Shown piece after piece: positions 1 through 62,360 of a stretch of 62,360 nt of DNA. Source of the stretch: Candidatus Sysuiplasma acidicola (GTDB taxonomy: Archaea; Thermoplasmatota; Thermoplasmata; Sysuiplasmatales; Sysuiplasmataceae); assembly GCA_019721035.1 (NCBI GenBank), contig JAHEAA010000012.1, forward strand, positions 1-62,360. Direction: 5' to 3'. Positions within the stretch are counted from its first letter, which is position 1. Every line of letters starts with the position of its first letter. The notes beneath the pieces were generated by a model, which made no database searches, was not told the origin of the DNA, and saw nothing but the letters and a program-made list of their open reading frames with translations. Made by a program: the position numbers and the translations under genes.

Positions 1-1429
1 TGGTTTTCGTCGACACTGAACCACTCGAATCAGCCAGGGAAACGGTTGCACCGCTTATCGGATAACCGTTGGCTGAATCGGTTACACGACCTGTAACATA
101 GCCTGCCCCGACGTATATCGGAGAGACAGTTATATTCCCACCGGTCTCAGCTGTTCCAGTGTCGCTGGAAGGTATCTGTTCAGTCTTGGAAACAGTTCCA
201 AGAGCGTCGGAGAAGCTGGCGGAGAGTGTGTATGTTGCTCCGGGTTCGGCAAAGAAATGCCAATACCCGGTTGCATTTGTTTTCAGTGCAAAATTAACGA
301 TTACACCACCCATGTCCTGCTGCAATATGACGACACTGTTAGCGTCCGGAACACCAGAGCGCAAGTAGGCATAACCGCCTATGGAAACAGCCTGCACCAT
401 GTTTACGTTTATTGAAGTAGCCGATCCGTTTGAATATATTATTCCACTTGTCTTGGAATCGAATTCAGCCATCTCGTTCTGCGCAAAGAGGTTAATAAGG
501 CTGTTGCCGACGCTCGAAACCACTCCGGGAAAGTCGTTTATCTGAATCTGAACCATCGTGCCCATACCGTAAACGTTGTGTCCAGCGGGCTCGTCGCTCA
601 AAGTTATCGCCATACTGCCGTTGTCAACCTGCCCCCATTCCCAAGTCGATCCGGATCCAGTGAAATAGGAACTGGATGGAGGGGTCATCGGAGACTGGCT
701 AAAAGTTCCGGCTATTCCAAGGAATCCGTCCATGATTCCATAGGCGGCTACAGGCACCGCGATCTCAGGAGCGAAGGTGACTGCCGCAGCGGTTATGGCT
801 ATATTCATCGCAGTTTCTACAATATAGGCAATTTCACCATCCTGAGTTGAAGTCTTGGTTATGTTCATCCCGGTGTTGAATGATTGCTCGATATTCGTGC
901 TAACGGCGGTCGGGTCGGTTCCATTTATAATCTCCTTTACACCGATTTTCTGCCCAATTGCCTCAAGAGTAAAAGGATTGCTATTCCAATAATTTGAACC
1001 CCCCACTGCTGAGAAGAAAAGCTGTACTATAAACTCATCATTAAGAGAATCATATGAGTAGCCCGAAGCATCATATAGTTTATTGCTCAAATTGAGCTGG
1101 ATAGCATTCGGAATTCCGTCTTTATTATTGCTCGCATTCTGATACGCACTACTGCCTAATGCTTGACCCTGTGAATTTGTCATATAATATGCCTGCTTAT
1201 CAGTTGTCATATAAATCGTATTGTTTCCCATGTATCCTGTAAAGTAGTAGTTCGTCGGTACCGATGACGCCTTCGCCACACCCGCAGCCACATGCACTAT
1301 GACAAACATGCCTGCGAGCAGGAACAGGACCGTGAACGTGACGGCCTTCAGTTTCCTGCAGATGTTTCCGATGGTCCCTTTTCTCGATTGCACGATAACT
1401 GAGCTGTTCTGACTCTGCTCAACGCTCAT
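1..1429 (-). CDS. Large membrane-anchored surface protein, 3' end beyond window
   Basis: An open frame runs on the minus strand from an ATG at 1429 to the window edge without a stop (about 476 codons visible). The N-terminus is a short polar segment followed by one hydrophobic helix (about residues 28-46, with FTVLFLLAGMFVIVHV), so this is a signal anchor or uncleaved signal peptide. The rest is Asn/Ser/Thr/Gly-rich with many N-x-S/T sequons, typical of archaeal S-layer or surface proteins. The last visible stretch (GYVTGRVTDSANGYPISGAT) resembles a carboxypeptidase-regulatory-like beta-sandwich, a domain common in surface adhesins. Function is unknown. It is divergent from the ribbon-helix-helix gene at 1520 and shares a 90-bp intergenic region with it. 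Confidence 0.75.
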   Translation of the reverse strand, partial: MSVEQSQNSSVIVQSRKGTIGNICRKLKAVTFTVLFLLAGMFVIVHVAAGVAKASSVPTNYYFTGYMGNNTIYMTTDKQAYYMTNSQGQALGSSAYQNASNNKDGIPNAIQLNLSNKLYDASGYSYDSLNDEFIVQLFFSAVGGSNYWNSNPFTLEAIGQKIGVKEIINGTDPTAVSTNIEQSFNTGMNITKTSTQDGEIAYIVETAMNIAITAAAVTFAPEIAVPVAAYGIMDGFLGIAGTFSQSPMTPPSSSYFTGSGSTWEWGQVDNGSMAITLSDEPAGHNVYGMGTMVQIQINDFPGVVSSVGNSLINLFAQNEMAEFDSKTSGIIYSNGSATSINVNMVQAVSIGGYAYLRSGVPDANSVVILQQDMGGVIVNFALKTNATGYWHFFAEPGATYTLSASFSDALGTVSKTEQIPSSDTGTAETGGNITVSPIYVGAGYVTGRVTDSANGYPISGATVSLADSSGSVSTKT

Positions 1430-1460
1430 TTCAGCCACTCCCAAATTATGCAACTTATGT

Positions 1461-1474
1461 GCCGTAGGTACGGC
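1461..1474. promoter_or_regulatory. Palindrome between divergent genes, candidate RHH operator
   Basis: GCCGTA-GG-TACGGC is a perfect 6+6 inverted repeat lying 9 bp upstream of the TATA box of the small ribbon-helix-helix gene and about 32 bp upstream of the surface-protein start. Ribbon-helix-helix dimers typically bind short palindromes next to their own promoter, so autoregulation and control of the neighbour are plausible. This is an inference from position and symmetry only. Confidence 0.45.
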
Positions 1475-1482
1475 AATACAAC

Positions 1483-1492
1483 TTTATAAATA
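1483..1492 (+). promoter_or_regulatory. TATA box of the RHH gene
   Basis: TTTATAAATA is a near-consensus archaeal TATA element. The ATG at 1520 is 28 bp past its end, so transcription would begin almost at the start codon (leaderless mRNA). Confidence 0.6.
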
Positions 1493-1519
1493 TGCCGGAT
1501 TGGCAGCATAAGACGAGAC

Positions 1520-1681
1520 ATGGCAATGAAAGAAGCAATGAAGGAATATAGAAAAATAACAGTAAGGCTGAACGAAGAGTTGTATAAAGCACTCAAATAC
1601 TGGACAGTGGACAATGACACCACTGTCAACAGTGCTGTCACCATGGCGATTGAGAAGCTGGTAAAGAATCGGGGCCGTTAA
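1520..1681 (+). CDS. Small ribbon-helix-helix (CopG/MetJ-like) DNA-binding protein, 53 aa
   Basis: The 53-residue product has the size and pattern of a single RHH domain: a basic N-terminal arm, a beta-strand with alternating residues (RKITVRL) that would insert into the major groove, then helix A (NEELYKALKYWTVDN) and helix B (TTVNSAVTMAIEKLVKN). No second domain is present, so it should act as a dimeric transcription factor, or as the antitoxin half of a pair. No toxin gene follows; the next feature is a tRNA on the opposite strand. A strong TATA box and a palindrome lie just upstream, which fits autoregulation and control of the divergent surface-protein gene. The target is an inference. 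Confidence 0.75.
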   Translation: MAMKEAMKEYRKITVRLNEELYKALKYWTVDNDTTVNSAVTMAIEKLVKNRGR

Positions 1682-1732
1682 GGAACACTTATTCAGAATT
1701 GACGAAGTTGGGCCTGTCATGTTTGTTTGATA

Positions 1733-1805
1733 TGGGCTCACCCGGATTTGAACCGGGGACCTCCGCTGTGTGAGAGCGACGTCATGACCACTAGACCATG
1801 AGCCC
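1733..1805 (-). tRNA. tRNA-Val (anticodon CAC)
   Basis: Read on the minus strand, the 73-nt sequence folds as a complete cloverleaf: acceptor stem GGGCTCA/TGAGCCC, D arm with a GG-containing loop, anticodon stem TCGCT/AGCGG closing the loop CTCACAC (anticodon CAC, reading GTG), a 5-nt variable region, and T stem CCCGG/CCGGG with loop TTCAAAT. The discriminator base is A. The 3' CCA is not encoded, and there is no intron. Confidence 0.95.
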
Positions 1806-1824
1806 TTCCTTGAGTGGATGGAAA

Positions 1825-2553
1825 TCAGTTCTTTAATTCTTGTCTCATCCAGTCTGAGAACTGCGTCATCTTTCCTGTATTGAGCGTGTCCTGGATGGCA
1901 TTTTTTCCGCCGGAAAGAACTGGTCCCCTGGCCCTCGGCGGATAATTCGGATGCGACATGAGTATCGCGTCAAACTCATAATTCAGGAGTGTTTGCGCAC
2001 TCTCCTTCATTTTCGATATGTCGGAATCGAGAAGATTCACGTTCAGAACGAGTCCGTCCGCGAGATTCCATGTCTTCTTGTCATCTTCAGTGGGCCAGCT
2101 CATCAATTCACTGCTGTAACGATCCCGGTTGCCCCACCAGAACATGTCACCGCAAAAGAGTACACCCTTCCCACTGCGAAAGAGCATGCAGGAGGAGCCG
2201 GGAGTGTAACCAGGCGTTGGTATGAGTGTTACATCGTCATAGAGCTTCAGTTCAGCGCTGAAGGTTGAGTCCGGGGTGCATCCCTTTGCCAGGCGGGCGT
2301 CACCCTCGTGCATTATCAGTGAAGCGCCGAATTTTGTCTTGAGATTGCAGGCATCGCCGAAAGCCCTGATGTGCGTAATGAATATTTTTGCCAGACCGCC
2401 ATGGTCCGTGATAAATTTCGAATCCTCTTCAGTGAGCTCCGGAGCGTCAACGAGGATGTTTCCGCCTTCGTGAACGACAAAATACCCGGAGTTGCCGAAC
2501 GACTTCAACGAATATTTTCCGATGAGGTAGATGCCGGGCAGTACTTCTTTCAT
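1825..2553 (-). CDS. Metallo-beta-lactamase-fold protein with degenerate metal site
   Basis: The 242-aa protein follows the MBL fold: N-terminal strands (GNSGYFVVHEGGNILVDAP), then FITH at the usual position of the metal-binding loop, TPG-TPGS, and FCGDMFW. The usual HxHxDH motif is replaced by THIRAFGDA and the usual TPGHTPGS histidine is Tyr (TPGYTPGS); the Asp of FCGD and a late His (MSHPNY) remain. At least two zinc ligands are therefore gone. It may bind one metal, another cofactor, or be a non-catalytic relative. It stands alone, divergent from the METTL5-like gene, with an AT-rich shared upstream region (2554-2620). Confidence 0.75.
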   Translation of the reverse strand: MKEVLPGIYLIGKYSLKSFGNSGYFVVHEGGNILVDAPELTEEDSKFITDHGGLAKIFITHIRAFGDACNLKTKFGASLIMHEGDARLAKGCTPDSTFSAELKLYDDVTLIPTPGYTPGSSCMLFRSGKGVLFCGDMFWWGNRDRYSSELMSWPTEDDKKTWNLADGLVLNVNLLDSDISKMKESAQTLLNYEFDAILMSHPNYPPRARGPVLSGGKNAIQDTLNTGKMTQFSDWMRQELKN

Positions 2554-2620
2554 CGGACTGAATGAAATATTAATTGGTAATTAACACTATCTCAGTTGGA
2601 CATGAGAATACGAGCATGGA

Positions 2621-3346
2621 GTGGCGGCAGGCTCCGGCACAATCATATCGGCGGGCCGGACAATCACCTCTGTCTGCTATCGGGGGACCGTTGTAAAAGG
2701 AGACGGGATACAGCTGAAACTCAATGATCTGAAGCGCCGTTTGCGAATGTTAAAGCAGCCCGACAGGCCAAACGCCTCACTGGAGCAGTATCACACTGAA
2801 ACTGATACTGCATCGGCCATCCTGTTCGACGCAGCCATGAGGCATGACATCGAGGGAAAAAGTGTGGCGGATCTCGGCTGCGGAGCGGGTGTCTTTGCCA
2901 TAGGGGCGATGATGCTCGGCGCCTCGAGCGCAACTGGTGTCGATATTGACGAGAGGTCGATAGAGATTGCACAGTCCAACGCCAGGATGCTCCTTGACAG
3001 CGACATCTCGGAGAGGATCACATTCATCACATCGGACGTACTGAAGTTTTCAGGCAGATTCGATACTGTATTTCAGAATCCGCCCTTCGGTTCCCAGTCC
3101 CGAAACGCGGATGTCCCCTTCATCAAGAAGGCACTCAGCATAGCTGATACCGTTTATACGATACACCTTGCGGAAACTGAGGAGTTCATAAGGGACACGA
3201 TTAAACGCTTCGGGGGAAAAGTGGTGGTTACACGCTTGTTCACATACTCGATGTCGCGAACGTTCGATTTTCATGAAATGGATAGCAGGGAATTCAGTCT
3301 AATTCTTTATAAGGCAGTGAAAGATGACAATGTCGAAGTGAGATGA
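2621..3346 (+). CDS. METTL5-like rRNA/RNA N6-adenine methyltransferase
   Basis: This class I SAM-dependent methyltransferase has the SAM-binding motif VADLGCGAGVFAIGAMMLGA, the acidic motif VDIDE, and the catalytic motif NPPFG, the (N/D)PPF signature of N6-adenine and related amino methyltransferases. The pattern LEQYHTETDTAS followed by these motifs and a C-terminal FDFHE closely follows METTL5, which in eukaryotes makes m6A in 18S rRNA; rRNA is the likely target here. The GTG start at 2621 gives an N-terminal extension of about 30 residues with little family resemblance. The real start probably lies near 2700, where an AGGAG is visible, but no ATG is available before residue 43. Its stop overlaps the Csl4 start by 4 bp, so the two are co-translated. 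Confidence 0.85.
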   Translation: MAAGSGTIISAGRTITSVCYRGTVVKGDGIQLKLNDLKRRLRMLKQPDRPNASLEQYHTETDTASAILFDAAMRHDIEGKSVADLGCGAGVFAIGAMMLGASSATGVDIDERSIEIAQSNARMLLDSDISERITFITSDVLKFSGRFDTVFQNPPFGSQSRNADVPFIKKALSIADTVYTIHLAETEEFIRDTIKRFGGKVVVTRLFTYSMSRTFDFHEMDSREFSLILYKAVKDDNVEVR

Positions 3347-3903
3347 AAGGAAAGGTAGTGATACCGGGTGACGTAGTAGCGATCGCCGAAGAATACTCGC
3401 CCGGAGCGGGAACATACGAGGCGGACGGAAAAATTGTGGCGTCGGAAGCCGGAGAGCTGATACTGGACAGCAAGGCACACACCGTTATGGTGCAGCCCAT
3501 TAACCCTGTCGCGGAGCCGAAGAAGAAGGATCGCGTTCTGGCTGTCATATCCGATGTACGGAGCTCGATGGCCATATGCGAAATACTCCGCATAGAGGGA
3601 GTAAACAGGGCAGTTACCGGGGACAGGGATTCCACCCTTCATGTTTCCACAATTTCATCGCAGTATGTGGAGTCGGTAGGGCAGGCCGTCAGGGTCGGGG
3701 ACGTGATAAGGGCGGAAGTGATTCAGAGCACACCGTCCGTGCAGCTGAGCACGGTGAACAACCACATGGGCGTTGTGGCAGCACACTGCAGCCGGTGCCG
3801 CTCTATGCTCATTTTGAAGGATCGTTCGCTCTACTGCGAAGAGTGCGAAAGATTTGAAAAGCGCAAGATTGCCGATGACTATGGTGCTGCGCTTGTGGAC
3901 TGA
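3343..3903 (+). CDS. csl4: Exosome RNA-binding subunit Csl4
   Basis: The 186-aa protein has the Csl4 layout: an N-terminal domain beginning IPGDVVAIAEEYSPGAGTYE, a central S1/OB-type domain (about residues 60-140, with DRVLAVISDVRS and VRVGDVIRAEV), and a C-terminal zinc ribbon with two Cys pairs (CSRCRS and CEECER). Csl4 caps the archaeal exosome, the cytoplasmic 3'-5' RNA-degrading complex, and recruits DnaG and substrates. It overlaps the upstream methyltransferase by 4 bp (ATGA). Confidence 0.92.
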   Translation: MKGKVVIPGDVVAIAEEYSPGAGTYEADGKIVASEAGELILDSKAHTVMVQPINPVAEPKKKDRVLAVISDVRSSMAICEILRIEGVNRAVTGDRDSTLHVSTISSQYVESVGQAVRVGDVIRAEVIQSTPSVQLSTVNNHMGVVAAHCSRCRSMLILKDRSLYCEECERFEKRKIADDYGAALVD

Positions 3904-3972
3904 TGTCGCCGGTGGATGGACGCAAAAAGTTAAAAGCCGGTTGCGTTAGAGTGCATTGAGGGTAGTAATTAC

Positions 3973-4182
3973 ATGCCCAGGGCCAAAACACAGAAGAAGG
4001 CGCCGGTCAGGAAGGAAGAAGAGAGACTGCTGAAGGAAATAGATTCTCTGCGGATTGAGGTCAAAGAGATGAAGGAAATCGTGAACATGCTCCTCAACAT
4101 GGTCATAGATACCGATGAAGAGGAAGAGTATCCCGGTGTCCAGCTGCCTGATTTTGATGACAGATACGGACCAAATAACTGA
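3973..4182 (+). CDS. Small coiled-coil protein, 69 aa, unknown function
   Basis: A basic N-terminus (PRAKTQKKAPVRK) leads into a heptad-like helix (ERLLKEIDSLRIEVKEMKEIVNMLLNM), then an acidic tail (DTDEEEEYPG). The composition is that of a short coiled-coil adaptor. I do not recognise a family. A TTAAAAG element at 3930-3936 is spaced for a short-leader transcript. The gene ends 6 bp before the SHMT start with a GAGGTG site between them, so the two are probably one operon. Confidence 0.6.
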   Translation: MPRAKTQKKAPVRKEEERLLKEIDSLRIEVKEMKEIVNMLLNMVIDTDEEEEYPGVQLPDFDDRYGPNN

Positions 4183-4188
4183 GGTGCG

Positions 4189-5391
4189 ATGCTGCCATCT
4201 GACATTTTATCCCTGGTGGACAAACATGACGAATGGCGGGGCCAGAAATGCATTAACCTCCAGCCCTCTGAAAATATATTGAGCCCATCGGTCAGACGGA
4301 TTCTGTCTTCCGACATGGCTGGAAGATATACGCTGAGAAGCAATGAGCACATAAACAACAACGGTGCCTCGAACAGCTACGGCGGCACACGATATATGGA
4401 TGAGGTGGAACAGAGAGGCGAGGAATGTGCCGCGGCCATGTTTGGAGGACGCGTTTCGCTCAAGCCTTTGTCCGGGCATATAGCATCCCTGCTGATGTTC
4501 GCGAGCGTCATCCGTCCCGGGGACGGCGTGATGGCTGTTTCCTCAAAGGACGGAGGATACGACGGATACGGACCCGGCTACATCACAGAGCTCTTTTCCG
4601 CGAATTTCACCGAGATACCTTTTGACAGGAGCTCATGGAACATAAAGACTGAAGAAACAGCGGCGTTGATTAAAAAGAAAAGGCCGAAACTTGTCATACT
4701 CGGACAGAGCTTCATACTCTTCCCTTATGATGTCAGTGCGGTGAGAGATGCCTGCAGGGATTCAGGCGCCCTGCTTGCCTATGACGCGTCACATGTCCTT
4801 GGACTGATTGCGGGCGGCAGATTCCAGCAGCCGTTGAAAGAGGGGTGCGACATAATGATAGGGAGCACACACAAGAGTTTTCCCGGCCCGCAAGGCGGCA
4901 TCTTTGCAACGACGGACGACGACGTGTGGAAGTCCTTTGTCAGGAACACCACCTGGAGGATCATTGACAATGCGCACTGGAACAGAATTGCTGCGCTCGC
5001 ACAGGCACTTGAGGAAATGAGAAAGCACGGACGCAACTACGCTTCCCGCATACAGAGAAACTCGAAAAGCCTTGGCAAACACCTTTCTGCAGGCAGGCTG
5101 ACATGCCTGTTCGGGGAGCATGGCTATTCGATGTCTCATCAGCTGTATGTGGATCCGGCATCTGTCGCCTCGATGGGCATGAGTTTCGGAGGCGTGAGCG
5201 AAAAGCTCGAAAGCAACGACATCATTGTTGACACTACGGGAAGACTGGGCACATCCGAAGTATCCAGACTGGGCATGGGCGACAGGGAAATGAGGACAAT
5301 TGCAGGCCTCATTAACGATGCGCTGGCCGGAAAGAATGTGAAAGGGAAGTCACATATGCTCAGAAGAGGCTTCAAGTTACATTATGTATGA
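4189..5391 (+). CDS. glyA: Serine hydroxymethyltransferase-like PLP enzyme
   Basis: The 400-aa protein is a fold type I aminotransferase of the SHMT family: N-terminal INLQPSENILSP (family NLIASEN-like), substrate/PLP segments SNSYGGTRYMDEVE, YDASHVLGLIAGG with the PLP-pyridine Asp and His, and the Schiff-base lysine in GSTHKSFPGPQGG. SHMT interconverts serine and glycine with a one-carbon carrier. It is shorter than bacterial GlyA (about 420) and diverged, like other archaeal members. A GAGGTG site sits directly before the ATG. Another beta-hydroxy-amino-acid aldolase activity cannot be excluded. Confidence 0.82.
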   Translation: MLPSDILSLVDKHDEWRGQKCINLQPSENILSPSVRRILSSDMAGRYTLRSNEHINNNGASNSYGGTRYMDEVEQRGEECAAAMFGGRVSLKPLSGHIASLLMFASVIRPGDGVMAVSSKDGGYDGYGPGYITELFSANFTEIPFDRSSWNIKTEETAALIKKKRPKLVILGQSFILFPYDVSAVRDACRDSGALLAYDASHVLGLIAGGRFQQPLKEGCDIMIGSTHKSFPGPQGGIFATTDDDVWKSFVRNTTWRIIDNAHWNRIAALAQALEEMRKHGRNYASRIQRNSKSLGKHLSAGRLTCLFGEHGYSMSHQLYVDPASVASMGMSFGGVSEKLESNDIIVDTTGRLGTSEVSRLGMGDREMRTIAGLINDALAGKNVKGKSHMLRRGFKLHYV

Positions 5392-5416
5392 ATGGCAGAA
5401 CGGGACGGAGGAGAAG

Positions 5417-5899
5417 ATGCTCGTGCTTGATACGAGCGCCATCTACAACGGCACGGATTATCCAGCCGGAACCGTCCTTTATGCCACTCCCCAGATTGTT
5501 ACCGAAGTGAGGAAGGTCTACAGGACGGAGAGAGCCGAATTCTTTATCATTTCGAGACTGACTGTGCTCATGCCTTCGCCTGAGAGCATGAAGGTGGTGA
5601 GGACAAAGGCGGAAGAGAACGGGGACATCGCAAGGCTGTCCGAAGCTGACCTGGAGATACTCTCCCTGGCCTATGAGCTGCACGCAGTCATCGTCACCGA
5701 GGATTACTCGATACAGAATACGGCCTCCGCTCTCGGCGTCGAATACAGGTCGCTTTACATACCGCGCATACACAACTACGTGCAATGGGAAATAGTCTGC
5801 AAGGGGTGCGGCTCGACGTTGCACACGCGCAACGATAAGGAGTGCAGAATCTGCGGTGGAAAGCTCATAACGAAGAGAAAGAAAAGCAGCCCGATTTGA
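5417..5899 (+). CDS. nob1: NOB1-like rRNA maturation endonuclease (PIN + zinc ribbon)
   Basis: From the ATG at 5417 the product is 160 aa. It starts directly with the first PIN-domain strand and catalytic Asp (MLVLDTSAIYNG), as archaeal NOB1 proteins do, and GGAGG lies just upstream; an in-frame ATG at 5384, overlapping the SHMT gene, is less likely. Further PIN acids are in TEVRK, SEADLEILSLA and TEDYSIQ. A C-terminal zinc ribbon follows (CKGCGSTLHTRNDKECRICGG). NOB1 cuts the 3' end of pre-16S rRNA. The neighbours Csl4 and METTL5-like methylase share the rRNA/RNA theme. Confidence 0.88.
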   Translation: MLVLDTSAIYNGTDYPAGTVLYATPQIVTEVRKVYRTERAEFFIISRLTVLMPSPESMKVVRTKAEENGDIARLSEADLEILSLAYELHAVIVTEDYSIQNTASALGVEYRSLYIPRIHNYVQWEIVCKGCGSTLHTRNDKECRICGGKLITKRKKSSPI

Positions 5900-5909
5900 G
5901 GGCTGCCGC

Positions 5910-7412
5910 TCAGTGCCTGCGGCCGGGAATTCGAATTCGATATAGCACAACAACGGCAAGCGCGCTGAGCACTACCATGAACGCGCCGACAAACTCGATT
6001 GATTCGTAATATGGCGTATAGGGGTAATTGGCAGAAACATAAAGACCGGTGTGCATCTGGGCAAGGTTTACGGCCGAACTGCCGGTGCGGCTGTAATTCA
6101 GGTTGCCGAGCGGGATTTGCAGCGGAGCCGGAAATATGCCTGATATCGGCGAAGCTCCGACGGATGTAAGGGGGAAACTGATGGAAGAGGGCATCACTAT
6201 GCCGCTGAAATTCAGGTTAAGTGGCGGTCGTGCGCGAGCGCCGGGAATTCCGAATGTGAACATATCTACCGGCAGATCGGACTGCGAAACGAATGCATTG
6301 AGTGCCGGCATCCCCCAGTTATAATCGATGAATGCGAGTATGGAGGCGTGATTCATCGGAGTGCTGGAAATGTAGTTTTCCTTGGCATAAGGGGAAATGA
6401 GTATCAGCGGCACCCTGAAACCGAGCTGCTGACCGCCGACCGTTGGGGGAGGAACATTGTCGTAGTATCCGCCGCCCTCGTCATAGTTGATGAAAATAGC
6501 GGTTGAATTCCATTCGGGACTATTCATTATCTTCCCGACAGTGTAGAGTAGCCACAGTTCGCCGGCAAGCATGCTGTCTGAAGGGTGCTGACTGTACCCG
6601 CTGACCCCGAGTCCTATGGGCATAAAGTAGGAGACTGCCGGAAGTGTCCCGCTCTGCAGTTCGGAGAAGAACGAGGACCAGCTTCTGATGTCAGATGCAT
6701 AACGATGAACTCCGTAGAAATAATCAAGGATAATGGTGCCGAGCGACGGATTTGCCACGTAATAAGACCAAGAAACACCGTAACTGTTCAGTTCGGAGAA
6801 TATTGACTGGGAAAACGGTATGTACGGTGGAGGACCGTAATCATTCAGCACTGGCGAATAGCCGGCAATACCGAACAGCCGGTTGGGCATCGTTGCTGTC
6901 AGCGCGCTTGCAAAGTACATGTCGCCGATTGCATATTCCTCGGCCAGAACCCATTCGATTGCCATTTGTGACGCCGTGAAATAGGTCATGGACTGTTTTC
7001 CAGAGTTGGCCGCGAAGCCGTTCATCCTGCCGTGATTCCAGTCGAGATGGTAGGCAGAATATCCCTCTACGGGGTCCGCCGTGGAGTAGGTGCCCGGCGG
7101 CACTGGTGTGAGACTGCCGGACAGATTGGAACCAATAAGGTTGACAGGCACGCTCAGCTGCGACGTCAGGTTGGAGAATGTGGATGTTCCGCCTAACGGA
7201 TAATTCCCGAATATGTTATCGAAACTGTGGTTTTCCATTGTTATGATTATGACGTGCTTCACCGGCGTCCTTGTACCGGAGGTAACGGCGTGCGAAAAAG
7301 CGACTGGAACCAGCACAACAGGCAGGCAGAGAATCACTGCTGCGAGTGCGGATACCAGCGTGCGGCCGAAGTGCAGCGCATATGCCGTTTCAATTCCCTT
7401 CCATGTGTTCAA
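5910..7412 (-). CDS. Secreted, C-terminally anchored phosphoesterase (acid phosphatase/phospholipase C family)
   Basis: The 500-aa protein has an N-terminal hydrophobic export segment (about residues 18-42) and a C-terminal transmembrane helix (about 470-492) followed by basic residues, so the catalytic domain faces outside. The phosphoesterase (PF04185) signature is clear: VIIITMENHSFDNIFG near the N-terminus, with the metal-binding Glu-Asn, NYDEGGGYYDNVPPP in the middle, and RVPLILISPYAK. The family includes AcpA acid phosphatase and phospholipase C; a surface role in releasing phosphate from esters is likely. The gene follows the six-helix membrane protein by 22 bp on the same strand. Confidence 0.85.
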   Translation of the reverse strand: MNTWKGIETAYALHFGRTLVSALAAVILCLPVVLVPVAFSHAVTSGTRTPVKHVIIITMENHSFDNIFGNYPLGGTSTFSNLTSQLSVPVNLIGSNLSGSLTPVPPGTYSTADPVEGYSAYHLDWNHGRMNGFAANSGKQSMTYFTASQMAIEWVLAEEYAIGDMYFASALTATMPNRLFGIAGYSPVLNDYGPPPYIPFSQSIFSELNSYGVSWSYYVANPSLGTIILDYFYGVHRYASDIRSWSSFFSELQSGTLPAVSYFMPIGLGVSGYSQHPSDSMLAGELWLLYTVGKIMNSPEWNSTAIFINYDEGGGYYDNVPPPTVGGQQLGFRVPLILISPYAKENYISSTPMNHASILAFIDYNWGMPALNAFVSQSDLPVDMFTFGIPGARARPPLNLNFSGIVMPSSISFPLTSVGASPISGIFPAPLQIPLGNLNYSRTGSSAVNLAQMHTGLYVSANYPYTPYYESIEFVGAFMVVLSALAVVVLYRIRIPGRRH

Positions 7413-7434
7413 TGTTCCGAGTAAACAGCAAACA

Positions 7435-8019
7435 CTATACTATGTTTTCCCGATCTCGTCTGTCCTTGAGAAAACCTGCGATGAGCAGCGGGCAGCTGCA
7501 TATCAGAGCAGCGAGAATGATGAGCGGCATATAACGATAAAACATTATCAGGTATGCCGAAAAAAGTATGATTGAGACAAGCAGGCCGCCGAGCCACACA
7601 GGCAGTGAGGAACGGAAGAATCCGGCCGGCCTGATCGACGTATTGAAGTACACAGATGTGGAAAAAAGAGTGCCGGCCGGGGTGATGAACGACAGCAGCA
7701 ATATCTGCACGTTGTCGAGTATGATAGTATATTGGACATACAGTGCGACCGCGACAAACAGGATAATCGCAGATAGGAGGGATACAAACACGCCTGACAG
7801 CGACCTGCCGGTCCACAAGGCCGCTATGAAAGGATAGAAGAGCGAGCCTGCCACCAGCCCTGTTATTATGTACGGTATAGACTGCGATGTGCCTACGCTG
7901 TTCAGCAACCCTGTGTAATAGAAAAATGAAATACTTATGGTGCCGTTCCACATTGCGAGAAACGGGTAGTAGTGCCGTTCAGCCGATCCCTGCATCGCAG
8001 GAGGAAAGGCAGACTGCAT
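7435..8019 (-). CDS. Six-helix membrane protein, unknown; divergent from riboflavin operon
   Basis: The 194-aa protein has six predicted helices (about residues 18-37, 46-70, 77-98, 102-127, 138-160, 163-183) and ends in a basic cytoplasmic tail (KDRRDREN). I recognise no family motif. It is the first gene of a two-gene unit with the phosphoesterase. Its likely TATA element (8053-8062, minus strand) lies against a dyad that also abuts the ribB promoter, so it could be co-regulated with riboflavin synthesis. A flavin or precursor transport role is only a hypothesis; a membrane partner of the phosphoesterase is the alternative. Confidence 0.65.
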   Translation of the reverse strand: MQSAFPPAMQGSAERHYYPFLAMWNGTISISFFYYTGLLNSVGTSQSIPYIITGLVAGSLFYPFIAALWTGRSLSGVFVSLLSAIILFVAVALYVQYTIILDNVQILLLSFITPAGTLFSTSVYFNTSIRPAGFFRSSLPVWLGGLLVSIILFSAYLIMFYRYMPLIILAALICSCPLLIAGFLKDRRDRENIV

Positions 8020-8052
8020 TTATCTTTTTCCGCAATGATGAGGGTGCTGGAC

Positions 8053-8062
8053 AATTTTAATT
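8053..8062 (-). promoter_or_regulatory. TATA element of the six-helix membrane protein gene
   Basis: Read on the minus strand the sequence is AATTAAAATT, about 34 bp before the ATG at 8019. That spacing places initiation a few bases upstream of the start codon. Confidence 0.4.
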
Positions 8063-8085
8063 GTTACAACAAATATTGTAGTAAC
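8063..8085. promoter_or_regulatory. Dyad operator between divergent riboflavin and membrane-protein promoters
   Basis: GTTACAACA-AATAT-TGTAGTAAC is a 9-5-9 inverted repeat with 8 of 9 positions symmetric. It lies directly between the two divergent TATA elements, 3 bp upstream of the ribB one. Riboflavin genes in many archaea, including Thermoplasma, are controlled by RbkR, a winged-helix protein fused to CTP-dependent riboflavin kinase. This dyad is a candidate RbkR site by position and gene content; I have not compared it with the known motif. Confidence 0.55.
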
Positions 8086-8088
8086 ATG

Positions 8089-8095
8089 TTTATAA
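8089..8095 (+). promoter_or_regulatory. TATA box of the riboflavin operon
   Basis: TTTATAA lies 27 bp before the ATG at 8122, which places initiation at or a few bases before that codon. This favours 8122 over the longer open frame that begins at 7972 and would cross this promoter. Confidence 0.6.
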
Positions 8096-8121
8096 CCCGA
8101 CAATTTACTGTGGAAGCAGAT

Positions 8122-8817
8122 ATGATGATAGAACAGCATGTGAAAGGAAATTTTGCTGACGCGATCGATGCGCTGGCATCGGGCCGCATCGTGCTGCTGC
8201 ACGACTCCAGCTCGCGCGAAAATGAGATTGACATGATTGCCGCGTCGCAGTTCTGCACTCCTGATATGATTGCCCTGATGAGAGAGAAGGCCGGAGGACT
8301 CATATGCTCGGCGATAGGCAATGATGTTGCCTCGGTTCTCCAGCTGCCGTTCATGCACGACATAATTGATTTTGCAAAAACCAGGTATCCGCGTTTTTCC
8401 TCGATAATCGACAGGGAAATGCCGTACGGCGGTAAGCCAGCGTTTTCGCTGTCGCTCAACCACAGATCTGTCTTTACCGGCGTAACCGATAAGGACAGGA
8501 GTCTCACTGTCTCGACGCTGGGGAGCATTGCGATGATGGTCAAGAACGGCGAACAGGTTGCCGCAGACGCGTTCTATTCTGAGTTCAAGACACCTGGCCA
8601 CGTGCCTCTGCTTATTGAGGCTGAAGAGTCGCTCACGCAGCGCAGGGGGCATACAGAACTCTCCATACATCTTGCAAGACTCGCCGGACTGGCGCCGGCC
8701 ACGGTCGTATGCGAAATGCAGGATTCAAACACGCACGGTGCTCTGAGCGTCGGAGATGCGGTCAAATTTGCTGACCGCTTTGGTGTCCCGTTTGTTGATG
8801 GCGATTCCATCCATTGA
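8122..8817 (+). CDS. ribB: 3,4-dihydroxy-2-butanone 4-phosphate synthase
   Basis: From the ATG at 8122 the product is 231 aa, the usual length of single-domain RibB. Motifs are complete: GRIVLLHDSSSRENEIDMIAA (the family D-x-x-x-RE-E-DL acidic loop), MREKAGGLIC, the N-H-R-S/FTGVTDKDRSLT stretch, PGHVPLL, and RRGHTELS with the conserved His-Thr-Glu. RibB turns ribulose 5-phosphate into the four-carbon unit of lumazine. It is the first gene of a four-gene operon with a 9-bp gap to ribH, and its promoter region contains a dyad. Confidence 0.93.
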   Translation: MMIEQHVKGNFADAIDALASGRIVLLHDSSSRENEIDMIAASQFCTPDMIALMREKAGGLICSAIGNDVASVLQLPFMHDIIDFAKTRYPRFSSIIDREMPYGGKPAFSLSLNHRSVFTGVTDKDRSLTVSTLGSIAMMVKNGEQVAADAFYSEFKTPGHVPLLIEAEESLTQRRGHTELSIHLARLAGLAPATVVCEMQDSNTHGALSVGDAVKFADRFGVPFVDGDSIH

Positions 8818-8826
8818 GGCAGCACG

Positions 8827-9291
8827 ATGATGCGACATAGACGATGGAGGATAGCCATCGTATGCTCTGAATTCAACGGTGAGATAACATCCAGGATGCT
8901 CGATGAGGCAATGAAGCAGAGCCTGAATGAGGGAGCGGATGTTGTGAATGTCTGCAAGGTTCCTGGTGCGTTTGACATGCCCCTGTTCATAGACAGGTTT
9001 CTGTCAATGAACGATGTCGATGCGGTTGTGACGCTCGGAGCCATCGTAAAAGGCGACACGGACCACGATGATGTCATAGCCAGAGTTCTGGCATCAGCCA
9101 TCACTGAACTTTCGCTGAAATACGGGAAGCCTGTGGCCCTCGGTGTTTCGGGGCCCGGCATGACGTGGGAACAGGCAGAGAGAAGAGCAGAGGAATACGG
9201 CCGGAGAGCTGTGACCGCCGCCGTCTCAATGGCCGAAACCCTTAGAAAGCTGAGTGACCGGAGTGGAAAGAGGAGCCGCAGAGCCAGATGA
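8827..9291 (+). CDS. ribH: 6,7-dimethyl-8-ribityllumazine synthase
   Basis: The 154-aa protein has the lumazine synthase order: IAIVCSEFNGEITSRM (substrate Phe-Asn), KVPGAFDMPL (family VPGA-E-P), GAIVKGDTDHDDVIA (family GAVIRG-T-H-D, with catalytic His) and GVSGPGMTWEQAERR. It condenses the RibB product with the ribitylaminopyrimidine to give lumazine. It starts 9 bp after ribB, and its last 4 bp overlap the amidohydrolase start, so translation is coupled. Confidence 0.93.
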   Translation: MMRHRRWRIAIVCSEFNGEITSRMLDEAMKQSLNEGADVVNVCKVPGAFDMPLFIDRFLSMNDVDAVVTLGAIVKGDTDHDDVIARVLASAITELSLKYGKPVALGVSGPGMTWEQAERRAEEYGRRAVTAAVSMAETLRKLSDRSGKRSRRAR

Positions 9292-10535
9292 ATGCCAGAG
9301 CACACGGCGGCAATGACCTGTTCATAAAAGATGCAGCCATGCTGCTCGGCCCTGAACTGGAGTTTCAGCCGTCGACGAATATTTCGATAGTCGGCGGAAA
9401 GATAAGTGAGATCGGGGCAGCACGCAGGAAAGGCGGACAGGCCGTAGTGACAGGAAAAGGATTGCTCGTCATGCCCGGTCTTGTGAACGCACACATACAT
9501 CTGAATGATGCACCGTTGAAAGATGCAGGTGGGGGGAGGAGTCTGGAAGAACTCATTCATCCCGTGACCGGACTGAAAAAGACCGGTCTGAGCGCTCTGG
9601 GCATGGAGGAAAGAGTCAAAAGGATGTCGGCGGCGATAGACGAAATGGTCAGAGGAGGAATAACCGGTGCCCTGGATTTCCATGAAGAGGACATCTCCAT
9701 AATCGAACGTCTGAGGGAGGTCAACAGCAATGCGGAAATACTGGTCATCCTCGGCAGACCGCGGAGGTATTTCAGCCCGGAGGAAATATTGTCAAACAGG
9801 GGGTTCGACAAAGACGAGACAGACGCGTTCGTCAGGGAGCGGCAGAAATTTGATGGCACATGTCTGAGCGGAGCCAATGAATACAGCAACAGGGCAATGG
9901 AACAGATTGGCGAAGTCAGGAAGGGGCTCACCGGTATTCATGCGGCCGAGAGCTCTGCCACACTGGAGCGTTCGCTGAGGATGACAGGTGAAACGGAGGT
10001 GGAGCGCATAGCAGCCAATCTCAAACCCGATTTTCTTGTGCACATGACCAGCGCGACGGAGAGCGACATAGACATAGCCGCAAAATCGCGATATGGCATA
10101 GTGTGCTGTCCGCGGTCGAACGCAATGTTTGGCGTTGGAACACCGCCTATTCCCCGGCTCATTGAATCGGGATTCAGCATAGCGCTCGGGAGCGACAATA
10201 TCATGGTCAACTCACCAGACATGTTCAGGGAGATGGATTTTGCAGCGAGGATCGCGAGAAGTTCGGCACTGGACCCTCTCGCCGTCCAGGCGAAGGAGGC
10301 GTTGAGAATGGCAACAGTGAACGGGGAAGGGCTGATAGCCCGGAGCGCGGGCATGGGTATAGTTGAAGGGGCGAAGGCAGATCTTGCGCTGATGAGCATG
10401 GGCAGCACCAGGCTGTCCGGCACGCATGACATTCATTCCGCACTGGTTCACAGGGCAGGACCCGGAGATGTTCTGGGTACTGTGAAGTCGGGCAGGCTGC
10501 TGTTCAGGAGAAGGGAACTGAGTCTGGAGAAGTAA
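9288..10535 (+). CDS. Amidohydrolase-superfamily deaminase inside the riboflavin operon
   Basis: The 415-aa protein is a metal-dependent amidohydrolase of the SAH/chlorohydrolase (ATZ/TRZ) deaminase group. All metal and catalytic residues are present: H69 and H71 (NAHIHLND), H218 and E221 (IHAAES), H252 (VHMTS) and D303 (GSDN). The N- and C-terminal beta-sandwich pieces are also visible (FIKDAAMLL and TVKSGRLLFRRRE). It overlaps ribH by 4 bp and is followed by ribE after 1 bp, so it belongs to the riboflavin operon. The archaeal route needs a pyrimidine deaminase that is not the bacterial RibD; this is a positional candidate. A guanine- or SAH-type deaminase is the alternative. Confidence 0.85.
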   Translation: MNARAHGGNDLFIKDAAMLLGPELEFQPSTNISIVGGKISEIGAARRKGGQAVVTGKGLLVMPGLVNAHIHLNDAPLKDAGGGRSLEELIHPVTGLKKTGLSALGMEERVKRMSAAIDEMVRGGITGALDFHEEDISIIERLREVNSNAEILVILGRPRRYFSPEEILSNRGFDKDETDAFVRERQKFDGTCLSGANEYSNRAMEQIGEVRKGLTGIHAAESSATLERSLRMTGETEVERIAANLKPDFLVHMTSATESDIDIAAKSRYGIVCCPRSNAMFGVGTPPIPRLIESGFSIALGSDNIMVNSPDMFREMDFAARIARSSALDPLAVQAKEALRMATVNGEGLIARSAGMGIVEGAKADLALMSMGSTRLSGTHDIHSALVHRAGPGDVLGTVKSGRLLFRRRELSLEK

Positions 10536-10536
10536 A

Positions 10537-11154
10537 ATGTTCACTGGCATAGTGGAGGGAAAGGCGAGCGTCGTCCGGGCAGAGCTTGAGAACGGAAACA
10601 TGCGGCTGTCGGTGAGACTCGGAAACAAATCACGTGCAACGAGGAGGGGGGAAAGCATCTCAATAAACGGTGCTTGTCTCACCGTTTCGGCCGTAGGCAG
10701 AGGCATTGTATCGTTCGATGTTGTCGACGAAACACTGCGACGCACAAACCTGAAGTTCCTTGAAAAGGGCTCACATGTCAACTATGAAAGAAGCATGAAG
10801 AGCAGCGACCTGATTGGCGGGCACCTTGTGACCGGTCACATCGACGGTACCGGCACCGTGAGAAATGTGTTGCCGGAGGGCGGCTCGATACGGATGGATA
10901 TTGCTGTGCCGTCACACATCGGTGAAATGATTTCGGAGAAGGGATTCGTCGCCGTCGACGGTGTCAGCCTCACACCTGCCAGGGTGACGGACAGAGGTTT
11001 CACCGTATATCTCATACCTGAGACGCGGCGTCTTACGGTGTTCGCATTACGGAAAAAAGGAGACTCAGTAAATGTTGAAGTTGATTTATTTGCAAAATAT
11101 ATCAAGAAATTCGTGGAAGCCCGCGATGCAGGAAGAGTAAAAAAGACTGATTGA
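10537..11154 (+). CDS. ribE: Riboflavin synthase, bacterial-type alpha subunit
   Basis: The 205-aa protein begins MFTGIVEGKASV and contains two homologous halves, each a beta-barrel with the SINGACLTV / AVDGVSLTP motif, plus GHLVTGHIDGTGTV. This is the trimeric bacterial/eukaryotic synthase that dismutates two lumazines to riboflavin. It is not the RibH-related pentameric synthase of methanogens. The start is 1 bp after the amidohydrolase stop. The AT-rich region after 11154 looks like the operon end. Confidence 0.93.
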   Translation: MFTGIVEGKASVVRAELENGNMRLSVRLGNKSRATRRGESISINGACLTVSAVGRGIVSFDVVDETLRRTNLKFLEKGSHVNYERSMKSSDLIGGHLVTGHIDGTGTVRNVLPEGGSIRMDIAVPSHIGEMISEKGFVAVDGVSLTPARVTDRGFTVYLIPETRRLTVFALRKKGDSVNVEVDLFAKYIKKFVEARDAGRVKKTD

Positions 11155-11190
11155 CCAGGAGTGATTATCAATTATGGAATTAAGGGAAGA

Positions 11191-11202
11191 AGCTTAAAAA
11201 GG
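11191..11202 (+). promoter_or_regulatory. TATA element of the wHTH-TPR gene
   Basis: AGCTTAAAAAGG lies 24 bp before the ATG at 11227 and just after the riboflavin operon, implying a separate, leaderless transcript. Confidence 0.45.
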
Positions 11203-11226
11203 CAAACTATGACATTTTGTGTATGA

Positions 11227-12543
11227 ATGGCCTACGACATAGAGTACGGATGCCGGGCGCTCATTACACTCATTGTTTGCAGAGAAACAAGGGAAAAGCT
11301 GACGAGCAAGGATTTTTCCAGCCTTCCTGAAAAGCGGCAACTTGAGTATATAAATGCGCTGATCGACGTGGGCTGGATAAAAGAGCAGAAGAACGGTAAA
11401 CCGGATAGCGACTATGTCATATACGCCTTCACGGACAAGGGAAGAAAGATTTTTGAAAATCCTTCTGAGCTGCTCAACATGTCTGATGTTGAGCAGGAGC
11501 ACATATCGCTTTTGAGAAAGCTTGATTCGCTAAGGCGGGAAGACGATGTGGCGACCATGCCGCAGACGCTGATCGCACTGGCAAATTCATGCATCGGACT
11601 GGGAAGGTACGACAGCGCGCTCATGTATGCTGTGGATTTGCAGAAGAAAGCAGAGGAAATGAACAGCAATTACTTCAAGGGCGAAGCAGCCTTCCTGCTC
11701 GGGAAAGCGGAGAATGCCAGGGGAGAGCAGGAGACATCACTGAAGTACTATGTCGAGGCCGTAGAGATTTTCGGAAAGGTTGGGGAAATTTCGCGGGAGG
11801 CGGAAAGCCTTCGGATGGCCGGCGGCGTACTGCTCAAGATGGGAGACTACGAAAGGTCAATGATGATGTTCGAACGAAGCAGAGAAAAGTTCTTCGAAAC
11901 GAGGAACATGATGGGTGTGGCAAAAGCGAAGATAAATCTCGGCATCCTCTGCTCTATTGCCAAGGACTACGAAACCGCGGAAAGATACTGGCTTCATGCA
12001 CTAGAGTTTTTCGAGATACTTGAAGACAAGGAGACTGTGGCCAAAGTGCTAACCAATCTAGGCGTTATGATGGTCGAGACTGAAAAGTATGAGGGGGCCA
12101 TAGGCTATCTGAGGAAAAGCATACTCCTCTGCAGAGAAATAAAGAATAAGTATTCAGAGTGTGTGGCAGCATTAAATTTTGCATATGCCAATGCAATGAT
12201 TAAAAATTTCGAGGTAGCCAGAGAGGCCGCAGAATCTATCAAGGATGCCCTCAGGGAGGGTTTCGATTCGTACCTGCTTTGCTACAACGATCTGATTCTC
12301 GGCATATATAACACAGCAAGGGGACCCTGGGCAGATGCAGAGAAAAAGTTTCTTTCTGCGATAAGATTCGCTACAACATTGGGCAACCCGGCGTTGTTGG
12401 CAAAGTGCCATGAAGAATATGCAAAGGCACTCACCACTCGAAATGAAAATGACAGAGCCCTAGCTGAGCTTAACGCATCCAAGTCCGTACTTAATGCGAT
12501 ACCCAGCAAGGAGCTTAAAAAAGCTTTATCTAGCGGGTCCTGA
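11227..12543 (+). CDS. Winged-helix plus TPR-repeat protein
   Basis: The 438-aa protein has an N-terminal winged-helix-like domain (about residues 1-85: helix-rich start, LPEKRQLEYINALIDVGWIK recognition region, wing, FTDKGRKIFE). It is followed from about residue 95 by tandem TPR-like helix pairs (ALANSCIGLGRYDSALMYA, EAAFLLGKAENARGEQETSL, and so on) to the end. This layout suits a regulator whose DNA-binding head is controlled by protein or peptide contacts through the repeats. No enzyme motif is seen. The partner is unknown and the neighbours give no clue. Confidence 0.75.
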   Translation: MAYDIEYGCRALITLIVCRETREKLTSKDFSSLPEKRQLEYINALIDVGWIKEQKNGKPDSDYVIYAFTDKGRKIFENPSELLNMSDVEQEHISLLRKLDSLRREDDVATMPQTLIALANSCIGLGRYDSALMYAVDLQKKAEEMNSNYFKGEAAFLLGKAENARGEQETSLKYYVEAVEIFGKVGEISREAESLRMAGGVLLKMGDYERSMMMFERSREKFFETRNMMGVAKAKINLGILCSIAKDYETAERYWLHALEFFEILEDKETVAKVLTNLGVMMVETEKYEGAIGYLRKSILLCREIKNKYSECVAALNFAYANAMIKNFEVAREAAESIKDALREGFDSYLLCYNDLILGIYNTARGPWADAEKKFLSAIRFATTLGNPALLAKCHEEYAKALTTRNENDRALAELNASKSVLNAIPSKELKKALSSGS

Positions 12544-13147
12544 AAGACGAATCGAATTAAACTGGGTCATACAATACCAAATGAACTCCCCCTCCTTTGT
12601 TGTATGCAAAGGTCCGCAGAACGGCAGCCGGGCTGTATTCAAAGTCTGCATCTCTCAACCTCCTCCAGCTGAGATAGCAAAAAGCTACGGCTACTCTAAT
12701 CCACGGCGACGTGGTTTTACGTATACTACTCTCCCTCGCAATTGTCAAGAATGACAAATGTGCTTTTAAACTCTACGTACGCACTAGAATCAACAGGCCC
12801 CGAGTGAATGTTGCCCGATCAAATTACTGCAACCATAGTAGCGCACTTTTCCTGAGCGGAAACCTAAAAGTTGCAGACAGAATTAATCACCATTTCCATG
12901 CGCTGTGGTAAACCATAATTACAGTGTGCCAGTATGAGTCGGCAAACAGAAAAAAATTTTGATTCGACAAGATGAGCTGATCTTGGTGAAAGTCTGATTC
13001 ATGTAGCAACAAAACACGTGAGTTGACCGTTAATTACGGGGAGGAAAGGTAGAAATTGTGTGTAACGAATATAGTAAAAATCATTCGATTTACGGAAGAA
13101 AGACATAATTCTGTAAAGGCAGATGGGACATATCGGAAGTATCACAG
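12544..13147. other. 604-bp AT-rich intergenic region; one GNRA-tetraloop hairpin
   Basis: No credible coding frame, tRNA or repeat is seen. It contains a short hairpin at 12701-12714, several A/T runs (for example around 12950), and a GGGGAGGAAAGG block near 13038 that alone does not identify an RNA gene. It is the longest gene-free stretch in the window. Confidence 0.5.
12701..12714 (+). terminator. Hairpin CCACG-GCGA-CGTGG with T-rich tail
   Basis: A perfect 5-bp stem closed by a GCGA (GNRA) loop is followed by TTTTAC. It lies 158 bp past the TPR gene stop, too far for an ordinary intrinsic terminator, so it may belong to a 3' UTR or to a small RNA. Evidence is structural only. Confidence 0.3.
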
Positions 13148-13663
13148 GTGACAACGATATATGCATTCCTTGCCGGACAGGACGATCCTAAAAAGTGTAC
13201 CGCGGAGAAGATGGTGAGGTTCCACATTGCGAAACCTGTACGCAGAATATCAGCGATTCCCAGGGATGCATTGGTTCTGGATCCGACGGCACCAAAGGCT
13301 GCTTCCCGTGAAGACAGGGAGAGAATAGCAAGATACGGCATCGTTGTTCTTGATCTCTCGTGGAATAAGCTGGAAGAGATGCCACGTTCACTGCAGCTGA
13401 CAAACAGAAGGGCTCTGCCTTATCTTGTCGCGGCCAACCCGGTGATGTGGGGAAGACCCATGCAGCTCAGCAGCGTGGAATCCGTTGCTGCGCTCCTCTA
13501 CATAATAGGAGAGAAGGAGGAGTCGTCACAGATTCTGTCCAAATTCGCATGGGGGCACAATTTCCTTGATCTAAACAGAGAGCCTCTTGATCGATACGCT
13601 TCGGCGGAAACGAGTAAGGAGATCGTGTCGATTCAGTGGGATTACACTGCGCCTGGGCCATAG
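13148..13663 (+). CDS. tsr3: Tsr3-like rRNA aminocarboxypropyltransferase (DUF367)
   Basis: The 171-aa protein matches the Tsr3 family: LVLDPTAPKAASREDRE, then VVLDLSWNKLEEMP, RALPYLVAANPVMWGRP, SSVESVAALLYIIG and FAWGHNFLDLNREPLDRY. Tsr3 transfers the 3-amino-3-carboxypropyl group of SAM to a small-subunit rRNA pseudouridine or uridine. The start is a GTG at 13148; no ATG is suitable before the first conserved strand. This adds to the rRNA-processing genes of the window (NOB1, METTL5-like, NMD3). Confidence 0.88.
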   Translation: MTTIYAFLAGQDDPKKCTAEKMVRFHIAKPVRRISAIPRDALVLDPTAPKAASREDRERIARYGIVVLDLSWNKLEEMPRSLQLTNRRALPYLVAANPVMWGRPMQLSSVESVAALLYIIGEKEESSQILSKFAWGHNFLDLNREPLDRYASAETSKEIVSIQWDYTAPGP

Positions 13664-13706
13664 TATCGTTTCCACTGGAGGAATAACAGATCAGACACGT
13701 TCTGGG

Positions 13707-13748
13707 AGTTCCACTCGAAGCGCCACTTCCGACGCTTCCTGTGGAACT
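13707..13748. other. Two-segment stem-loop between tsr3 and mcm
   Basis: AGTTCCAC pairs with GTGGAACT (8 bp), a 2x2 internal loop (TC/CT) follows, then GAAGCG pairs with CGCTTC (6 bp) around a 10-nt loop. The 14 base pairs are all Watson-Crick. It begins 43 bp after the tsr3 stop and ends about 38 bp before the mcm TATA element, so it could shape the tsr3 3' UTR or be a small structured RNA. Confidence 0.45.
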
Positions 13749-13785
13749 GCTGGCTCATACATATTTGCGGATAACCAGACGTCAG

Positions 13786-13794
13786 CTTTATCTA
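13786..13794 (+). promoter_or_regulatory. TATA element of mcm
   Basis: CTTTATCTA lies 44 bp before the mcm ATG, giving a short leader of roughly 20 nt. Confidence 0.35.
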
Positions 13795-13838
13795 TGAATT
13801 AGTCCGTCACACGCTTCGCTGCCAGCGGAGAGAACAAA

Positions 13839-15944
13839 ATGGCATATTCTTCCACCATACAATATAACGAGGAGAGTCTCACATCAAGATGGGAGAATTT
13901 CTTCAGTGACACCGGCCTGAGAAGTCAGGCCATCATATTGAGCGACAGATACCCGGAAGAGAGGAGTCTTACTGTTCCCTTTTCCATAATAGACAGATTT
14001 GATGCAGATTTCGCAAACTATCTGCTTGAGGATCCGGCCAAGTCGCTCGCTGCAGCCGAGAAAACAATAAAGGCATTGCTGCCGCCCGAAAGACAGGCTG
14101 TTTCAATCAACTTCAGGATAACAGGCCTGCCTGCCGATTCCCGCATTGACATCAGGAATCTGCGCAGCAAGCACCTGGGCAAGTTCGTATGCATCGAGGG
14201 CCTCGTGAGGAAGGCGACCGAGGTTAGACCCAGGCTGATGAGGGCTGCTTTCCGGTGCGCAAGATGTGATGCAATTTCTTACGAAGAGCAGGAAGGAGTG
14301 AATCTGAGAGAGCCCATGGAGTGCACGGAGTGTGCCAAGGGCGCGGGTGCGACGAAATTCATTCTTGTTCCTGAAATTAGCACTTATGTCGACACGCAGA
14401 AAGTGGAAGTCCAGGAGCCTCCTGAGGGATTGAGAGGAGGCGCACAGCCTGAGAGGCTGGAGGGCTTCATTCTTGACGACATATCCGGGAAGATAGCGCC
14501 GGGGGACAGGGTTGTGCTGAACGGAACACTCACGGGCATGCAGCGTACCGGCCCGCAGGGCAAGTCGACTCTTTTCAACATTGTGCTGCAGGTAAATTCG
14601 GTGGAATACCGTGAACACGAGTACGACGAGATACAGATTACTGCCGCAGACATTGAGAATATTAGGGAGATAGCCTCGAAGGGAGACATACTCAAGGAAA
14701 TCGCAGGCTCGATTTCTCCGACAATCTACGGATTTGACATTGAGAAGGAGGCGTTTGCACTGCAGCTTTTCGGCGGCGTTTCGAAAGAGATGCAGGACGG
14801 AACACGGATCAGGGGGGACATACACATTCTCCTTGTTGGTGATCCGGGTCTGGCGAAAAGTCAGTTGCTGCGGTACATGTCTGAGCTAGCTCCGCGCGGA
14901 ATCTATGCGAGCGGAAAGAGCTCTTCGGCTGCCGGTCTGACTGCCGCTGCAGTGAAGGACGAATTCGGTGAGGGAAGATGGACGCTTGAAGCAGGTGCGC
15001 TGGTTCTCGCTGACAAGGGGATAGCGTGCGTAGACGAACTCGACAAGATGACGGATTACGACAGAAGCGCTATGCACCAGATCATGGAAAGTCAGATAAT
15101 CACCGTGGCAAAGGCCGGCATAACAGCAACACTGCAGGCGCGGTGCTCGATCCTCGGCGCAGCGAACCCGAGGTACGGGCGTTTCGAAGACGAGCAGCTC
15201 ATAGGCGACCAGATTGATCTTCCTCCCGCACTCCTCTCCAGGTTCGATATGATTTTTGTTCTGCAGGACAAGCCCAATGCAGCCTATGACAAGAATATCG
15301 CCACACACATACTGAAAGCGCACAGGGTGGGTGAACGCAGAAGGGTCGAAAAGCTGCCAGACAGTATTTCGACACAGACTGTTGAGGCGGAGAGCAGAGT
15401 CGTCGAACCGAAATTCGACAAGGAATTTCTGCGAAAATACATATCGTACGTCAAGAGAATAAATCCCGTGCTTACCGACGAAGCGATTGAGATGATAGAG
15501 GAGGAATACCTGCGCATAAGGAAAATGGGCGAGGGAAACGGTGCTTCGGTGCCCATAACCGCAAGACAGCTTGAGGCATATGTCAGGCTTTCTGAGGCGA
15601 GTGCCAGAGGCAGGCTGAGCTACGCGGTGGAACGGGAAGACGCAGAAAGGGCCATCCGTATCGTTGGCTACTACCTTTCAAAGGTAGCACGAGAGGGAGG
15701 CGTGCTTGACATCGACAGGATAGCCGGAGATATGAGCCACAGTCAGAGGGCTCACGTGAATATAATTCTGGACATAGCGAAGAAGAGTGCTGGCGGCGAA
15801 GGTATTTCGATCGATGAGATTACAATCGAGGCCGAACGATACAAGATAGATGCATCGGAGACGCGCAGACTCGTGGAAAAGCTGCTCAAGGCGGGAGAAC
15901 TGTTTGAAGTGAAGTCCGGTGTTTACAGGACAGTACAAAAGTGA
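13839..15944 (+). CDS. mcm: MCM replicative DNA helicase
   Basis: The 701-aa protein has the full archaeal MCM layout. The N-terminal domain carries a zinc finger (two Cys pairs, about residues 139-166, CARC and CTEC). The AAA+ core has Walker A GDPGLAKS (K340), Walker B CVDELDKM (about 397-404), and the arginine-finger motif LLSRFDMIF (about 464). The C-terminal winged helix covers about the last 80 residues. It forms the hexameric 3'-5' helicase that unwinds origins and forks. A DUF424 gene follows 4 bp after its stop. Confidence 0.97.
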   Translation: MAYSSTIQYNEESLTSRWENFFSDTGLRSQAIILSDRYPEERSLTVPFSIIDRFDADFANYLLEDPAKSLAAAEKTIKALLPPERQAVSINFRITGLPADSRIDIRNLRSKHLGKFVCIEGLVRKATEVRPRLMRAAFRCARCDAISYEEQEGVNLREPMECTECAKGAGATKFILVPEISTYVDTQKVEVQEPPEGLRGGAQPERLEGFILDDISGKIAPGDRVVLNGTLTGMQRTGPQGKSTLFNIVLQVNSVEYREHEYDEIQITAADIENIREIASKGDILKEIAGSISPTIYGFDIEKEAFALQLFGGVSKEMQDGTRIRGDIHILLVGDPGLAKSQLLRYMSELAPRGIYASGKSSSAAGLTAAAVKDEFGEGRWTLEAGALVLADKGIACVDELDKMTDYDRSAMHQIMESQIITVAKAGITATLQARCSILGAANPRYGRFEDEQLIGDQIDLPPALLSRFDMIFVLQDKPNAAYDKNIATHILKAHRVGERRRVEKLPDSISTQTVEAESRVVEPKFDKEFLRKYISYVKRINPVLTDEAIEMIEEEYLRIRKMGEGNGASVPITARQLEAYVRLSEASARGRLSYAVEREDAERAIRIVGYYLSKVAREGGVLDIDRIAGDMSHSQRAHVNIILDIAKKSAGGEGISIDEITIEAERYKIDASETRRLVEKLLKAGELFEVKSGVYRTVQK

Positions 15945-15948
15945 TAGC

Positions 15949-16248
15949 GTGTTCTCGATAAAAATACACAGAATGCCGAAGGAGACAATACTTGCTGTCT
16001 GCGATGAGGAAATACTGGGCATGAAGTTCAGTGACGGCGAGAAGAGGATAGAAGTGTACGGGAGTTTTTACGGCGGACGTTCGATAGAGGAGGAGAGCCT
16101 CGCGCGGTACATGGAAGAGGCGACGATTGTCAACCTGGTGGGGATACGCGCAGTCAGGAAGGCAATTGAACTCGATTATGTGGACGAAGACAGGGTGCTG
16201 AAAATCGGAGAAACGGTTCATGCACAGTTTGCAGTGCTGAAAAAGTGA
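15949..16248 (+). CDS. DUF424 family protein
   Basis: From the GTG at 15949, 4 bp after the mcm stop, the product is 99 aa: FSIKIHRMPKETILAVCDEE, ILGMKFSDGEKRIEVYGSFYGG, ATIVNLVGIRAVRKAIEL and a final GETVHAQFAVL. These blocks match the small archaeal DUF424 family, whose members are often next to translation or replication genes. The molecular role is unestablished. An in-frame upstream start at 15919 would overlap mcm and is less likely. Confidence 0.8.
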   Translation: MFSIKIHRMPKETILAVCDEEILGMKFSDGEKRIEVYGSFYGGRSIEEESLARYMEEATIVNLVGIRAVRKAIELDYVDEDRVLKIGETVHAQFAVLKK

Positions 16249-16352
16249 GGTCTGACAGACCGGAGTTACCGGAAAATAATGCCAGCGTTTCAAACACTTC
16301 GCGCGGCTGGCGTTGTGCTTATCGAAATGCGCAGAATCTCGTCGATGCCATA

Positions 16353-16361
16353 CTTTATTTA
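16353..16361 (+). promoter_or_regulatory. TATA box of the membrane protein at 16395
   Basis: CTTTATTTA is 33 bp before the ATG, giving a leader of a few bases. Confidence 0.45.
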
Positions 16362-16394
16362 GATCGTTGCAGACTCTAAATAACGAGGGCGAGG

Positions 16395-17021
16395 ATGGCT
16401 TACCTGCCGAGTCTGCTGATGTACATCTACGGCTTGTTTTCACCGTGGTCCATGGCCACAGAGATTTCACGCTATGCCGGGTTCAGGCCACAGCCTGAGC
16501 TCATGGCCATAATATTTGCCACGGGCGTCGGTCTCATAATCGCAGGAAGAAGACTCTGGAATGCACTGTTCTTCCTTTACGGAGGCATAGTGGGCTACTT
16601 CATAGCCATTTACGTCTCAGGCATTGTTCCCCAGTTCCATTATGAGTATCTCATGTTTGTTGCACTGCCGCTGCTCTTCGCTGTGCTCTTCTTTTCAAAT
16701 GCAAGACTGCTTGTGTCTGCGGCCATTGCCATAACGGCAGGAAGTGTTGCGATGTCTCTCGTTCATGACTTCGGCACCGCCATTGTGCTGTCCGTAATTG
16801 TATTCGCCGTTGCTTACATCTTCTACAGAATACTGTCCTCGCTGCTGGCCGCACTGCTTGGATCCACACTCCTTCTGCTCTTCTTCATAGAGATGAAGAT
16901 ACCGTATGCGTCGCCGATCATGCTTTCGGTCCTTGCATTCTCCATAGGCATGCTGCTGCGATTTGCCACCGTCAGGATGGAAAACGGCAACAGAAGAGTC
17001 CTGCTGCTCAATTCGAGCTGA
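16395..17021 (+). CDS. Multi-pass membrane protein, unknown
   Basis: The 208-aa protein has about eight hydrophobic segments; the clearest are MAIIFATGVGLIIAG, LFFLYGGIVGYFIAIYVSGIV, FVALPLLFAVLFF, SAAIAITAGSVAMSLV, TAIVLSVIVFAVAYIFYRIL and SPIMLSVLAFSIGMLLRF. It resembles the general plan of TMEM198/DUF4203-type proteins, but I see no decisive motif. It has its own promoter and is convergent with NMD3 (16-bp gap). Confidence 0.65.
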   Translation: MAYLPSLLMYIYGLFSPWSMATEISRYAGFRPQPELMAIIFATGVGLIIAGRRLWNALFFLYGGIVGYFIAIYVSGIVPQFHYEYLMFVALPLLFAVLFFSNARLLVSAAIAITAGSVAMSLVHDFGTAIVLSVIVFAVAYIFYRILSSLLAALLGSTLLLLFFIEMKIPYASPIMLSVLAFSIGMLLRFATVRMENGNRRVLLLNSS

Positions 17022-17037
17022 CTGTCGGTGTTTACGG

Positions 17038-18060
17038 CTATGCGGCGGGAACGCTGAAGAGAAGTTTGCCCACCCTGACTACCAGTACTGTGCTTCCGGC
17101 CCCGTCACTGCCGCCGAATACCGGAATCTTTACTTCCTCCATCGTTTCCGGATCCTTCACGACAATGTATTCTGCAGTCCTGGAAAGAACACGCGCCTCC
17201 TGCTCGAGTTCGATACCGCCGAGATAACGCGCATTTCCAGCCCGTTTACGATCAAGCGTGAACTGTTTGCCCCGACCCAGCGGATCGAGCACGATATAAT
17301 CTGTCGTGTCGCGGACGCGGAAGTATTCACCGCCGTACTCGACATAGTCGCCGCGAAGGAGCATTGGTATCCTCACGAGATGTGTCGTGCGGTACACATC
17401 TCTTCCATCCTTCTGACCGTACAGTTTTCTCGTTGTACGCACATCCGTACCGAAGCGCTGGGCGGCCGTTCTGGCTACGGACGCACCAATCGTGCTTGAA
17501 CTCAGGCTGATGTCAGCGCCGCCCTTAGTGCGTTTGATACCCGATATGAAAAAATCGGATTCCTTCTGCTCGAATTCCTCACAAAGTTTTCGTATGAATT
17601 CAACGACACCGAGTATGACGTCCGCTCTCTCTCTGCCCACTGCCCTGACCTGAATGGTTGATTCGAAATAATGACCGCTCTTCCTGTTGCATGTCGGGCA
17701 GGTGTTGCCCTTGATCATGATGCGCATCTGTTTGCGCTCGGCCTTCTCAACGCCGTTTCTGGAAACGGTCATGGCCACCGTGACATTTGAGTAATGATCT
17801 TCGGGATTCAGGCCAATCACTTCAAACGCCCTGAGGAATGCGCCTGAGGGTAGCCTGGCCGTCCTTCGCAGCTCCGTTGAAATGTGAGGTATCGTGCTTT
17901 CGCGCAACCAGTGAGCACCCTTCTTTATGCGGCCGCATGACGGACAGATTTCGAAGGAAGCAACATCTGGCAGTGTTACGAACGGTTCCTCCTTCGAATA
18001 GCACTCTGCACAGAATACCATTCCCGAGAGTGCGGACTTTCCGCATTTTATGCAGAACAT
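17038..18060 (-). CDS. nmd3: NMD3 family ribosome export/assembly factor homologue
   Basis: The 340-aa protein starts MFCIKCGKSALSGMVFCAEC, and a second zinc-binding pair follows (FEICPSCGRIKKGAHWL), the N-terminal zinc region of NMD3. A further CPTC-N-KSGHYFESTIQVRA stretch and an OB-like C-terminal part with VRIPMLLRGDYVEYGGEYFRV complete the NMD3 pattern. In eukaryotes NMD3 takes 60S subunits to the cytoplasm; archaeal homologues probably act late in 50S assembly. It is a single gene transcribed leftward. Confidence 0.88.
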   Translation of the reverse strand: MFCIKCGKSALSGMVFCAECYSKEEPFVTLPDVASFEICPSCGRIKKGAHWLRESTIPHISTELRRTARLPSGAFLRAFEVIGLNPEDHYSNVTVAMTVSRNGVEKAERKQMRIMIKGNTCPTCNRKSGHYFESTIQVRAVGRERADVILGVVEFIRKLCEEFEQKESDFFISGIKRTKGGADISLSSSTIGASVARTAAQRFGTDVRTTRKLYGQKDGRDVYRTTHLVRIPMLLRGDYVEYGGEYFRVRDTTDYIVLDPLGRGKQFTLDRKRAGNARYLGGIELEQEARVLSRTAEYIVVKDPETMEEVKIPVFGGSDGAGSTVLVVRVGKLLFSVPAA

Positions 18061-18215
18061 ATCAATGCCTTTGTAACACTCTCCACATGATAAATTAACC
18101 TTTTCGGCAGTAGGGCATGATTCATGGTCCGGCCGAAGTTACGCGGCCTGAACGGCATAAGCGACGCAAGAAAAGCTTTTTATCGGCTACGGCCTGTGAA
18201 TAACCTCTTGTTGGT

Positions 18216-18764
18216 ATGAAGAGAAAGGTGGAAGTTGTTCCCTACAATTCAGAGTGGCCGGCCATGTTCAAAGCTGAAAAGGCAAGGATTGTGCCCGTGT
18301 TTGGAGACAGACTACTGAGCATCCACCACATAGGCAGTACATCCGTGCCCGGGCTGGCGGCCAAACCGATAATTGACATGATGCCTGTCGTCAAAGACAT
18401 ACTGGCGGTTGACGAATGCAATTCCGGAATGGAAGGACTGGGCTATACGGCGATGGGCGAGTACGGCATTCCGGGAAGGAGGTTGTTTTCACTGAAAATC
18501 GATGACATTACGAACAAAGTGCATATCCACGTCTTCCAGCATGGAGACCTGAATATCGAACGGCATCTTGCATTCAGAGATTACCTCCGTGCTTTTCCAT
18601 CCATAGCCGATGAATACGCCAGGATCAAGAGAGAACTGGCACAGAGATTCACGTGGGACATCGAAGCATACATGGACGGCAAGAACGGATTTATCAAGGA
18701 GACCGAACGGGAAGCCATAAAATGGTACAGGAAAAAGACGGGGAGCGAAGAGCAGTTGAGTTAA
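18216..18764 (+). CDS. GrpB/UPF0157 family protein
   Basis: The 182-aa protein shows the GrpB pattern: VEVVPYNSEWPAMFKAEK, then HHIGSTSVPGLAAKPIIDMMP (nucleotidyltransferase-like GS and Asp motif), and VHIHVFQHG with ERHLAFRDYLRAFP. The fold belongs to the nucleotidyltransferase superfamily, and the same domain is fused to dephospho-CoA kinase in some bacteria. The substrate is unknown. A TTTTAT element at 18177-18182 is placed for a leader of about 10 nt. Confidence 0.85.
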   Translation: MKRKVEVVPYNSEWPAMFKAEKARIVPVFGDRLLSIHHIGSTSVPGLAAKPIIDMMPVVKDILAVDECNSGMEGLGYTAMGEYGIPGRRLFSLKIDDITNKVHIHVFQHGDLNIERHLAFRDYLRAFPSIADEYARIKRELAQRFTWDIEAYMDGKNGFIKETEREAIKWYRKKTGSEEQLS

Positions 18765-18857
18765 AGAGCGTACATCGATAGTAGCAGTTGAGAATAATTA
18801 ATTAGCACCGCAGCACATCAATAATCAAATACAACATGCCGAATAGTGTTGAGGGAC

Positions 18858-19397
18858 ATGTCACCGGAAACGCCTGACCTGCGCAATAAGGTCGAAGACA
18901 GCAGAGGATTGCTGAAAAAGATACAGCTGATTGTGCCCGGTTTCAGGGGGTACCGACAGCTGGAAGATCTGAGAGAGGCTGACGAGCTTCTGCGCAGGCA
19001 GGTTGTCCAGGTGCTACAGGGCACGGAATCGCTCGTCAAGCAGGCGCGGAGCAATATGGTGAACAATGGAGACTACGGCAATCTGCAGCCTGTTGCGTCG
19101 CTGCTTTCAAAAATGCAATTGCTCGAGGGGGAAATAATGCACGCCGAACAGGGATACTCAGGTTTCTCTCCCGCAGTGAGGGTGAAACAGCAGACACTCG
19201 ATTCACTCTATGATTATGACTATGCTTTTATCGCGGCCGCTAATCAGCTGAAAAGCACGGCGGACGGAAGCGGCCTCTCATCGCTTTCCGGCGACAGCCT
19301 GAATGCTGAACTGGCAAAGCTCTCGGGCATGGTGGACAACATAAGAAACACGCTTTCGAAGAGAATGGAAGCGGTGGAGAACATCAAGGTGGCGTGA
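18858..19397 (+). CDS. Helical protein of an SPFH-associated family (first gene of trio)
   Basis: From the ATG at 18858 the product is 179 aa (an in-frame GTG at 18846 is possible). It is largely helical: VPGFRGYRQLEDLREADELLRRQVVQVL, a central helix pair, HAEQGYSGFSPAVRVKQQTLDSLYDYD, and a C-terminal coiled coil. These two blocks resemble, from memory, a widespread uncharacterised family with PGYKGY..READ and GYxG..LYxYD signatures found beside SPFH/zinc-ribbon genes. The SPFH gene begins 7 bp downstream, so they are one operon. I infer a structural partner role at a membrane. Confidence 0.65.
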   Translation: MSPETPDLRNKVEDSRGLLKKIQLIVPGFRGYRQLEDLREADELLRRQVVQVLQGTESLVKQARSNMVNNGDYGNLQPVASLLSKMQLLEGEIMHAEQGYSGFSPAVRVKQQTLDSLYDYDYAFIAAANQLKSTADGSGLSSLSGDSLNAELAKLSGMVDNIRNTLSKRMEAVENIKVA

Positions 19398-19404
19398 TAC
19401 AGAT

Positions 19405-20553
19405 ATGTTTGGCAGAAAATCCAAGGAAATACCCTATTCCGGCGGCAGCGTAGCAGGCTCAATAACAATTGCCTGGGAGACGCAGTTCAAGCAGGACAAC
19501 GTGATGTGGAAGGTACCGCGCCTGATTAGGCTGAACGACAACATAGTCGTCAGGGAGGATGAGATAGCTGTGTTCTTCAGGGACGGCAAGGTGCTTACTT
19601 ATTTCGACCAGCCGGACAGGTATGCCCTGACAGACTTCAATGCTCCCATTGTGGGAAAACTGCTGAAGTTCTTTTCGGGAGTCCAGCAGCAGGCTGAGGT
19701 CTATTATGTTCAGAAGAGATTCTTTGACGGCAAGTTTGGAAGCACCGAACCGTACGAGTTCACAGACCAGCTCTTCGGTGTAGTGAGCCTGAGAGTGTTC
19801 GGAGAATACAGATGGCGCGTGTCCAATCCTGAGAATTTCATAAATCAGTTCGTCGGCACTTTCAATGAAGAGACGATGGACCAGGTCGAGAGCAGGCTGC
19901 GCGACCAGATGGTTGTGCTGCTTTATTCCGCAATAGGCAAGATGAAGGACAAGGGCCTGAAGATAACCGATCTTGCATCAAACCTGACAAACATAGAGCA
20001 GATAGTGCTCGCGACATCGCCTGACCATTTCCAGCAGTACGGCATTGAAATAAACAAGGTGCCCGGCCTGACGATTAATCTGCCTGACTCGGTTCAGAAA
20101 GCCATCGATACCAGGTCAGAGATGTCTGTCCTTGGAGTGAACTATATGCAGTACCAGGCCGGACAGGCAATGGTGGATGCATCGAAGAATCCGTCCGGAT
20201 TTGCTGGACTCGGGGCGGGCATGGGCGTAGGCATCGGTGCAGGCGCGGGCATGGGTTATGCGATGTCCGGCCAGATGATGGGCGCTATGCAGCCGTCCAG
20301 GCAGTGCCCGAAGTGCGGCTCGCTCATAACGACAGCGACAAACTTCTGCCCTAACTGCGGCGCTCAACTGACGCAGCAGAGTCAGCAGCAGACGGTCAAG
20401 TGCCCCAAGTGCGGTAAAGATGTTCCTGCCGGAGTGAAATTCTGTCCCGATTGTGGCGCCGAAATGAGCGCTCCGCTGCCGAAGTGCGGCAGCTGCGGCT
20501 TCCAGCTTACTTCTGCGGCTAAATTCTGCCCCAACTGCGGCAAACCAATCTGA
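19405..20553 (+). CDS. SPFH-domain protein with triple C-terminal zinc ribbons (YdjI-like)
   Basis: The 382-aa protein has an SPFH (stomatin/flotillin-like) domain over about residues 10-235 (ITIAWETQF, VREDEIAVFFRDGKV, YRWRVSNPENFINQF, DQVESRLRDQMVVLLYSAIG, GIEINKVPGLTINLP). A Gly/Met-rich linker follows (265-300), then three zinc ribbons of the CPKCG...FCPNCG type. This is the layout of Bacillus YdjI, which helps place a PspA-type membrane-stress protein. No transmembrane helix is present, so membrane contact would be peripheral. It is the middle gene of a trio with 7- and 6-bp gaps. Confidence 0.85.
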   Translation: MFGRKSKEIPYSGGSVAGSITIAWETQFKQDNVMWKVPRLIRLNDNIVVREDEIAVFFRDGKVLTYFDQPDRYALTDFNAPIVGKLLKFFSGVQQQAEVYYVQKRFFDGKFGSTEPYEFTDQLFGVVSLRVFGEYRWRVSNPENFINQFVGTFNEETMDQVESRLRDQMVVLLYSAIGKMKDKGLKITDLASNLTNIEQIVLATSPDHFQQYGIEINKVPGLTINLPDSVQKAIDTRSEMSVLGVNYMQYQAGQAMVDASKNPSGFAGLGAGMGVGIGAGAGMGYAMSGQMMGAMQPSRQCPKCGSLITTATNFCPNCGAQLTQQSQQQTVKCPKCGKDVPAGVKFCPDCGAEMSAPLPKCGSCGFQLTSAAKFCPNCGKPI

Positions 20554-20559
20554 GGTGTC

Positions 20560-21612
20560 ATGATGTTCTGTTACAAGTGTGGTGCACAGCTTCCGGACGA
20601 TGCAAGATTCTGTTACAAATGCGGCGCACAGCTGGGAGGGCAGGCAGGACAGGCAGGCGCACCGTCCCAGCCGGCCGCCACCGCTGCCCCATCTCCGGCC
20701 GGTTCGGCGACCATTGCGGGACCGCAGGTCACCGAGATGAAGTGTCCGGGATGCGGCGCGCCAATCAAACCGCAATTCGGTGAGATGGTTGTGACATGCG
20801 ATTACTGCGGGTCCAGCATCAGTCTTTCGGCAGACGGCTGGCGCGGTGTGGACAAGCATACGATGCTGCCGCTGAAGTACGGAACGAAGGAAAGCGCGCT
20901 CTCACTCCTGGGCAGTATCATGGACAGGGGGTTGCTGAGAAAGCATCTGCAGGAAGAGTCGGTGAATGAGGAGATGACGCTCAGCGTCGTACCGTACTGG
21001 ATCGTCCCCGTGTCGGCCAGGACCTCTTACACTGCTGTGGACGCTGCGGCCGAAGTCGGGAGCATAGCTACCACCGCCGCTCTTTTCGGCCTGATGGGCG
21101 GAGCGTTTGGCGGATTTGGCGGAGGAGGAAGAAACTCGGGTTTCGGCACTGGCATGATGGAAGGGGCGATGTTTGGCGGCATGGCGATGGGAGGCATGGG
21201 CGGCGGAAGAAATACTGTAAGGGCTTACTCCCTGGACGGGAATTACCAGTTCCCAGTCATTGCAATGAAGGCTCTTGCTGAGTATCAGCCGCAGGACTAC
21301 ACGTTTGCGCTGCAGCAGAGGGCGCCGTTTACAACTTCTTCGATACCCAAGTTTGCCAAAGTACTGAACGGCGATGTAGGTGAGGACGCTGCGAAGAACA
21401 ATGCGAAGACCGGTGTGGACCAGCTGCAGTCAATGAAGGCGCACAAGCAGCATCACATGGTTCAGAAGATCAGCACGCAGACTGATGTTTCAGACCCCGA
21501 ACTGATGCATGTTCCTGTCTGGTTTGCCAGATACAACCACAAGGGGAAGAAGATCGTTGTGGTGCTTGATGCTAACTCCGGCGGCGTGATAAACAGCATC
21601 GGACTCGACTGA
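20560..21612 (+). CDS. Double zinc-ribbon protein with glycine-rich hydrophobic segment (YdjG/TFIIB-ribbon-like)
   Basis: The 350-aa protein opens with a CYKCGAQLPDDARFCYKCGAQ ribbon, a Pro/Ala linker, and a second ribbon (MKCPGCGAPIKPQF / VTCDYCGSS). These are followed by a globular part (WIVPVSARTSY), a Gly-rich hydrophobic stretch (about residues 175-215) and a C-terminal domain ending VVVLDANSGGVINSIGLD. The double ribbon suggests it pairs with the SPFH protein's ribbons; Bacillus has the YdjG/YdjI analogue. A GAGGTG site precedes the ATG. The exact role is unknown. Confidence 0.7.
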   Translation: MMFCYKCGAQLPDDARFCYKCGAQLGGQAGQAGAPSQPAATAAPSPAGSATIAGPQVTEMKCPGCGAPIKPQFGEMVVTCDYCGSSISLSADGWRGVDKHTMLPLKYGTKESALSLLGSIMDRGLLRKHLQEESVNEEMTLSVVPYWIVPVSARTSYTAVDAAAEVGSIATTAALFGLMGGAFGGFGGGGRNSGFGTGMMEGAMFGGMAMGGMGGGRNTVRAYSLDGNYQFPVIAMKALAEYQPQDYTFALQQRAPFTTSSIPKFAKVLNGDVGEDAAKNNAKTGVDQLQSMKAHKQHHMVQKISTQTDVSDPELMHVPVWFARYNHKGKKIVVVLDANSGGVINSIGLD

Positions 21613-21624
21613 TAGCGGTGGCCG

Positions 21625-22803
21625 TCACTTCTTCCATGTGCCGCCAATGACCCATACAGGTTCGTCAGGATTGAAGTACTCCTGCCCCTCGACGCGCAGA
21701 GATTCCAGCAGCTTCTCGTTGACTGTGACACCGAGCCCCGGCTTGTTGCTTACCCGGAAGTGCCCGTTTTCCACCGGCGTCGCATCACCTATGAGTTCCC
21801 TCTTCCAGGCAGGGAAGAAATCATAAAATGACTCCTGTATGAGAAAATTCGGTATTGACGCGTCGAGCTGTATTGTCACTGCATTCTGGATAGGGCCGAA
21901 TGCATTGTGGAACGCCATCTCGATGCCGTACCCCTCTGCAATGGCGGCCATCTTCCTTGCTTCCGTTACACCGCCTATGTTTGTAATGTCCGCCTGGAAG
22001 AAATCGAGCAGATGACGCTGTGCAAGCGAAATGAAATGCTGCTTCGACAGGACTCTCTCTCCAAGTGCCACCCTGACGTCCGTGTGCATCCTGTACTTCT
22101 TCAGTCCCTCCATGTTTTCAGGATGAACAGGCTCTTCCGCGAACAGCGGATTGAACGGCTCCAGTGCCTTCGCTATCCTAATGGCGGAATTAGGATTGAA
22201 ACGTCCGTGGTGCTCAATCATAAGATCGACCTTGTCTCCGGCGGCGTCCCTGACCGCCTCGAGTCGTGCCACGGCCATGCGTATCCCCTCTTCATCTATC
22301 CAGTCGAAATATGGTCCGAATATGTCGAATTTCAAACCCGTATATCCGCGCTTTACCGTCTGCTTTGTACTCTTCTTCCAGTCCTCCGGCGTAACACAGT
22401 TGCTGTACCATCCGTTGGCGTACACGCGCACTTTGTCCCTGAACTTCCCGCCGGTGAGTCTGTGAATAGGGGCTCCGAGGCTCTTTCCGATTATGTCCCA
22501 GCATGCGATATCAAATGCACTCAATGCGGTGGTGCTCTCGAATGATTCGGGCAGATAGAAGTCGTTTCTGTACCAGTCCCATCTGTTGCGCTCGACATCG
22601 AACGGATCCCTTCCCTTGTAGAGCCTGCCGACTTCTTTCAGAGAGGCTACAACCGGCTGGACACGGAGCGTAGGCACCGCTTCGCCGTAACCTACGATGC
22701 CGTCGGATGTGGTGAGCTTGAGTATTATTGCCGAGGATGCCCAAGTCTGTCCCCTGGCGACTTCCTTTCCCAGCTGATATATTTCGAAATCGGTTATTCG
22801 CAT
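21625..22803 (-). CDS. Enolase-superfamily sugar-acid dehydratase (gluconate/galactonate type)
   Basis: The 392-aa protein belongs to the mandelate racemase/muconate lactonising subgroup. The capping domain (VGYGEAVPT) is followed by a barrel with the catalytic KxD motif (GLKFDIFGPY), a first metal-ligand strand (LMIEHHGRFN), the second and third ligands (AEEPV and LGERV), and AFHNAFGPIQNAV at the general-base end. Gluconate/galactonate dehydratases of Thermoplasma and Sulfolobus use this scaffold in the non-phosphorylated Entner-Doudoroff path. Xylonate or other acid-sugar substrates remain possible. It stands alone, convergent with the zinc-ribbon gene. Confidence 0.8.
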   Translation of the reverse strand: MRITDFEIYQLGKEVARGQTWASSAIILKLTTSDGIVGYGEAVPTLRVQPVVASLKEVGRLYKGRDPFDVERNRWDWYRNDFYLPESFESTTALSAFDIACWDIIGKSLGAPIHRLTGGKFRDKVRVYANGWYSNCVTPEDWKKSTKQTVKRGYTGLKFDIFGPYFDWIDEEGIRMAVARLEAVRDAAGDKVDLMIEHHGRFNPNSAIRIAKALEPFNPLFAEEPVHPENMEGLKKYRMHTDVRVALGERVLSKQHFISLAQRHLLDFFQADITNIGGVTEARKMAAIAEGYGIEMAFHNAFGPIQNAVTIQLDASIPNFLIQESFYDFFPAWKRELIGDATPVENGHFRVSNKPGLGVTVNEKLLESLRVEGQEYFNPDEPVWVIGGTWKK

Positions 22804-22982
22804 AGACCAACATGGGCTGCTGATAATAAAGTATTACGGAATACATGTATCTGCGCAATTTAAACACGGGCGCTGATTGAGTTTTATGAGTACATTTCAA
22901 TACGAATGGGACTCAGGAACGCGTGCCGCATTCGTTTGTTTTGCACATTCACGTTTTTGGTTATGAGCCGCATGATGCCTGC

Positions 22983-24026
22983 TCACTCATACAGACCCGA
23001 TTCAGAGCTGCGTGTTTCGCGGAGTATGCTCAGTATGTCCCGGAGTATTGCCTGAGCGGTGCTGTCTCCTCCCGCCCCCTGGCCGGTGAGCGTGACGGGA
23101 CCCGCCTGTTCCGTGTCGTAAGTGAGCGCATTGAGAGAGCCTTTCACATTGAGGACATCGTCTCTGCGTATCTGTTCCGGCCTGACAATCGCCCGATCGC
23201 CGAAAGACCCTATGAGCCTGATGACATTGCTGTGTTTTCCGGCGGCAATCACATCCTCACTGGTGATACCGGAGATGCCAGTAATATCGACATCGCCGAG
23301 TGTGATGTGTCTGCCCATGATCCAGTTTACCAGTATCACCAGCTTTGCCGCCGTGTCGAATCCGGAGATATCGTTAGACGGATCTGTTTCAGCGTAACCC
23401 AACTCAGTCGCCTCGGCCAGCGACGACTGCATCGATTTGCCCGCCTCCATGCTGTTGAGCACAAAATTGGTTGTGCCGTTGAGGACTCCCCTCAGTGCCT
23501 TGACCCGCTGAGGATAAAGACAATCCCTTCCGAAGTCAAGAAACGGCGTTCCTCCGCCAACCGTCGCGCCGAATCTCAGACAGGTGCCGTGATTGCGTGA
23601 AAGTTCCAGCAATTCGGTCATGTGCAGTGCCATTGCGCCCTTGCTTGCCGTGACATAATGTCTGCGCCTTTCTGCTGCGGCACGGATGCAGGAAGTGGTG
23701 GGCTCACCGTCCGAATAGTTCGTGGGTGTGCAATCGATTACCAGTTCCGCATCGCAGCTTCTGACGAGCTCCAGCGAAGTTCCGCCGGGCAGATAGCCTT
23801 TCAGTGAACAGAGTCCATCAGCGCGTTTTGCGCTTATGACGTCATGAACGGCGAGACCGCGTTCCGGAAGCAGATATCCGCTGGAGTCGGCGGCTCCGGC
23901 AAATTCAAGCACTCCGGGCTTCAGTCTGCCCGCCTCCTCCTGATGATGCAGGAGCGAGAGCAGCGACATGCCAACTTCACCTAAACCAAGTAAAACAAAT
24001 TTCAGCGGGAACACCCCTCTATTCAA
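22983..24026 (-). CDS. hom: Homoserine dehydrogenase
   Basis: The 347-aa protein begins with a Rossmann motif (KFVLLGLGEVGMSLL) and contains CTPTNYSDGEPTTSC, the ASKGAMA segment, and the family LRGVLNGTTNFVLNSM...AETDPSNDISGFDTAAKLVIL with the catalytic Lys/Asp region. There is no aspartokinase domain or C-terminal ACT domain. It reduces aspartate semialdehyde to homoserine for threonine and methionine. The start is TTG within a TTGA overlap with the thrC stop, so it is translated from the thrC transcript. Confidence 0.92.
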   Translation of the reverse strand: MNRGVFPLKFVLLGLGEVGMSLLSLLHHQEEAGRLKPGVLEFAGAADSSGYLLPERGLAVHDVISAKRADGLCSLKGYLPGGTSLELVRSCDAELVIDCTPTNYSDGEPTTSCIRAAAERRRHYVTASKGAMALHMTELLELSRNHGTCLRFGATVGGGTPFLDFGRDCLYPQRVKALRGVLNGTTNFVLNSMEAGKSMQSSLAEATELGYAETDPSNDISGFDTAAKLVILVNWIMGRHITLGDVDITGISGITSEDVIAAGKHSNVIRLIGSFGDRAIVRPEQIRRDDVLNVKGSLNALTYDTEQAGPVTLTGQGAGGDSTAQAILRDILSILRETRSSESGLYE

Positions 24027-25255
24027 ATCGTTCCGATCAATGCGGAAATCTCTTCAATCGTCGAGACCGGAGATGTTGTGAACTCGGTGTCTGCATCTAC
24101 GTCCTTGAGACCGTTTCCGGTTGCCACACAAACGACGGTCTCGCCTTTCCTGATCAGACCCTTAGAAGCGACTTTTCTCACTGCAGCTATGGTGGATGCG
24201 CTTGCAAGCTCTATCAGCATTCCTTCTTGCTCTGACAGAAGCTTTCTGGCACTCCTGATTTCGTTATCGGTAACAGAAACGGCCGCGCCACCCGATTCTC
24301 TGATGGCGGCCAGTGCCCTCTTCCAGTTTGCGGGCCTGCCAATTCTTATGGCTGTGGCATCGGTCTCCGGCTCTTTGACGAATTCCACGGTTTCGCTCTG
24401 TTCGGCAAATGCGCGGACTATAGGGGAGGCACCTTCCGCCTGCACACCGATCATCTTGGGCAGCGACGAAATAACGCCCATCCGTCTGAACTCGTTGAAT
24501 CCTTTCCAGTAGGATGTTATGTTACCTCCGTTTCCCACAGGAATGACGAGCCAGTCCGGTGCGGATGAGAGCTGATCGCATACCTCAAAAGCGCCGGTCT
24601 TCTGCCCCTCGATCCGGAAAGGATTGATTGAATTCATTATCGCAACGCCCTCTATGCCGGAGGACTGTCTTACAAGCGACAGTGCCCTGTCGAAATTTCC
24701 GTTGATCTCGGCAATGGTTGCTCCGTAGGCGGCACACTGTTTCAGTTTGGCCTTCGCGACCTTGCCTCTGGGCACCAGGACTATTGAGCCGATATCGGCC
24801 TTGGCGCAGTATGCTGCCATTGATGAAGCAGTATTGCCTGTGGAAGCACAGATGGCCACTTTTACGTCGTGTGCCTTTGCGGCAGTAAGCGCGACACTCA
24901 TACCGCGATCCTTGAACGATCCGGTCGGATTTTTCCCCTCGTTCTTTATGAAAAGTTCCTCGACTCCGGTGACTTCGGCCATTCCGTCCGCGTAGTGAAG
25001 CGGTGTGCCGCCTTCAGAAAGTGACACGATGTCCCTGTCCTCAATCTGCGGCAGCATTGCGGCATAACGCCACATGGTAAAATCCTGAGGAGGTGGAAGA
25101 AGGCTTCCCGCACTGATGCGGCTCTCGGCGACCCAATCGATGAGGTCCCCGCATGAGGGGCATCTCAGCTCAGGCATGGCATCCGTATCGAAATCAGCGG
25201 AGCAACCGATGCACCTGAACTTCACCCTATCACCTGGACCAGTCAGCTGAACCAT
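24023..25255 (-). CDS. thrC: Threonine synthase
   Basis: The 410-aa fold type II PLP enzyme starts with a small zinc-ribbon-like piece (FRCIGCSADFDTDAMPELRCPSCG), as several archaeal threonine synthases do. It continues with the PLP lysine motif NPTGSFKDRGM, CASTGNTASSMAAYCAKA, and the phosphate-binding glycine loop PVGNGGN. It converts O-phosphohomoserine to threonine. It is first of a two-gene unit, overlapping hom by 4 bp. A homoserine kinase is not in this window. Confidence 0.93.
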   Translation of the reverse strand: MVQLTGPGDRVKFRCIGCSADFDTDAMPELRCPSCGDLIDWVAESRISAGSLLPPPQDFTMWRYAAMLPQIEDRDIVSLSEGGTPLHYADGMAEVTGVEELFIKNEGKNPTGSFKDRGMSVALTAAKAHDVKVAICASTGNTASSMAAYCAKADIGSIVLVPRGKVAKAKLKQCAAYGATIAEINGNFDRALSLVRQSSGIEGVAIMNSINPFRIEGQKTGAFEVCDQLSSAPDWLVIPVGNGGNITSYWKGFNEFRRMGVISSLPKMIGVQAEGASPIVRAFAEQSETVEFVKEPETDATAIRIGRPANWKRALAAIRESGGAAVSVTDNEIRSARKLLSEQEGMLIELASASTIAAVRKVASKGLIRKGETVVCVATGNGLKDVDADTEFTTSPVSTIEEISALIGTI

Positions 25256-25500
25256 TTCAGGTTTTTAATGATTGGTAGTGCGGGACAGGCAAGTGCGGTG
25301 TGGAGAAGGACACTGCCTATTTCGCTAAGCGGAGGACGGAGATGCACACATTGCACGTAAGAATCATCGCAATGTCTAATTCACTCCTCGGAAGCTGTGT
25401 CAATCCGTACGGCATGACTCCCGGAATGGAAAAATGAAAAAATCAGCCTGGTTGAAATATTAATAATCAGTGTGCATTCAGTGTAAAAGGGTGTGTCTCA

Positions 25501-26190
25501 ATGGCTAAATTGACATGGTTAGGTCATTCGGCGTTTGTGTTTGAGGGCAGGAACAGAGTATTGTTCGATCCGTTCATTTCTGGAAATCCTGTCGCGAAGG
25601 TCAAGCCCGCTGAAATCACTGCAGACATGGTGTGTGTATCGCACGGTCACGGTGATCATGTGGGCGATGCTGTGGATATTGCAAAGCGGAACAAGGCACC
25701 GATTGCCTCCATATACGAACTGGCTGTAAGATTTGACAGCAAAGGGGCGAAGGCAGAACAGTTGAACGTGGGAGGAGGCTGCAGAATTTTGGACAGCGAA
25801 ATCAGAATGGTTAATGCCATTCACTCTTCGGACGTGTTTGAGGGCGACAACCTTGTTACAGGCGGTTCGCCGGCTGGATTCGTTGTCGAAAGCGGCGTGA
25901 CAGTTTACCACGCCGGCGATACCGGCTACTTCGGGGACATGAAATGGATCGGCGAGTTCCACAAACCGAAGATCGCATTGCTACCGATAGGCGACAGATT
26001 CACGATGGGAATACGGGAGGCCGCATATGCGGCGTCAGCCATACAGCCAGAAATTGTCGTGCCGATGCATTACGGCACCTTCCCCTTAATCGAGCAGGAA
26101 CCTGCAAAATTCGAGGAGGAGGTCAGGAAGCTGACCGGGGGCAGAGTCAGGACAAAGATAATGAGAGTGGGCGAAACAATAGACGTCTGA
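25501..26190 (+). CDS. UPF0173-type metal-dependent hydrolase (MBL fold, UlaG-like)
   Basis: The 229-aa protein has intact MBL ligands: HSAFVFEGRNRVLFDPFISGNP, SHGHGDHVGDAV (HxHxDH), YHAGDTGYFGDM and PMHYGTFPLIEQEP. This order is typical of the UPF0173/UlaG-like group. The substrate is unknown. The cis-prenyltransferase gene follows 10 bp later, so they are probably co-transcribed. Confidence 0.85.
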   Translation: MAKLTWLGHSAFVFEGRNRVLFDPFISGNPVAKVKPAEITADMVCVSHGHGDHVGDAVDIAKRNKAPIASIYELAVRFDSKGAKAEQLNVGGGCRILDSEIRMVNAIHSSDVFEGDNLVTGGSPAGFVVESGVTVYHAGDTGYFGDMKWIGEFHKPKIALLPIGDRFTMGIREAAYAASAIQPEIVVPMHYGTFPLIEQEPAKFEEEVRKLTGGRVRTKIMRVGETIDV

Positions 26191-26200
26191 AAGGTTACCG

Positions 26201-27016
26201 ATGAAAAACAACGGTAAAAAGACGGAGACATCGGCCACAGCAGGCTTTGCCAGAGCAATTGCCGATACTGCCTACAATGCCTACGAGAAGAGACTGCTCT
26301 CAGAAGTAAGGCGATACCCCACCCCTGGACACGTTGCAGTGATCATGGACGGCAACAGGCGTTACGCTCGTGAGATGGAAATCCTTCCCGATGAAGGACA
26401 CGAGCGGGGAAAGAACAAGCTTGAACAGATGCTTGACTGGTGTCTGCTGCTGGACATCAAAGTGCTGACGGTTTATGCATTCTCCACCGAAAATATGAAC
26501 CGCAACAGCGAGGAGGTTGAGTCGCTGATGCGGATGTTTGAGGAAAATTTCAAAAAGGTGGGAGACGACGAAAGGGTGCACAAGCACAGGATCAGGATAA
26601 AGGCGATAGGGCAGATAGACATGCTGCCCGAGCCGGTGCAGAAGGCCATAACGTATGCGGAAGAGAGAACAAAAAACTACAGCGATTACACTTACAATAT
26701 CGCTGTGGCATACGGCAGCAGGCAGGAAATGCTCTCGGCAATAAGAAAGATAGCCGACGGGGCGAAACGCGGTGAAATAAGCATTGATGAAATAGACGAA
26801 AAGCTTGTCTCCGGATATCTCTACACCGAGGGGATGCCGGACCCTGATCTAGTTCTGAGGACTTCCGGAGAGGAGCGCGTTTCAAATTTTCTGCTGTGGC
26901 AGACAGCATACAGTGAACTGTACTTCAGCGACGTCTATTGGCCTACATTCAGTTTCCTGGACTTCCTTCGCGCCATACGTTCGTTTCAGCTCAGACAGAG
27001 AAGATTCGGAGAATGA
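26201..27016 (+). CDS. uppS: Cis-prenyltransferase (undecaprenyl diphosphate synthase family)
   Basis: The 271-aa protein carries the cis-prenyltransferase signature HVAVIMDGNRRYARE with the catalytic Asp, LTVYAFSTENMNR, and the C-terminal DPDLVLRTSGEERVSNFLLWQ and TFSFLDFLRAIRSFQLRQRRFGE. It makes the long polyprenyl diphosphate that becomes the dolichol-type carrier for surface-protein N-glycosylation, which suits the sequon-rich surface proteins in this window. The roughly 40-residue N-terminus before the motif is slightly longer than in bacterial UppS. Confidence 0.93.
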   Translation: MKNNGKKTETSATAGFARAIADTAYNAYEKRLLSEVRRYPTPGHVAVIMDGNRRYAREMEILPDEGHERGKNKLEQMLDWCLLLDIKVLTVYAFSTENMNRNSEEVESLMRMFEENFKKVGDDERVHKHRIRIKAIGQIDMLPEPVQKAITYAEERTKNYSDYTYNIAVAYGSRQEMLSAIRKIADGAKRGEISIDEIDEKLVSGYLYTEGMPDPDLVLRTSGEERVSNFLLWQTAYSELYFSDVYWPTFSFLDFLRAIRSFQLRQRRFGE

Positions 27017-27049
27017 TGTGCCTGAAGCAACGGCTGCGGGTGCTCCCCT

Positions 27050-27970
27050 TCAGTGTGCGGCGTATAATTCCCTGAGTCTTGAACCATAGAACAGATATTC
27101 CTGAGCATAGCCTGCGTATTTTCCAAAGCGATTCCTGGCCCATTCCCTCACTCTCCTTTCCGGAACACGCTGACCGCCGAAATAGAGCATTTCGACGCCC
27201 CTCTTCACCCACCTGTCCACGGGGAACGCCTCCAGCTTATCCATTGAGAAGAGCAACACGCAGTCTGCAACCTTCGGTCCGACGCCGTGGAATGAGAGCA
27301 GCACTTCCAGAGCCTCCTCATAGGACGCGTGCCTCAGTGAGAGAAGGTCAATCTTCTCATCCCTCACCTTACGGGCAGCCGCCGCAATATATTCGGCCCT
27401 GAAGCCCAGCTTGAGTTTCCTCAGTTCCGATTCCCCGGTTTCGGCGAGTGTGTCAACATCCGGGAAGGTGTGAAAAATCTTACCGTCGAATACGACCCTG
27501 CTGCCGTAATTGGCACAAATACGCTCAACATCTCCCTTAATCCTGGGTATGTTTGAGTTTATGGAGCAGAGATATGAAATGAGGCATTCCCACGGATCCT
27601 GTCTGAGCAGCCTCAGGCCGCCGTGTCTGCCTGCAGCCTCACGGATGTGTGCATCCGACGAAATCTCTGCAAGTATGCGGTCCATATCGTCATCGAATCT
27701 GAAAACGTTCGAGAGCATGCGGGTAGTGGCGGCGGCGTCGGCACCGGGAAAGAGCGATGCATACACAGCGTGGCCCTCCTGCCTGATTTTCAAAACTACT
27801 CCGTCGATAACACAGTAATAATAATCATCTATACGATTCCACCGGAATGCCTGTCCGCATTCAGCACTGTGTTCCAGGCTGAAGGGCTGCGTTATTTCCA
27901 CTCTGATTTCGATTCCCGCCGGCCCATCGGCCGGTTGCCTGGCATTGAGGAGCTCCGGGCGCTGCTTCAT
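27050..27970 (-). CDS. ogg: 8-oxoguanine DNA glycosylase (OGG1 family, HhH-GPD)
   Basis: The 306-aa protein has the OGG1 N-terminal part (FSLEHSAECGQAFRWNRI, with the Phe-Arg-Trp signature), DPWECLISYLCSINSNIPRI in the middle, and the helix-hairpin-helix FHGVGPKVADCVLLFSMDKLEAFPVDRWVKR. The catalytic Lys lies in VGPKVAD and the conserved Asp in PVDRW. It removes oxidised guanine from DNA and nicks the strand as an AP lyase. It is convergent with the cis-prenyltransferase and has its own promoter region. Confidence 0.88.
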   Translation of the reverse strand: MKQRPELLNARQPADGPAGIEIRVEITQPFSLEHSAECGQAFRWNRIDDYYYCVIDGVVLKIRQEGHAVYASLFPGADAAATTRMLSNVFRFDDDMDRILAEISSDAHIREAAGRHGGLRLLRQDPWECLISYLCSINSNIPRIKGDVERICANYGSRVVFDGKIFHTFPDVDTLAETGESELRKLKLGFRAEYIAAAARKVRDEKIDLLSLRHASYEEALEVLLSFHGVGPKVADCVLLFSMDKLEAFPVDRWVKRGVEMLYFGGQRVPERRVREWARNRFGKYAGYAQEYLFYGSRLRELYAAH

Positions 27971-28088
27971 CTCAACGACAATGCGGCGCCGGCTTAATAA
28001 GCTGAGCAGGCAGATACCCGGTGTCTCATCACCTTAAATTACATGTTGTGAGTTATGTAACGCCGTGAAGGAGCAGAGGACTGATAAC

Positions 28089-29252
28089 ATGGGAGATAAC
28101 AGAGTTTTCGTAATCGGCAGTTCCATATCGAAGTTCGGCAAGCTTCAGGAAAGCGGCAGAGAGTCACTTGCGAGAGTTTCGATGAGCGCGGTAACCGACG
28201 CCGGCATAGAGCCGCGTGAAATAAAGTCGACTTTCTATTCCAACGCATTCGGCATAACGGAGAAGCAGGCGCACGTAGGTCCGCTGATTAATACGGCGCT
28301 GGGCATTCCTGAGGTTCCCTCGGTCACGATTGAAAGTGCGTGCTCAAGTTCAAGCGCTGCACTGCACGAGGCGTTCATGCATGTGGCGAGCGGACATGAC
28401 GATCTGTGCCTCGTGGCCGGCGCAGAAAGGTTGAGCCACCTGGATACGCTTTCCGCGACGACATATTTTGCGATGGGCTCAGACTTTGCATTCGAAGCGG
28501 CAAACGGCGTGACGTTTCCAGGACTGTATGCAAACATGGCTATAGCACATATGAAGAAGTATGGAACGACGCAGGAAATGATGGGCAGTGTGGCGCTGAA
28601 GAACCATGAAAATGCAGTAAATAACCCGGTGGCTCATTTCCGGAAAAAGATTTCAATGGAAACGTACCTGGAATCAGCAATTGTCGCCTATCCGTTTCAT
28701 CTCTACGACTGCTGTCCGTTCTCAGACGGTGCTTCGGCAGTAGTCATCGCATCCGAAGACAGGGCGAAGGAACTGAAGAGCGAACTTGTTGAAGTCACGG
28801 CAAGTGAAAGGGGCGGAAGCATTGCGACGCTGCAGGACAGACGCGATATCACATCGATAAGCGGCGCGGCAGATGCGGCAGGGAGGGCGTTCAAGCGCGC
28901 CGGCATTACTCCCGCGGATGTGGATGTTGCCGAAGTCCACGATTGCTTTACGATTGCCGAGATCATAGCGACAGAAGACATAGGGTTGTTTCCAAGAGGC
29001 GAAGGCGGCAGGGCAGCTCAGGATGGACAGACGGCCATAGGTGGGAAGATCGCCGTCAATCCTTCCGGCGGGTTGAAAGCCAAGGGACATCCGGTCAGTG
29101 CGACGGGCGTTGCGCAGATACATGAGCTTTATGAGCAGCTGACTGGCCGATCAGAGCAGAGACAGGTGAGCGGTGCAGAAATAGGACTTGCGCACAATGT
29201 CGGAGCCACGGGCGGTTCCTGTACCGTCCACATAATGAAGAGGGTCAGGTGA
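28089..29252 (+). CDS. Thiolase (acetyl-CoA acetyltransferase, archaeal/SCP2-like)
   Basis: The 387-aa product from the ATG at 28089 has the acyl-carrier Cys in VTIESACSSSSAALHEAF, EVHDCFTIAE, and the C-terminal NPSGGLKAKGHPVSATG and NVGATGGSCTV. A GTG at 28065 would add 8 residues. Archaeal thiolases of this group work with a DUF35 OB-fold partner, which follows after 4 bp. With the next three genes it forms a beta-oxidation set; acetoacetyl-CoA supply for mevalonate is the alternative role. Confidence 0.9.
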   Translation: MGDNRVFVIGSSISKFGKLQESGRESLARVSMSAVTDAGIEPREIKSTFYSNAFGITEKQAHVGPLINTALGIPEVPSVTIESACSSSSAALHEAFMHVASGHDDLCLVAGAERLSHLDTLSATTYFAMGSDFAFEAANGVTFPGLYANMAIAHMKKYGTTQEMMGSVALKNHENAVNNPVAHFRKKISMETYLESAIVAYPFHLYDCCPFSDGASAVVIASEDRAKELKSELVEVTASERGGSIATLQDRRDITSISGAADAAGRAFKRAGITPADVDVAEVHDCFTIAEIIATEDIGLFPRGEGGRAAQDGQTAIGGKIAVNPSGGLKAKGHPVSATGVAQIHELYEQLTGRSEQRQVSGAEIGLAHNVGATGGSCTVHIMKRVR

Positions 29253-29256
29253 TCCT

Positions 29257-29631
29257 GTGACATACATCGGTCAGGTAAACGCAGCAGTCGAAGAAGGAAA
29301 GCTCACAGGATATTCCTGCGCGAAATGCGGCCGGAAGGGAGTGACATTTGCGGTGGCTTGTCCGTCGTGCGGCTCTGTGGATCTTACACCATTCACTTTC
29401 TCAGGCAGGGGCACGATTCGAACGTTTACAATACTCACCGTCCCTTCGGAACAGTTTGTGAACGATGCTCCGTACACCTATGTCGTCGTCGATCTTGATG
29501 AGGGATGCGGCGTGTCGGGATGGATGCCCGATGTCAGATCAAAGAGCGACATCTCCACAGGAGATGCAGTGCGCTTCACGAAGAGCTACAAGAGAGGCAT
29601 CGTATTTGAGAAGGTCAAAGAGAGTGCATAA
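29257..29631 (+). CDS. DUF35 OB-fold protein, thiolase partner
   Basis: The 124-aa protein has a rubredoxin-like zinc hairpin (CAKCGRKGVTFAVACPSCGS) followed by an OB domain (SGRGTIRTFTILTVPSEQF, YTYVVVDLDEGCGVSGWM, VRFTKSYKRGIVF). DUF35 proteins form channelling complexes with archaeal thiolase, and in some species with HMG-CoA synthase. The GTG start is preceded by GGTGATCC, a strong match to the 16S 3' end. Confidence 0.9.
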   Translation: MTYIGQVNAAVEEGKLTGYSCAKCGRKGVTFAVACPSCGSVDLTPFTFSGRGTIRTFTILTVPSEQFVNDAPYTYVVVDLDEGCGVSGWMPDVRSKSDISTGDAVRFTKSYKRGIVFEKVKESA

Positions 29632-29833
29632 AGAGGCGCTTCTTCCTCAAGAATGACTGACTGAACGCAGAGGCTTTCGGAATTGCACCACGATTGTCAG
29701 GAGACAGATAATTAATGGCACGATCCGGCACCATCACGCTGCCGCAGGCTGAGAGTATCTGTGCAAAAGGCAGTCCGCGAATCTGAAAACGTTAATAGCC
29801 ATCGAAGCACTGTGTCTGAAACGGTGGAGACAC

Positions 29834-30802
29834 TTGTTGTTTGTCAAGAAGGTTGGAATCATCGGTGCCGGTACAATGGGTTCAGCGATTGCCGAGCTCA
29901 TGGCGTTCAACGGCATGGAAGTCGTACTGAAGGACGTGTCTGAAGAACTGGTCAGCAAGGGAATGAAAAATATCGAGCGCATAGTGTCAGGACTCGCGGC
30001 ATATCACGGGAAGAGGGCTCAGGAACAGATCAGGAAGATTGAGGAGCTTGGTGTGAGCCTCAGCGCTGAGCAGAAGGCGAAGATCGAGCTGGCGCTGAAG
30101 CCGAAATACACGGAGAAGGACGTCGGGGAGGTAATGGCCAGGGTCAGGGGAACGACCGCATACTCCGATCTTGACAGTGCCGACCTGATTATAGAAGCGG
30201 CCTTCGAGAATCTGGAAGTGAAGAAGAAGATATTCAGGGAGGTGGACGCTGCTGCACCACAGCACGCAATACTCGCCTCAAACACATCCTCTATTTCCAT
30301 CACCGCCATCGCATCTGCAACCGGCAGGAGAGGAAGAGTTATCGGAATGCACTTTTTTAATCCGCCGTACACGCTTCCTCTGATCGAAATCATACCGGGT
30401 CTCGAAACCTGGGAAAACACGACGGACGACATAATGAGCTTCCTTCAGGGCCTGCGCAATCACAGATACCCCATGGTGCCGATAAAAGTCAGGGAATCGC
30501 CCGGATTCCTTGTGAACCGGCTCCTTGTGCCCATGCTCAACGAGGCGTGTTTCTGTCTTCAGGAGGGCATAGCATCCGCACGCGACATAGACACGGCGAT
30601 GAAGGCAGGAGCCGGGCTGCCCATGGGACCACTTGAACTGGCCGACATGGTCGGCGTCGACATATCGTATGATGTGTCAAAGGTGCTGTACGAGGAGTTT
30701 GGTGATTCCAAGTACAGGCCTTCGCCGCTGCTGAAACAGATGGTGGCGGCAGGAAGACTCGGCAGGAAGACAGGAAAGGGCTTTTTTGAATATGTGAAGT
30801 GA
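29834..30802 (+). CDS. 3-hydroxyacyl-CoA dehydrogenase
   Basis: The 322-aa protein has the NAD motif VGIIGAGTMGSAIAELMAFNG, the IIEAAFENLEVKKKIF block, LASNTSSISITAIA, IGMHFFNPPYTLPLIEIIPG with the catalytic His-Glu pair, and ESPGFLVNRLLVPMLNEA. It oxidises 3-hydroxyacyl-CoA in beta-oxidation. It is monofunctional, without a fused hydratase. The start is one of two consecutive TTG codons (29834 or 29837), with GGTGGAG just upstream. Its stop overlaps the hydratase start by 4 bp. Confidence 0.92.
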   Translation: MLFVKKVGIIGAGTMGSAIAELMAFNGMEVVLKDVSEELVSKGMKNIERIVSGLAAYHGKRAQEQIRKIEELGVSLSAEQKAKIELALKPKYTEKDVGEVMARVRGTTAYSDLDSADLIIEAAFENLEVKKKIFREVDAAAPQHAILASNTSSISITAIASATGRRGRVIGMHFFNPPYTLPLIEIIPGLETWENTTDDIMSFLQGLRNHRYPMVPIKVRESPGFLVNRLLVPMLNEACFCLQEGIASARDIDTAMKAGAGLPMGPLELADMVGVDISYDVSKVLYEEFGDSKYRPSPLLKQMVAAGRLGRKTGKGFFEYVK

Positions 30803-31581
30803 TAAACGTGGAATTTGCAAACATAAGGTACAGGACAGAGGACGGCATCGCATCAATAACACTCGACAGGCCGCCGGCAAACGCACTGAGCACTGCCATG
30901 ATAGGAGAGATAGGTGCTGCCGTCGAGATAGCCTCCTCGGACGATTCAGGGGCACTGATCATCACCGGAGCGGGACAGTTCTTCGCGGCCGGTGCCGACG
31001 TGAAGGAGATGGCCGGCATCAGGGCGGAAGACATAGAACAGGTGGTGAAGCAGGGACAGGAGACGTTTCAGCGTATCGCCGAATGCCCCAAGCCGACGAT
31101 AGCAGCGGTGAACGGCATGGCGATAGGCGGCGGCAATGAGCTCGCGATGGCATGCGACTTTCGCATAGCGGCCGACAGTGCCAGATTCGGCCAGCCCGAA
31201 GTAAACCTTGGCCTCATACCCGCATACGGCGGAACGCAGAGAATGACACGGCTCATAGGCGCTTCGAAGGCGAAGGAACTCATACTCACCGGAAACATGA
31301 TAAGCGCACAGGAGGCGCTCAAGATAGGTCTCGTCAACAGGGTGGTGCCGGGAGGCGAGGAAATGCGTGCAGCCCGTGACATCGCGCATACGATACTTCA
31401 GAGGGCGCCGCTTGCCGTCAGGGCATCAAAGGCAGCCATAGACAGAGGCGCGGCACTGTCTCTGAGGGAAGGGCTTGAACAGGAAAGGAAGGAATTCATG
31501 ACCGTCGCCCGGAGTGAGGATCTCAGGGAAGGCATCGAGGCATTTGTGGGAAAGAGACAGCCGAAGTTCAGGGGGAAGTAG
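30799..31581 (+). CDS. Enoyl-CoA hydratase
   Basis: The 260-aa crotonase-fold protein has the oxyanion-hole loops FFAAGADVKEM and VNGMAIGGGNELAMACDFRIAAD, and the catalytic Glu region FGQPEVNLGLIPAYGGTQRM. It hydrates trans-2-enoyl-CoA to 3-hydroxyacyl-CoA. The start is GTG in a GTGA overlap with the dehydrogenase gene, and the acyl-CoA dehydrogenase begins 1 bp after its stop. Confidence 0.92.
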   Translation: MINVEFANIRYRTEDGIASITLDRPPANALSTAMIGEIGAAVEIASSDDSGALIITGAGQFFAAGADVKEMAGIRAEDIEQVVKQGQETFQRIAECPKPTIAAVNGMAIGGGNELAMACDFRIAADSARFGQPEVNLGLIPAYGGTQRMTRLIGASKAKELILTGNMISAQEALKIGLVNRVVPGGEEMRAARDIAHTILQRAPLAVRASKAAIDRGAALSLREGLEQERKEFMTVARSEDLREGIEAFVGKRQPKFRGK

Positions 31582-31582
31582 C

Positions 31583-32776
31583 ATGATTGAGTTCTCATTC
31601 ACCGAAGAACAGATGCTGCTCAGGCAGAACACAAGGGACTTCCTCGATCGGGAGCTGAGACCGCTTTCCGCCGAAATAGACAGAGATGCCAGATTCCCGG
31701 CCGATTTCATCAAAAAGATGGGCGAGATGGGATACATGGGCGTGCCGATACCTGAAGAGTACGGCGGAGCCGGACTCGGCAAGGTCGGCTATTGCATATT
31801 GCTCGAAGAACTGGGCCGTGTCGATGCCTCCGTCAGCACAATACTCGGCGCGCACTGTTCTCTCGGAAGCACGCCGCTGCTCTACTTCGGGACAGAGGAA
31901 CAGAAGAAGAGATACCTTGTTCCTGCCGCGAAAGGCAAGACACTGCATTCGTTCAATCTGTCAGAGCCGGGAGCAGGTTCTGATGCCGCTTCCATCCAGA
32001 CCACTGCCGTGAAGGATGGAAACGACTACATTTTGAACGGGACAAAACTCTGGGCCACGAACGGGAAGGAGGCCGATGTCTACCTGGTCTTTGCAGCCAC
32101 TGACAAGAGTCTGGGTGCATTCGGCGGCATCACGGCATTCATAGTGGAGAGGAAGTTTGACGGGCTCAAGCTGGGAACTGAAGAGGAGAAGATGGGCATC
32201 AGGGGAAGCAGCACCATGCAGCTCTTCTACGACAACGTGCGCGTGCCGAAGGAAAACATACTTGGCGAAGTTGGAAAGGGTTTCCTGATAGCAATGACAA
32301 CGCTGGACGTCGGCAGGATTTCACTGGCGGCCGGTTCCCTTGGCGCTTCAGCAAGGGCAATTGAACTTGCGGTCGAGCATGCAAAGAGAAGGGTACAGTT
32401 CGGCAAACCCATAGCGGAACAGCAGGCAATACAGTTCAAACTCGCGGACATGGGAATCAGGACGAGATTGCTGGAATTCTTCCTTTACAATGTGGCGACA
32501 AGGGCAGAGAAAATGGGCACAAACCCGGCAAAATGGTCTAAAACCGACAGGGAAGGGCTGACACGTGACGCTGCGATGCTGAAGACGTTTGCATCCGAAT
32601 CCGCCTCTTTCTGCGTCGATGAGAGTCTTCAGATACACGGCGGCACCGGCTTTATCAAAACGTCGGAAATAGAGAGGATGTACAGGGATGCGCGTATCTC
32701 CGAAATATACGAGGGGACCAACGAGATACAGCGGATGGTCATCGGAAGGGACATAGTGAAGCGCGGCTGGCAGTGA
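31583..32776 (+). CDS. Acyl-CoA dehydrogenase
   Basis: From the ATG at 31583 the product is 397 aa, standard for the family; a longer frame from 31514 would overlap the hydratase gene. It shows FTEEQMLLRQNTRDFL, FNLSEPGAGSDAASIQT, the TKLWATNGKEAD FAD loop, and RDARISEIYEGTNEIQRMVIGRD with the catalytic Glu. It starts each beta-oxidation turn and passes electrons to an ETF that is not in this window. Confidence 0.93.
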   Translation: MIEFSFTEEQMLLRQNTRDFLDRELRPLSAEIDRDARFPADFIKKMGEMGYMGVPIPEEYGGAGLGKVGYCILLEELGRVDASVSTILGAHCSLGSTPLLYFGTEEQKKRYLVPAAKGKTLHSFNLSEPGAGSDAASIQTTAVKDGNDYILNGTKLWATNGKEADVYLVFAATDKSLGAFGGITAFIVERKFDGLKLGTEEEKMGIRGSSTMQLFYDNVRVPKENILGEVGKGFLIAMTTLDVGRISLAAGSLGASARAIELAVEHAKRRVQFGKPIAEQQAIQFKLADMGIRTRLLEFFLYNVATRAEKMGTNPAKWSKTDREGLTRDAAMLKTFASESASFCVDESLQIHGGTGFIKTSEIERMYRDARISEIYEGTNEIQRMVIGRDIVKRGWQ

Positions 32777-32880
32777 TCATAAGCACGAGAGGCGCTTCCG
32801 CACCTCCGCGTTTCGTGATGCAAAGTGAAATGTTATAAGACCGAGGCTGTCTCGGTAATAGAAAGGATGTGCATTCGGCA

Positions 32881-33297
32881 ATGGCCAGAACAATGAAGAT
32901 ACAGGCAATACTCTACAATCCCGGCGCGACCATAGAGTATCTGCTGCTGAAGAGACCCGAAAGCCGTGACGGAAGCTGGGCGCCACTCACCGGTCACGTG
33001 GAAAAGGGAGAGCAGCTCCTCGACGCGCTTGAGCGCGAGATAAAGGAGGAAACGGGCATAGAGGAACTCTCATACACCCTTGACCTGAGGGTACCGTACA
33101 ATTTCAGTAAGGGCGATGAAGAGATTGAAGAGCACTCGTTCGGCGTGCAGGTCGCAACAAAGGAAGTGAAACTCTCAGACGAACATGAGGCTTTTGAGTG
33201 GGTGACGTATGAGGAAGCATCCCGCCGCCTCAAATGGCCGCAGCAGAAGACGTCTCTTCAGGTACTGAACGACATGGTGACGTCATCCTATGACTGA
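32881..33297 (+). CDS. Nudix hydrolase
   Basis: From the ATG at 32881 the product is 138 aa. The Nudix box is complete: GHVEKGEQLLDALEREIKEETGI (read as G-x5-E-x7-RE-U-x-EE-x-G-U). The sequence around it (ILYNPGATIEYLLLKRPESRDGSWAPLTG) resembles dATP/dihydroneopterin-triphosphate pyrophosphohydrolases, but the substrate cannot be set from sequence. An in-frame GTG at 32869 is a weaker start. A TGTTATAAG element lies at 32831-32839. Confidence 0.9.
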   Translation: MARTMKIQAILYNPGATIEYLLLKRPESRDGSWAPLTGHVEKGEQLLDALEREIKEETGIEELSYTLDLRVPYNFSKGDEEIEEHSFGVQVATKEVKLSDEHEAFEWVTYEEASRRLKWPQQKTSLQVLNDMVTSSYD

Positions 33298-33378
33298 TGT
33301 CACAGACAGATCGTGCTTTCACGACTAATGCGGTCTGAAGACGGCCAGCATGAGTCTTTTCTTGCCTTTTCGACCACA

Positions 33379-33388
33379 ATATATAAAT
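33379..33388 (+). promoter_or_regulatory. TATA box before the envelope gene cluster
   Basis: ATATATAAAT-like sequence (AATATATAAA) ends exactly where a 16-bp palindrome begins. Initiation would be near 33413, leaving a leader of about 75 nt, unusually long for this genome. Confidence 0.55.
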
Positions 33389-33403
33389 TATCAACGTTGA
33401 TAA
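33388..33403. promoter_or_regulatory. Perfect 16-bp palindrome at the TATA box, candidate operator
   Basis: TTATCAACGTTGATAA is fully self-complementary and directly abuts the TATA box downstream, in the region occupied by TBP/TFB and RNA polymerase. A dimeric repressor bound here would block initiation. Confidence 0.55.
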
Positions 33404-33446
33404 CGTGCAAACTGGCAGCTGTTGATTCGTGTTTAGGAGGAAAGGT

Positions 33447-33485
33447 TTGAGGATTGAAAACAGTGCCTGCACTGAACAGGTTTAA
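33447..33485 (+). promoter_or_regulatory. 12-codon upstream ORF with strong Shine-Dalgarno
   Basis: AGGAGG at 33435-33440 sits 6 nt before a TTG that opens 12 codons (reading M-R-I-E-N-S-A-C-T-E-Q-V) and stops at TAA 2 bp before the ATG of the next gene. The main ATG has no SD of its own, so its translation may depend on termination of the short frame. The AGGAGG may alternatively serve the main ATG at a distance. Confidence 0.35.
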
Positions 33486-33487
33486 CC

Positions 33488-34219
33488 ATGAATAGCATAC
33501 AGAGATACGGCCTTGGCATTTTGTCCGGCCTTGCAGTGCTGGCCGCCTTCGGTGCCTTCCTTCATTCGTCTGATCCACTGATTGCCATTTTTGTGGCTTC
33601 TCTCGTTGCAGGAGCTGTCGCATCGGGGAATCTCAGGGCCGGCGCGACGCTGTCAATGATTGCCATATTCACGATTACTGCCTTCTCGGCGCTTATTACA
33701 ATGGCTGGTCTTTTCACCGGCAGTGCATTCTATGACTGGCCCTTTGCGGATGCGGTTGCGGTTTATGCGCCATATTCCGGAACTTCGGCCGAGATTTTGG
33801 GACTGATTGAGGCAGTAATCCTCAGCCTTGCGGGAGGAGCGGCTGGAAGCGGCATAACGACTGCGATACAGCATCTACTGCCAAGGAGAGGTGAAACAGG
33901 TGAAAAGCAGCCCGTGGAGCTTGACAGACTCAGCAGGCGGCTCGAAATGCTGAACAAGGAGAAGGGGAAACTGGAGGAGGAATTGAGAATATGTGAAATG
34001 ATAGAACAGGGGGCAAAGACCCGAATAGCGAGAAATGAGATTACACAGAGTGATTACGATTCGATCATCTACCGAAACGACAACTACAAACTGAAACTCA
34101 AGACAAGGATGGAAAAGGTCTGTTCTGAAATACAGCAGGTCGAAGTCGACATGGATGCCAGAAAGAAAGCCAGGGAAAGCGGCAGCCAGGAAAAGACGTC
34201 TCCCGGCAGAAGCGCGTGA
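33488..34219 (+). CDS. Membrane protein with C-terminal cytoplasmic coiled coil
   Basis: The 243-aa protein has about four hydrophobic helices in residues 8-130 (YGLGILSGLAVLAAFGAFL, IAIFVASLVAGAVAS, LSMIAIFTITAFSALITMAG, ILGLIEAVILSLAGGAAGSG). A charged coiled coil follows (about residues 145-235, LDRLSRRLEMLNKEKGKLEEE and so on). I recognise no family. It starts a run of envelope genes, with 16 bp to the surface protein downstream. A TATA box, palindrome and short upstream frame precede it. Confidence 0.7.
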   Translation: MNSIQRYGLGILSGLAVLAAFGAFLHSSDPLIAIFVASLVAGAVASGNLRAGATLSMIAIFTITAFSALITMAGLFTGSAFYDWPFADAVAVYAPYSGTSAEILGLIEAVILSLAGGAAGSGITTAIQHLLPRRGETGEKQPVELDRLSRRLEMLNKEKGKLEEELRICEMIEQGAKTRIARNEITQSDYDSIIYRNDNYKLKLKTRMEKVCSEIQQVEVDMDARKKARESGSQEKTSPGRSA

Positions 34220-34235
34220 ACTGCGAGGTTTTAAC

Positions 34236-36254
34236 ATGCTAGGCAAACTGATTAAGACCAGAGCAGGGAGGCGCATTGTCGTGACACTGGTCGTCGCCGT
34301 ACTCGTCATAAGCGCGATTGCACTGTACATGAGCAGACAGACAGGCAGAACACTTCCCTCGACGGCACCGCCAGGCAACGCGGTGACGTCTGGTTATCCG
34401 CAGACGGTAAACCTCACGACGAATCCGGCGCAACACTTCAAACTGACCTTCACTGTCCTTCAGAGATATGTGTCAGGCATAACGATGAGCATCGATACGG
34501 CATCTGATGTTACCAACGCAACTGCGTATTTTGTGACATCCGGCACGAACTGGAACACTGCCAATAAAGGCAATATTGTGAAGTCGTCAGCCGTAGACAT
34601 GCAGGCAGGATTCACCGATACGAACGTTACCCTGGTTGTAACGGGCCGTGGCAACGTTTCCGGCTGGATAGGTATATACCAGAATGCGCTGCTGGGGTCT
34701 GTTTCGCCGTCTTTCGTTAAAGTGAATGTGACATCATACCACAACAGCAGCTCTACAACGCATCCTGGACAGCACGTAAAGTCATACATCCGCCTGGACA
34801 ACCTACCGGCGACCATAACGGTGCCATCGGGAGCGCGGGGAACGTTTCAGGTGAACTACACGACGAGCCACGTCCCGGGACCCCTTTCATGGGCGACCAA
34901 CATCACCTGGATCGGCCTCAGCATGGTGAACGCGTCTGCAGAGGACGCCAACTATACTGCACCTTATGTGTCAACCAACACCACATTCACTGCGAACATT
35001 TCAGTGGGTTACAATAGTACGGTGGGAAACTATTCAACACTGCGTATCAACGTTCTCAATTCAAGCGTCGTGGTGCCACCGCCTATACGGTCTGGCCACA
35101 TTTCGCTAGACAACCTTCCGGCAGCCATAAGCGTGCCCGTAAACAGCACGACACCGTTCATCATAAATTACACCGCAGTGAACGTCACCTTGCCGCTGAA
35201 CTGGATAGCAGGCATCAGCTGGGTACAGATTTCCACAGTAAACAGCACGGCGGCGGTAGCGAACATTACACCGCCGTCAACACTGCAGTATAACAACACT
35301 TCGGACAACTATGGCACATTTGTCATAAACATATCGGTGACATCCGCGAACAACATATCGAACCACTCGACACTCACGGTCACTGTCACAGGGCAGCCGC
35401 CTATACTGTCTGGCCACATTTCGCTAGACAATCTTCCGGCAGCCATAAGCGTGCCTGTCAACAGCACGACACCGTTTATAGTGAATTACACCACAGTGAA
35501 CGTCACCTTGCCGCTGAACTGGAAGGCCAGCATCAACTGGACACTAATTTCTACATTAAACAGCACGGCGGCGGAGGCGAATATTTCACCGCCTTCGACA
35601 TTGCACTACAACAGCACAACAGACAACTATGGCACATTTGTCATAAACATATCGGTGACATCCGCGAACAACATATCGAACCACTCGACACTCACGGTCA
35701 CTGTCACAGGGCAGCCGCCCCGTAACATAACGGTGCCCGGAAATGGAAACTACTTTGTGTACACGTATCAGAACCTGTCGGTAAACAAGACGTTCGAGAA
35801 CAGAGGAGACAGGATGTATGCCAACGTGACGGCAGAACTGATCGATGCATTCCTGGTCAACGGAACGACAAAGATAACGTCGTTTTACAATGCAACGATT
35901 GTGTTCCGTGTCGTCGTAGGCAACGTCTCTTCCTCGGACGACAGGCACCACTGTGACGATGGTCAAAGTGCAAGAGATAGCGAGCATGAACACAGCGGTG
36001 ACGGCAACGGCTCGGGTGCCATCACGGTGAAGATAAAACTGTGGCTGAAAGTCAGCACCTCAGGCAATACCGTCACAAACGTGTCCATGGTCAAGATGTC
36101 GGTGCATGTGGACCACGGAAAGCACAAGGGTCAGATTGAGAACAACACCGCGGTCAAGCTGGTGGACATGCCTGCTTTCCCGCTGACGGTGGTGTTCTAT
36201 TCCACTGGACCGCCGGTTAACATGCTGGCACAGATTGAGGGTGCTCAGACATAA
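34236..36254 (+). CDS. Repeat-bearing, heavily sequon-rich surface protein
   Basis: From the ATG at 34236 (GAGG upstream) the product is 672 aa; an in-frame ATG at 34155 overlaps the previous gene. One N-terminal helix (RIVVTLVVAVLVISAIALYM) anchors it, and the remainder lies outside the cell, very rich in N-x-S/T. Three homologous domains of about 105 residues follow one another, each opening SYIRLDNLPATI- or GHISLDNLPAAISVP-like: one diverged (about residues 185-285) and two nearly identical. The C-terminal part has an acidic/His-rich loop (SSDDRHHCDDG) and no second helix. Function is unknown; an S-layer or adhesin role is an inference. Confidence 0.75.
   Translation: MLGKLIKTRAGRRIVVTLVVAVLVISAIALYMSRQTGRTLPSTAPPGNAVTSGYPQTVNLTTNPAQHFKLTFTVLQRYVSGITMSIDTASDVTNATAYFVTSGTNWNTANKGNIVKSSAVDMQAGFTDTNVTLVVTGRGNVSGWIGIYQNALLGSVSPSFVKVNVTSYHNSSSTTHPGQHVKSYIRLDNLPATITVPSGARGTFQVNYTTSHVPGPLSWATNITWIGLSMVNASAEDANYTAPYVSTNTTFTANISVGYNSTVGNYSTLRINVLNSSVVVPPPIRSGHISLDNLPAAISVPVNSTTPFIINYTAVNVTLPLNWIAGISWVQISTVNSTAAVANITPPSTLQYNNTSDNYGTFVINISVTSANNISNHSTLTVTVTGQPPILSGHISLDNLPAAISVPVNSTTPFIVNYTTVNVTLPLNWKASINWTLISTLNSTAAEANISPPSTLHYNSTTDNYGTFVINISVTSANNISNHSTLTVTVTGQPPRNITVPGNGNYFVYTYQNLSVNKTFENRGDRMYANVTAELIDAFLVNGTTKITSFYNATIVFRVVVGNVSSSDDRHHCDDGQSARDSEHEHSGDGNGSGAITVKIKLWLKVSTSGNTVTNVSMVKMSVHVDHGKHKGQIENNTAVKLVDMPAFPLTVVFYSTGPPVNMLAQIEGAQT
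35084..35719 (+). repeat. Two tandem 318-bp coding repeats
   Basis: Copy 1 (about 35084-35401) and copy 2 (35402-35719) have a 318-bp period (106 codons). Long stretches are identical at DNA level, including the beginning (GCCACATTTCGCTAGACAA) and the last ~95 bp, while the middle differs by point changes. This indicates recent in-frame duplication or ongoing gene conversion; the first domain of the protein is a much older copy. Confidence 0.85.
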
Positions 36255-36273
36255 AAGGGTCTCCCCGAAACCT

Positions 36274-36290
36274 CTTAATTTTTTTTATTT
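36274..36290 (+). terminator. T-tract terminator after the surface-protein gene
   Basis: An eight-T run (36279-36286) with further Ts begins 20 bp after the stop codon. Archaeal RNA polymerase terminates at such T-tracts without needing a hairpin. Confidence 0.5.
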
Positions 36291-36480
36291 CTGCTCTCTG
36301 ATTTCTAACCTGAATTGATTATGACCCGGTGCATCTGCACTGCGTGTTGTCCTTCAGCAGACGGATGCAACCATCAAACGTTTCAAAAAAAAGATCGGGA
36401 CAAAGACACTCCGAGCAGATTTCGTGGAACACTGCCGTCCACCCGATAAGCATTAATCCAACCATTGCAATCCTGCGCCC

Positions 36481-37068
36481 GTGAATGTAAGAATTGAGGC
36501 GCTGGACATGATCGCAGTTGTCGTCCTCGTCTGCATCATACTCGTCGGATATCTGTTCCTGACGCCGACGACGGTTCAGCAGAACGTGAGCGCCACCAGC
36601 CTCGTTCAGAAGCCGGGCTTTTCGGTTACGTACTTTCTGAACATCAGTACTGCCGGAGGTTACAGGGAAGTGACACTCAATATCGGCCATATCCAGTTTC
36701 AGCACCCGTCAGGATGGAGCTATTCGCTGGCACACAGCAGTTTCACCATTCAGAGTGGCGGAAACTACAGTGATGTAATAACAGTGAATGTTCCGTCAAA
36801 TGCGACTGTGGGAGAGAACGCAACACTCACGTTCCTTCTGTATTCGGCAAAGAATCCGGGTTCATTTTCGCAATCGTTCTCATTCAAAACAATATCTGCA
36901 TCAACCCAGTTCACGCAGGCCAATGGCGAGTCACTGACAGTCAGTGTGCAGGGGCTGAACTTCATTCCATGGTTTGGCGTGATAGGACCGCTCAGCGTTG
37001 TTGTTGCATGCACCGGTCTTGGGACACTCATCGCCTATTATCCGAAATCGCCTCCACCGCGCCATTGA
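36481..37068 (+). CDS. Membrane-anchored surface protein, two-helix
   Basis: The 195-aa protein starts with GTG and has an N-terminal helix (MIAVVVLVCIILVGYLFLT), an outside beta-rich domain with several sequons (FSVTYFLNISTAGGYREVTLNI, NVPSNATVGENATLTFLLYS) of an Ig/NEW3-like type, and a C-terminal helix (FGVIGPLSVVVACTGLGTLIAYY). The Ig-like reading is from pattern only. It is part of the envelope cluster that ends with the sedolisin on the opposite strand. Confidence 0.65.
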   Translation: MNVRIEALDMIAVVVLVCIILVGYLFLTPTTVQQNVSATSLVQKPGFSVTYFLNISTAGGYREVTLNIGHIQFQHPSGWSYSLAHSSFTIQSGGNYSDVITVNVPSNATVGENATLTFLLYSAKNPGSFSQSFSFKTISASTQFTQANGESLTVSVQGLNFIPWFGVIGPLSVVVACTGLGTLIAYYPKSPPPRH

Positions 37069-37084
37069 GCAGCGCACCGGCGGT

Positions 37085-37348
37085 TCACGATACACTGCTG
37101 CGCGTTTCAAACAGTATCGCACCGACCACGTGCGAGCAGAGAACACCCCTGCCTGCCTTCAGGCTTCCCAGGGGACATGTGCAGTTGAATGTGCCGTCAC
37201 TCATGAGACGAACCTGATAACGCTGATGCTCGCCGGTAACAAAGAGATATAGGCCTTTCTCTGTCTCCACATCGAGCGCTACCTTTCCGGTGCTGAACAG
37301 CTCCGCTCCCTTTCTGTATATCGAGGAACGCAACGGCATGTCTGGCAC
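37085..37348 (-). CDS. Small SWIM zinc-finger protein
   Basis: The 87-aa protein ends in a SWIM motif, CTCPLGSLKAGRGVLCSHVV (C-x-C-x(n)-C-x-H). It is preceded by beta strands (KVALDVETEKGLYLFVTGEHQ, YQVRLMSDGTFNC) as in other small archaeal SWIM proteins. SWIM domains bind DNA or proteins, and in archaea they accompany RAD55-type proteins among others. The partner here is unknown. Confidence 0.75.
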   Translation of the reverse strand: MPDMPLRSSIYRKGAELFSTGKVALDVETEKGLYLFVTGEHQRYQVRLMSDGTFNCTCPLGSLKAGRGVLCSHVVGAILFETRSSVS

Positions 37349-37403
37349 TCCGGCAGCATATCAGCATCGTGCCGTATAATATCAGCGGAATAAGTAAGAG
37401 CGT

Positions 37404-40271
37404 TCAGGTTTCGCCCTTCTTTCTAAGTATCGCATAGCTTACGACTGCCGCGATGACAATCATTGCTGTTATGATCAGCAGCGTGATCCTGTTCTGGAAC
37501 AGCTGTAACAGGCCCAGCCCCTGGACCACCACATGAGTGGTCACATGAAGCACATCGCCTGCAAGATCATGCACCGTCAGTCTGACGGTGAAATTGCCTC
37601 CCGAGGAGAACACAAAATTGGCCGGATTCCCAAACGCCGTGTTTCCTCCTCCGAAATTCCACAGATATGAGTAGCCGCCGGCTCCGCCGGTAACGGTTGC
37701 AACGAATGTGACGTTATATGGAGCAACGCCGTTTGCCGACGGTGAAACGTTGATCAGACCGCTCAGCGGATTGTAGACGCGTATTGTTTCGGAGGCTACC
37801 GAGTGGCTGCTGTAGAAATCAGTGACGCTCAGGGTGACTGTGTAATTACCGACCGAGCTGTAGTTGACATAGAGGTATTTTCCGCTGAGTGAAAAACTGC
37901 CCGACTGGTTTGTGTAAGTCCATGAGTACGCAAAGGGAGCTTTACCGCCATTATTAGAAGCTGTGAAGAGAATGTGCAGCGGGTAACTTCCTCCCGTCCT
38001 GTTGGAGAGTATTTCTGCCACCAGGTGTGGAAACACAGTCACGCTGAACAGAGATTGTGCGGTGTAATTGTCCGGCGTGCTGCCGGTCACGTTTTCGTAA
38101 GCGGTAACAAGCGCCGTGAAGTTGCCTCCGTAGACGTACGTGTGCTTCACGGTGGGACTCGACGTGGTGAGATATCCGCCGTCTGCAAATGCATATCTGT
38201 AATACTCTGTTGAAAGGGTTTGCAGACCTGAAACTGATGTGGAAAAGGAGACTGTGAGGTTGGCGTCACCGGACGTTGGACTGCCTGACAGGCTGGCTTT
38301 AAGTGTATTACTCGGATTGCTGTAAGCTGTCACGTTGAAATACGAGACAGAAACCTCGGACACGTTGTCCCGCACTGTGAGTCTTATTGTATAATTACCC
38401 GCATTGTATATCTTGAGAATATTCTGCAGCTGGTAGCTGAACGGAGCGCCGAAGCTGCCTGCAGTGCTTCCGTTGAGCGCCCATGACACATTATAAGGGC
38501 CCAGGCCGCCGCTTATCTCCGCATAAAGCGAAACGTAAATGGGAACGTCTCCCGCAGGCGGAGAACCTGTGGCGATTGCTTTGAGCGGTTTCGTGGGCTG
38601 TTTTGCAAGTATGAGCAGAAGATCATAAACAGAGGGAGTGCCTACGCCGGTGACCATATCATATCCCTGATGAGCAGAATAGTAGCCGTTATACCCCTGT
38701 GTTATGTCATGAAATGCTACAGAATAATTTGAGCTGTTGAGAATTCTGTAGAAAGATGGATTCGCGAATCCCATGGATGGCTCGCCCTTCATAGCCCTGA
38801 ACTGATTTTCCAGCGACATTATGCCGCCCCATATGGGCGAGCCAAAACTAGTTCCGCCGGCCTCGAGCCATGATGAGTTATAGAATACAAAATAACCGGA
38901 TGAAGGCTTTGCGTTCAGCGAAACATCCGGAACGGCGCGCCCGCCGGTTGAAGGAGTGCCTGGTCCGACCTGCCAGTAGGGCTTTCCGAAAACACTGCTT
39001 ATGCCGCCGCCGCTCTTGTTCCATCCGGTTTCTGAAGATATGGTTATACCGCTACCAGTCTTTGAGAGATTGAGCCAGGTTCCGCCGACCCCTGTTACAT
39101 ACGGCGAGGAAGCCGGAAAATCAGGCGTCGGTGAGGACGTATTATCATAAGCGCCGAAATCTCCGCTTGCGGCAAAAATCGTAATGCCCTGTGCGGCGGC
39201 CTGTTTGAATATACCGTTGTCCTGTGTAATTGTGGAACTGGGCGTCACGCTCTCTGGAGTTCCCCAGCTCGTAGTTACAACAGATGAAAGATTCTTGCTC
39301 ACTACGTAGTTGAAGAGCTGTGTAAATGTTCCGAGTTGTGGATTGATTCCCTCCACTACGTTGATAGTTGAATTGGGAGCAGTTGCCGACATCCATTCCG
39401 TATCCAGCGTAGTTTCGAGATTCAACTGGGTGGTGCCGCCATAAGGCTGCACCACGTTGATGCGATTGGCGACGATGCCGAATGTGCTGTCGAATGTCTG
39501 TATGCTTGCGTTGTCGAAGGCATATGCGGTGATGATTGAAACGGAGACGCCCGAACCGCTGTACCCGTTCCTGTACGCTTGTGTGAAGTTGTATGCTGCG
39601 TGGATTGTTGCCGGATTGTAAGGTGGTGTTGGATTGAGACCTGTTGGGGGAGAATAGAGAGAGGACTGAGAGTGAACCGCTCCGAGCATAGGATGAGCGG
39701 CCTGAACGTAGTCCTGCAGACCCTGTACTCCGCTTATCAGTGAAGCAATACCGGCAGGAAGCGTAACCATACCGCCTGCAGCATAATATTCATGGCCGTC
39801 AATGTTGAATGAGTATGGCGTTACATCGAAGGCTGCGTGCAATTCGGCCGGCGTTGCAGACGCTGCAATCAGGAGTCTGTTTTGTGAAACGTGAGTGACA
39901 TTCATGCCGAAACTTTCCAGATAAGCTGTCACTGTTGACACTTCCCCCGAAGACGGTGAAAATAACGAATCAAACCTGGCAGGAGAAAGCCACTTGTGGT
40001 ATTGAGTGCTCCCTGGAGTCGATTGCGATCGAATCAGGGACGACAGACTTGCCTGGTGCCTCAGATTGAGTGACATGAGTATGCTTACAGTTCCTCTGTT
40101 CATGGTATGAATATTATGAGCTCCTGCGGGTATGACCAGTGTGTCTGAGGGCACAGGCAAGCGGTACTGCGTATTGGAGGATGCAGTCACGGGTGCCATT
40201 TGCAGAAGTGAAATTGAAATTAACGCCACAGTTATGAGGGCTGAAGCACATTTCTTCATTGTTCGTCCCAA
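37404..40271 (-). CDS. Secreted sedolisin (S53) serine-carboxyl peptidase with PKD-like repeats
   Basis: The 955-aa protein has a signal peptide (about residues 6-30, ALITVALISISLLQM), a pro-kumamolisin activation domain (about 40-190), and the S53 catalytic domain. Its Glu/Asp pair is E286 and D290 (LETTLDTEW), the oxyanion Asp is in SGDFGAYDN, and the nucleophile S475 is in GGTSFGSPIWGG. Four beta-sandwich repeats of PKD type follow (about 565-925), then a C-terminal helix with a KKG tail that anchors the enzyme. Sedolisins are acid-active endopeptidases, so this probably feeds on external protein. It is monocistronic. Confidence 0.92.
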   Translation of the reverse strand: MGRTMKKCASALITVALISISLLQMAPVTASSNTQYRLPVPSDTLVIPAGAHNIHTMNRGTVSILMSLNLRHQASLSSLIRSQSTPGSTQYHKWLSPARFDSLFSPSSGEVSTVTAYLESFGMNVTHVSQNRLLIAASATPAELHAAFDVTPYSFNIDGHEYYAAGGMVTLPAGIASLISGVQGLQDYVQAAHPMLGAVHSQSSLYSPPTGLNPTPPYNPATIHAAYNFTQAYRNGYSGSGVSVSIITAYAFDNASIQTFDSTFGIVANRINVVQPYGGTTQLNLETTLDTEWMSATAPNSTINVVEGINPQLGTFTQLFNYVVSKNLSSVVTTSWGTPESVTPSSTITQDNGIFKQAAAQGITIFAASGDFGAYDNTSSPTPDFPASSPYVTGVGGTWLNLSKTGSGITISSETGWNKSGGGISSVFGKPYWQVGPGTPSTGGRAVPDVSLNAKPSSGYFVFYNSSWLEAGGTSFGSPIWGGIMSLENQFRAMKGEPSMGFANPSFYRILNSSNYSVAFHDITQGYNGYYSAHQGYDMVTGVGTPSVYDLLLILAKQPTKPLKAIATGSPPAGDVPIYVSLYAEISGGLGPYNVSWALNGSTAGSFGAPFSYQLQNILKIYNAGNYTIRLTVRDNVSEVSVSYFNVTAYSNPSNTLKASLSGSPTSGDANLTVSFSTSVSGLQTLSTEYYRYAFADGGYLTTSSPTVKHTYVYGGNFTALVTAYENVTGSTPDNYTAQSLFSVTVFPHLVAEILSNRTGGSYPLHILFTASNNGGKAPFAYSWTYTNQSGSFSLSGKYLYVNYSSVGNYTVTLSVTDFYSSHSVASETIRVYNPLSGLINVSPSANGVAPYNVTFVATVTGGAGGYSYLWNFGGGNTAFGNPANFVFSSGGNFTVRLTVHDLAGDVLHVTTHVVVQGLGLLQLFQNRITLLIITAMIVIAAVVSYAILRKKGET

Positions 40272-40453
40272 TTTTAAGTAAGTATTAATTTATTTTGCGT
40301 TTCATTATCGGGAAATATAACTTACTGTGCTGCCTTTTGCCAATATGCCGTGGCTGGACAGCCAAGCTATTTAAGTTTGCTGACGGATAAACGCGCCGGA
40401 CAAATCGCAAGACTTAATACAGAGTTCACCATAAATTCCGATGAGGCAGGACG

Positions 40454-40756
40454 ATGGCAACCGAAGAAGATGTTCTGGAAGTACTGAGAGAGTGTTACGA
40501 TCCTGAAATACCGATAAACATCGTTGATCTCGGCCTGGTCTACGAAGTATCGATAAACGATTCGAAAGTATCGGTAAAGATGACGCTCACTGCGCCCGGC
40601 TGCCCTGTCAGCGGCATGCTCAAGGACGATGTTACTTCCAAGCTTCTCTCCATAGAGGGTGTGAAGGAAGCGGAAGTGGATATAGTGTGGGAGCCCGTCT
40701 GGACGCCTGAGAAGATGTCCGAAGACGCGAAGAAACAGCTTGGCTGGATGACCTGA
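40454..40756 (+). CDS. DUF59 (MIP18/PaaD-like) Fe-S assembly protein
   Basis: The 100-aa protein is a single DUF59 domain: EDVLEVLRECYDPEIPINIVDLGLVYEV, a conserved Cys in TLTAPGCPVSGML, and VKEAEVDIVWEPVWTPEKMSE. Relatives (SufT, MIP18, PaaD) assist Fe-S cluster maturation. The D-PEIP-NIVDLGL signature is intact. It is divergent from the sedolisin and convergent with psmB. Confidence 0.9.
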   Translation: MATEEDVLEVLRECYDPEIPINIVDLGLVYEVSINDSKVSVKMTLTAPGCPVSGMLKDDVTSKLLSIEGVKEAEVDIVWEPVWTPEKMSEDAKKQLGWMT

Positions 40757-40796
40757 GATTCCCTGTCTTTCCCTGTTTTTGCTTTCCGATTTCCAG

Positions 40797-41438
40797 TCAG
40801 AAGTTCATGCCGTACTTGGCCGCCGTTTTGTTGACTTCCTTTTCCGGCCATTTGTAAAATTCCTTTTTGGAGACGGACACTACGTCGATTCCATTCCCAG
40901 TGGCGGCGTCTCGCTTAAGCGCAGAGCACAGGGCACGAATTGCCAGGTCGAAACCGTCCTCTTGCGATAACTCAGTGCTCCTGTACCTGTCTTCCATGAC
41001 ACCGTACACATATGGGGAGCCTGAGCCCACGGATATGAAATCATCCTCTTCAGAGCCGCCTGCAGGATCGACCGAATAGACGTGAGAGCCGGTTCTGTCA
41101 ACGCCTGCCACGATCGGAAAAGTGTATTCAGGATAAAATTTAGTCTGATTGAGCATGTTTGCCAGGAGGGTGGATATGCCGCCTACGCTAATCTCCGTGC
41201 CGTTCTTGAATCTGAAGATATTGCTCTCGGCCTGGAGAACACGAATGACATGCTGGCTGTCACCCAGACCGCCGGCTATCGTCGCAACGATATGTTCGCT
41301 TATTCTGTGCAGCTTCGTAGTCGTTTTTGAACTTATCATTGTATCCATTGTGGCCCTGCGGTCGGTGGCCACAATCACGCCTTCGCTCCATTTGAAGCCA
41401 AGCGTTGTTGTGCCGGTCGTCTGAACGGAATTCTGCAT
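40797..41438 (-). CDS. psmB: Proteasome beta subunit
   Basis: The 213-aa protein has a 9-residue propeptide (MQNSVQTTG) cut before TTTLG, making T10 the catalytic Thr1. D26 (mature Asp17, ATDRRAT) and K42 (mature Lys33, TTTKLH) complete the active site, and SGSPYVYG is the usual C-terminal loop. It closely follows the Thermoplasma beta subunit. It forms the inner rings of the 20S core; the alpha gene is not in this window. Confidence 0.96.
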   Translation of the reverse strand: MQNSVQTTGTTTLGFKWSEGVIVATDRRATMDTMISSKTTTKLHRISEHIVATIAGGLGDSQHVIRVLQAESNIFRFKNGTEISVGGISTLLANMLNQTKFYPEYTFPIVAGVDRTGSHVYSVDPAGGSEEDDFISVGSGSPYVYGVMEDRYRSTELSQEDGFDLAIRALCSALKRDAATGNGIDVVSVSKKEFYKWPEKEVNKTAAKYGMNF

Positions 41439-41458
41439 GCTTGGGTGTTATGGGCAAT

Positions 41459-41469
41459 GCATATATTAC
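41459..41469 (-). promoter_or_regulatory. TATA box of psmB
   Basis: Read on the minus strand the sequence is GGTAATATATGC, 21 bp before the ATG at 41438, consistent with a leaderless transcript. Confidence 0.5.
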
Positions 41470-41636
41470 CGTTTGGACGCTGCTTTTTTCTGTGGAAAAA
41501 CTGACCTGAAGATGTTCACCGGACAACTGTGAAGTTACAAAACCGCAGGTCAGACTCGCACGCTGTCACAAAATAAAATGATGAGTTAAAGTGTTTATAA
41601 AGAACGCAAACCGCAGATTAAGGCTGACACAGCGGT

Positions 41637-41927
41637 TTACTTCTTCATTACTTTCATGAAGCCGCCGCTCTCGTGGACCGACAGATTCCTGGTGTAAAGC
41701 AGACTCTCAAAGTCGTCCCAGGTTGTCTCCTCGAGTCTCGGGTTGTTGCCCTTTGTAAACTCGAGCTTTGTCGTTCCCCTGACTTTGGCAGGCCTCAGAC
41801 CCTTGGAGTAGGCTATGCGCTTTGCCTCCTCGAAGGGAATCTCTCTCATTGCCATTTCTAATGCATCCCTCTCTTCTTTTTTGCCGCTTTCGCAGCTGTT
41901 GGATGTATGGCCAAGCAGGTATTTCAT
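41637..41927 (-). CDS. Small basic protein, unknown
   Basis: The 96-aa protein starts MKYLLGHTSNSCESGKKEER and contains IPFEEAKRIAYSKGLRPAKV and a C-terminal WDDFESLLYTRNLSVHESGGFMKVMKK. The last block looks like a compact conserved domain of small archaeal proteins, but I cannot name the family. No membrane segment is seen. An AT-rich region at 41943-41975 is the likely promoter. Confidence 0.55.
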   Translation of the reverse strand: MKYLLGHTSNSCESGKKEERDALEMAMREIPFEEAKRIAYSKGLRPAKVRGTTKLEFTKGNNPRLEETTWDDFESLLYTRNLSVHESGGFMKVMKK

Positions 41928-42070
41928 ACTTTCCGTCGGACATTTGTCTTACAATTGTACGTTAAGTATAAATATAATATCAGGAGCGCCGGCTTTCCGG
42001 GCCAGTGAGTCCGCCATTACGATCAGTCCGCGAAAATTACATTACAACGGATTGAGTATCCTGCTTGGAT

Positions 42071-42802
42071 ATGAACGGCAGAATTTGGGAAAAAAATGGC
42101 ATCCGTCTCGAGATTCCGTTTTCGGTGCCCGGCGTTTCGACGGTTATGCTGCTGCACCACGACAGACAATATTCGCTCATAGACTGCGGCGACGGTGCTG
42201 CGAGGTACCTGCATTCCCTTTTCGGCAGAGAGAAGAGCGGCTACGACAGCGTCGCAGATATCATGCTCACCCATGAACATCTAGACCACGCCGGAGGCAT
42301 CCCTTCATTACTGATGCTTTTTGAGATTGCAGGAAGGAGCGCACCGCTTACGATAGCCACACCCTGTGGCGAAAGCGGCACGGCTTACAAACTTGCATCG
42401 CTGCTCCGTGGCAGATTGCACTTCGATATTTCTTTCATAAATTTACTTGCGAATGGGGACAGCACATATCGTTCCGGTGACTGCGAAGTTGTTGCGTTCG
42501 GGACAAGACACAGGGACAGTTCTCCTTCGAACAGATGCGGCGACACCGTTCCTTCCTGCGGGTACTCGTTAATCATCAAAGGCATGAAGGTCGTATTCTC
42601 GGGCGACACAGGTCCGACGGAAACGCTGGATCGCGAGTGCAGAGGAGCGGATGTTGCCGTGATTGAGTCCACATGGGAGAATCCGGTTGACTGTGAGGGA
42701 TTGCACCACACGGTGTCGGAGGCGATTAAAACCGGATCATTGGCCAAAGAAGTGATACTCATGCATCCCTTGAGAGATAACTCTGGAAGAAAACTCGCCT
42801 GA
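42071..42802 (+). CDS. MBL-fold hydrolase, RNase Z-like
   Basis: From the ATG at 42071 (a TTG at 42065 is possible) the 243-aa product has intact ligands: LIDCGDGAARYL, MLTHEHLDHAGGIPSL (HxHxDH), GTRHRDSSPSN, VFSGDTGPTETL and a late His in ILMHPLRD. The LIDCGDG and HEHLDHAGG segments resemble RNase Z/ELAC-type enzymes. It lacks the long arm of tRNase Z, so another phosphodiester substrate is possible. It is convergent with the histidine kinase (5-bp gap). Confidence 0.75.
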   Translation: MNGRIWEKNGIRLEIPFSVPGVSTVMLLHHDRQYSLIDCGDGAARYLHSLFGREKSGYDSVADIMLTHEHLDHAGGIPSLLMLFEIAGRSAPLTIATPCGESGTAYKLASLLRGRLHFDISFINLLANGDSTYRSGDCEVVAFGTRHRDSSPSNRCGDTVPSCGYSLIIKGMKVVFSGDTGPTETLDRECRGADVAVIESTWENPVDCEGLHHTVSEAIKTGSLAKEVILMHPLRDNSGRKLA

Positions 42803-42807
42803 GCGCC

Positions 42808-45800
42808 TCAGTGTATGTATGCTGTGGCTTCCGAAAGCCAGTCCTCCTTGTAAATGGACCTCTGGGAAGGAAGAAAGACAAAGAATCTGGATCCTTTGCC
42901 GAGCACACTTTCGGCCCAGATTTTGCCGCCATGCCGTTCGACGATTAGCTTTGTGATAGGCAGGCCGAAACGGAAACCTGTACCGGAATGCAGTATTGAA
43001 GCGTCGACGACATGATAACGATCGAAGATAAACGGAAGGTCTTCCTCTGAAATGCCTTTGCCGGTGTCTGCTACAGTGAGCAGTACACCATCCGCCTCAT
43101 TTCGGAGGGACACCGATATCCTGCCTCCCGGAGGTGTGAATTTGATTGCATTGCCTATAAGATTGTTCGCCACGCGCTTTATCAGAGGCGCGTTTGCGTT
43201 TATCCTTCTTGTATTCCTGTCAATATCCATTTCCAGCTCGATAGGTTTGGCGTTGAGCTGCGGCGAAACCAATGCACACACTTCTTCAACAACAGGCGCC
43301 AGTGAGGTCGATGCCATTTCTGTTTCCAGGAGTAGTGCCTCCATGCGGGTGAATTCCAGCATGTTGCTTATGATCTCGTTCAGTTCGGTTATGCTGGCAA
43401 GCAGATTCTCTATGTTCTTTTTTTCCGGCTCGGTGAATTTGCCGACCCTGCCCATCCTCATCAGCTCGATGTAAACACGGATCGATGTGAGAGGCGTCCT
43501 CAACTCATGCGCCGCAATGCTGGAAAAGTTTGACCTAAGCGTATCGAGCTTGCTCAGCTTGTTCAGCGCATCATAGGTTGTCCTGAAATTCCTCGAATTT
43601 TCTATTGCGGTTGCAAGCAGTGCGGCAACCGACTCGATAAAGCCTATGTCCGTCTCTTTGAACGCATTCTCGGCCGATGTATTGAAGCATACCAGTATGC
43701 CCAGCATTTTTCCCGCAAACGACACAGGAACGCCAAGCATACATTTGACCGGCGTACCGCGATTCAGCAGCCCCAGGTCATAGCGCTGTTCGTCAGGCAT
43801 CCGGGAAAGAGCTTCCGCTGCGGATGAAGCGTCGGACATGTAAAAGTGACCCGCAGAATCGGCCGCAAGCAATGCGAAACCGCTCCGCCTTGCTTCGCCG
43901 GAACGAGCGGCATTGGAAGGTTTACGCATGACCTCATCAATGATTTCTTTCGGTGGGCCAGAGATGGATGCAACATTCATCGCACCCATATCATCTTCAA
44001 GAAAGAGGCATGTGAGGTCTGCAGATACGAACGTGTTGACTTCCTGCGTGGCGTAGTTTAGTATGACCGGAAGTTCAAACGTGGAACTGATGTTTCTGAC
44101 CACCCTCAGCTCTGAAGCAAGCGCATTAAGCATCCATCCCATTTTTGTTCTGTTAGCCCTGTTGTCCATGACCGTTGCATACGCATCTGCAATGGTTGAT
44201 GCAACACGCGTATGGGAATATCCGAGTCCTCTCTGTTTTTCATCGAAGAGGAAAAAACCGGAGCGCTGCGTGTTCTGCGTTATTGGCACAGGAACGAGCA
44301 GGACATCACCCACCGGTATTGAGCGCGGCGAGCCACATCTGCCGTCGTCCGGTGCGTCCAGGCTGATTACAGCAGCGGAGCGGCTTTCAGCACTGCCGGC
44401 GGTGAGTTCTGAAATCATGCCAATACAATCGTTGACGGCATCACTGTTCAGCGACTTCAATGAAGGACTGCTGCCCTCTATAACGACGGCACCATTCTCG
44501 CCAATTCTGTATAGAATAGCATACTTCATGCCCAGTGCTTTTGCCATCAATGAGGCAAATCTGGAAGATACTTCAGTGTCATCAAATTCCCACCTGTCGT
44601 TTTCCCACCTGACCGAAGAAAAAATCAGATTCAGGAAACTGACGTCCATAGACGGACCTGAGTCTGGTGAGAACGACAGAAGTTTTATCTGAATAAGTTT
44701 GGTGAAAGCTTTTGAAAGCTGTACCAGTGCGGCCCTTTCTGCGTCATGCGTTGCGGTTTCATCTGAATATCCGAGGAAAACAAGGTGGTCTGAACCGCTG
44801 CCGCCGTAACTGTCTCGTATGAGTATCACATCCCATGCAACGTATGGTTCAGAGCCCACTTTCAGCAGTTTTGAATATGTTCCGTCACGATCGGTGATAT
44901 GACGTATTACAGAGCCGTCTGACTGCGCCAGTCCATGCAGACCCAGATCATCCGGACGGATGATGCCTGTAGGCTTGGTTAAGTCTTCTGGGTATGCAGC
45001 GGTAAACTCATAATTCTCTCCGCTGGACTGGTTGTACAGAATACATGCGGCGGCACCAGAAAATGACAAAAGGAGTCTGCAAAAGTCGGCAGAAAGCGTG
45101 TGAATATCGGCGTCCGTATTTACTCTGCCGATCTCGTCCAGCATGTTTCTGTTTGCAAACCCTATTTCACGTTCAATAGAGAGGCGTCTGCGGAACGAAG
45201 ACAGCATACGCATGTTCGCCATAATCGGTCTCAGAAGCTCGCATGTCACGAGGGCTTCGGCTCTCGGCTCGCTGGAAATTACCAGCAGGAATGAGAACGG
45301 CTCTGTTCCCTCTCTCAAGCAGAGAATAGTGCAGGTCTGCTCGTCCCCCTGCAGGAATCCGGAAAATGAGGAGATGACGTCCCTTTTCACCCTGTCCGAC
45401 TCAGTCTCCGCGATTTCGAATGTGAGATTATCGACATGCCGCATCAGCAGTTCTATCGGCAGAGTATTTATCTCAGGAATACTCGTCGAAGCGGCTCCGC
45501 TGCTGGCAAATGAAAGGCATTCAATACTTGCCCGTTTCTCGAAATATGCCACGACCCTGAAACTGGAAAAACTTCCGGCAAGCATGGCCGCGCCTGTTAC
45601 TGAGCGATCAAACTTGAGGCCGGAAGAGGAAAAACTTGAAATCAGACGGTTCAGCTCAGCGAGCCTGTTTCTCTCTCCGGATAGTCTCTGCTTAAGCAGT
45701 ATTTCCTCCGATTTTGCAAGAAAAGCCGAAGAAAGCGGCGTGAGAGCGGACTCAATCCCGATGCTCTCTCCAGGAAGCAGAGACTTTTCGACGGAGAGTA

Positions 45801-47088
45801 CTCTCAGCGTGTCGTTCCCCACAGCATAAGGGATAAAACACATCATCCTTTCCTGAAGCCACGCCCCACGTGCGCCATCTTTAGCGTCAGCCTGAGCGGT
45901 TTCAGCAGGCACATACAGTATCACGGGAAGTCTTTCGCGTGCAACTTTCTCCAGATTGATATCATCTGACTGTAGAGAGGCGGAACCGTTTGCATTTTCG
46001 CAAAGACACGACTTCAGGATAGTTCCCGTTATTTCCGAAGTTCTGGACAGTTCCAGGATGCAGTATCGCTCAGTTTTGCCCAGCAACCGGTTCATCTCCG
46101 ACAAGAAGAGCGATTCCAGCGTTTGTGTGTCTGCTGCGGTGTTTATAGAATAGAGCACACTTCTGAGCGATCTCGCACGGGAACGACTCAGATTCCTGTC
46201 CATGAAAGCGATTCCTTCCGAGAGGGACATCAGAAAACTGCTCTGGATGTACGATTCAACATTATGAATACCGAGTGCGTGCGTATCTCTCAGGTCCACA
46301 AGGAACAGGGCATCAAAACCGCCTGGCAGCCTGACTGCATTGGCTGTCATTCCTGTAATCCTGGATGAAAGCGCTGGAAATCCGTTCGTTTCCCCGCCCC
46401 GGAACAATTTCGGCGAACTTCCATGGACAAGAGACACCATTTCCTGAACGCATGGTGCCTCTGAAATCAGACTATTGGCAATATGCAGTGCGTCCCCATT
46501 GCCCCCCGCGATTGAGACGCCACCCTGCTTGACGAGAAGGACGGCGAAACCCCGGCCTCTGAATGTCCTGGCGATTGTGTCGCCCGCCTCAACAAGCATC
46601 GACGTGACGGAGGTCGATGCATTTACCGGCTGCAGCCTGGCAGACCGTGCGATTGTATCAATAGTCGCGGATTGCAGCGCCAGCTCGTCTATCAGTCGAA
46701 CGGGGCCATCAAACATGTTGCTGATATCGTCATTCTTGTTGAAGTCGGGGGCTGTTTCGCCGTCATGACGTAGAAAGACAGCATAAGACAGACGCCTGGA
46801 TACCTGACTGAAGACTCTTCTGACAACCGCTCCGTTGCCTTTCCATTCATCAGCACCAGAATGTTCAATCAGCCGGCGGACCTGCGCTATCTCTTCCTGA
46901 AGCCGATCGTCACTGCCTGAAAATGAGCTTGCTATTTCCTCATTATCCAGATAAATTGAAAACAGGCAGGAAGAACAGCCGGTGTAAGATAATGCGGCAG
47001 CGGCGGAAAAGGATGCGGCCCTACTGGCATATTCGGTCACTTCGGCCGAAACAGGGGATTCCGCAGAAAGGTCAGAACCGACAGACAT
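42808..47088 (-). CDS. Very large cytoplasmic multi-GAF-like histidine kinase, 1426 aa
   Basis: The C-terminal 250 residues are a classical kinase: HisKA with phospho-His H1194 (SSIAAHELRTPLTS), N-box NNLIGNAIKFTPPGG, G1 DTGKGISEEDLPFIFDRYH, and G2 GTGFRFGLPITKLIVERHGG. The preceding ~1170 residues have no clear transmembrane helix and read as a chain of sensory domains. The one at about 1000-1170 is a recognisable GAF (FVSADLTCLFLEDD, LGVPVSFAGKMLGILVCFN, AVALLATAIENSRNF-like end); several upstream repeats have similar helix-strand patterns. It should sense internal small molecules, redox or light. It is divergent from three KaiC-like ATPase genes across 300 bp, and the nearest receiver is at 56537. 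Confidence 0.88.
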   Translation of the reverse strand: MSVGSDLSAESPVSAEVTEYASRAASFSAAAALSYTGCSSCLFSIYLDNEEIASSFSGSDDRLQEEIAQVRRLIEHSGADEWKGNGAVVRRVFSQVSRRLSYAVFLRHDGETAPDFNKNDDISNMFDGPVRLIDELALQSATIDTIARSARLQPVNASTSVTSMLVEAGDTIARTFRGRGFAVLLVKQGGVSIAGGNGDALHIANSLISEAPCVQEMVSLVHGSSPKLFRGGETNGFPALSSRITGMTANAVRLPGGFDALFLVDLRDTHALGIHNVESYIQSSFLMSLSEGIAFMDRNLSRSRARSLRSVLYSINTAADTQTLESLFLSEMNRLLGKTERYCILELSRTSEITGTILKSCLCENANGSASLQSDDINLEKVARERLPVILYVPAETAQADAKDGARGAWLQERMMCFIPYAVGNDTLRVLSVEKSLLPGESIGIESALTPLSSAFLAKSEEILLKQRLSGERNRLAELNRLISSFSSSGLKFDRSVTGAAMLAGSFSSFRVVAYFEKRASIECLSFASSGAASTSIPEINTLPIELLMRHVDNLTFEIAETESDRVKRDVISSFSGFLQGDEQTCTILCLREGTEPFSFLLVISSEPRAEALVTCELLRPIMANMRMLSSFRRRLSIEREIGFANRNMLDEIGRVNTDADIHTLSADFCRLLLSFSGAAACILYNQSSGENYEFTAAYPEDLTKPTGIIRPDDLGLHGLAQSDGSVIRHITDRDGTYSKLLKVGSEPYVAWDVILIRDSYGGSGSDHLVFLGYSDETATHDAERAALVQLSKAFTKLIQIKLLSFSPDSGPSMDVSFLNLIFSSVRWENDRWEFDDTEVSSRFASLMAKALGMKYAILYRIGENGAVVIEGSSPSLKSLNSDAVNDCIGMISELTAGSAESRSAAVISLDAPDDGRCGSPRSIPVGDVLLVPVPITQNTQRSGFFLFDEKQRGLGYSHTRVASTIADAYATVMDNRANRTKMGWMLNALASELRVVRNISSTFELPVILNYATQEVNTFVSADLTCLFLEDDMGAMNVASISGPPKEIIDEVMRKPSNAARSGEARRSGFALLAADSAGHFYMSDASSAAEALSRMPDEQRYDLGLLNRGTPVKCMLGVPVSFAGKMLGILVCFNTSAENAFKETDIGFIESVAALLATAIENSRNFRTTYDALNKLSKLDTLRSNFSSIAAHELRTPLTSIRVYIELMRMGRVGKFTEPEKKNIENLLASITELNEIISNMLEFTRMEALLLETEMASTSLAPVVEEVCALVSPQLNAKPIELEMDIDRNTRRINANAPLIKRVANNLIGNAIKFTPPGGRISVSLRNEADGVLLTVADTGKGISEEDLPFIFDRYHVVDASILHSGTGFRFGLPITKLIVERHGGKIWAESVLGKGSRFFVFLPSQRSIYKEDWLSEATAYIH

Positions 47089-47191
47089 GAATACGACACC
47101 TCAATTGCTTCGTTTAAACGACTTTGATTGCCTGACCACGTGAGCTGGATTGCGGGCCGGACTGGCACAATAAAACAGGGCATGAAAAGAT

Positions 47192-47224
47192 GACATGTTA
47201 TCTGTAAATTCATTATAACATATC
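47192..47224. promoter_or_regulatory. Dyad between histidine kinase and KaiC-like genes
   Basis: GACATGTTAT and ATAACATATC form an inverted repeat (9 of 10 positions) separated by 13 bp, within an AT-rich part of the 299-bp divergent region. It is a candidate regulator site about 105 bp before the kinase start and 165 bp before the first ATPase gene. Confidence 0.35.
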
Positions 47225-47331
47225 TTTTAAAACTTCGTTCACAAACGTCAGTCACAATATTTGCAGGATGCATGCCGAGGTGCAGGCGGGGAGGCAGCAG
47301 AGCTTTGCATTTTGAAATTTCAACACGACAG

Positions 47332-47340
47332 CATTAAATA
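47332..47340 (+). promoter_or_regulatory. TATA box of the KaiC-like operon
   Basis: CATTAAATA is 47 bp before the ATG at 47388, giving a leader of roughly 20 nt. Confidence 0.4.
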
Positions 47341-47387
47341 CAATTTCCTCCACTGAATTAACAATAATCTGACAGGTTGCCACAACT

Positions 47388-48152
47388 ATGCCAGAACTGG
47401 ATCTATCTAACCTGTTCGAAGCGAGGAAATCGATACTGCTCAGAGGACCTCCTGGAAGCGGCAAGACAGAAATTGCAATTAATCTCGTAAGTCAGTGGCT
47501 GAGGAGGGGAGAGAAGATTCTGTTCGTCACTGTCTCGATGAGCGGTGAAGAGATACTAGAACGCCTGTTTCTGGCCGGTTTCAAGCAGGCTGACCTCGAG
47601 AGCAGACTGCTCATAGTAGACTGTTATCAGACTCAATCTCAATCGACGCAGTCCAGGAATAAACTCATCATAAGCATAAACGGCCTCTCTCATCTCGAAA
47701 GCATCACACTTGCCATATCCACTGCCGTCGAAGCTCTCGGAGCACCGGTCAGGGTAGTGCTTGACGGTCTTTCGACACTTTTCCTTCACAATGCGCCACA
47801 GACTATGGCGAAGTTTGTGCAGGTTCTTTCCATAAGGGCCAGAAACGAATTCGGATTCCTGCTGTTCACTGTGGTCGAGGGCATGCACGAAAGTGTTACT
47901 ACGAACACATTGATGTCACTTGCCGACGGCGTAGCTGAAATCGAGTTCGACGCCCGGCTGAAGCGGTTTCTGCGCATCCGGTACATCAAAGGAGCAAGGA
48001 CAGACCATGACTGGTATGCCTATACCCTCGCGGCAGACAGAAACAGCCTGAAGCTGGAAGGACCGATACAGAAAAACAAGATTGATCTGACTGAGTCTGA
48101 CCCGGGCAGACATGAAGAGAGAGCGCCGGGAAGAGCGCCGGGCGGGGGTTGA
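47388..48152 (+). CDS. KaiC/RAD55-like RecA-superfamily ATPase, first of three
   Basis: The 254-aa single-domain ATPase has Walker A GPPGSGKT (K26), KILFVTVSMSGEEILERLF (switch-like segment replacing the usual FEE), and Walker B VRVVLDGLS, then DGVAEIEFDARLKRFLRIRYIKGA. The C-terminal tail is charged and ends in a Gly/Pro run. Archaeal KaiC-like proteins act as signalling ATPases near histidine kinases. It is the first of three paralogous genes; its stop overlaps or nearly touches the second. Confidence 0.85.
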   Translation: MPELDLSNLFEARKSILLRGPPGSGKTEIAINLVSQWLRRGEKILFVTVSMSGEEILERLFLAGFKQADLESRLLIVDCYQTQSQSTQSRNKLIISINGLSHLESITLAISTAVEALGAPVRVVLDGLSTLFLHNAPQTMAKFVQVLSIRARNEFGFLLFTVVEGMHESVTTNTLMSLADGVAEIEFDARLKRFLRIRYIKGARTDHDWYAYTLAADRNSLKLEGPIQKNKIDLTESDPGRHEERAPGRAPGGG

Positions 48153-48157
48153 GCTGT

Positions 48158-48871
48158 ATGCAGGAAAGCCAGGAACGCAGGATCAGGACGTATGTGGAGG
48201 GGTTTGACAAGGTCATCGGCGGAGGGATACCTCAGGGAAACATAGTACTGCTGTCCGGCAGGCCGGGCACGATGAAATCGTCGATGGCATTCAACATGCT
48301 CTACAAAAATGCAAGTAACAATGGCATAGGCTCAGTCTACGTTTCATTTGAACAGGGAAAACAGAGCCTCATACGCCAGATGAAATCGATGGGCATGGAC
48401 GTCGAAGGCGAGAAGAGAATCAGAATCGTGGATCTGGGAAATGTGAGGGAGGAGCTGGAACAGGCGGAGACGGATGAAACGGTTATTTCGGTGCTCAGGG
48501 AGCATCTGTCGAATATAGTCAAGGAGGCGCAGACCGAAATACTGGTGCTCGATTCGCTTGATGTACTGGATATTTCTGTGGGCGCTACATCCAGGAGGAG
48601 CCAGATTTTCTTTCTTTTCGAATGGCTCAGGGAAATGAATCTGACCTCTGTCCTGATTTCGGAGAGCGACCCGGAAGAGGTCATGGAAAAAGGGCGCGAG
48701 GAAGGCTACCTGTCAGACGGCATAATCAATCTAAGCCTCTCGTCGGAAGAGACTGATGCAGTGAGAAGGCGGATAAGGTGCGTGAAGATGAGGAATACAG
48801 AGCACGATACTTCATATTATTCTCTTCAGTTTCAGGACGGAAGGTTTGTCGTAACGCAATCCATGAGTTGA
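48158..48871 (+). CDS. KaiC/RAD55-like ATPase, second of three
   Basis: From the ATG at 48158 the product is 237 aa; a TTG at 48149, overlapping the previous stop, is possible. It opens with the classical KaiC entry RTYVEGFDKVIGGGIPQGN, then Walker A GRPGTMKSS (K40, with Met in place of the usual last Gly), SVYVSFEQGKQSLIRQM, Walker B ILVLDSLDVLDI, and a C-terminal KMRNTEHDTSYYSLQFQDGRFVV strand. It is closest in layout to archaeal RAD55/KaiC signalling ATPases. The third gene starts 5 bp after its stop. Confidence 0.87.
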   Translation: MQESQERRIRTYVEGFDKVIGGGIPQGNIVLLSGRPGTMKSSMAFNMLYKNASNNGIGSVYVSFEQGKQSLIRQMKSMGMDVEGEKRIRIVDLGNVREELEQAETDETVISVLREHLSNIVKEAQTEILVLDSLDVLDISVGATSRRSQIFFLFEWLREMNLTSVLISESDPEEVMEKGREEGYLSDGIINLSLSSEETDAVRRRIRCVKMRNTEHDTSYYSLQFQDGRFVVTQSMS

Positions 48872-48876
48872 ACATC

Positions 48877-50103
48877 ATGCCCAACGTTCAGTTCTGCCCT
48901 GTATGCGGTTATGCGCTGAAACGATCTGAACGGCAGTGCGGAAGATGCGGAGAAGAACTGATCGCAGGCTCGCGCGACTCCGGAGATACGGTGACAGAGA
49001 AAGACGGCGGGACGAGATGGGGGTCCGATTACACAATTGAGGCAATCAGCTTCGGAGGCAAAACCACCTCGGGTTATGGCATCAGGGATCTGTCGGATTC
49101 AAATGTGTCTGATAAGAAGGTGGAACGTTCTTACGAGGATGCCCTGGAATCCCAGAAGATCATAGAGGAACTCAGAAAACAGGTCGAAGAAGCCAACAAA
49201 CGCGTGATTAATATGAAAAATGAGGCTGCGCGACTGTCCCTGGCTTCACGCAGACCCGCCGGTGAAAAGCCGCCTGAGGAAAATGAAAGAAAGAGGAACA
49301 TCCGCAGACTCAGAAAGCGTACAGATCCGGAGTTCAGGGCACTTGTTGATAAGCATCTGGGCCGCATCAGGGAAATACAGGCCACAGACACCGGTGTTTC
49401 GCATAACACACAACTGAAACATCTGGCGTTCATATCAGAAAAGGTAATGAGCCCCGGGCTGCCGGAGGAGTCCGTTGTGCTGTTTGTCGGTCCCCCCGGG
49501 ACGATGAAATCGATTCTTGCTGCAGACCAGTTGCTGAAGATTGCCAGAGAACAGGAGCGCAATGTCCTTTACATTGTTCTCGGAGAAAGCGCCAAAGCAC
49601 TGGAGTCCAAGCTACTGCTGATGGGAATAATGAAGGCAGAGGACAGGGCCAGGATACGAATTGTAGACAGAAGGGAGATAAAGAAGAATACTGCGGAAAT
49701 GCAGGGCACGTGGCGCAAACTGCTGATGCGCTACATCGAGGAGCAGAGGAGGCTCTTCAATTATTCGCTTCTCGTCCTGGACAGCCTTAATGCCCTTGCG
49801 TCGATGGTTTCCAACGAAAAAGCAAGGAAGGCAACCTTCGAATTTTTCGAATGGTGCAGAAACAGCGGACTGACAGCGATAGCGGTCAAGGAAGGCAGTT
49901 ATGATATATCGGTTTCTGAAAAATCCGCCGAGGCATATCTTGCAGACGGCGTCGTTCAGTTCACGAGGGCGGGCGACTCCGCGCATGGTACCATGCCGAT
50001 CTTCAGATTGATGAAGATGCGCGGCGCAAGGATCGATTCGAGTTACTATGCATTTCAGTTTGTTTCAGGCACTCTCAAGATCGTTTCAGCCGTGGGTTTG
50101 TGA
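48877..50103 (+). CDS. Zinc-ribbon plus KaiC/RAD55-like ATPase, third of three
   Basis: From the ATG at 48877 the product is 408 aa; the upstream in-frame extension overlaps the second ATPase. A zinc ribbon opens the protein (C7, C10, C21, C24), followed by a charged coiled coil (about residues 85-125), and the ATPase domain from about residue 170. Walker A is GPPGTMKSI (near 204-212), again with Met before Lys, and Walker B is LLVLDSLNALA. The end, MKMRGARIDSSYYAFQFVSGTLKIV, matches the second gene. The ribbon and coil suggest a docking role for the trio. Its 3' end overlaps convergent galT by 49 bp. Confidence 0.85.
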   Translation: MPNVQFCPVCGYALKRSERQCGRCGEELIAGSRDSGDTVTEKDGGTRWGSDYTIEAISFGGKTTSGYGIRDLSDSNVSDKKVERSYEDALESQKIIEELRKQVEEANKRVINMKNEAARLSLASRRPAGEKPPEENERKRNIRRLRKRTDPEFRALVDKHLGRIREIQATDTGVSHNTQLKHLAFISEKVMSPGLPEESVVLFVGPPGTMKSILAADQLLKIAREQERNVLYIVLGESAKALESKLLLMGIMKAEDRARIRIVDRREIKKNTAEMQGTWRKLLMRYIEEQRRLFNYSLLVLDSLNALASMVSNEKARKATFEFFEWCRNSGLTAIAVKEGSYDISVSEKSAEAYLADGVVQFTRAGDSAHGTMPIFRLMKMRGARIDSSYYAFQFVSGTLKIVSAVGL

Positions 50104-51125
50104 TCCTGTGTCTGAGTGTTGTAGAGCACTGCGCTCAGCTGAGCTGCCGCGTTCTCCGGGGACAGGGAATTTATGTAGAAACCTGTGCCTCTCTCGAATC
50201 CTGCCAGTTTACTCACCCTGGGAATTATCTCGATATGCCAGTGATAAAAGGGGTGTTCGCGTGTGTTGACAGGCGCGGTGTGAATGTAAAAGTTGTAGGG
50301 CGGATCCTCGAGCACTTTGTAAAGCGAGGAGAGTGTGTTGCCCAGCATTTCCGCCAGATCCGCGATTTCGTGATGCGCGCACTCGACGAACGAGGATGAA
50401 TGCCGCTTGGGCAATATCATGAGTTCATAGGGATACTTGGACGCGAACGGCGTCAGGCAGACAAACGAACTGTTTTCGAATACCACCCTCTTCGATTGCG
50501 CCAGCTCTTCCTTTATTATTGTATCATAGATGCATTCGCCACCCATATCGATGTAGTAGTGCTCGGCACCGCGGAGTTCTCCGGCAACATAGACGGGTAT
50601 CATCGGTGTTGCAATAATCTGGCTGTGCGGATGTTCCAGAGAGGCACCTGCCTCTGCTCCGTGGTTTTCGAATATGAGTATGTACTTGAAACGCCTGTCT
50701 CCGCTCAGATCTGCGAGACGCGCCCTGTACATTTCCAGCAGTTCCCTTATCTGCCTAGTTTCAAGAAGCGCTATGGACCGGTCATGTGCGGGCGACTCGA
50801 TTACGACTTCGTGGCACCCAATGCCTGTCATGGAGGTGAAAACAGAGCCGGACTTCTTTTGCAGTTCGCCTTCGATGCGCAGGGCCGGGTATTTGTTCGG
50901 CACAGTTCTTATCCACCACCCGGGATCGTCTGCCTTAGTGCCTTCCGATCTGAATGCATATATCTCGGGAGGCGTCATTTTTTCGTTTCCTTCACAGAAC
51001 ACACAGGTTTTCTGAACCACGGGCGGACGCGGTTTGACGTAATCTTTGGGCCGCATCGCCCTCTCTTCTGATATAACCACCCATGTATCAGTTACGTAAT
51101 CCTTTCTGATTTCGGACAATTTCAA
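50055..51125 (-). CDS. galT: Galactose-1-phosphate uridylyltransferase
   Basis: The 356-aa HIT-superfamily protein has the N-terminal zinc-site region (KTCVFCEGNE), the nucleophile motif SLEHPHSQII (His-Pro-His), and the second-half FYHWHIEIIPR. It exchanges UMP between UDP-glucose and galactose-1-phosphate. Together with glycogen synthase 7 kb away it indicates hexose-nucleotide metabolism, though the two are not in one operon. Its last 49 bp are antisense to the third KaiC-like gene. Confidence 0.9.
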   Translation of the reverse strand: MKLSEIRKDYVTDTWVVISEERAMRPKDYVKPRPPVVQKTCVFCEGNEKMTPPEIYAFRSEGTKADDPGWWIRTVPNKYPALRIEGELQKKSGSVFTSMTGIGCHEVVIESPAHDRSIALLETRQIRELLEMYRARLADLSGDRRFKYILIFENHGAEAGASLEHPHSQIIATPMIPVYVAGELRGAEHYYIDMGGECIYDTIIKEELAQSKRVVFENSSFVCLTPFASKYPYELMILPKRHSSSFVECAHHEIADLAEMLGNTLSSLYKVLEDPPYNFYIHTAPVNTREHPFYHWHIEIIPRVSKLAGFERGTGFYINSLSPENAAAQLSAVLYNTQTQDHKPTAETILRVPETN

Positions 51126-51600
51126 TGCCTCTTTGCATCTCGACTAAATACAATCAATGGTGAGCATTCTGACTCTTCGCGAGAACATACTATACCTATT
51201 TATGCGTTATTTGGTTCACCGGCATAAAAAACATTTGTTGCGCTCCTGCCAAACAATTGTACCGCACACGACTGGAGCTCTGCATACGTGGTTATGAATC
51301 TTGAATTGACTTCAAAGGAGCGAAAATGCCAGGAGCGCGCTGGCTGAATGCAGTCCTAGATCCGGACCGAGGCAAAGGATCAAGTTCAGGAAGGACAGTC
51401 ATAGCGGGGCGACTGCGCGACAAGGAGAAGGAGTCTCTCTGAGCTGGGTCAGATGAAAGCGTTTGATGTGGGAAGGCTCTGCCTGGTGGTAAACCCTGAA
51501 AAACTTATTGAGACTTATGCGGTGGAAGGCCATACAGCCATAGTTTGAAAGCGATGGTTTTACGCTTCACGTACCACACAGCGAAACTCATTAACAACTT
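51126..51600. other. 475-bp intergenic region with one weak short ORF
   Basis: No recognised gene lies here. A 38-codon frame at 51326-51442 has AAGGAG five nt before its ATG and a basic product (MPGARWLNAVLDPDRGKG...), but no family resemblance, so I do not call it. AT-rich TATA-like segments near 51190-51215 and 51500 are probably the promoters of galT and the acetyltransferase. Confidence 0.45.
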
Positions 51601-52386
51601 ATGCCATTGCAGTATGTGAACCAGGAGGCAGAAGTAGGAATAAACGGTATTACGCCTCGAATGATAACAGATGTGATGGAATTGAAGCATCTGCACTTCG
51701 AGGACGTGTCTTTCTTCAATCCATTCCTCAAGCAGTTTGCTGCGGAAACACTTCTTGCCGGAGGGGAGGTGCATGCTGTGCAGAAAGACAATGGTGCCGT
51801 GTGCGGCCTGCTGCTGTATGACGCAGTAGAAAAAACGGGCAGCATATTCACAAGGAGCAGGGATGCATGCTATCTGCTATCCGGTCTCAAAAGCAAGATG
51901 GCCTTTTTTTCAGAATTACCGCTCGATCTCAGAAAGGAGGTTTACCTGATATACGCCCGGGACATGTCTGATTTTTCATTCATGCACAGGTTTGTTCACG
52001 AGGTGCGTCTGGCCCGTGATGAGGACCTTCCTGATGTTCTCGATGTGATGAAAAATGTGGGTGCCAGAATTAACCCCGGATGGATCCACGCCGCTTTTGC
52101 CGCAGGAGAAAAGTGCTTCATCGTCCGCAACGGCAGGAACATCGCGGGGGCGGCATGGCTTGCCATGGCAGGTGAGAAAGGCCGCCTGCACTCACTCGCC
52201 GTTTCTCCGCAATTCAGGAAGCAGGGCGTTGGGACCGACCTTCTGTTTGCACGCCTGCTATGGCTCGGAAGGAGTGGTGCGCGGTACGCCTTTTCCGAAA
52301 TTGCAGAGTCAAATAAGGCATCTCGCAGCATTGCCGCAAGGGGAGGAATGCATCAGGCCGGTGAGATGTATCATTACTTCGGCTGA
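51601..52386 (+). CDS. GNAT-family N-acetyltransferase
   Basis: The 261-aa protein has a diverged N-terminal half and a C-terminal GNAT domain (about residues 135-255) with VRLARDEDLPDVLDVM, the acetyl-CoA motif A region LHSLAVSPQFRKQGVGTDLLFA (R/Q-x-x-G-x-G/A), and NKASRSIAARGGMHQAGEMYHYF. The N-terminal half could be a second degenerate GNAT unit. The substrate is unknown. It is convergent with the zinc-ribbon membrane sensor. Confidence 0.8.
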   Translation: MPLQYVNQEAEVGINGITPRMITDVMELKHLHFEDVSFFNPFLKQFAAETLLAGGEVHAVQKDNGAVCGLLLYDAVEKTGSIFTRSRDACYLLSGLKSKMAFFSELPLDLRKEVYLIYARDMSDFSFMHRFVHEVRLARDEDLPDVLDVMKNVGARINPGWIHAAFAAGEKCFIVRNGRNIAGAAWLAMAGEKGRLHSLAVSPQFRKQGVGTDLLFARLLWLGRSGARYAFSEIAESNKASRSIAARGGMHQAGEMYHYFG

Positions 52387-52433
52387 AGAGTGACTTCCGG
52401 AATCGATTACGCTCTGTCGTGCTCAAATCAGAA

Positions 52434-53492
52434 TCAGCTGCGAGGGGCTCCGCAGACAGGGCATTTGAGGGCTGTCGAATCTATCAGCGTTCCGCAGAAC
52501 TGGCATTTCACCTTCACAACTTCCTTGACAACAATCTGCTGTACCGCCGGCTGTTCGGGAGTGAGGTTTATCGGCGGCGGTCCCGCAGGACGCTGAGCCT
52601 GCTGCTGGACGGGCGCGTAGGAGTAACCGACCCTTCCATCACCGGGGTGCCTTGGCAGCTTCTGCCTGTTCCTTTTTGAACGCGAGCGGAAGACCAGGAC
52701 TGAGACGATGACCAGCACAACGACGATAACCAGGGCCAAAAGCAGCATATCAGCGGTGCTGAGAGATGACGGCTGGGGGGTTGGAGCAGCAGCCGGCGTC
52801 AGCGCGTAGCTCGTGCCTGTCACATATAGAATCTCCGTATAGGTGAAGCCGTCGCCTAATGAGTTGCTGTCATGTTCCGTGTAAAAATAAGCGACTATGA
52901 AACCGGTAGACGGATCAAAATAGGTCTTCCAGTCATAAGTGGCAGTAAAACTGCCATAGGCATCGTTTCTCTGGTATGAACCAGTCCCCTGAGCGTATAT
53001 TGTTTTAACATAACCGTCAGTTGAAGGAAGCCTGTAGCTGTAGTCCGTTGAGACAATCGTCATCTGCGTGTTCAGCAGATAGAATTGACTTGACCTGCCG
53101 AGAGAGTTATTCATGTAGAACCATACATACGGATTGGAGTAGCCTGTCTGGTTGTCCGTCCCGTTGACATACCTGTATGTATGATACGAGAAAGTGAAGT
53201 TGCCTGCCGAGCTTCCACTGCTGTATCCGCCAGTACTGTTGTGGTATGTCCAGAAATACTGATAGAATGCGGAGGCAATGTCTCCGGGGTTCAGTGCACT
53301 GATGCGCTCAGTGCCGTTGACACTCTGCTGCTCCGTGTACCCTGTGTAGTTTCCCTTCCCGCCGTTGACTGTTATCGCCTCGTGGTAGTTGAAGTAATCA
53401 CCAGCCTTCGGGACATTGTGTGCTGTCGCAGCGGGCGGCAGCAGAAGCATCGATGTGATTAAGAGTGCAGCCGCCGCCTTCCAATACATCAT
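52434..53492 (-). CDS. Membrane sensor-like protein with cytoplasmic zinc ribbon (third gene of overlapping operon)
   Basis: The 352-aa protein has a signal peptide (about residues 4-24) and an outer domain of about 210 residues rich in Tyr, Ser, Thr and sequons. One transmembrane helix (about 248-270, MLLLALVIVVVLVIVSVLVF) is followed by a basic stop-transfer stretch, a Pro/Gln-rich linker, and a C-terminal zinc ribbon (CQFCGTLIDSTALKCPVCG). An external domain joined to an internal ribbon suggests signal transfer or membrane recruitment. Its start overlaps the previous gene by 4 bp, so it is made with the 510-aa protein. Confidence 0.7.
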   Translation of the reverse strand: MMYWKAAAALLITSMLLLPPAATAHNVPKAGDYFNYHEAITVNGGKGNYTGYTEQQSVNGTERISALNPGDIASAFYQYFWTYHNSTGGYSSGSSAGNFTFSYHTYRYVNGTDNQTGYSNPYVWFYMNNSLGRSSQFYLLNTQMTIVSTDYSYRLPSTDGYVKTIYAQGTGSYQRNDAYGSFTATYDWKTYFDPSTGFIVAYFYTEHDSNSLGDGFTYTEILYVTGTSYALTPAAAPTPQPSSLSTADMLLLALVIVVVLVIVSVLVFRSRSKRNRQKLPRHPGDGRVGYSYAPVQQQAQRPAGPPPINLTPEQPAVQQIVVKEVVKVKCQFCGTLIDSTALKCPVCGAPRS

Positions 53493-55021
53493 CCGACAAA
53501 TCCTCCGAGGGCATGGACGTGTCCCGGATGGGCTCCACCGATGCCGCTGAAGGTAGAATAGTAGGAAGAATGCACAATCATCATTGGCATGTATAGAGGA
53601 ACGAACGGTCGTGAGGCGGCATAGGTGAACTGTACCGGAGTCTCAGTGATCCGTGCAGTGCTGTCGAGGTCCCTGACAAGCTCGTTCTTGATGCCGTGTA
53701 TCATTCTGACTGCAAGAGCGATCAGCTCCGACTGTTCAAGTCCCGTCGCCCTGACACCAATGATGGAGTAGGTTTTCTCGAGCAGGTTGAGTGTCTCGTT
53801 TGCCTCCATGACCGGTATTGAAGTGAGTATGGCTGCGGCGACGAGGGGATACTCTAGATAGTGTTTCAATCCCTCCGTCACAATTGCCAGCTTGCTTTGA
53901 AATCCGTCGGCAGGCAGATCGGACACTGCGAGGTACGCGGCCGACAGTTCCGTGTCTTCAGACACTTCAAAGCCCCATGAATTGAAGAGTGCCCTCATAG
54001 CCATGAATTTCTTCGTCAAATCGTCTGGGGAGCTGTTAACAATCGACATGAGCGCGGCAGATTCGTAGGAGTTGGTGAGCTGCCTGAAATTCCCGAATGT
54101 GTCCAGAGGAAATGTACCGTCGTGCCTTTTTCCGAAGAACAGTATGGAAGATACTCCGGCAGAGAGCTCTTTTGGAACGCCAAGCCTGTGTCTGACTTCA
54201 TGGTCAAGCTCGAAAAGCTCAGGGATTGTGCTGGTCAGATCGGCGCCCGAACATGCAAGGACCTCTGATGCAGAGAGCCTGTTTTCCATGTTGTGCGACA
54301 TCTTCTCTATGCCGTCGAAAGCCTGAATAAACCGTGCGTCAAGAGCCTTCGGATCTCCCTGCATCTTTGAAAGACCGATTGCTGTGCTCCACATTTCAGA
54401 CGCCCCGACATCCGTGAGTGCCTGAGTGAGAAAACGGAAATGATCCCTTCCCCGGTCTGCTATGCCCCCGAGCTCGCTCAGCGTCTGGTTCATCTGCTGC
54501 ACATAGGATGAAAAATCGGTGTCCGAAACCCTGTACATTCTGATGCCGAGGTCTTTCATGGAGGCAAGCCCCTGTTCTGTCAGGGCAACATGCGCATCCC
54601 CATATGGAACGAGCTTGTCGAGGAGCGATTTCCTGTTTATGTACGAGGCAAGCATAGACTCCTCTCCAGAAATATCCGAATCCATTTTTTTCAACGCATC
54701 CTCTTCCTGCTGTACCTTCTGCATCTCCTCCTCTTCCTTTTCCCTGCCATGAGCCACACGGAAGAAAATAGAGTGAACCTCTCTGAAATCAGGTTCAAAA
54801 GCCTCTCTCTGCTGCTGTTCCTTCTGTTTCCGCTGCGCTATGTCACTGGAGAGCTGCTCAATTTGACCGATGTCGGCAGTCAGTTTGTCATAGTCGTCCT
54901 TTGTCAGCGACTGTATGTACCCGCCGGTCTGCAGCATTTCCAGATCCGCTGGAGAGACCTGCGCGGTTATGGTCCTGCTCGAAATCTGGTTGAAAAAATA
55001 GTACACGTCAGAACACTTCAT
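53489..55021 (-). CDS. Unknown 510-aa coiled-coil/helical protein (second gene of overlapping operon)
   Basis: The protein is soluble and mostly helical. A short N-terminal part is followed by an E/Q/K-rich coiled coil (about residues 50-135, including REKEEEEMQKVQQEEDALKK). A long alpha-helical body (about 150-460) comes next, with LSAGVSSILFFGKR, LVAAAILTSIPVMEANETLNLLEKTY and similar segments, and a Gly/His-rich tail (GIGGAHPGHVHALGGFVG). I cannot assign a family; a distant likeness to bacterial DUF4003-type proteins is only an impression. It overlaps both neighbours by 4 bp and so is stoichiometrically linked to them. Confidence 0.6.
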   Translation of the reverse strand: MKCSDVYYFFNQISSRTITAQVSPADLEMLQTGGYIQSLTKDDYDKLTADIGQIEQLSSDIAQRKQKEQQQREAFEPDFREVHSIFFRVAHGREKEEEEMQKVQQEEDALKKMDSDISGEESMLASYINRKSLLDKLVPYGDAHVALTEQGLASMKDLGIRMYRVSDTDFSSYVQQMNQTLSELGGIADRGRDHFRFLTQALTDVGASEMWSTAIGLSKMQGDPKALDARFIQAFDGIEKMSHNMENRLSASEVLACSGADLTSTIPELFELDHEVRHRLGVPKELSAGVSSILFFGKRHDGTFPLDTFGNFRQLTNSYESAALMSIVNSSPDDLTKKFMAMRALFNSWGFEVSEDTELSAAYLAVSDLPADGFQSKLAIVTEGLKHYLEYPLVAAAILTSIPVMEANETLNLLEKTYSIIGVRATGLEQSELIALAVRMIHGIKNELVRDLDSTARITETPVQFTYAASRPFVPLYMPMMIVHSSYYSTFSGIGGAHPGHVHALGGFVG

Positions 55022-56190
55022 ATCATATCCCCGTCAACAATCGCAAAAGACTTATTTAGATTTTCTTCGTTCAATTTATTCTTAATTGTCAATATTAAAG
55101 AACCCCCGCGGTCAGATACGTCTATGAACGGATCACTCCTCAGAGCTTCCCTGACAAGTATCCTGAACTGTGTTCTTCTGTCGCTAGCTCTGCCAAAGCG
55201 TGAAGCCCTCTCGTGCTCAATCTGTTCGTAGGCAAACATGAATTCATACAGTGACCGGTACAGCTGTTCCTCAATCTTATCAATGACATGATCTGCGTCG
55301 ACAGTTCTTTCCTCGATGCCTTCAAGATCAACAAAATAGACAGTACCGTCAGGAGAGATCACTGCATCCTTGTCAAGCCACACATCGTTGAAATCAAGGC
55401 CGGTGTATCTTCCGTTGTCCTTCATCGCCAATGTCCTGGGGAAAAGTGTGAGAAGGGCAATGCAACTCCTGATGTAGTTGCATTCGAACTCATATGCCCT
55501 GTCGTTGCTGTCAACCCGGAACATGTCGAATATCCTCCTCATATTTCGCCCTATGACATTCCCCGCATGGAAATAGACTCTTATGTTGGACGGCACCAGT
55601 CGAATCTCCTGAACTATCCTGCCGCTGAACCTTCTGTACCAGAATATCTTCTTCAGTTCCATTTCCATATCTTCAGGAAGGGGGACTACACGTATAACGG
55701 GAGCAATCCTGAAGCCGTTTATTGAAGTTATGTCTGCCATCTCGGATACCCTGAGCGCGGTGGCCGCATGTTCAAGCCCCTGGCCGCCGTATGGCGATCC
55801 TCTCAGCCAGAGCTCGCCTGTTATGAACCTTGCCGGTACCCCGTTTGCCTTTCGTATTTTGTCCCTCAGAACCGCATCGCCTGTAAGCGATGCCACGTAT
55901 TCGGGGTCAAGCAACCGGAGCGAGAAGGGATCAGTTGTTGAACCAATCCCCTTGACCGAGAGATGAAAGTCCGTCCCGTCTATATTCGCAACAGGTTCCG
56001 GCGAAATCGCCCCCCTGTTATCGTCTTCGATGAACAGGTCGCTTCCATCAGGCGTACCTGCATTGAGCGCGGTGAGGTTTTCGGGAAGATAAATTGAGTT
56101 GAAACCGGGGAGAGAGGAGAAATGTCTGTTGGTGATGATCTCCTTGGCAGCATAGGAGTAGAGCCTCAGGTTCGTTCCGAGTATTTCCAC
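55018..56190 (-). CDS. Possible kinase-like-fold protein (first gene of overlapping operon)
   Basis: The 390-aa protein is soluble. Two stretches resemble a diverged kinase fold: HLSVKGIGSTTDPFS in the N-terminal half (a lysine and Gly-rich loop, reminiscent of SelO-like LKGxG), and GLDFNDVWLDKDAVISPDG plus TVYFVDLEGIEERT, which read like a catalytic loop and a DFG-type Asp in APH/SelO-like kinases. The canonical HRD or HGD is absent. This is a weak, pattern-based idea; the family is not recognised. It starts a three-gene operon with ATGA overlaps and has no close upstream partner. Confidence 0.5.
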   Translation of the reverse strand: MEILGTNLRLYSYAAKEIITNRHFSSLPGFNSIYLPENLTALNAGTPDGSDLFIEDDNRGAISPEPVANIDGTDFHLSVKGIGSTTDPFSLRLLDPEYVASLTGDAVLRDKIRKANGVPARFITGELWLRGSPYGGQGLEHAATALRVSEMADITSINGFRIAPVIRVVPLPEDMEMELKKIFWYRRFSGRIVQEIRLVPSNIRVYFHAGNVIGRNMRRIFDMFRVDSNDRAYEFECNYIRSCIALLTLFPRTLAMKDNGRYTGLDFNDVWLDKDAVISPDGTVYFVDLEGIEERTVDADHVIDKIEEQLYRSLYEFMFAYEQIEHERASRFGRASDRRTQFRILVREALRSDPFIDVSDRGGSLILTIKNKLNEENLNKSFAIVDGDMI

Positions 56191-56536
56191 AGCCAGGTCT
56201 CCTGTTTTCCATTCCGAGAAGTAAACAGCCTCTGGGAAGGATGAATTGTGCAGGAGCCGACGGAGTTACAGATTAATGGAATTTACGGCCTGCGTTTGAG
56301 TACGTGCCCTGGCACTTAATGGAAGGGGATTTCAACGCAGCAAGGCATGCAGGAGTGTTGTCGGTGTGATTCGTGGTATGATTTACGAATTTCGTCATTT
56401 GTGCGCAAAGCGCGTTGGACTGTGATGACGCGCCGTCAGGCTTCCAGGGCACGGAACAGAGACTTTTACTGAAACCCGATAAGAACTTTATAAATAATCA
56501 GGAACTGTTGCGAGTACGTAAAAGGGCGTGGCTGTG
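56191..56536. other. 346-bp divergent intergenic region
   Basis: No coding frame or RNA gene is supported. The right end holds the receiver promoter. The left part contains the promoter of the three-gene operon, which I cannot pinpoint. Confidence 0.5.
56487..56496 (+). promoter_or_regulatory. TATA box of the receiver gene
   Basis: TTTATAAATA, the same decamer as at 1483, lies 40 bp before the ATG at 56537, giving a leader of about 15 nt. Confidence 0.55.
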
Positions 56537-56893
56537 ATGAAAGTTCTGGTTGTTGATGATTCCTCTCTGACGCGGGCAGCAATGGTAGCGGCGCTTTCTG
56601 CGTACAATTATGAGATTGTGGGAGAGGGACAGGATGGAAATGATGCGGTGCGCTTATATTCGGAGAAGAATCCGGATGTTGTTCTCATAGATCTGGCTAT
56701 GCCTAACAAGGACGGCCTGGAGGCCATAAAGGAGATACTGCACAGCTATCCGGATGCGAAGATAGTTGCAGTAAGCGCGCTGTATGACAGAACGATGCAA
56801 AAGAGAGCAATAGAGCTTGGAGCCTCATCATATATTATCAAACCATTTGAACTGAGCGAGCTCATAAGCGTCATGAGCAAGTTTGAGAAGTGA
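56537..56893 (+). CDS. Stand-alone CheY-like response regulator receiver
   Basis: From the ATG at 56537 the product is 118 aa, a bare receiver. Acidic residues D7/D8 (LVVDDSS), phospho-acceptor D52 (VVLIDLAMP), switch S79 (VAVSAL) and K101 (IIKPFE) are all present. There is no output domain, so it acts by protein contact, as CheY does. No kinase is adjacent; the only kinase in the window is the one at 42808-47088. Endonuclease IV follows by 15 bp, probably on the same mRNA. Confidence 0.93.
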   Translation: MKVLVVDDSSLTRAAMVAALSAYNYEIVGEGQDGNDAVRLYSEKNPDVVLIDLAMPNKDGLEAIKEILHSYPDAKIVAVSALYDRTMQKRAIELGASSYIIKPFELSELISVMSKFEK

Positions 56894-56908
56894 AGCACGG
56901 GTGTAAAT

Positions 56909-57739
56909 TTGCTGCTTGGCGCTCACGTTGGCATTGGCGGCGGATTTGAAAACGCCGTCACATCGGGTCTCTCTATAAAGGCTGACGCAATCCAGATATT
57001 CACAAGAAACCAGATGCAGTGGAAGGCAAAACCGATCGAACAGAGTGACGCGGAACAGTTCAGAACAGTGTACGGCGAGTCAGGACTGAAGAGTATCGTT
57101 GCTCACGGTTCCTACCTCATCAATCTTGCCAGCCCCGAAGACAGGCTGAGACGCATTTCGATAGAAGCAGCTGTGGACGAAATGACAAGATGCGGCCAGC
57201 TTGGCGTGCAGACATACATTTTCCATCCCGGCAGCCACATGGGCTCCGGGGACGAGAAAGGTGAAAACACAGAGGTGGAGAGCCTGAGGGAAGTGCTTCG
57301 CCAGACGGAGGGTTCTGATGTGAGAATGGCTCTCGAAACCATGGCCGGACAGGGCAATGTGATATGCCACAGTTTCGAATCGATAGCACGCATCCTCGAT
57401 GCCGTGGATTCGCCCAGACTCGGAACCTGCATAGACAGTTGCCACATATTTGCAGCAGGTTACGATATAAGAAACGTGAAAGGCCTGAATGCAACGATGA
57501 AAAAATTCCGGGACACAATTGGCATGAAGCGCCTGCTTGCATTTCATCTGAATGATTCCAGAGCAGACCTCGGGAAACGCCTTGACAGACATGAAAACAT
57601 AGGCAGGGGAAAGATTGGAATAGAGGGATTCAGGGCACTGATGCATTACCGCGGGCTTTCCCGCATACCCATGATACTGGAGACGCCCGGCGGTGAGAAA
57701 GCATACAGAAAGGAAATATCGACGCTCAGGAGACTCTAG
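56909..57739 (+). CDS. nfo: Endonuclease IV (AP endonuclease, Nfo)
   Basis: The 276-aa TIM-barrel protein has LLGAHVGIGGGFENAV, IFTRNQMQWKAKPI, VAHGSYLINLASP (first His), FHPGSHMGSG, ALETMAGQGN (Glu ligand), CIDSCHIFAAGYD, FHLNDSRADLGKRLDRHENIG and MILETPGGE, covering the trinuclear zinc site. It cuts DNA at abasic sites during repair, complementing the glycosylase at 27050. The start is TTG at 56909. Its end overlaps convergent glgA by 14 bp. Confidence 0.93.
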   Translation: MLLGAHVGIGGGFENAVTSGLSIKADAIQIFTRNQMQWKAKPIEQSDAEQFRTVYGESGLKSIVAHGSYLINLASPEDRLRRISIEAAVDEMTRCGQLGVQTYIFHPGSHMGSGDEKGENTEVESLREVLRQTEGSDVRMALETMAGQGNVICHSFESIARILDAVDSPRLGTCIDSCHIFAAGYDIRNVKGLNATMKKFRDTIGMKRLLAFHLNDSRADLGKRLDRHENIGRGKIGIEGFRALMHYRGLSRIPMILETPGGEKAYRKEISTLRRL

Positions 57740-59105
57740 TTTGCCGTATCAGTTCCGCATAGAGCGATTCATACTTCTTCGCCGATGCCTCCCATGAATG
57801 GTCCGTAGACATGCAGTTTCTTACCAGAACAGACCATGTTTCCGGCAGCGAGAAAGTCTGGACGGCGCGCGTGAGAGCATAAGCGAGCTGTTCTTCACTC
57901 TCATCCTCAAATACGAACCCGTTTCCTTCCGCCGTGTCCGGATCGAAATCCGTGACCGTATCGGCCAGACCGCCAGTTCTCCTCACCACTGGCACGGAGC
58001 CGTAACGCATGCATATCATCTGACTCAAACCGCACGGTTCGAATCTTGAGGGCATTGCAAAAATATCGGACGCCGCATACATCCTGTGGGCGAGCTCCTC
58101 GTCATAGCGCAGGACGGCCCTGACATTTATATCCGAAGCGGCTTTTTCCTGAATCCTGTTCATAAGGTCACGATCGCCTGTTCCGAGTATAATGAACTGA
58201 AATCCTCCTTCAATATCATCGAGTGCGTCGATCAGCAGGTCAATGCCTTTCTGTGCCCAGAGACGGCCGATAGAGACGATGAGGGGTCTCTTCACCTGCG
58301 GCAGCGAGAATGTTCTCTGAAGTGCACTCTTGCAGGCGGACTTTCCATTCATGGCCTGCAGGCTGTAATTCGCGGGAAGCAGCGCATCCGTGGAGGGATT
58401 CCACATTTTGTAATCAATACCATTCAGTATACCGCTCAACCTGGCGCTGTGTTTCCTGATGATGCCGTCCATGCCAAAACCGTATTTCTCCGTCTGTATT
58501 TCACGACTGTATGTCGGACTCACAGTGACTATTCTGTCGCTGTACACAATGCCTGCCTTCATGGCACTGACATTGCCGTAAAACTCTATACCCTCGATAC
58601 TGAAATATGACTGATTTATGCCAATCTCGCCCATAATCGACGGCGGCGAATTTCCCTGGAACTGCAGATTATGAATCGTAAAGACTGACCGGACCTCACT
58701 GCCCTGTTGTTTCAGGAGGAGAGGAACAAAGCCGGTTTGCCAGTCGTTGCAGTGCACTGTATCATATGAGCCGGCAGACACTGCCTGTGCGGCAGCGGCT
58801 GCGAAATAGGCAAATCGTCTGTTGTCATCATCGTATCCATACATCTCTGGTCTGCCGAAGAATTCGGCATTGGAGAGTTTTAAGGCTGACCACCTCTCTG
58901 TTTTCTGTACCGTTACGCCGAATGTTGTTCCGTTCACGGTATATGAAGGACTGACCGGGGGTGTTTTTTCGCTGTAGTCCGGTGTAATGACATCAACCTC
59001 ATGTCCCGCAGCGGACAGCGCATTGGACAGGGAATATACATAATCGGCAAGTCCGCCTGATTTTGAGAAAGGCAGCGTTTCCGCAGTAATGATGGCTATT
59101 TTCAT
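57726..59105 (-). CDS. glgA: Glycogen/starch synthase (GT5)
   Basis: The 459-aa protein begins MKIAIITAETLPFSKSGGLADYVYSL with the KxGGL sugar-nucleotide motif, and has CNDWQTGFVPLLLKQQ, FTIHNLQFQG, VSIGRLWAQKGIDLLIDAL and the C-terminal PSRFEPCGLSQMICMRYGSVPVVRRTGGLADTV with the E-x7-E region. It extends alpha-1,4-glucan from ADP- or UDP-glucose. Length and layout are standard. Confidence 0.93.
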   Translation of the reverse strand: MKIAIITAETLPFSKSGGLADYVYSLSNALSAAGHEVDVITPDYSEKTPPVSPSYTVNGTTFGVTVQKTERWSALKLSNAEFFGRPEMYGYDDDNRRFAYFAAAAAQAVSAGSYDTVHCNDWQTGFVPLLLKQQGSEVRSVFTIHNLQFQGNSPPSIMGEIGINQSYFSIEGIEFYGNVSAMKAGIVYSDRIVTVSPTYSREIQTEKYGFGMDGIIRKHSARLSGILNGIDYKMWNPSTDALLPANYSLQAMNGKSACKSALQRTFSLPQVKRPLIVSIGRLWAQKGIDLLIDALDDIEGGFQFIILGTGDRDLMNRIQEKAASDINVRAVLRYDEELAHRMYAASDIFAMPSRFEPCGLSQMICMRYGSVPVVRRTGGLADTVTDFDPDTAEGNGFVFEDESEEQLAYALTRAVQTFSLPETWSVLVRNCMSTDHSWEASAKKYESLYAELIRQTRVS

Positions 59106-59198
59106 TTCACATCGCAGGATCCTAACACCCAGGGATTAAATCAGTTTATCTGTCGAAGTCGGCGAAATGTTTTAACAGCGTTGTGCATATGGACGCCA

Positions 59199-59609
59199 AT
59201 GACAGCCTTCAGGCATCGTTTCCCCGTAAACTGGGTTGACACAGACGCTTTATCAGTTGTTCACTTTTCCAATTACTTCCGTTATTTTGAGAAGACGGAG
59301 GAGGCATTCTATGCGAGCACCGGCATAGATCACAGGGGCATTTCAGAGAAACATTCTATCGCGTTTCCAAGGGTGGATGTGAAATGCACATACGAATTCC
59401 CCTGCAGGTTCGGAGATGAGGTCGAAGTTTCGCTGAAACTTTCCGAATTGAAGGACAAGGCAGTGAGCCTGAACTTTGAAGTCCTGAACGTTACAGGAGC
59501 CAGGGTTGCTGCAAAGGGTTCGGTCACACTCGTGTGTGTTGACACAACCAGATGGAAAGCAGTGAGCATTCCGTCTGAGCTGAGGGAAGTGTACGAAAGG
59601 CTCAGCTGA
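59199..59609 (+). CDS. YbgC/4HBT-type acyl-CoA thioesterase
   Basis: From the ATG at 59199 (TTG at 59181 is less likely) the 136-aa hot-dog protein shows the family entry VNWVDTDALSVVHFSNYFRYFEKTEEAFY with the catalytic Asp of D-T-D, then PRVDVKCTYEFPCRFGDEVEVSLKL. The usual Gly after Asp-Ala-x is Ser. A TTTTAA element at 59169-59174 fits a leaderless mRNA. Its 3' end overlaps the convergent MFS gene by 8 bp. Confidence 0.85.
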   Translation: MTAFRHRFPVNWVDTDALSVVHFSNYFRYFEKTEEAFYASTGIDHRGISEKHSIAFPRVDVKCTYEFPCRFGDEVEVSLKLSELKDKAVSLNFEVLNVTGARVAAKGSVTLVCVDTTRWKAVSIPSELREVYERLS

Positions 59610-60798
59610 ACGATTTGTCCCTCAAAAAGGAAGTGCGCCGCTGGACAAACCACATGATGAAGGCCGCGGCAGAGGCCGTCAGAAATGCATACAGATAGGA
59701 ATCCAGAACGCTGAATGTGAACAGCAGACCCATGAGCAGGTTGGATGAAAAGAGGCCTATGCCCCTCCATGCGCTCAGCGAACCCATGCCTCTTGAGATG
59801 CGCGCAGACGGGCTGAGTATCGATGCCACGACAGGCTCGAAAGTTTCGATGCTTCCCGTTCCGAAACCAAGAGTGGCAATAGACAGGTAGAAGGCCGGCA
59901 GGCCCAGGTGATACTGATAGGACAGTCCTATGAACAGAGAACCGAGTGCCGAGACAGAGTAACCGAGTTTCCACAGTCCCGAAGCGGCCTTCAGCCGCGA
60001 CGAGCCAAGAATGTATCCAGTGATTCCCGAAACGCCGAGAAATACGGTGTATGATAGAAGGCCGAGTGCATAACTGTGTGTCGCATCTGCGACAGTGATT
60101 ATCGGGAAGCCGAGACTGTAATAACTGAAGCCAAACAGCCCGGCGGACACGAGGAAGAGCTTCATGGAAGATGCGTTCGTCACCGCGTCCGCAGCGCTGA
60201 CAGGAGGCGCGTTAACAAATTTTTCATGCTTGCCCTCCCTCACCATGGACAGACAGACCGACGAAACAAGTATGGGCACAACCATCACGAGCATGACCAT
60301 CGGTACGCCTAAACCGCTGTAGAGGAGGAGAAATGCGATAATAGTAGAAATCATGCCGCCGCCGACATCCAGAGAATGGAGAAAACCGAATATTTTCTTG
60401 GTATAACCGGGATCGGAAACTTCCACCAGCATGGCCTTCCTCACCGGCGATCTGAAATCTCTCGACCACCAGCCGCCGAGATATAGCGCAGAGCTTTCGG
60501 CTATGTTTCCAGGAAGACCGCTGGCGGAGAGAAGCGTGATGAGCAGGTTTCCGCCGATAGCGAGTTTTTTCTTGCTATATCTGTCACCCAGTCTTCCGCC
60601 GGCATACGACACCAGGGAGCCGATGCCGTAGGTCAGCGCCATAAGAAAGCCGAACACATAAGCGGGTTGTCTGAGCAGAAACCGTACGACAATGGGGAAA
60701 AGGCCCACTATGGCCTGATAACCGAGATCGGCGAAGAATGCTGAGAAGGATATCAGAAACACTTCCCGAGTGAGCCACTTTCGCCTGCTGTCGTTCAT
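59602..60798 (-). CDS. MFS transporter
   Basis: The 398-aa protein has about 12 transmembrane helices with a central loop near residue 195-210. The first cytoplasmic loop holds the family motif GRLGDRYSKKKLAIGG between helices 2 and 3, and the N-terminal AFFADLGYQAIVGLFPIVV is typical of drug/metabolite exporters of the DHA type. The substrate is unknown, and the neighbouring genes give no clue. Confidence 0.88.
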   Translation of the reverse strand: MNDSRRKWLTREVFLISFSAFFADLGYQAIVGLFPIVVRFLLRQPAYVFGFLMALTYGIGSLVSYAGGRLGDRYSKKKLAIGGNLLITLLSASGLPGNIAESSALYLGGWWSRDFRSPVRKAMLVEVSDPGYTKKIFGFLHSLDVGGGMISTIIAFLLLYSGLGVPMVMLVMVVPILVSSVCLSMVREGKHEKFVNAPPVSAADAVTNASSMKLFLVSAGLFGFSYYSLGFPIITVADATHSYALGLLSYTVFLGVSGITGYILGSSRLKAASGLWKLGYSVSALGSLFIGLSYQYHLGLPAFYLSIATLGFGTGSIETFEPVVASILSPSARISRGMGSLSAWRGIGLFSSNLLMGLLFTFSVLDSYLYAFLTASAAAFIMWFVQRRTSFLRDKSFS

Positions 60799-61088
60799 TC
60801 TGATGCAAAATGCTGCAATTTATTTATATGTTGAGCGTCAAAATTATGAAATAACTCCCGGCATACATTCCGTGCAGTGAGAACAGTCGCCTGTATATGC
60901 CGGAACGGCAGCGGCATATGAGGTTTAATTCAGTCTTGTTCAACGGAATTGATGCGTGGGAAATACTGTGGCTCAACCATTATCATAGTGTCGATAAACA
61001 CCTGAACGATGGGTGATGCCGTAACCGGTAACAATGATGAAAATATGCAAAGTCGATCGAATACGCGCAGCTTGAAGCGGGAGGGTCA
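60799..61088. other. 290-bp intergenic region with a short inverted repeat
   Basis: No gene is seen. An 8-bp inverted repeat (CCGGCATA at 60858, TATGCCGG at 60896) lies upstream of the MFS start. The right end precedes the pseudogene. Confidence 0.4.
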
Positions 61089-61382
61089 ATGCAACTGAAG
61101 TCTTCAGATTGGGCGGCTGCGCTGAGTGGTCTTCAGCTGATTGTTGTTTTTATTTTCACGCATTCGGTGCTGTTTCCTCTATTCGGCATCATCTTTCTGC
61201 TGTTGTCGGCAGCATTGTTCAAGGCACCTAGTTTTTCCATGTTGTAGAACATTCTTGTCATACTGTTTGCAATGTACATCATGTAAATCGGATATCTGGC
61301 ATTGATAATATTGGCTATACCGGCCCTTGCAGGCGCAATTGTCGTGCTGCTTCATAATGACCACACACTCAATTATGCCTGA
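61089..61382 (+). pseudogene. Membrane-protein remnant with two in-frame stops
   Basis: An ATG at 61089 opens a hydrophobic frame (MQLKSSDWAAALSGLQLIVV, then VLFPLFGIIFLLLSAALF) that stops at TAG 61245-61247. The same frame continues NILVILFAMYIM, stops at TAA 61284-61286, and continues IGYLALIILAIPALAGAIVV to a final TGA at 61380-61382. All three parts are membrane helices in one frame (97 codons in total), so this is a decayed 3-4-helix protein. A real short protein of 52 aa from the first part is the alternative. Confidence 0.65.
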
Positions 61383-61408
61383 AAGATGCCTAACCCGCTA
61401 TCGCACTG

Positions 61409-62128
61409 TCATGCGACTGTGGTTATTACAAAGGTCAGTTCGCAGGTTACAACTTTGCTGAGACCTTTCAGTTGCGCGTAGAGATGAAAAGTGTTGATTG
61501 TAGTCTTGTTTGTCAAGGAGCTGTACGAGAGTGTTATCAGCGTCATGCCGTTGAAATGGAAATGGTATACAGAATGACCGGTCGATAAAACGTTCAACAG
61601 TTTAGCCGAGTATAACAAAGAACCAATATGGCCGAACGAAGTGTTTATGCCGTTGTTTATAGGTGAAACATTGTCTGCTGGCGTTGGAATCGAATAAACT
61701 GTCTGCACCTCTCCACTCTGGACAAAGTTAGTATTGTTTCCGTAGTCGTTCAATGTGAATGTGATATAATCAGGATGCAGGACGGAGGAGATGTTGCCTG
61801 TTATGTTTGTAAAGAACTCAAAAAATAGTTCATTATTAGCACTGGGATTCGGTAACGGGACAAATTCGGCATTAAAATATAAAGTAGAATTCGTGGCGTT
61901 GTCATTTGGCGCCTGAAAATAACTAGTGACGCCTCCGGTTATGTGTGCGGTGCTGTTTGATCGAAGCGTCCATGTGAATGGAACAACCTTTGAGTTATTG
62001 ACAACGACCAAGCCGGGATCATGTGGCTGGAGCGAAACGACAGCCGATATGACTGCTATCACGACTACAATAATCACGACCGATGCGGCATTCTTTCCCG
62101 GACTCCCGATTCCTTTCATTTGCTGCAC
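61409..62128 (-). CDS. Membrane-anchored sequon-rich surface protein
   Basis: The 239-aa protein has one N-terminal helix (about residues 14-33, ASVVIIVVVIAVISAVVSL) and an outside beta-rich domain with more than ten N-x-S/T sequons (for example NSTAHI, NATNSTLYF, NITGNIS). No second helix is present. The N-terminus, KGIGSPGKNAASVVIIVVVIA, resembles the type-IV-pilin-like class III signal region of archaeal pilins (conserved G before a helix), but a clear cleavage motif is not certain. Function is unknown. Confidence 0.65.
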   Translation of the reverse strand: MQQMKGIGSPGKNAASVVIIVVVIAVISAVVSLQPHDPGLVVVNNSKVVPFTWTLRSNSTAHITGGVTSYFQAPNDNATNSTLYFNAEFVPLPNPSANNELFFEFFTNITGNISSVLHPDYITFTLNDYGNNTNFVQSGEVQTVYSIPTPADNVSPINNGINTSFGHIGSLLYSAKLLNVLSTGHSVYHFHFNGMTLITLSYSSLTNKTTINTFHLYAQLKGLSKVVTCELTFVITTVA

Positions 62129-62243
62129 ACCAGTAATCGTTTTAGAGCGCTCTTATCCTTTGTGATATGAAATTCAACAGGGGAAAGGTTTGTCCTGCTC
62201 ATTGTATTGCGTTCAGACATAACATGTGCTGTCCGTTCACCTC

Positions 62244-62360
62244 TTATGTCTTGACCTGCAAATCCAGCAGCACGCCGTTCGCAATGTATGTTCCCCTGAG
62301 TATGTGGCCCACGAGCGATTGCGTAAACGGTGCGTTATCCGGTTCATACACAGTCCAGTG
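62244..62360 (-). CDS. C-terminal end of a gene that starts beyond the window
   Basis: The minus-strand frame entering at the edge encodes 38 residues (HWTVYEPDNAPFTQ... LVGHILRGTYIANG... LQVKT) and stops at TAA (62244-62246). The alternating hydrophobic pattern looks like a beta-sandwich end, perhaps another surface protein, but it is too short to identify. Confidence 0.5.
   Translation of the reverse strand, partial: HWTVYEPDNAPFTQSLVGHILRGTYIANGVLLDLQVKT

Follow-up and report, generated by a model that had tools for sequence, protein, structure and literature searches.

A riboflavin biosynthesis operon with the gene order ribB–ribH–amidohydrolase–ribE is located in the analyzed window of the Candidatus Sysuiplasma acidicola genome, the window being the whole stretch of 62,360 nucleotides (Table 1). 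The ribB start listed is the most likely one, rather than the ORF start at 7972. The amidohydrolase, designated P0001, is encoded by an intact ORF of 415 aa that runs from ATG to TAA with no internal stops. The ribH gene ends in ATGA, which contains the amidohydrolase ATG and thus creates a 4-bp overlap, and a single base lies between the amidohydrolase stop and the ATG of ribE. Both junctions, as well as the completeness of the gene, agree with a preliminary sequence-only reading of this DNA, which had described a complete amidohydrolase embedded in the riboflavin operon, overlapping ribH by 4 bp and preceding ribE by 1 bp. Within the same taxonomic family, the gene order is kept in all seven loci that reach ribE (our genome and six relatives; the seventh relative was left out of the count because its contig ends before ribE), with amidohydrolases 49–75% identical to P0001, which argues that the placement of P0001 is not due to chance.

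Table 1. Coordinates of the rib operon and its upstream elements in the window
Feature	Start	End	Strand	Basis
palindrome TGTTACAACAAATATTGTAGTAACA, candidate rib operator	8062	8086	.	conservation and score; putative function
TTTATAA, candidate TATA box	8089	8095	+	follows the palindrome, kept in relatives; putative function
ribB	8122	8817	+	TIGR00506, 193 bits (cut-off 177)
ribH, 6,7-dimethyl-8-ribityllumazine synthase	8827	9291	+	TIGR00114, 128.5 bits (cut-off 84.6); PF00885, 3.1e-38
amidohydrolase P0001, MJ0699/HVO_2483 clade	9288	10535	+	NF005552, tree, operon conservation, RibD exclusion, AlphaFold2 model
ribE, bacterial-type riboflavin synthase	10537	11154	+	TIGR00187, 181.9 bits (cut-off 156.6)

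Upstream of ribB lies a palindrome of 25 bp, the 22-mer core of which is near-identical before ribB in all seven loci of the taxonomic family that were examined, our own included. It scores 34/36, whereas none of 20 shuffled windows exceeded 16.9, and is the sole strong site within the window; the TTTATAA element is situated about 27 bp upstream of the ribB ATG. No match to the palindrome was detected near arfC or ribA of the same genome, and no Rfam elements were found near the rib operon. Judging by its sequence and conservation, the palindrome may be an operator recognized by a riboflavin regulator.

Several other ORFs of the window were recorded. Near the rib operon, on the opposite strand (5910–7412), lies the gene of a PF04185 phosphoesterase-family protein with an N-terminal hydrophobic stretch. 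A histidine kinase of 1426 aa (42808–47088, minus strand) carries C-terminal GAF, HisKA and HATPase domains behind approximately 1000 N-terminal residues with no Pfam match, and a 955-aa protein with pro-kumamolisin activation and PKD domains (37404–40271, minus strand) is probably a secreted acid protease. Three overlapping ORFs of 390, 510 and 352 aa form an operon-like group (52434–56190, minus strand), the last showing a weak zinc-ribbon match and the other two no Pfam match; an ORF of 699 aa (34155–36254, plus strand) likewise has no Pfam match.

Family membership and predicted fold of P0001

The Pfam matches of P0001 are confined to PF01979 (8.2e-33) and PF07969. The same search returned neither the RibD-type PF00383 zinc domain of the cytidine-deaminase fold nor the creatininase family PF02633, which we take to be the family of ArfB. 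The catalytic set is full (H69-x-H71, H218-x-x-E221, H252 and D303), as the sequence-only reading had stated, and both this HxH..HxxE..H..D pattern and the fold are those of a mononuclear deaminase of the amidohydrolase superfamily. Among NCBIfam models, NF005552 (PRK07213, named 'chlorohydrolase') fits best with 271.6 bits, the runner-up reaching 118.9. The score lies under the NF005552 cut-off of 294 bits, as does that of the Haloferax HVO_2483 orthologue (287.6 bits), while a Methanothermococcus and a Nitrosopumilus member score 537 and 328 bits; by NCBI's own rule P0001 is not a member of NF005552, and the clade is wider than the model. Against the models of SAH, MTA and 5'-deoxyadenosine deaminases, P0001 stays below every cut-off (NF004995, 87.7 bits, cut-off 567; NF005557, 107.5, cut-off 522; NF012037, 32.8, cut-off 779).

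A quick tree was built from 53 rows of the family and six rows of the SAH-deaminase type. It splits the two groups with an SH-aLRT support of 100 and places P0001 inside the family, grouped with haloarchaeal, methanogen and thaumarchaeal members; P0001 occupies a branch of its own, and its nearest neighbors by path are Nitrososphaeria and Bathyarchaeota proteins, not members from its own phylum. The signature residues D74, K97, R157, S194, R276, N304 and M306 are all present in P0001; each occurs in 49–53 of the 53 family rows, and the SAH-type outgroup mostly differs at these positions. The Arg of the DFRE motif is found in 50 of 53 rows, this residue being common in the clade and not known to be essential; it is replaced by His132 in P0001 and in all its close relatives, and by Ser in two further members (L007 and L036). 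Judged from the alignment, the Arg-to-His change means that substrate details, or specificity within the pathway, could differ in P0001.

AlphaFold2 modeling of P0001 gave a mean pLDDT of 93.1 and a TM score of 0.80 against 4gbd. In a fold search with this model, the closest solved structures were adenosine, MTA and SAH deaminases, AtzA, an isocytosine deaminase and guanine deaminases; the PDB copy searched held no solved structure of the MJ0699/HVO_2483 clade. Isocytosine and guanine deaminases strip the 2-amino group from a 2-amino-4-oxopyrimidine ring. The isocytosine deaminase Vcz (7ww2, 8is4) and the guanine deaminases share the P0001 fold (TM 0.75–0.80) and the chemistry predicted for it, although their identity to P0001 is only about 14–20% and their substrates are free bases without a sugar phosphate.

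The shared superfamily and fold, with SAH/MTA and adenosine deaminases among the nearest solved structures, would also suit an enzyme acting on a nucleoside or base such as SAH, MTA, 5'-deoxyadenosine or guanine, whose place in the rib operon is accidental. We regard this as extremely improbable. That type of enzyme is already supplied by a separate SAH/MTA-deaminase-type paralogue elsewhere in the genome (L003), which scores 490 bits with NF004995, and the tree parts the P0001 family from the SAH type with full support. Moreover, an accident is unable to explain the rib operons in several lineages, the exclusion of RibD and the co-loss with ribH described below. On these grounds, an SAH or guanine deaminase identity for P0001 was rejected.

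Rib operons, RibD exclusion and ribH co-loss across archaea

The association with rib genes recurs in other archaeal lineages. About 30 Nitrososphaeria loci show the order ribE–ribB–ribH–arfA–amidohydrolase–arfC, or as much of it as fits on the contig; the amidohydrolase and arfC reading frames mostly overlap, and the gene that separates ribH from the amidohydrolase encodes GTP cyclohydrolase III (PF05165, 3.9e-49 in L050). As in our genome, the Nitrososphaeria amidohydrolase (e.g., L100 and L050) thus lies in an operon with ribB, ribH and ribE, and the L100 protein is 36% identical to P0001 over nearly the full length; however, the gene order differs and arfA and arfC are included, whereas in our genome arfC lies elsewhere and GTP cyclohydrolase II replaces arfA. 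A Bathyarchaeota locus of 3.9 kb (L040) comprises a RibC-like/lumazine-synthase-like protein, ribH, arfA, the amidohydrolase, arfC and, adjoining arfC, a creatininase-family gene. In family f5 of the same class as Sysuiplasma, ribH and the amidohydrolase lie within about 2.5 kb of each other in several genomes (G039, G042, G056, G103, G205, G213 and G215). A Nitrososphaeria-type rib operon was also seen in JACMIO010000019.1 (L081), a record titled 'bacterium' that is probably a mislabelled archaeal MAG.

In the Haloferax locus L060, genes for a universal-stress protein, a biotin ligase-like protein, biotin carboxylase and aspartate-semialdehyde dehydrogenase come after the family member, the names other than biotin carboxylase having been read by eye. 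Since HVO_2487 is asd and the member lies four genes from it, the member is HVO_2483 by synteny. P0001 belongs to the same clade as MJ0699 and HVO_2483 and shares their metal and acid residues and the D74, K97, R157, R276 and N304 signature; it is 32–33% identical to the clade members from Methanothermococcus and Haloferax. Unlike these proteins, it lies within a rib operon, carries His for the DFRE Arg, scores below the NF005552 cut-off and is partnered by GTP cyclohydrolase II instead of GTP cyclohydrolase III.

Across the phylum, 295 genomes were surveyed: the NF005552 family (E ≤ 1e-40) was present in 159 and full-length RibD (above cut-off, including the deaminase part) in 93, and none of them contained both. 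The zero overlap holds at NF005552 sensitivity, profile A1 having been applied outside the 93 RibD genomes. The Fisher p value of 1.5e-43 ignores relatedness and is not to be taken at face value, as the counts lack phylogenetic independence. Used by itself, NF005552 at 1e-40 misses part of the family: the clade profile A1 detected it in 17 of the 34 ribH-positive genomes that had previously shown neither enzyme. Of the 17 genomes still showing neither, ten come from the two families that normally carry RibD, and the other seven, ribH-positive drafts outside the RibD lineages, are most simply explained as incomplete assemblies. Co-occurrence of the orthologue with rib genes and its absence where a RibD deaminase exists, proposed as a check in the sequence-only reading, were both observed: the family turns up in genomes that have ribH but no RibD, and in none of the full-length-RibD genomes.

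RibD carriers are spread over five family codes (f22, f28, f30, f36 and f45), and several independent replacements are likely. Three singleton carriers (G007, G017 and G192) have ribD within about 3 kb of ribH on the same contig, an arrangement resembling bacterial operons; these are likely separate acquisitions of bacterial rib operons. The contigs concerned (G007:C98, G017:C94 and G192:C64, from different families) have a high-scoring ribH and no amidohydrolase.

The amidohydrolase is also lost together with ribH. Eight genomes of the same class without ribH lack both the family and full RibD, with best family matches that are weak and SAH-deaminase-like; several of these genomes are single-contig and 99% complete. 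Among 26 carriers of the family in other archaeal groups, full-length RibD was found in none and the reductase half in 25.

The deaminase step of the riboflavin pathway

The known steps from GTP to riboflavin all have their usual enzyme in this genome, except for the deaminase and the phosphatase. The reductase ArfC is a stand-alone protein of archaeal type (TIGR01508, 214 bits, cut-off 186) that lacks a deaminase domain. GTP cyclohydrolase II scores 248 bits with TIGR00505 (cut-off 206), and no GTP cyclohydrolase III was detected in the genome. The stand-alone, bacterial-type GTP cyclohydrolase II gene is located at G000:C1:162899-163393 (L145:1405-2082, minus strand). A RibD deaminase domain was found neither here nor in the seven relatives; since all eight genomes of the taxonomic family lack it, the 95% completeness of our genome is not the reason. 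With no RibD deaminase, a stand-alone ArfC and GTP cyclohydrolase II, the deaminase step is vacant.

One other protein could be considered for this step, namely the only PF00383 protein of the genome (C1:31503-31856), with the amidohydrolase as an accessory. RibD and Rib2 deaminases share the PF00383 fold, and such a protein is present in most relatives with weak RibD matches of 33–39 bits; the RibD-deaminase matches of the eight genomes are all of this weak, dCMP-deaminase-like kind. Nevertheless, its best match is ComEB/dCMP deaminase, it lies away from the rib genes, scores far below the RibD cut-off, and its involvement would leave the exclusion pattern of the amidohydrolase unexplained. 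It was rejected as the riboflavin deaminase, a role for which we give it next to no chance.

In the literature, the archaeal deaminase step is treated inconsistently. A bifunctional RibD is ascribed to archaea in PMC9478397, whereas PMC8305020 gives a bare prediction: it credits Rodionova et al. 2017 with predicting a role of MJ0699 and HVO_2483 in riboflavin synthesis, and its table enters them between arfC and the phosphatase gap, a position that we read as the deaminase step. The claim in the sequence-only reading that no archaeal enzyme is firmly assigned to this reaction therefore stands insofar as no published enzyme assay or biochemical proof for the clade was found in the accessible literature, but requires the amendment that the role had been predicted for the orthologues in 2017.

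Very probably, as judged by comparative sequence evidence, P0001 is a metal-dependent enzyme that carries out the deamination step of archaeal riboflavin synthesis, with 2,5-diamino-6-ribitylamino-4(3H)-pyrimidinone 5'-phosphate as its predicted substrate. The missing deaminase proposed in the sequence-only reading is thus supported, at the level of a prediction, by RibD exclusion, ribH co-loss and recurrent operons; of the findings named there as counting against it, neither a RibD-type deaminase in the same genome nor an unrelated substrate such as SAH emerged, the latter type having its own paralogue. Bacterial-type GTP cyclohydrolase II would make the diaminopyrimidine nucleotide, ArfC would convert its ribose to ribitol, and P0001 would then take off the 2-amino group of the 2-amino-4-oxopyrimidine. 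By analogy with the deaminases of isocytosine, guanine and SAH, C2 may be attacked by a water bound to the metal (ligands H69, H71, H218 and D303, with H252 and E221 assisting), with departure of ammonia; a phosphatase would subsequently supply RibH and RibE. The suggested order of steps is consistent with the report that archaea reduce first and deaminate second (PMC13028884), and the archaeal-type ArfC fits this order.

Two variants of a role within the pathway were weighed against this assignment. In the first, P0001 would carry out another hydrolysis, either the deformylation of the ArfB step or the missing dephosphorylation; the pathway does have a phosphatase gap (PMC8305020), amidohydrolases can cleave amides, and some relatives cleave phosphoesters. 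This is nonetheless very improbable. GTP cyclohydrolase II deformylates unaided (PMC9478397), so ArfB is not needed in this genome, and in L040 a creatininase-family protein stands by arfC. Furthermore, RibD, a deaminase and reductase that supplies no phosphatase, replaces exactly the pair formed by the P0001-type protein and ArfC, a substitution indicative of deamination. The ArfB and phosphatase identities were accordingly rejected. In the second variant, the step would have shifted in this taxonomic family, e.g., to deamination of the ribosylamino compound before reduction, as by RibD. His132 in all relatives and the bacterial-type RibA and RibE are compatible with such a shift, but ArfC is of the archaeal type, whose route reduces first, and the other signature residues D74, K97, R157, R276 and N304 are retained, and we consider it unlikely.

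Deamination by P0001 would be the same reaction, removal of the 2-amino group, as that of bacterial RibD and fungal Rib2, whose PF00383 fold is unrelated. In the broader picture, which we consider probable, most archaea use the amidohydrolase as their riboflavin deaminase, a non-homologous replacement of RibD/Rib2, and Sysuiplasma joins an archaeal reductase and the P0001 deaminase to a GTP cyclohydrolase II and a riboflavin synthase of bacterial type in a hybrid pathway, its operon standing behind a conserved palindromic operator. We know of no earlier description of this hybrid arrangement or of the palindromic operator. While the deaminase role had already been predicted for orthologues, the wide exclusion and co-loss evidence, the recurrent operons, the hybrid pathway and the palindrome are new. 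Deamination is among the few steps in archaeal riboflavin synthesis that still await an assigned enzyme, and the comparative evidence would justify renaming the 'chlorohydrolase' family, which is present across several archaeal phyla.
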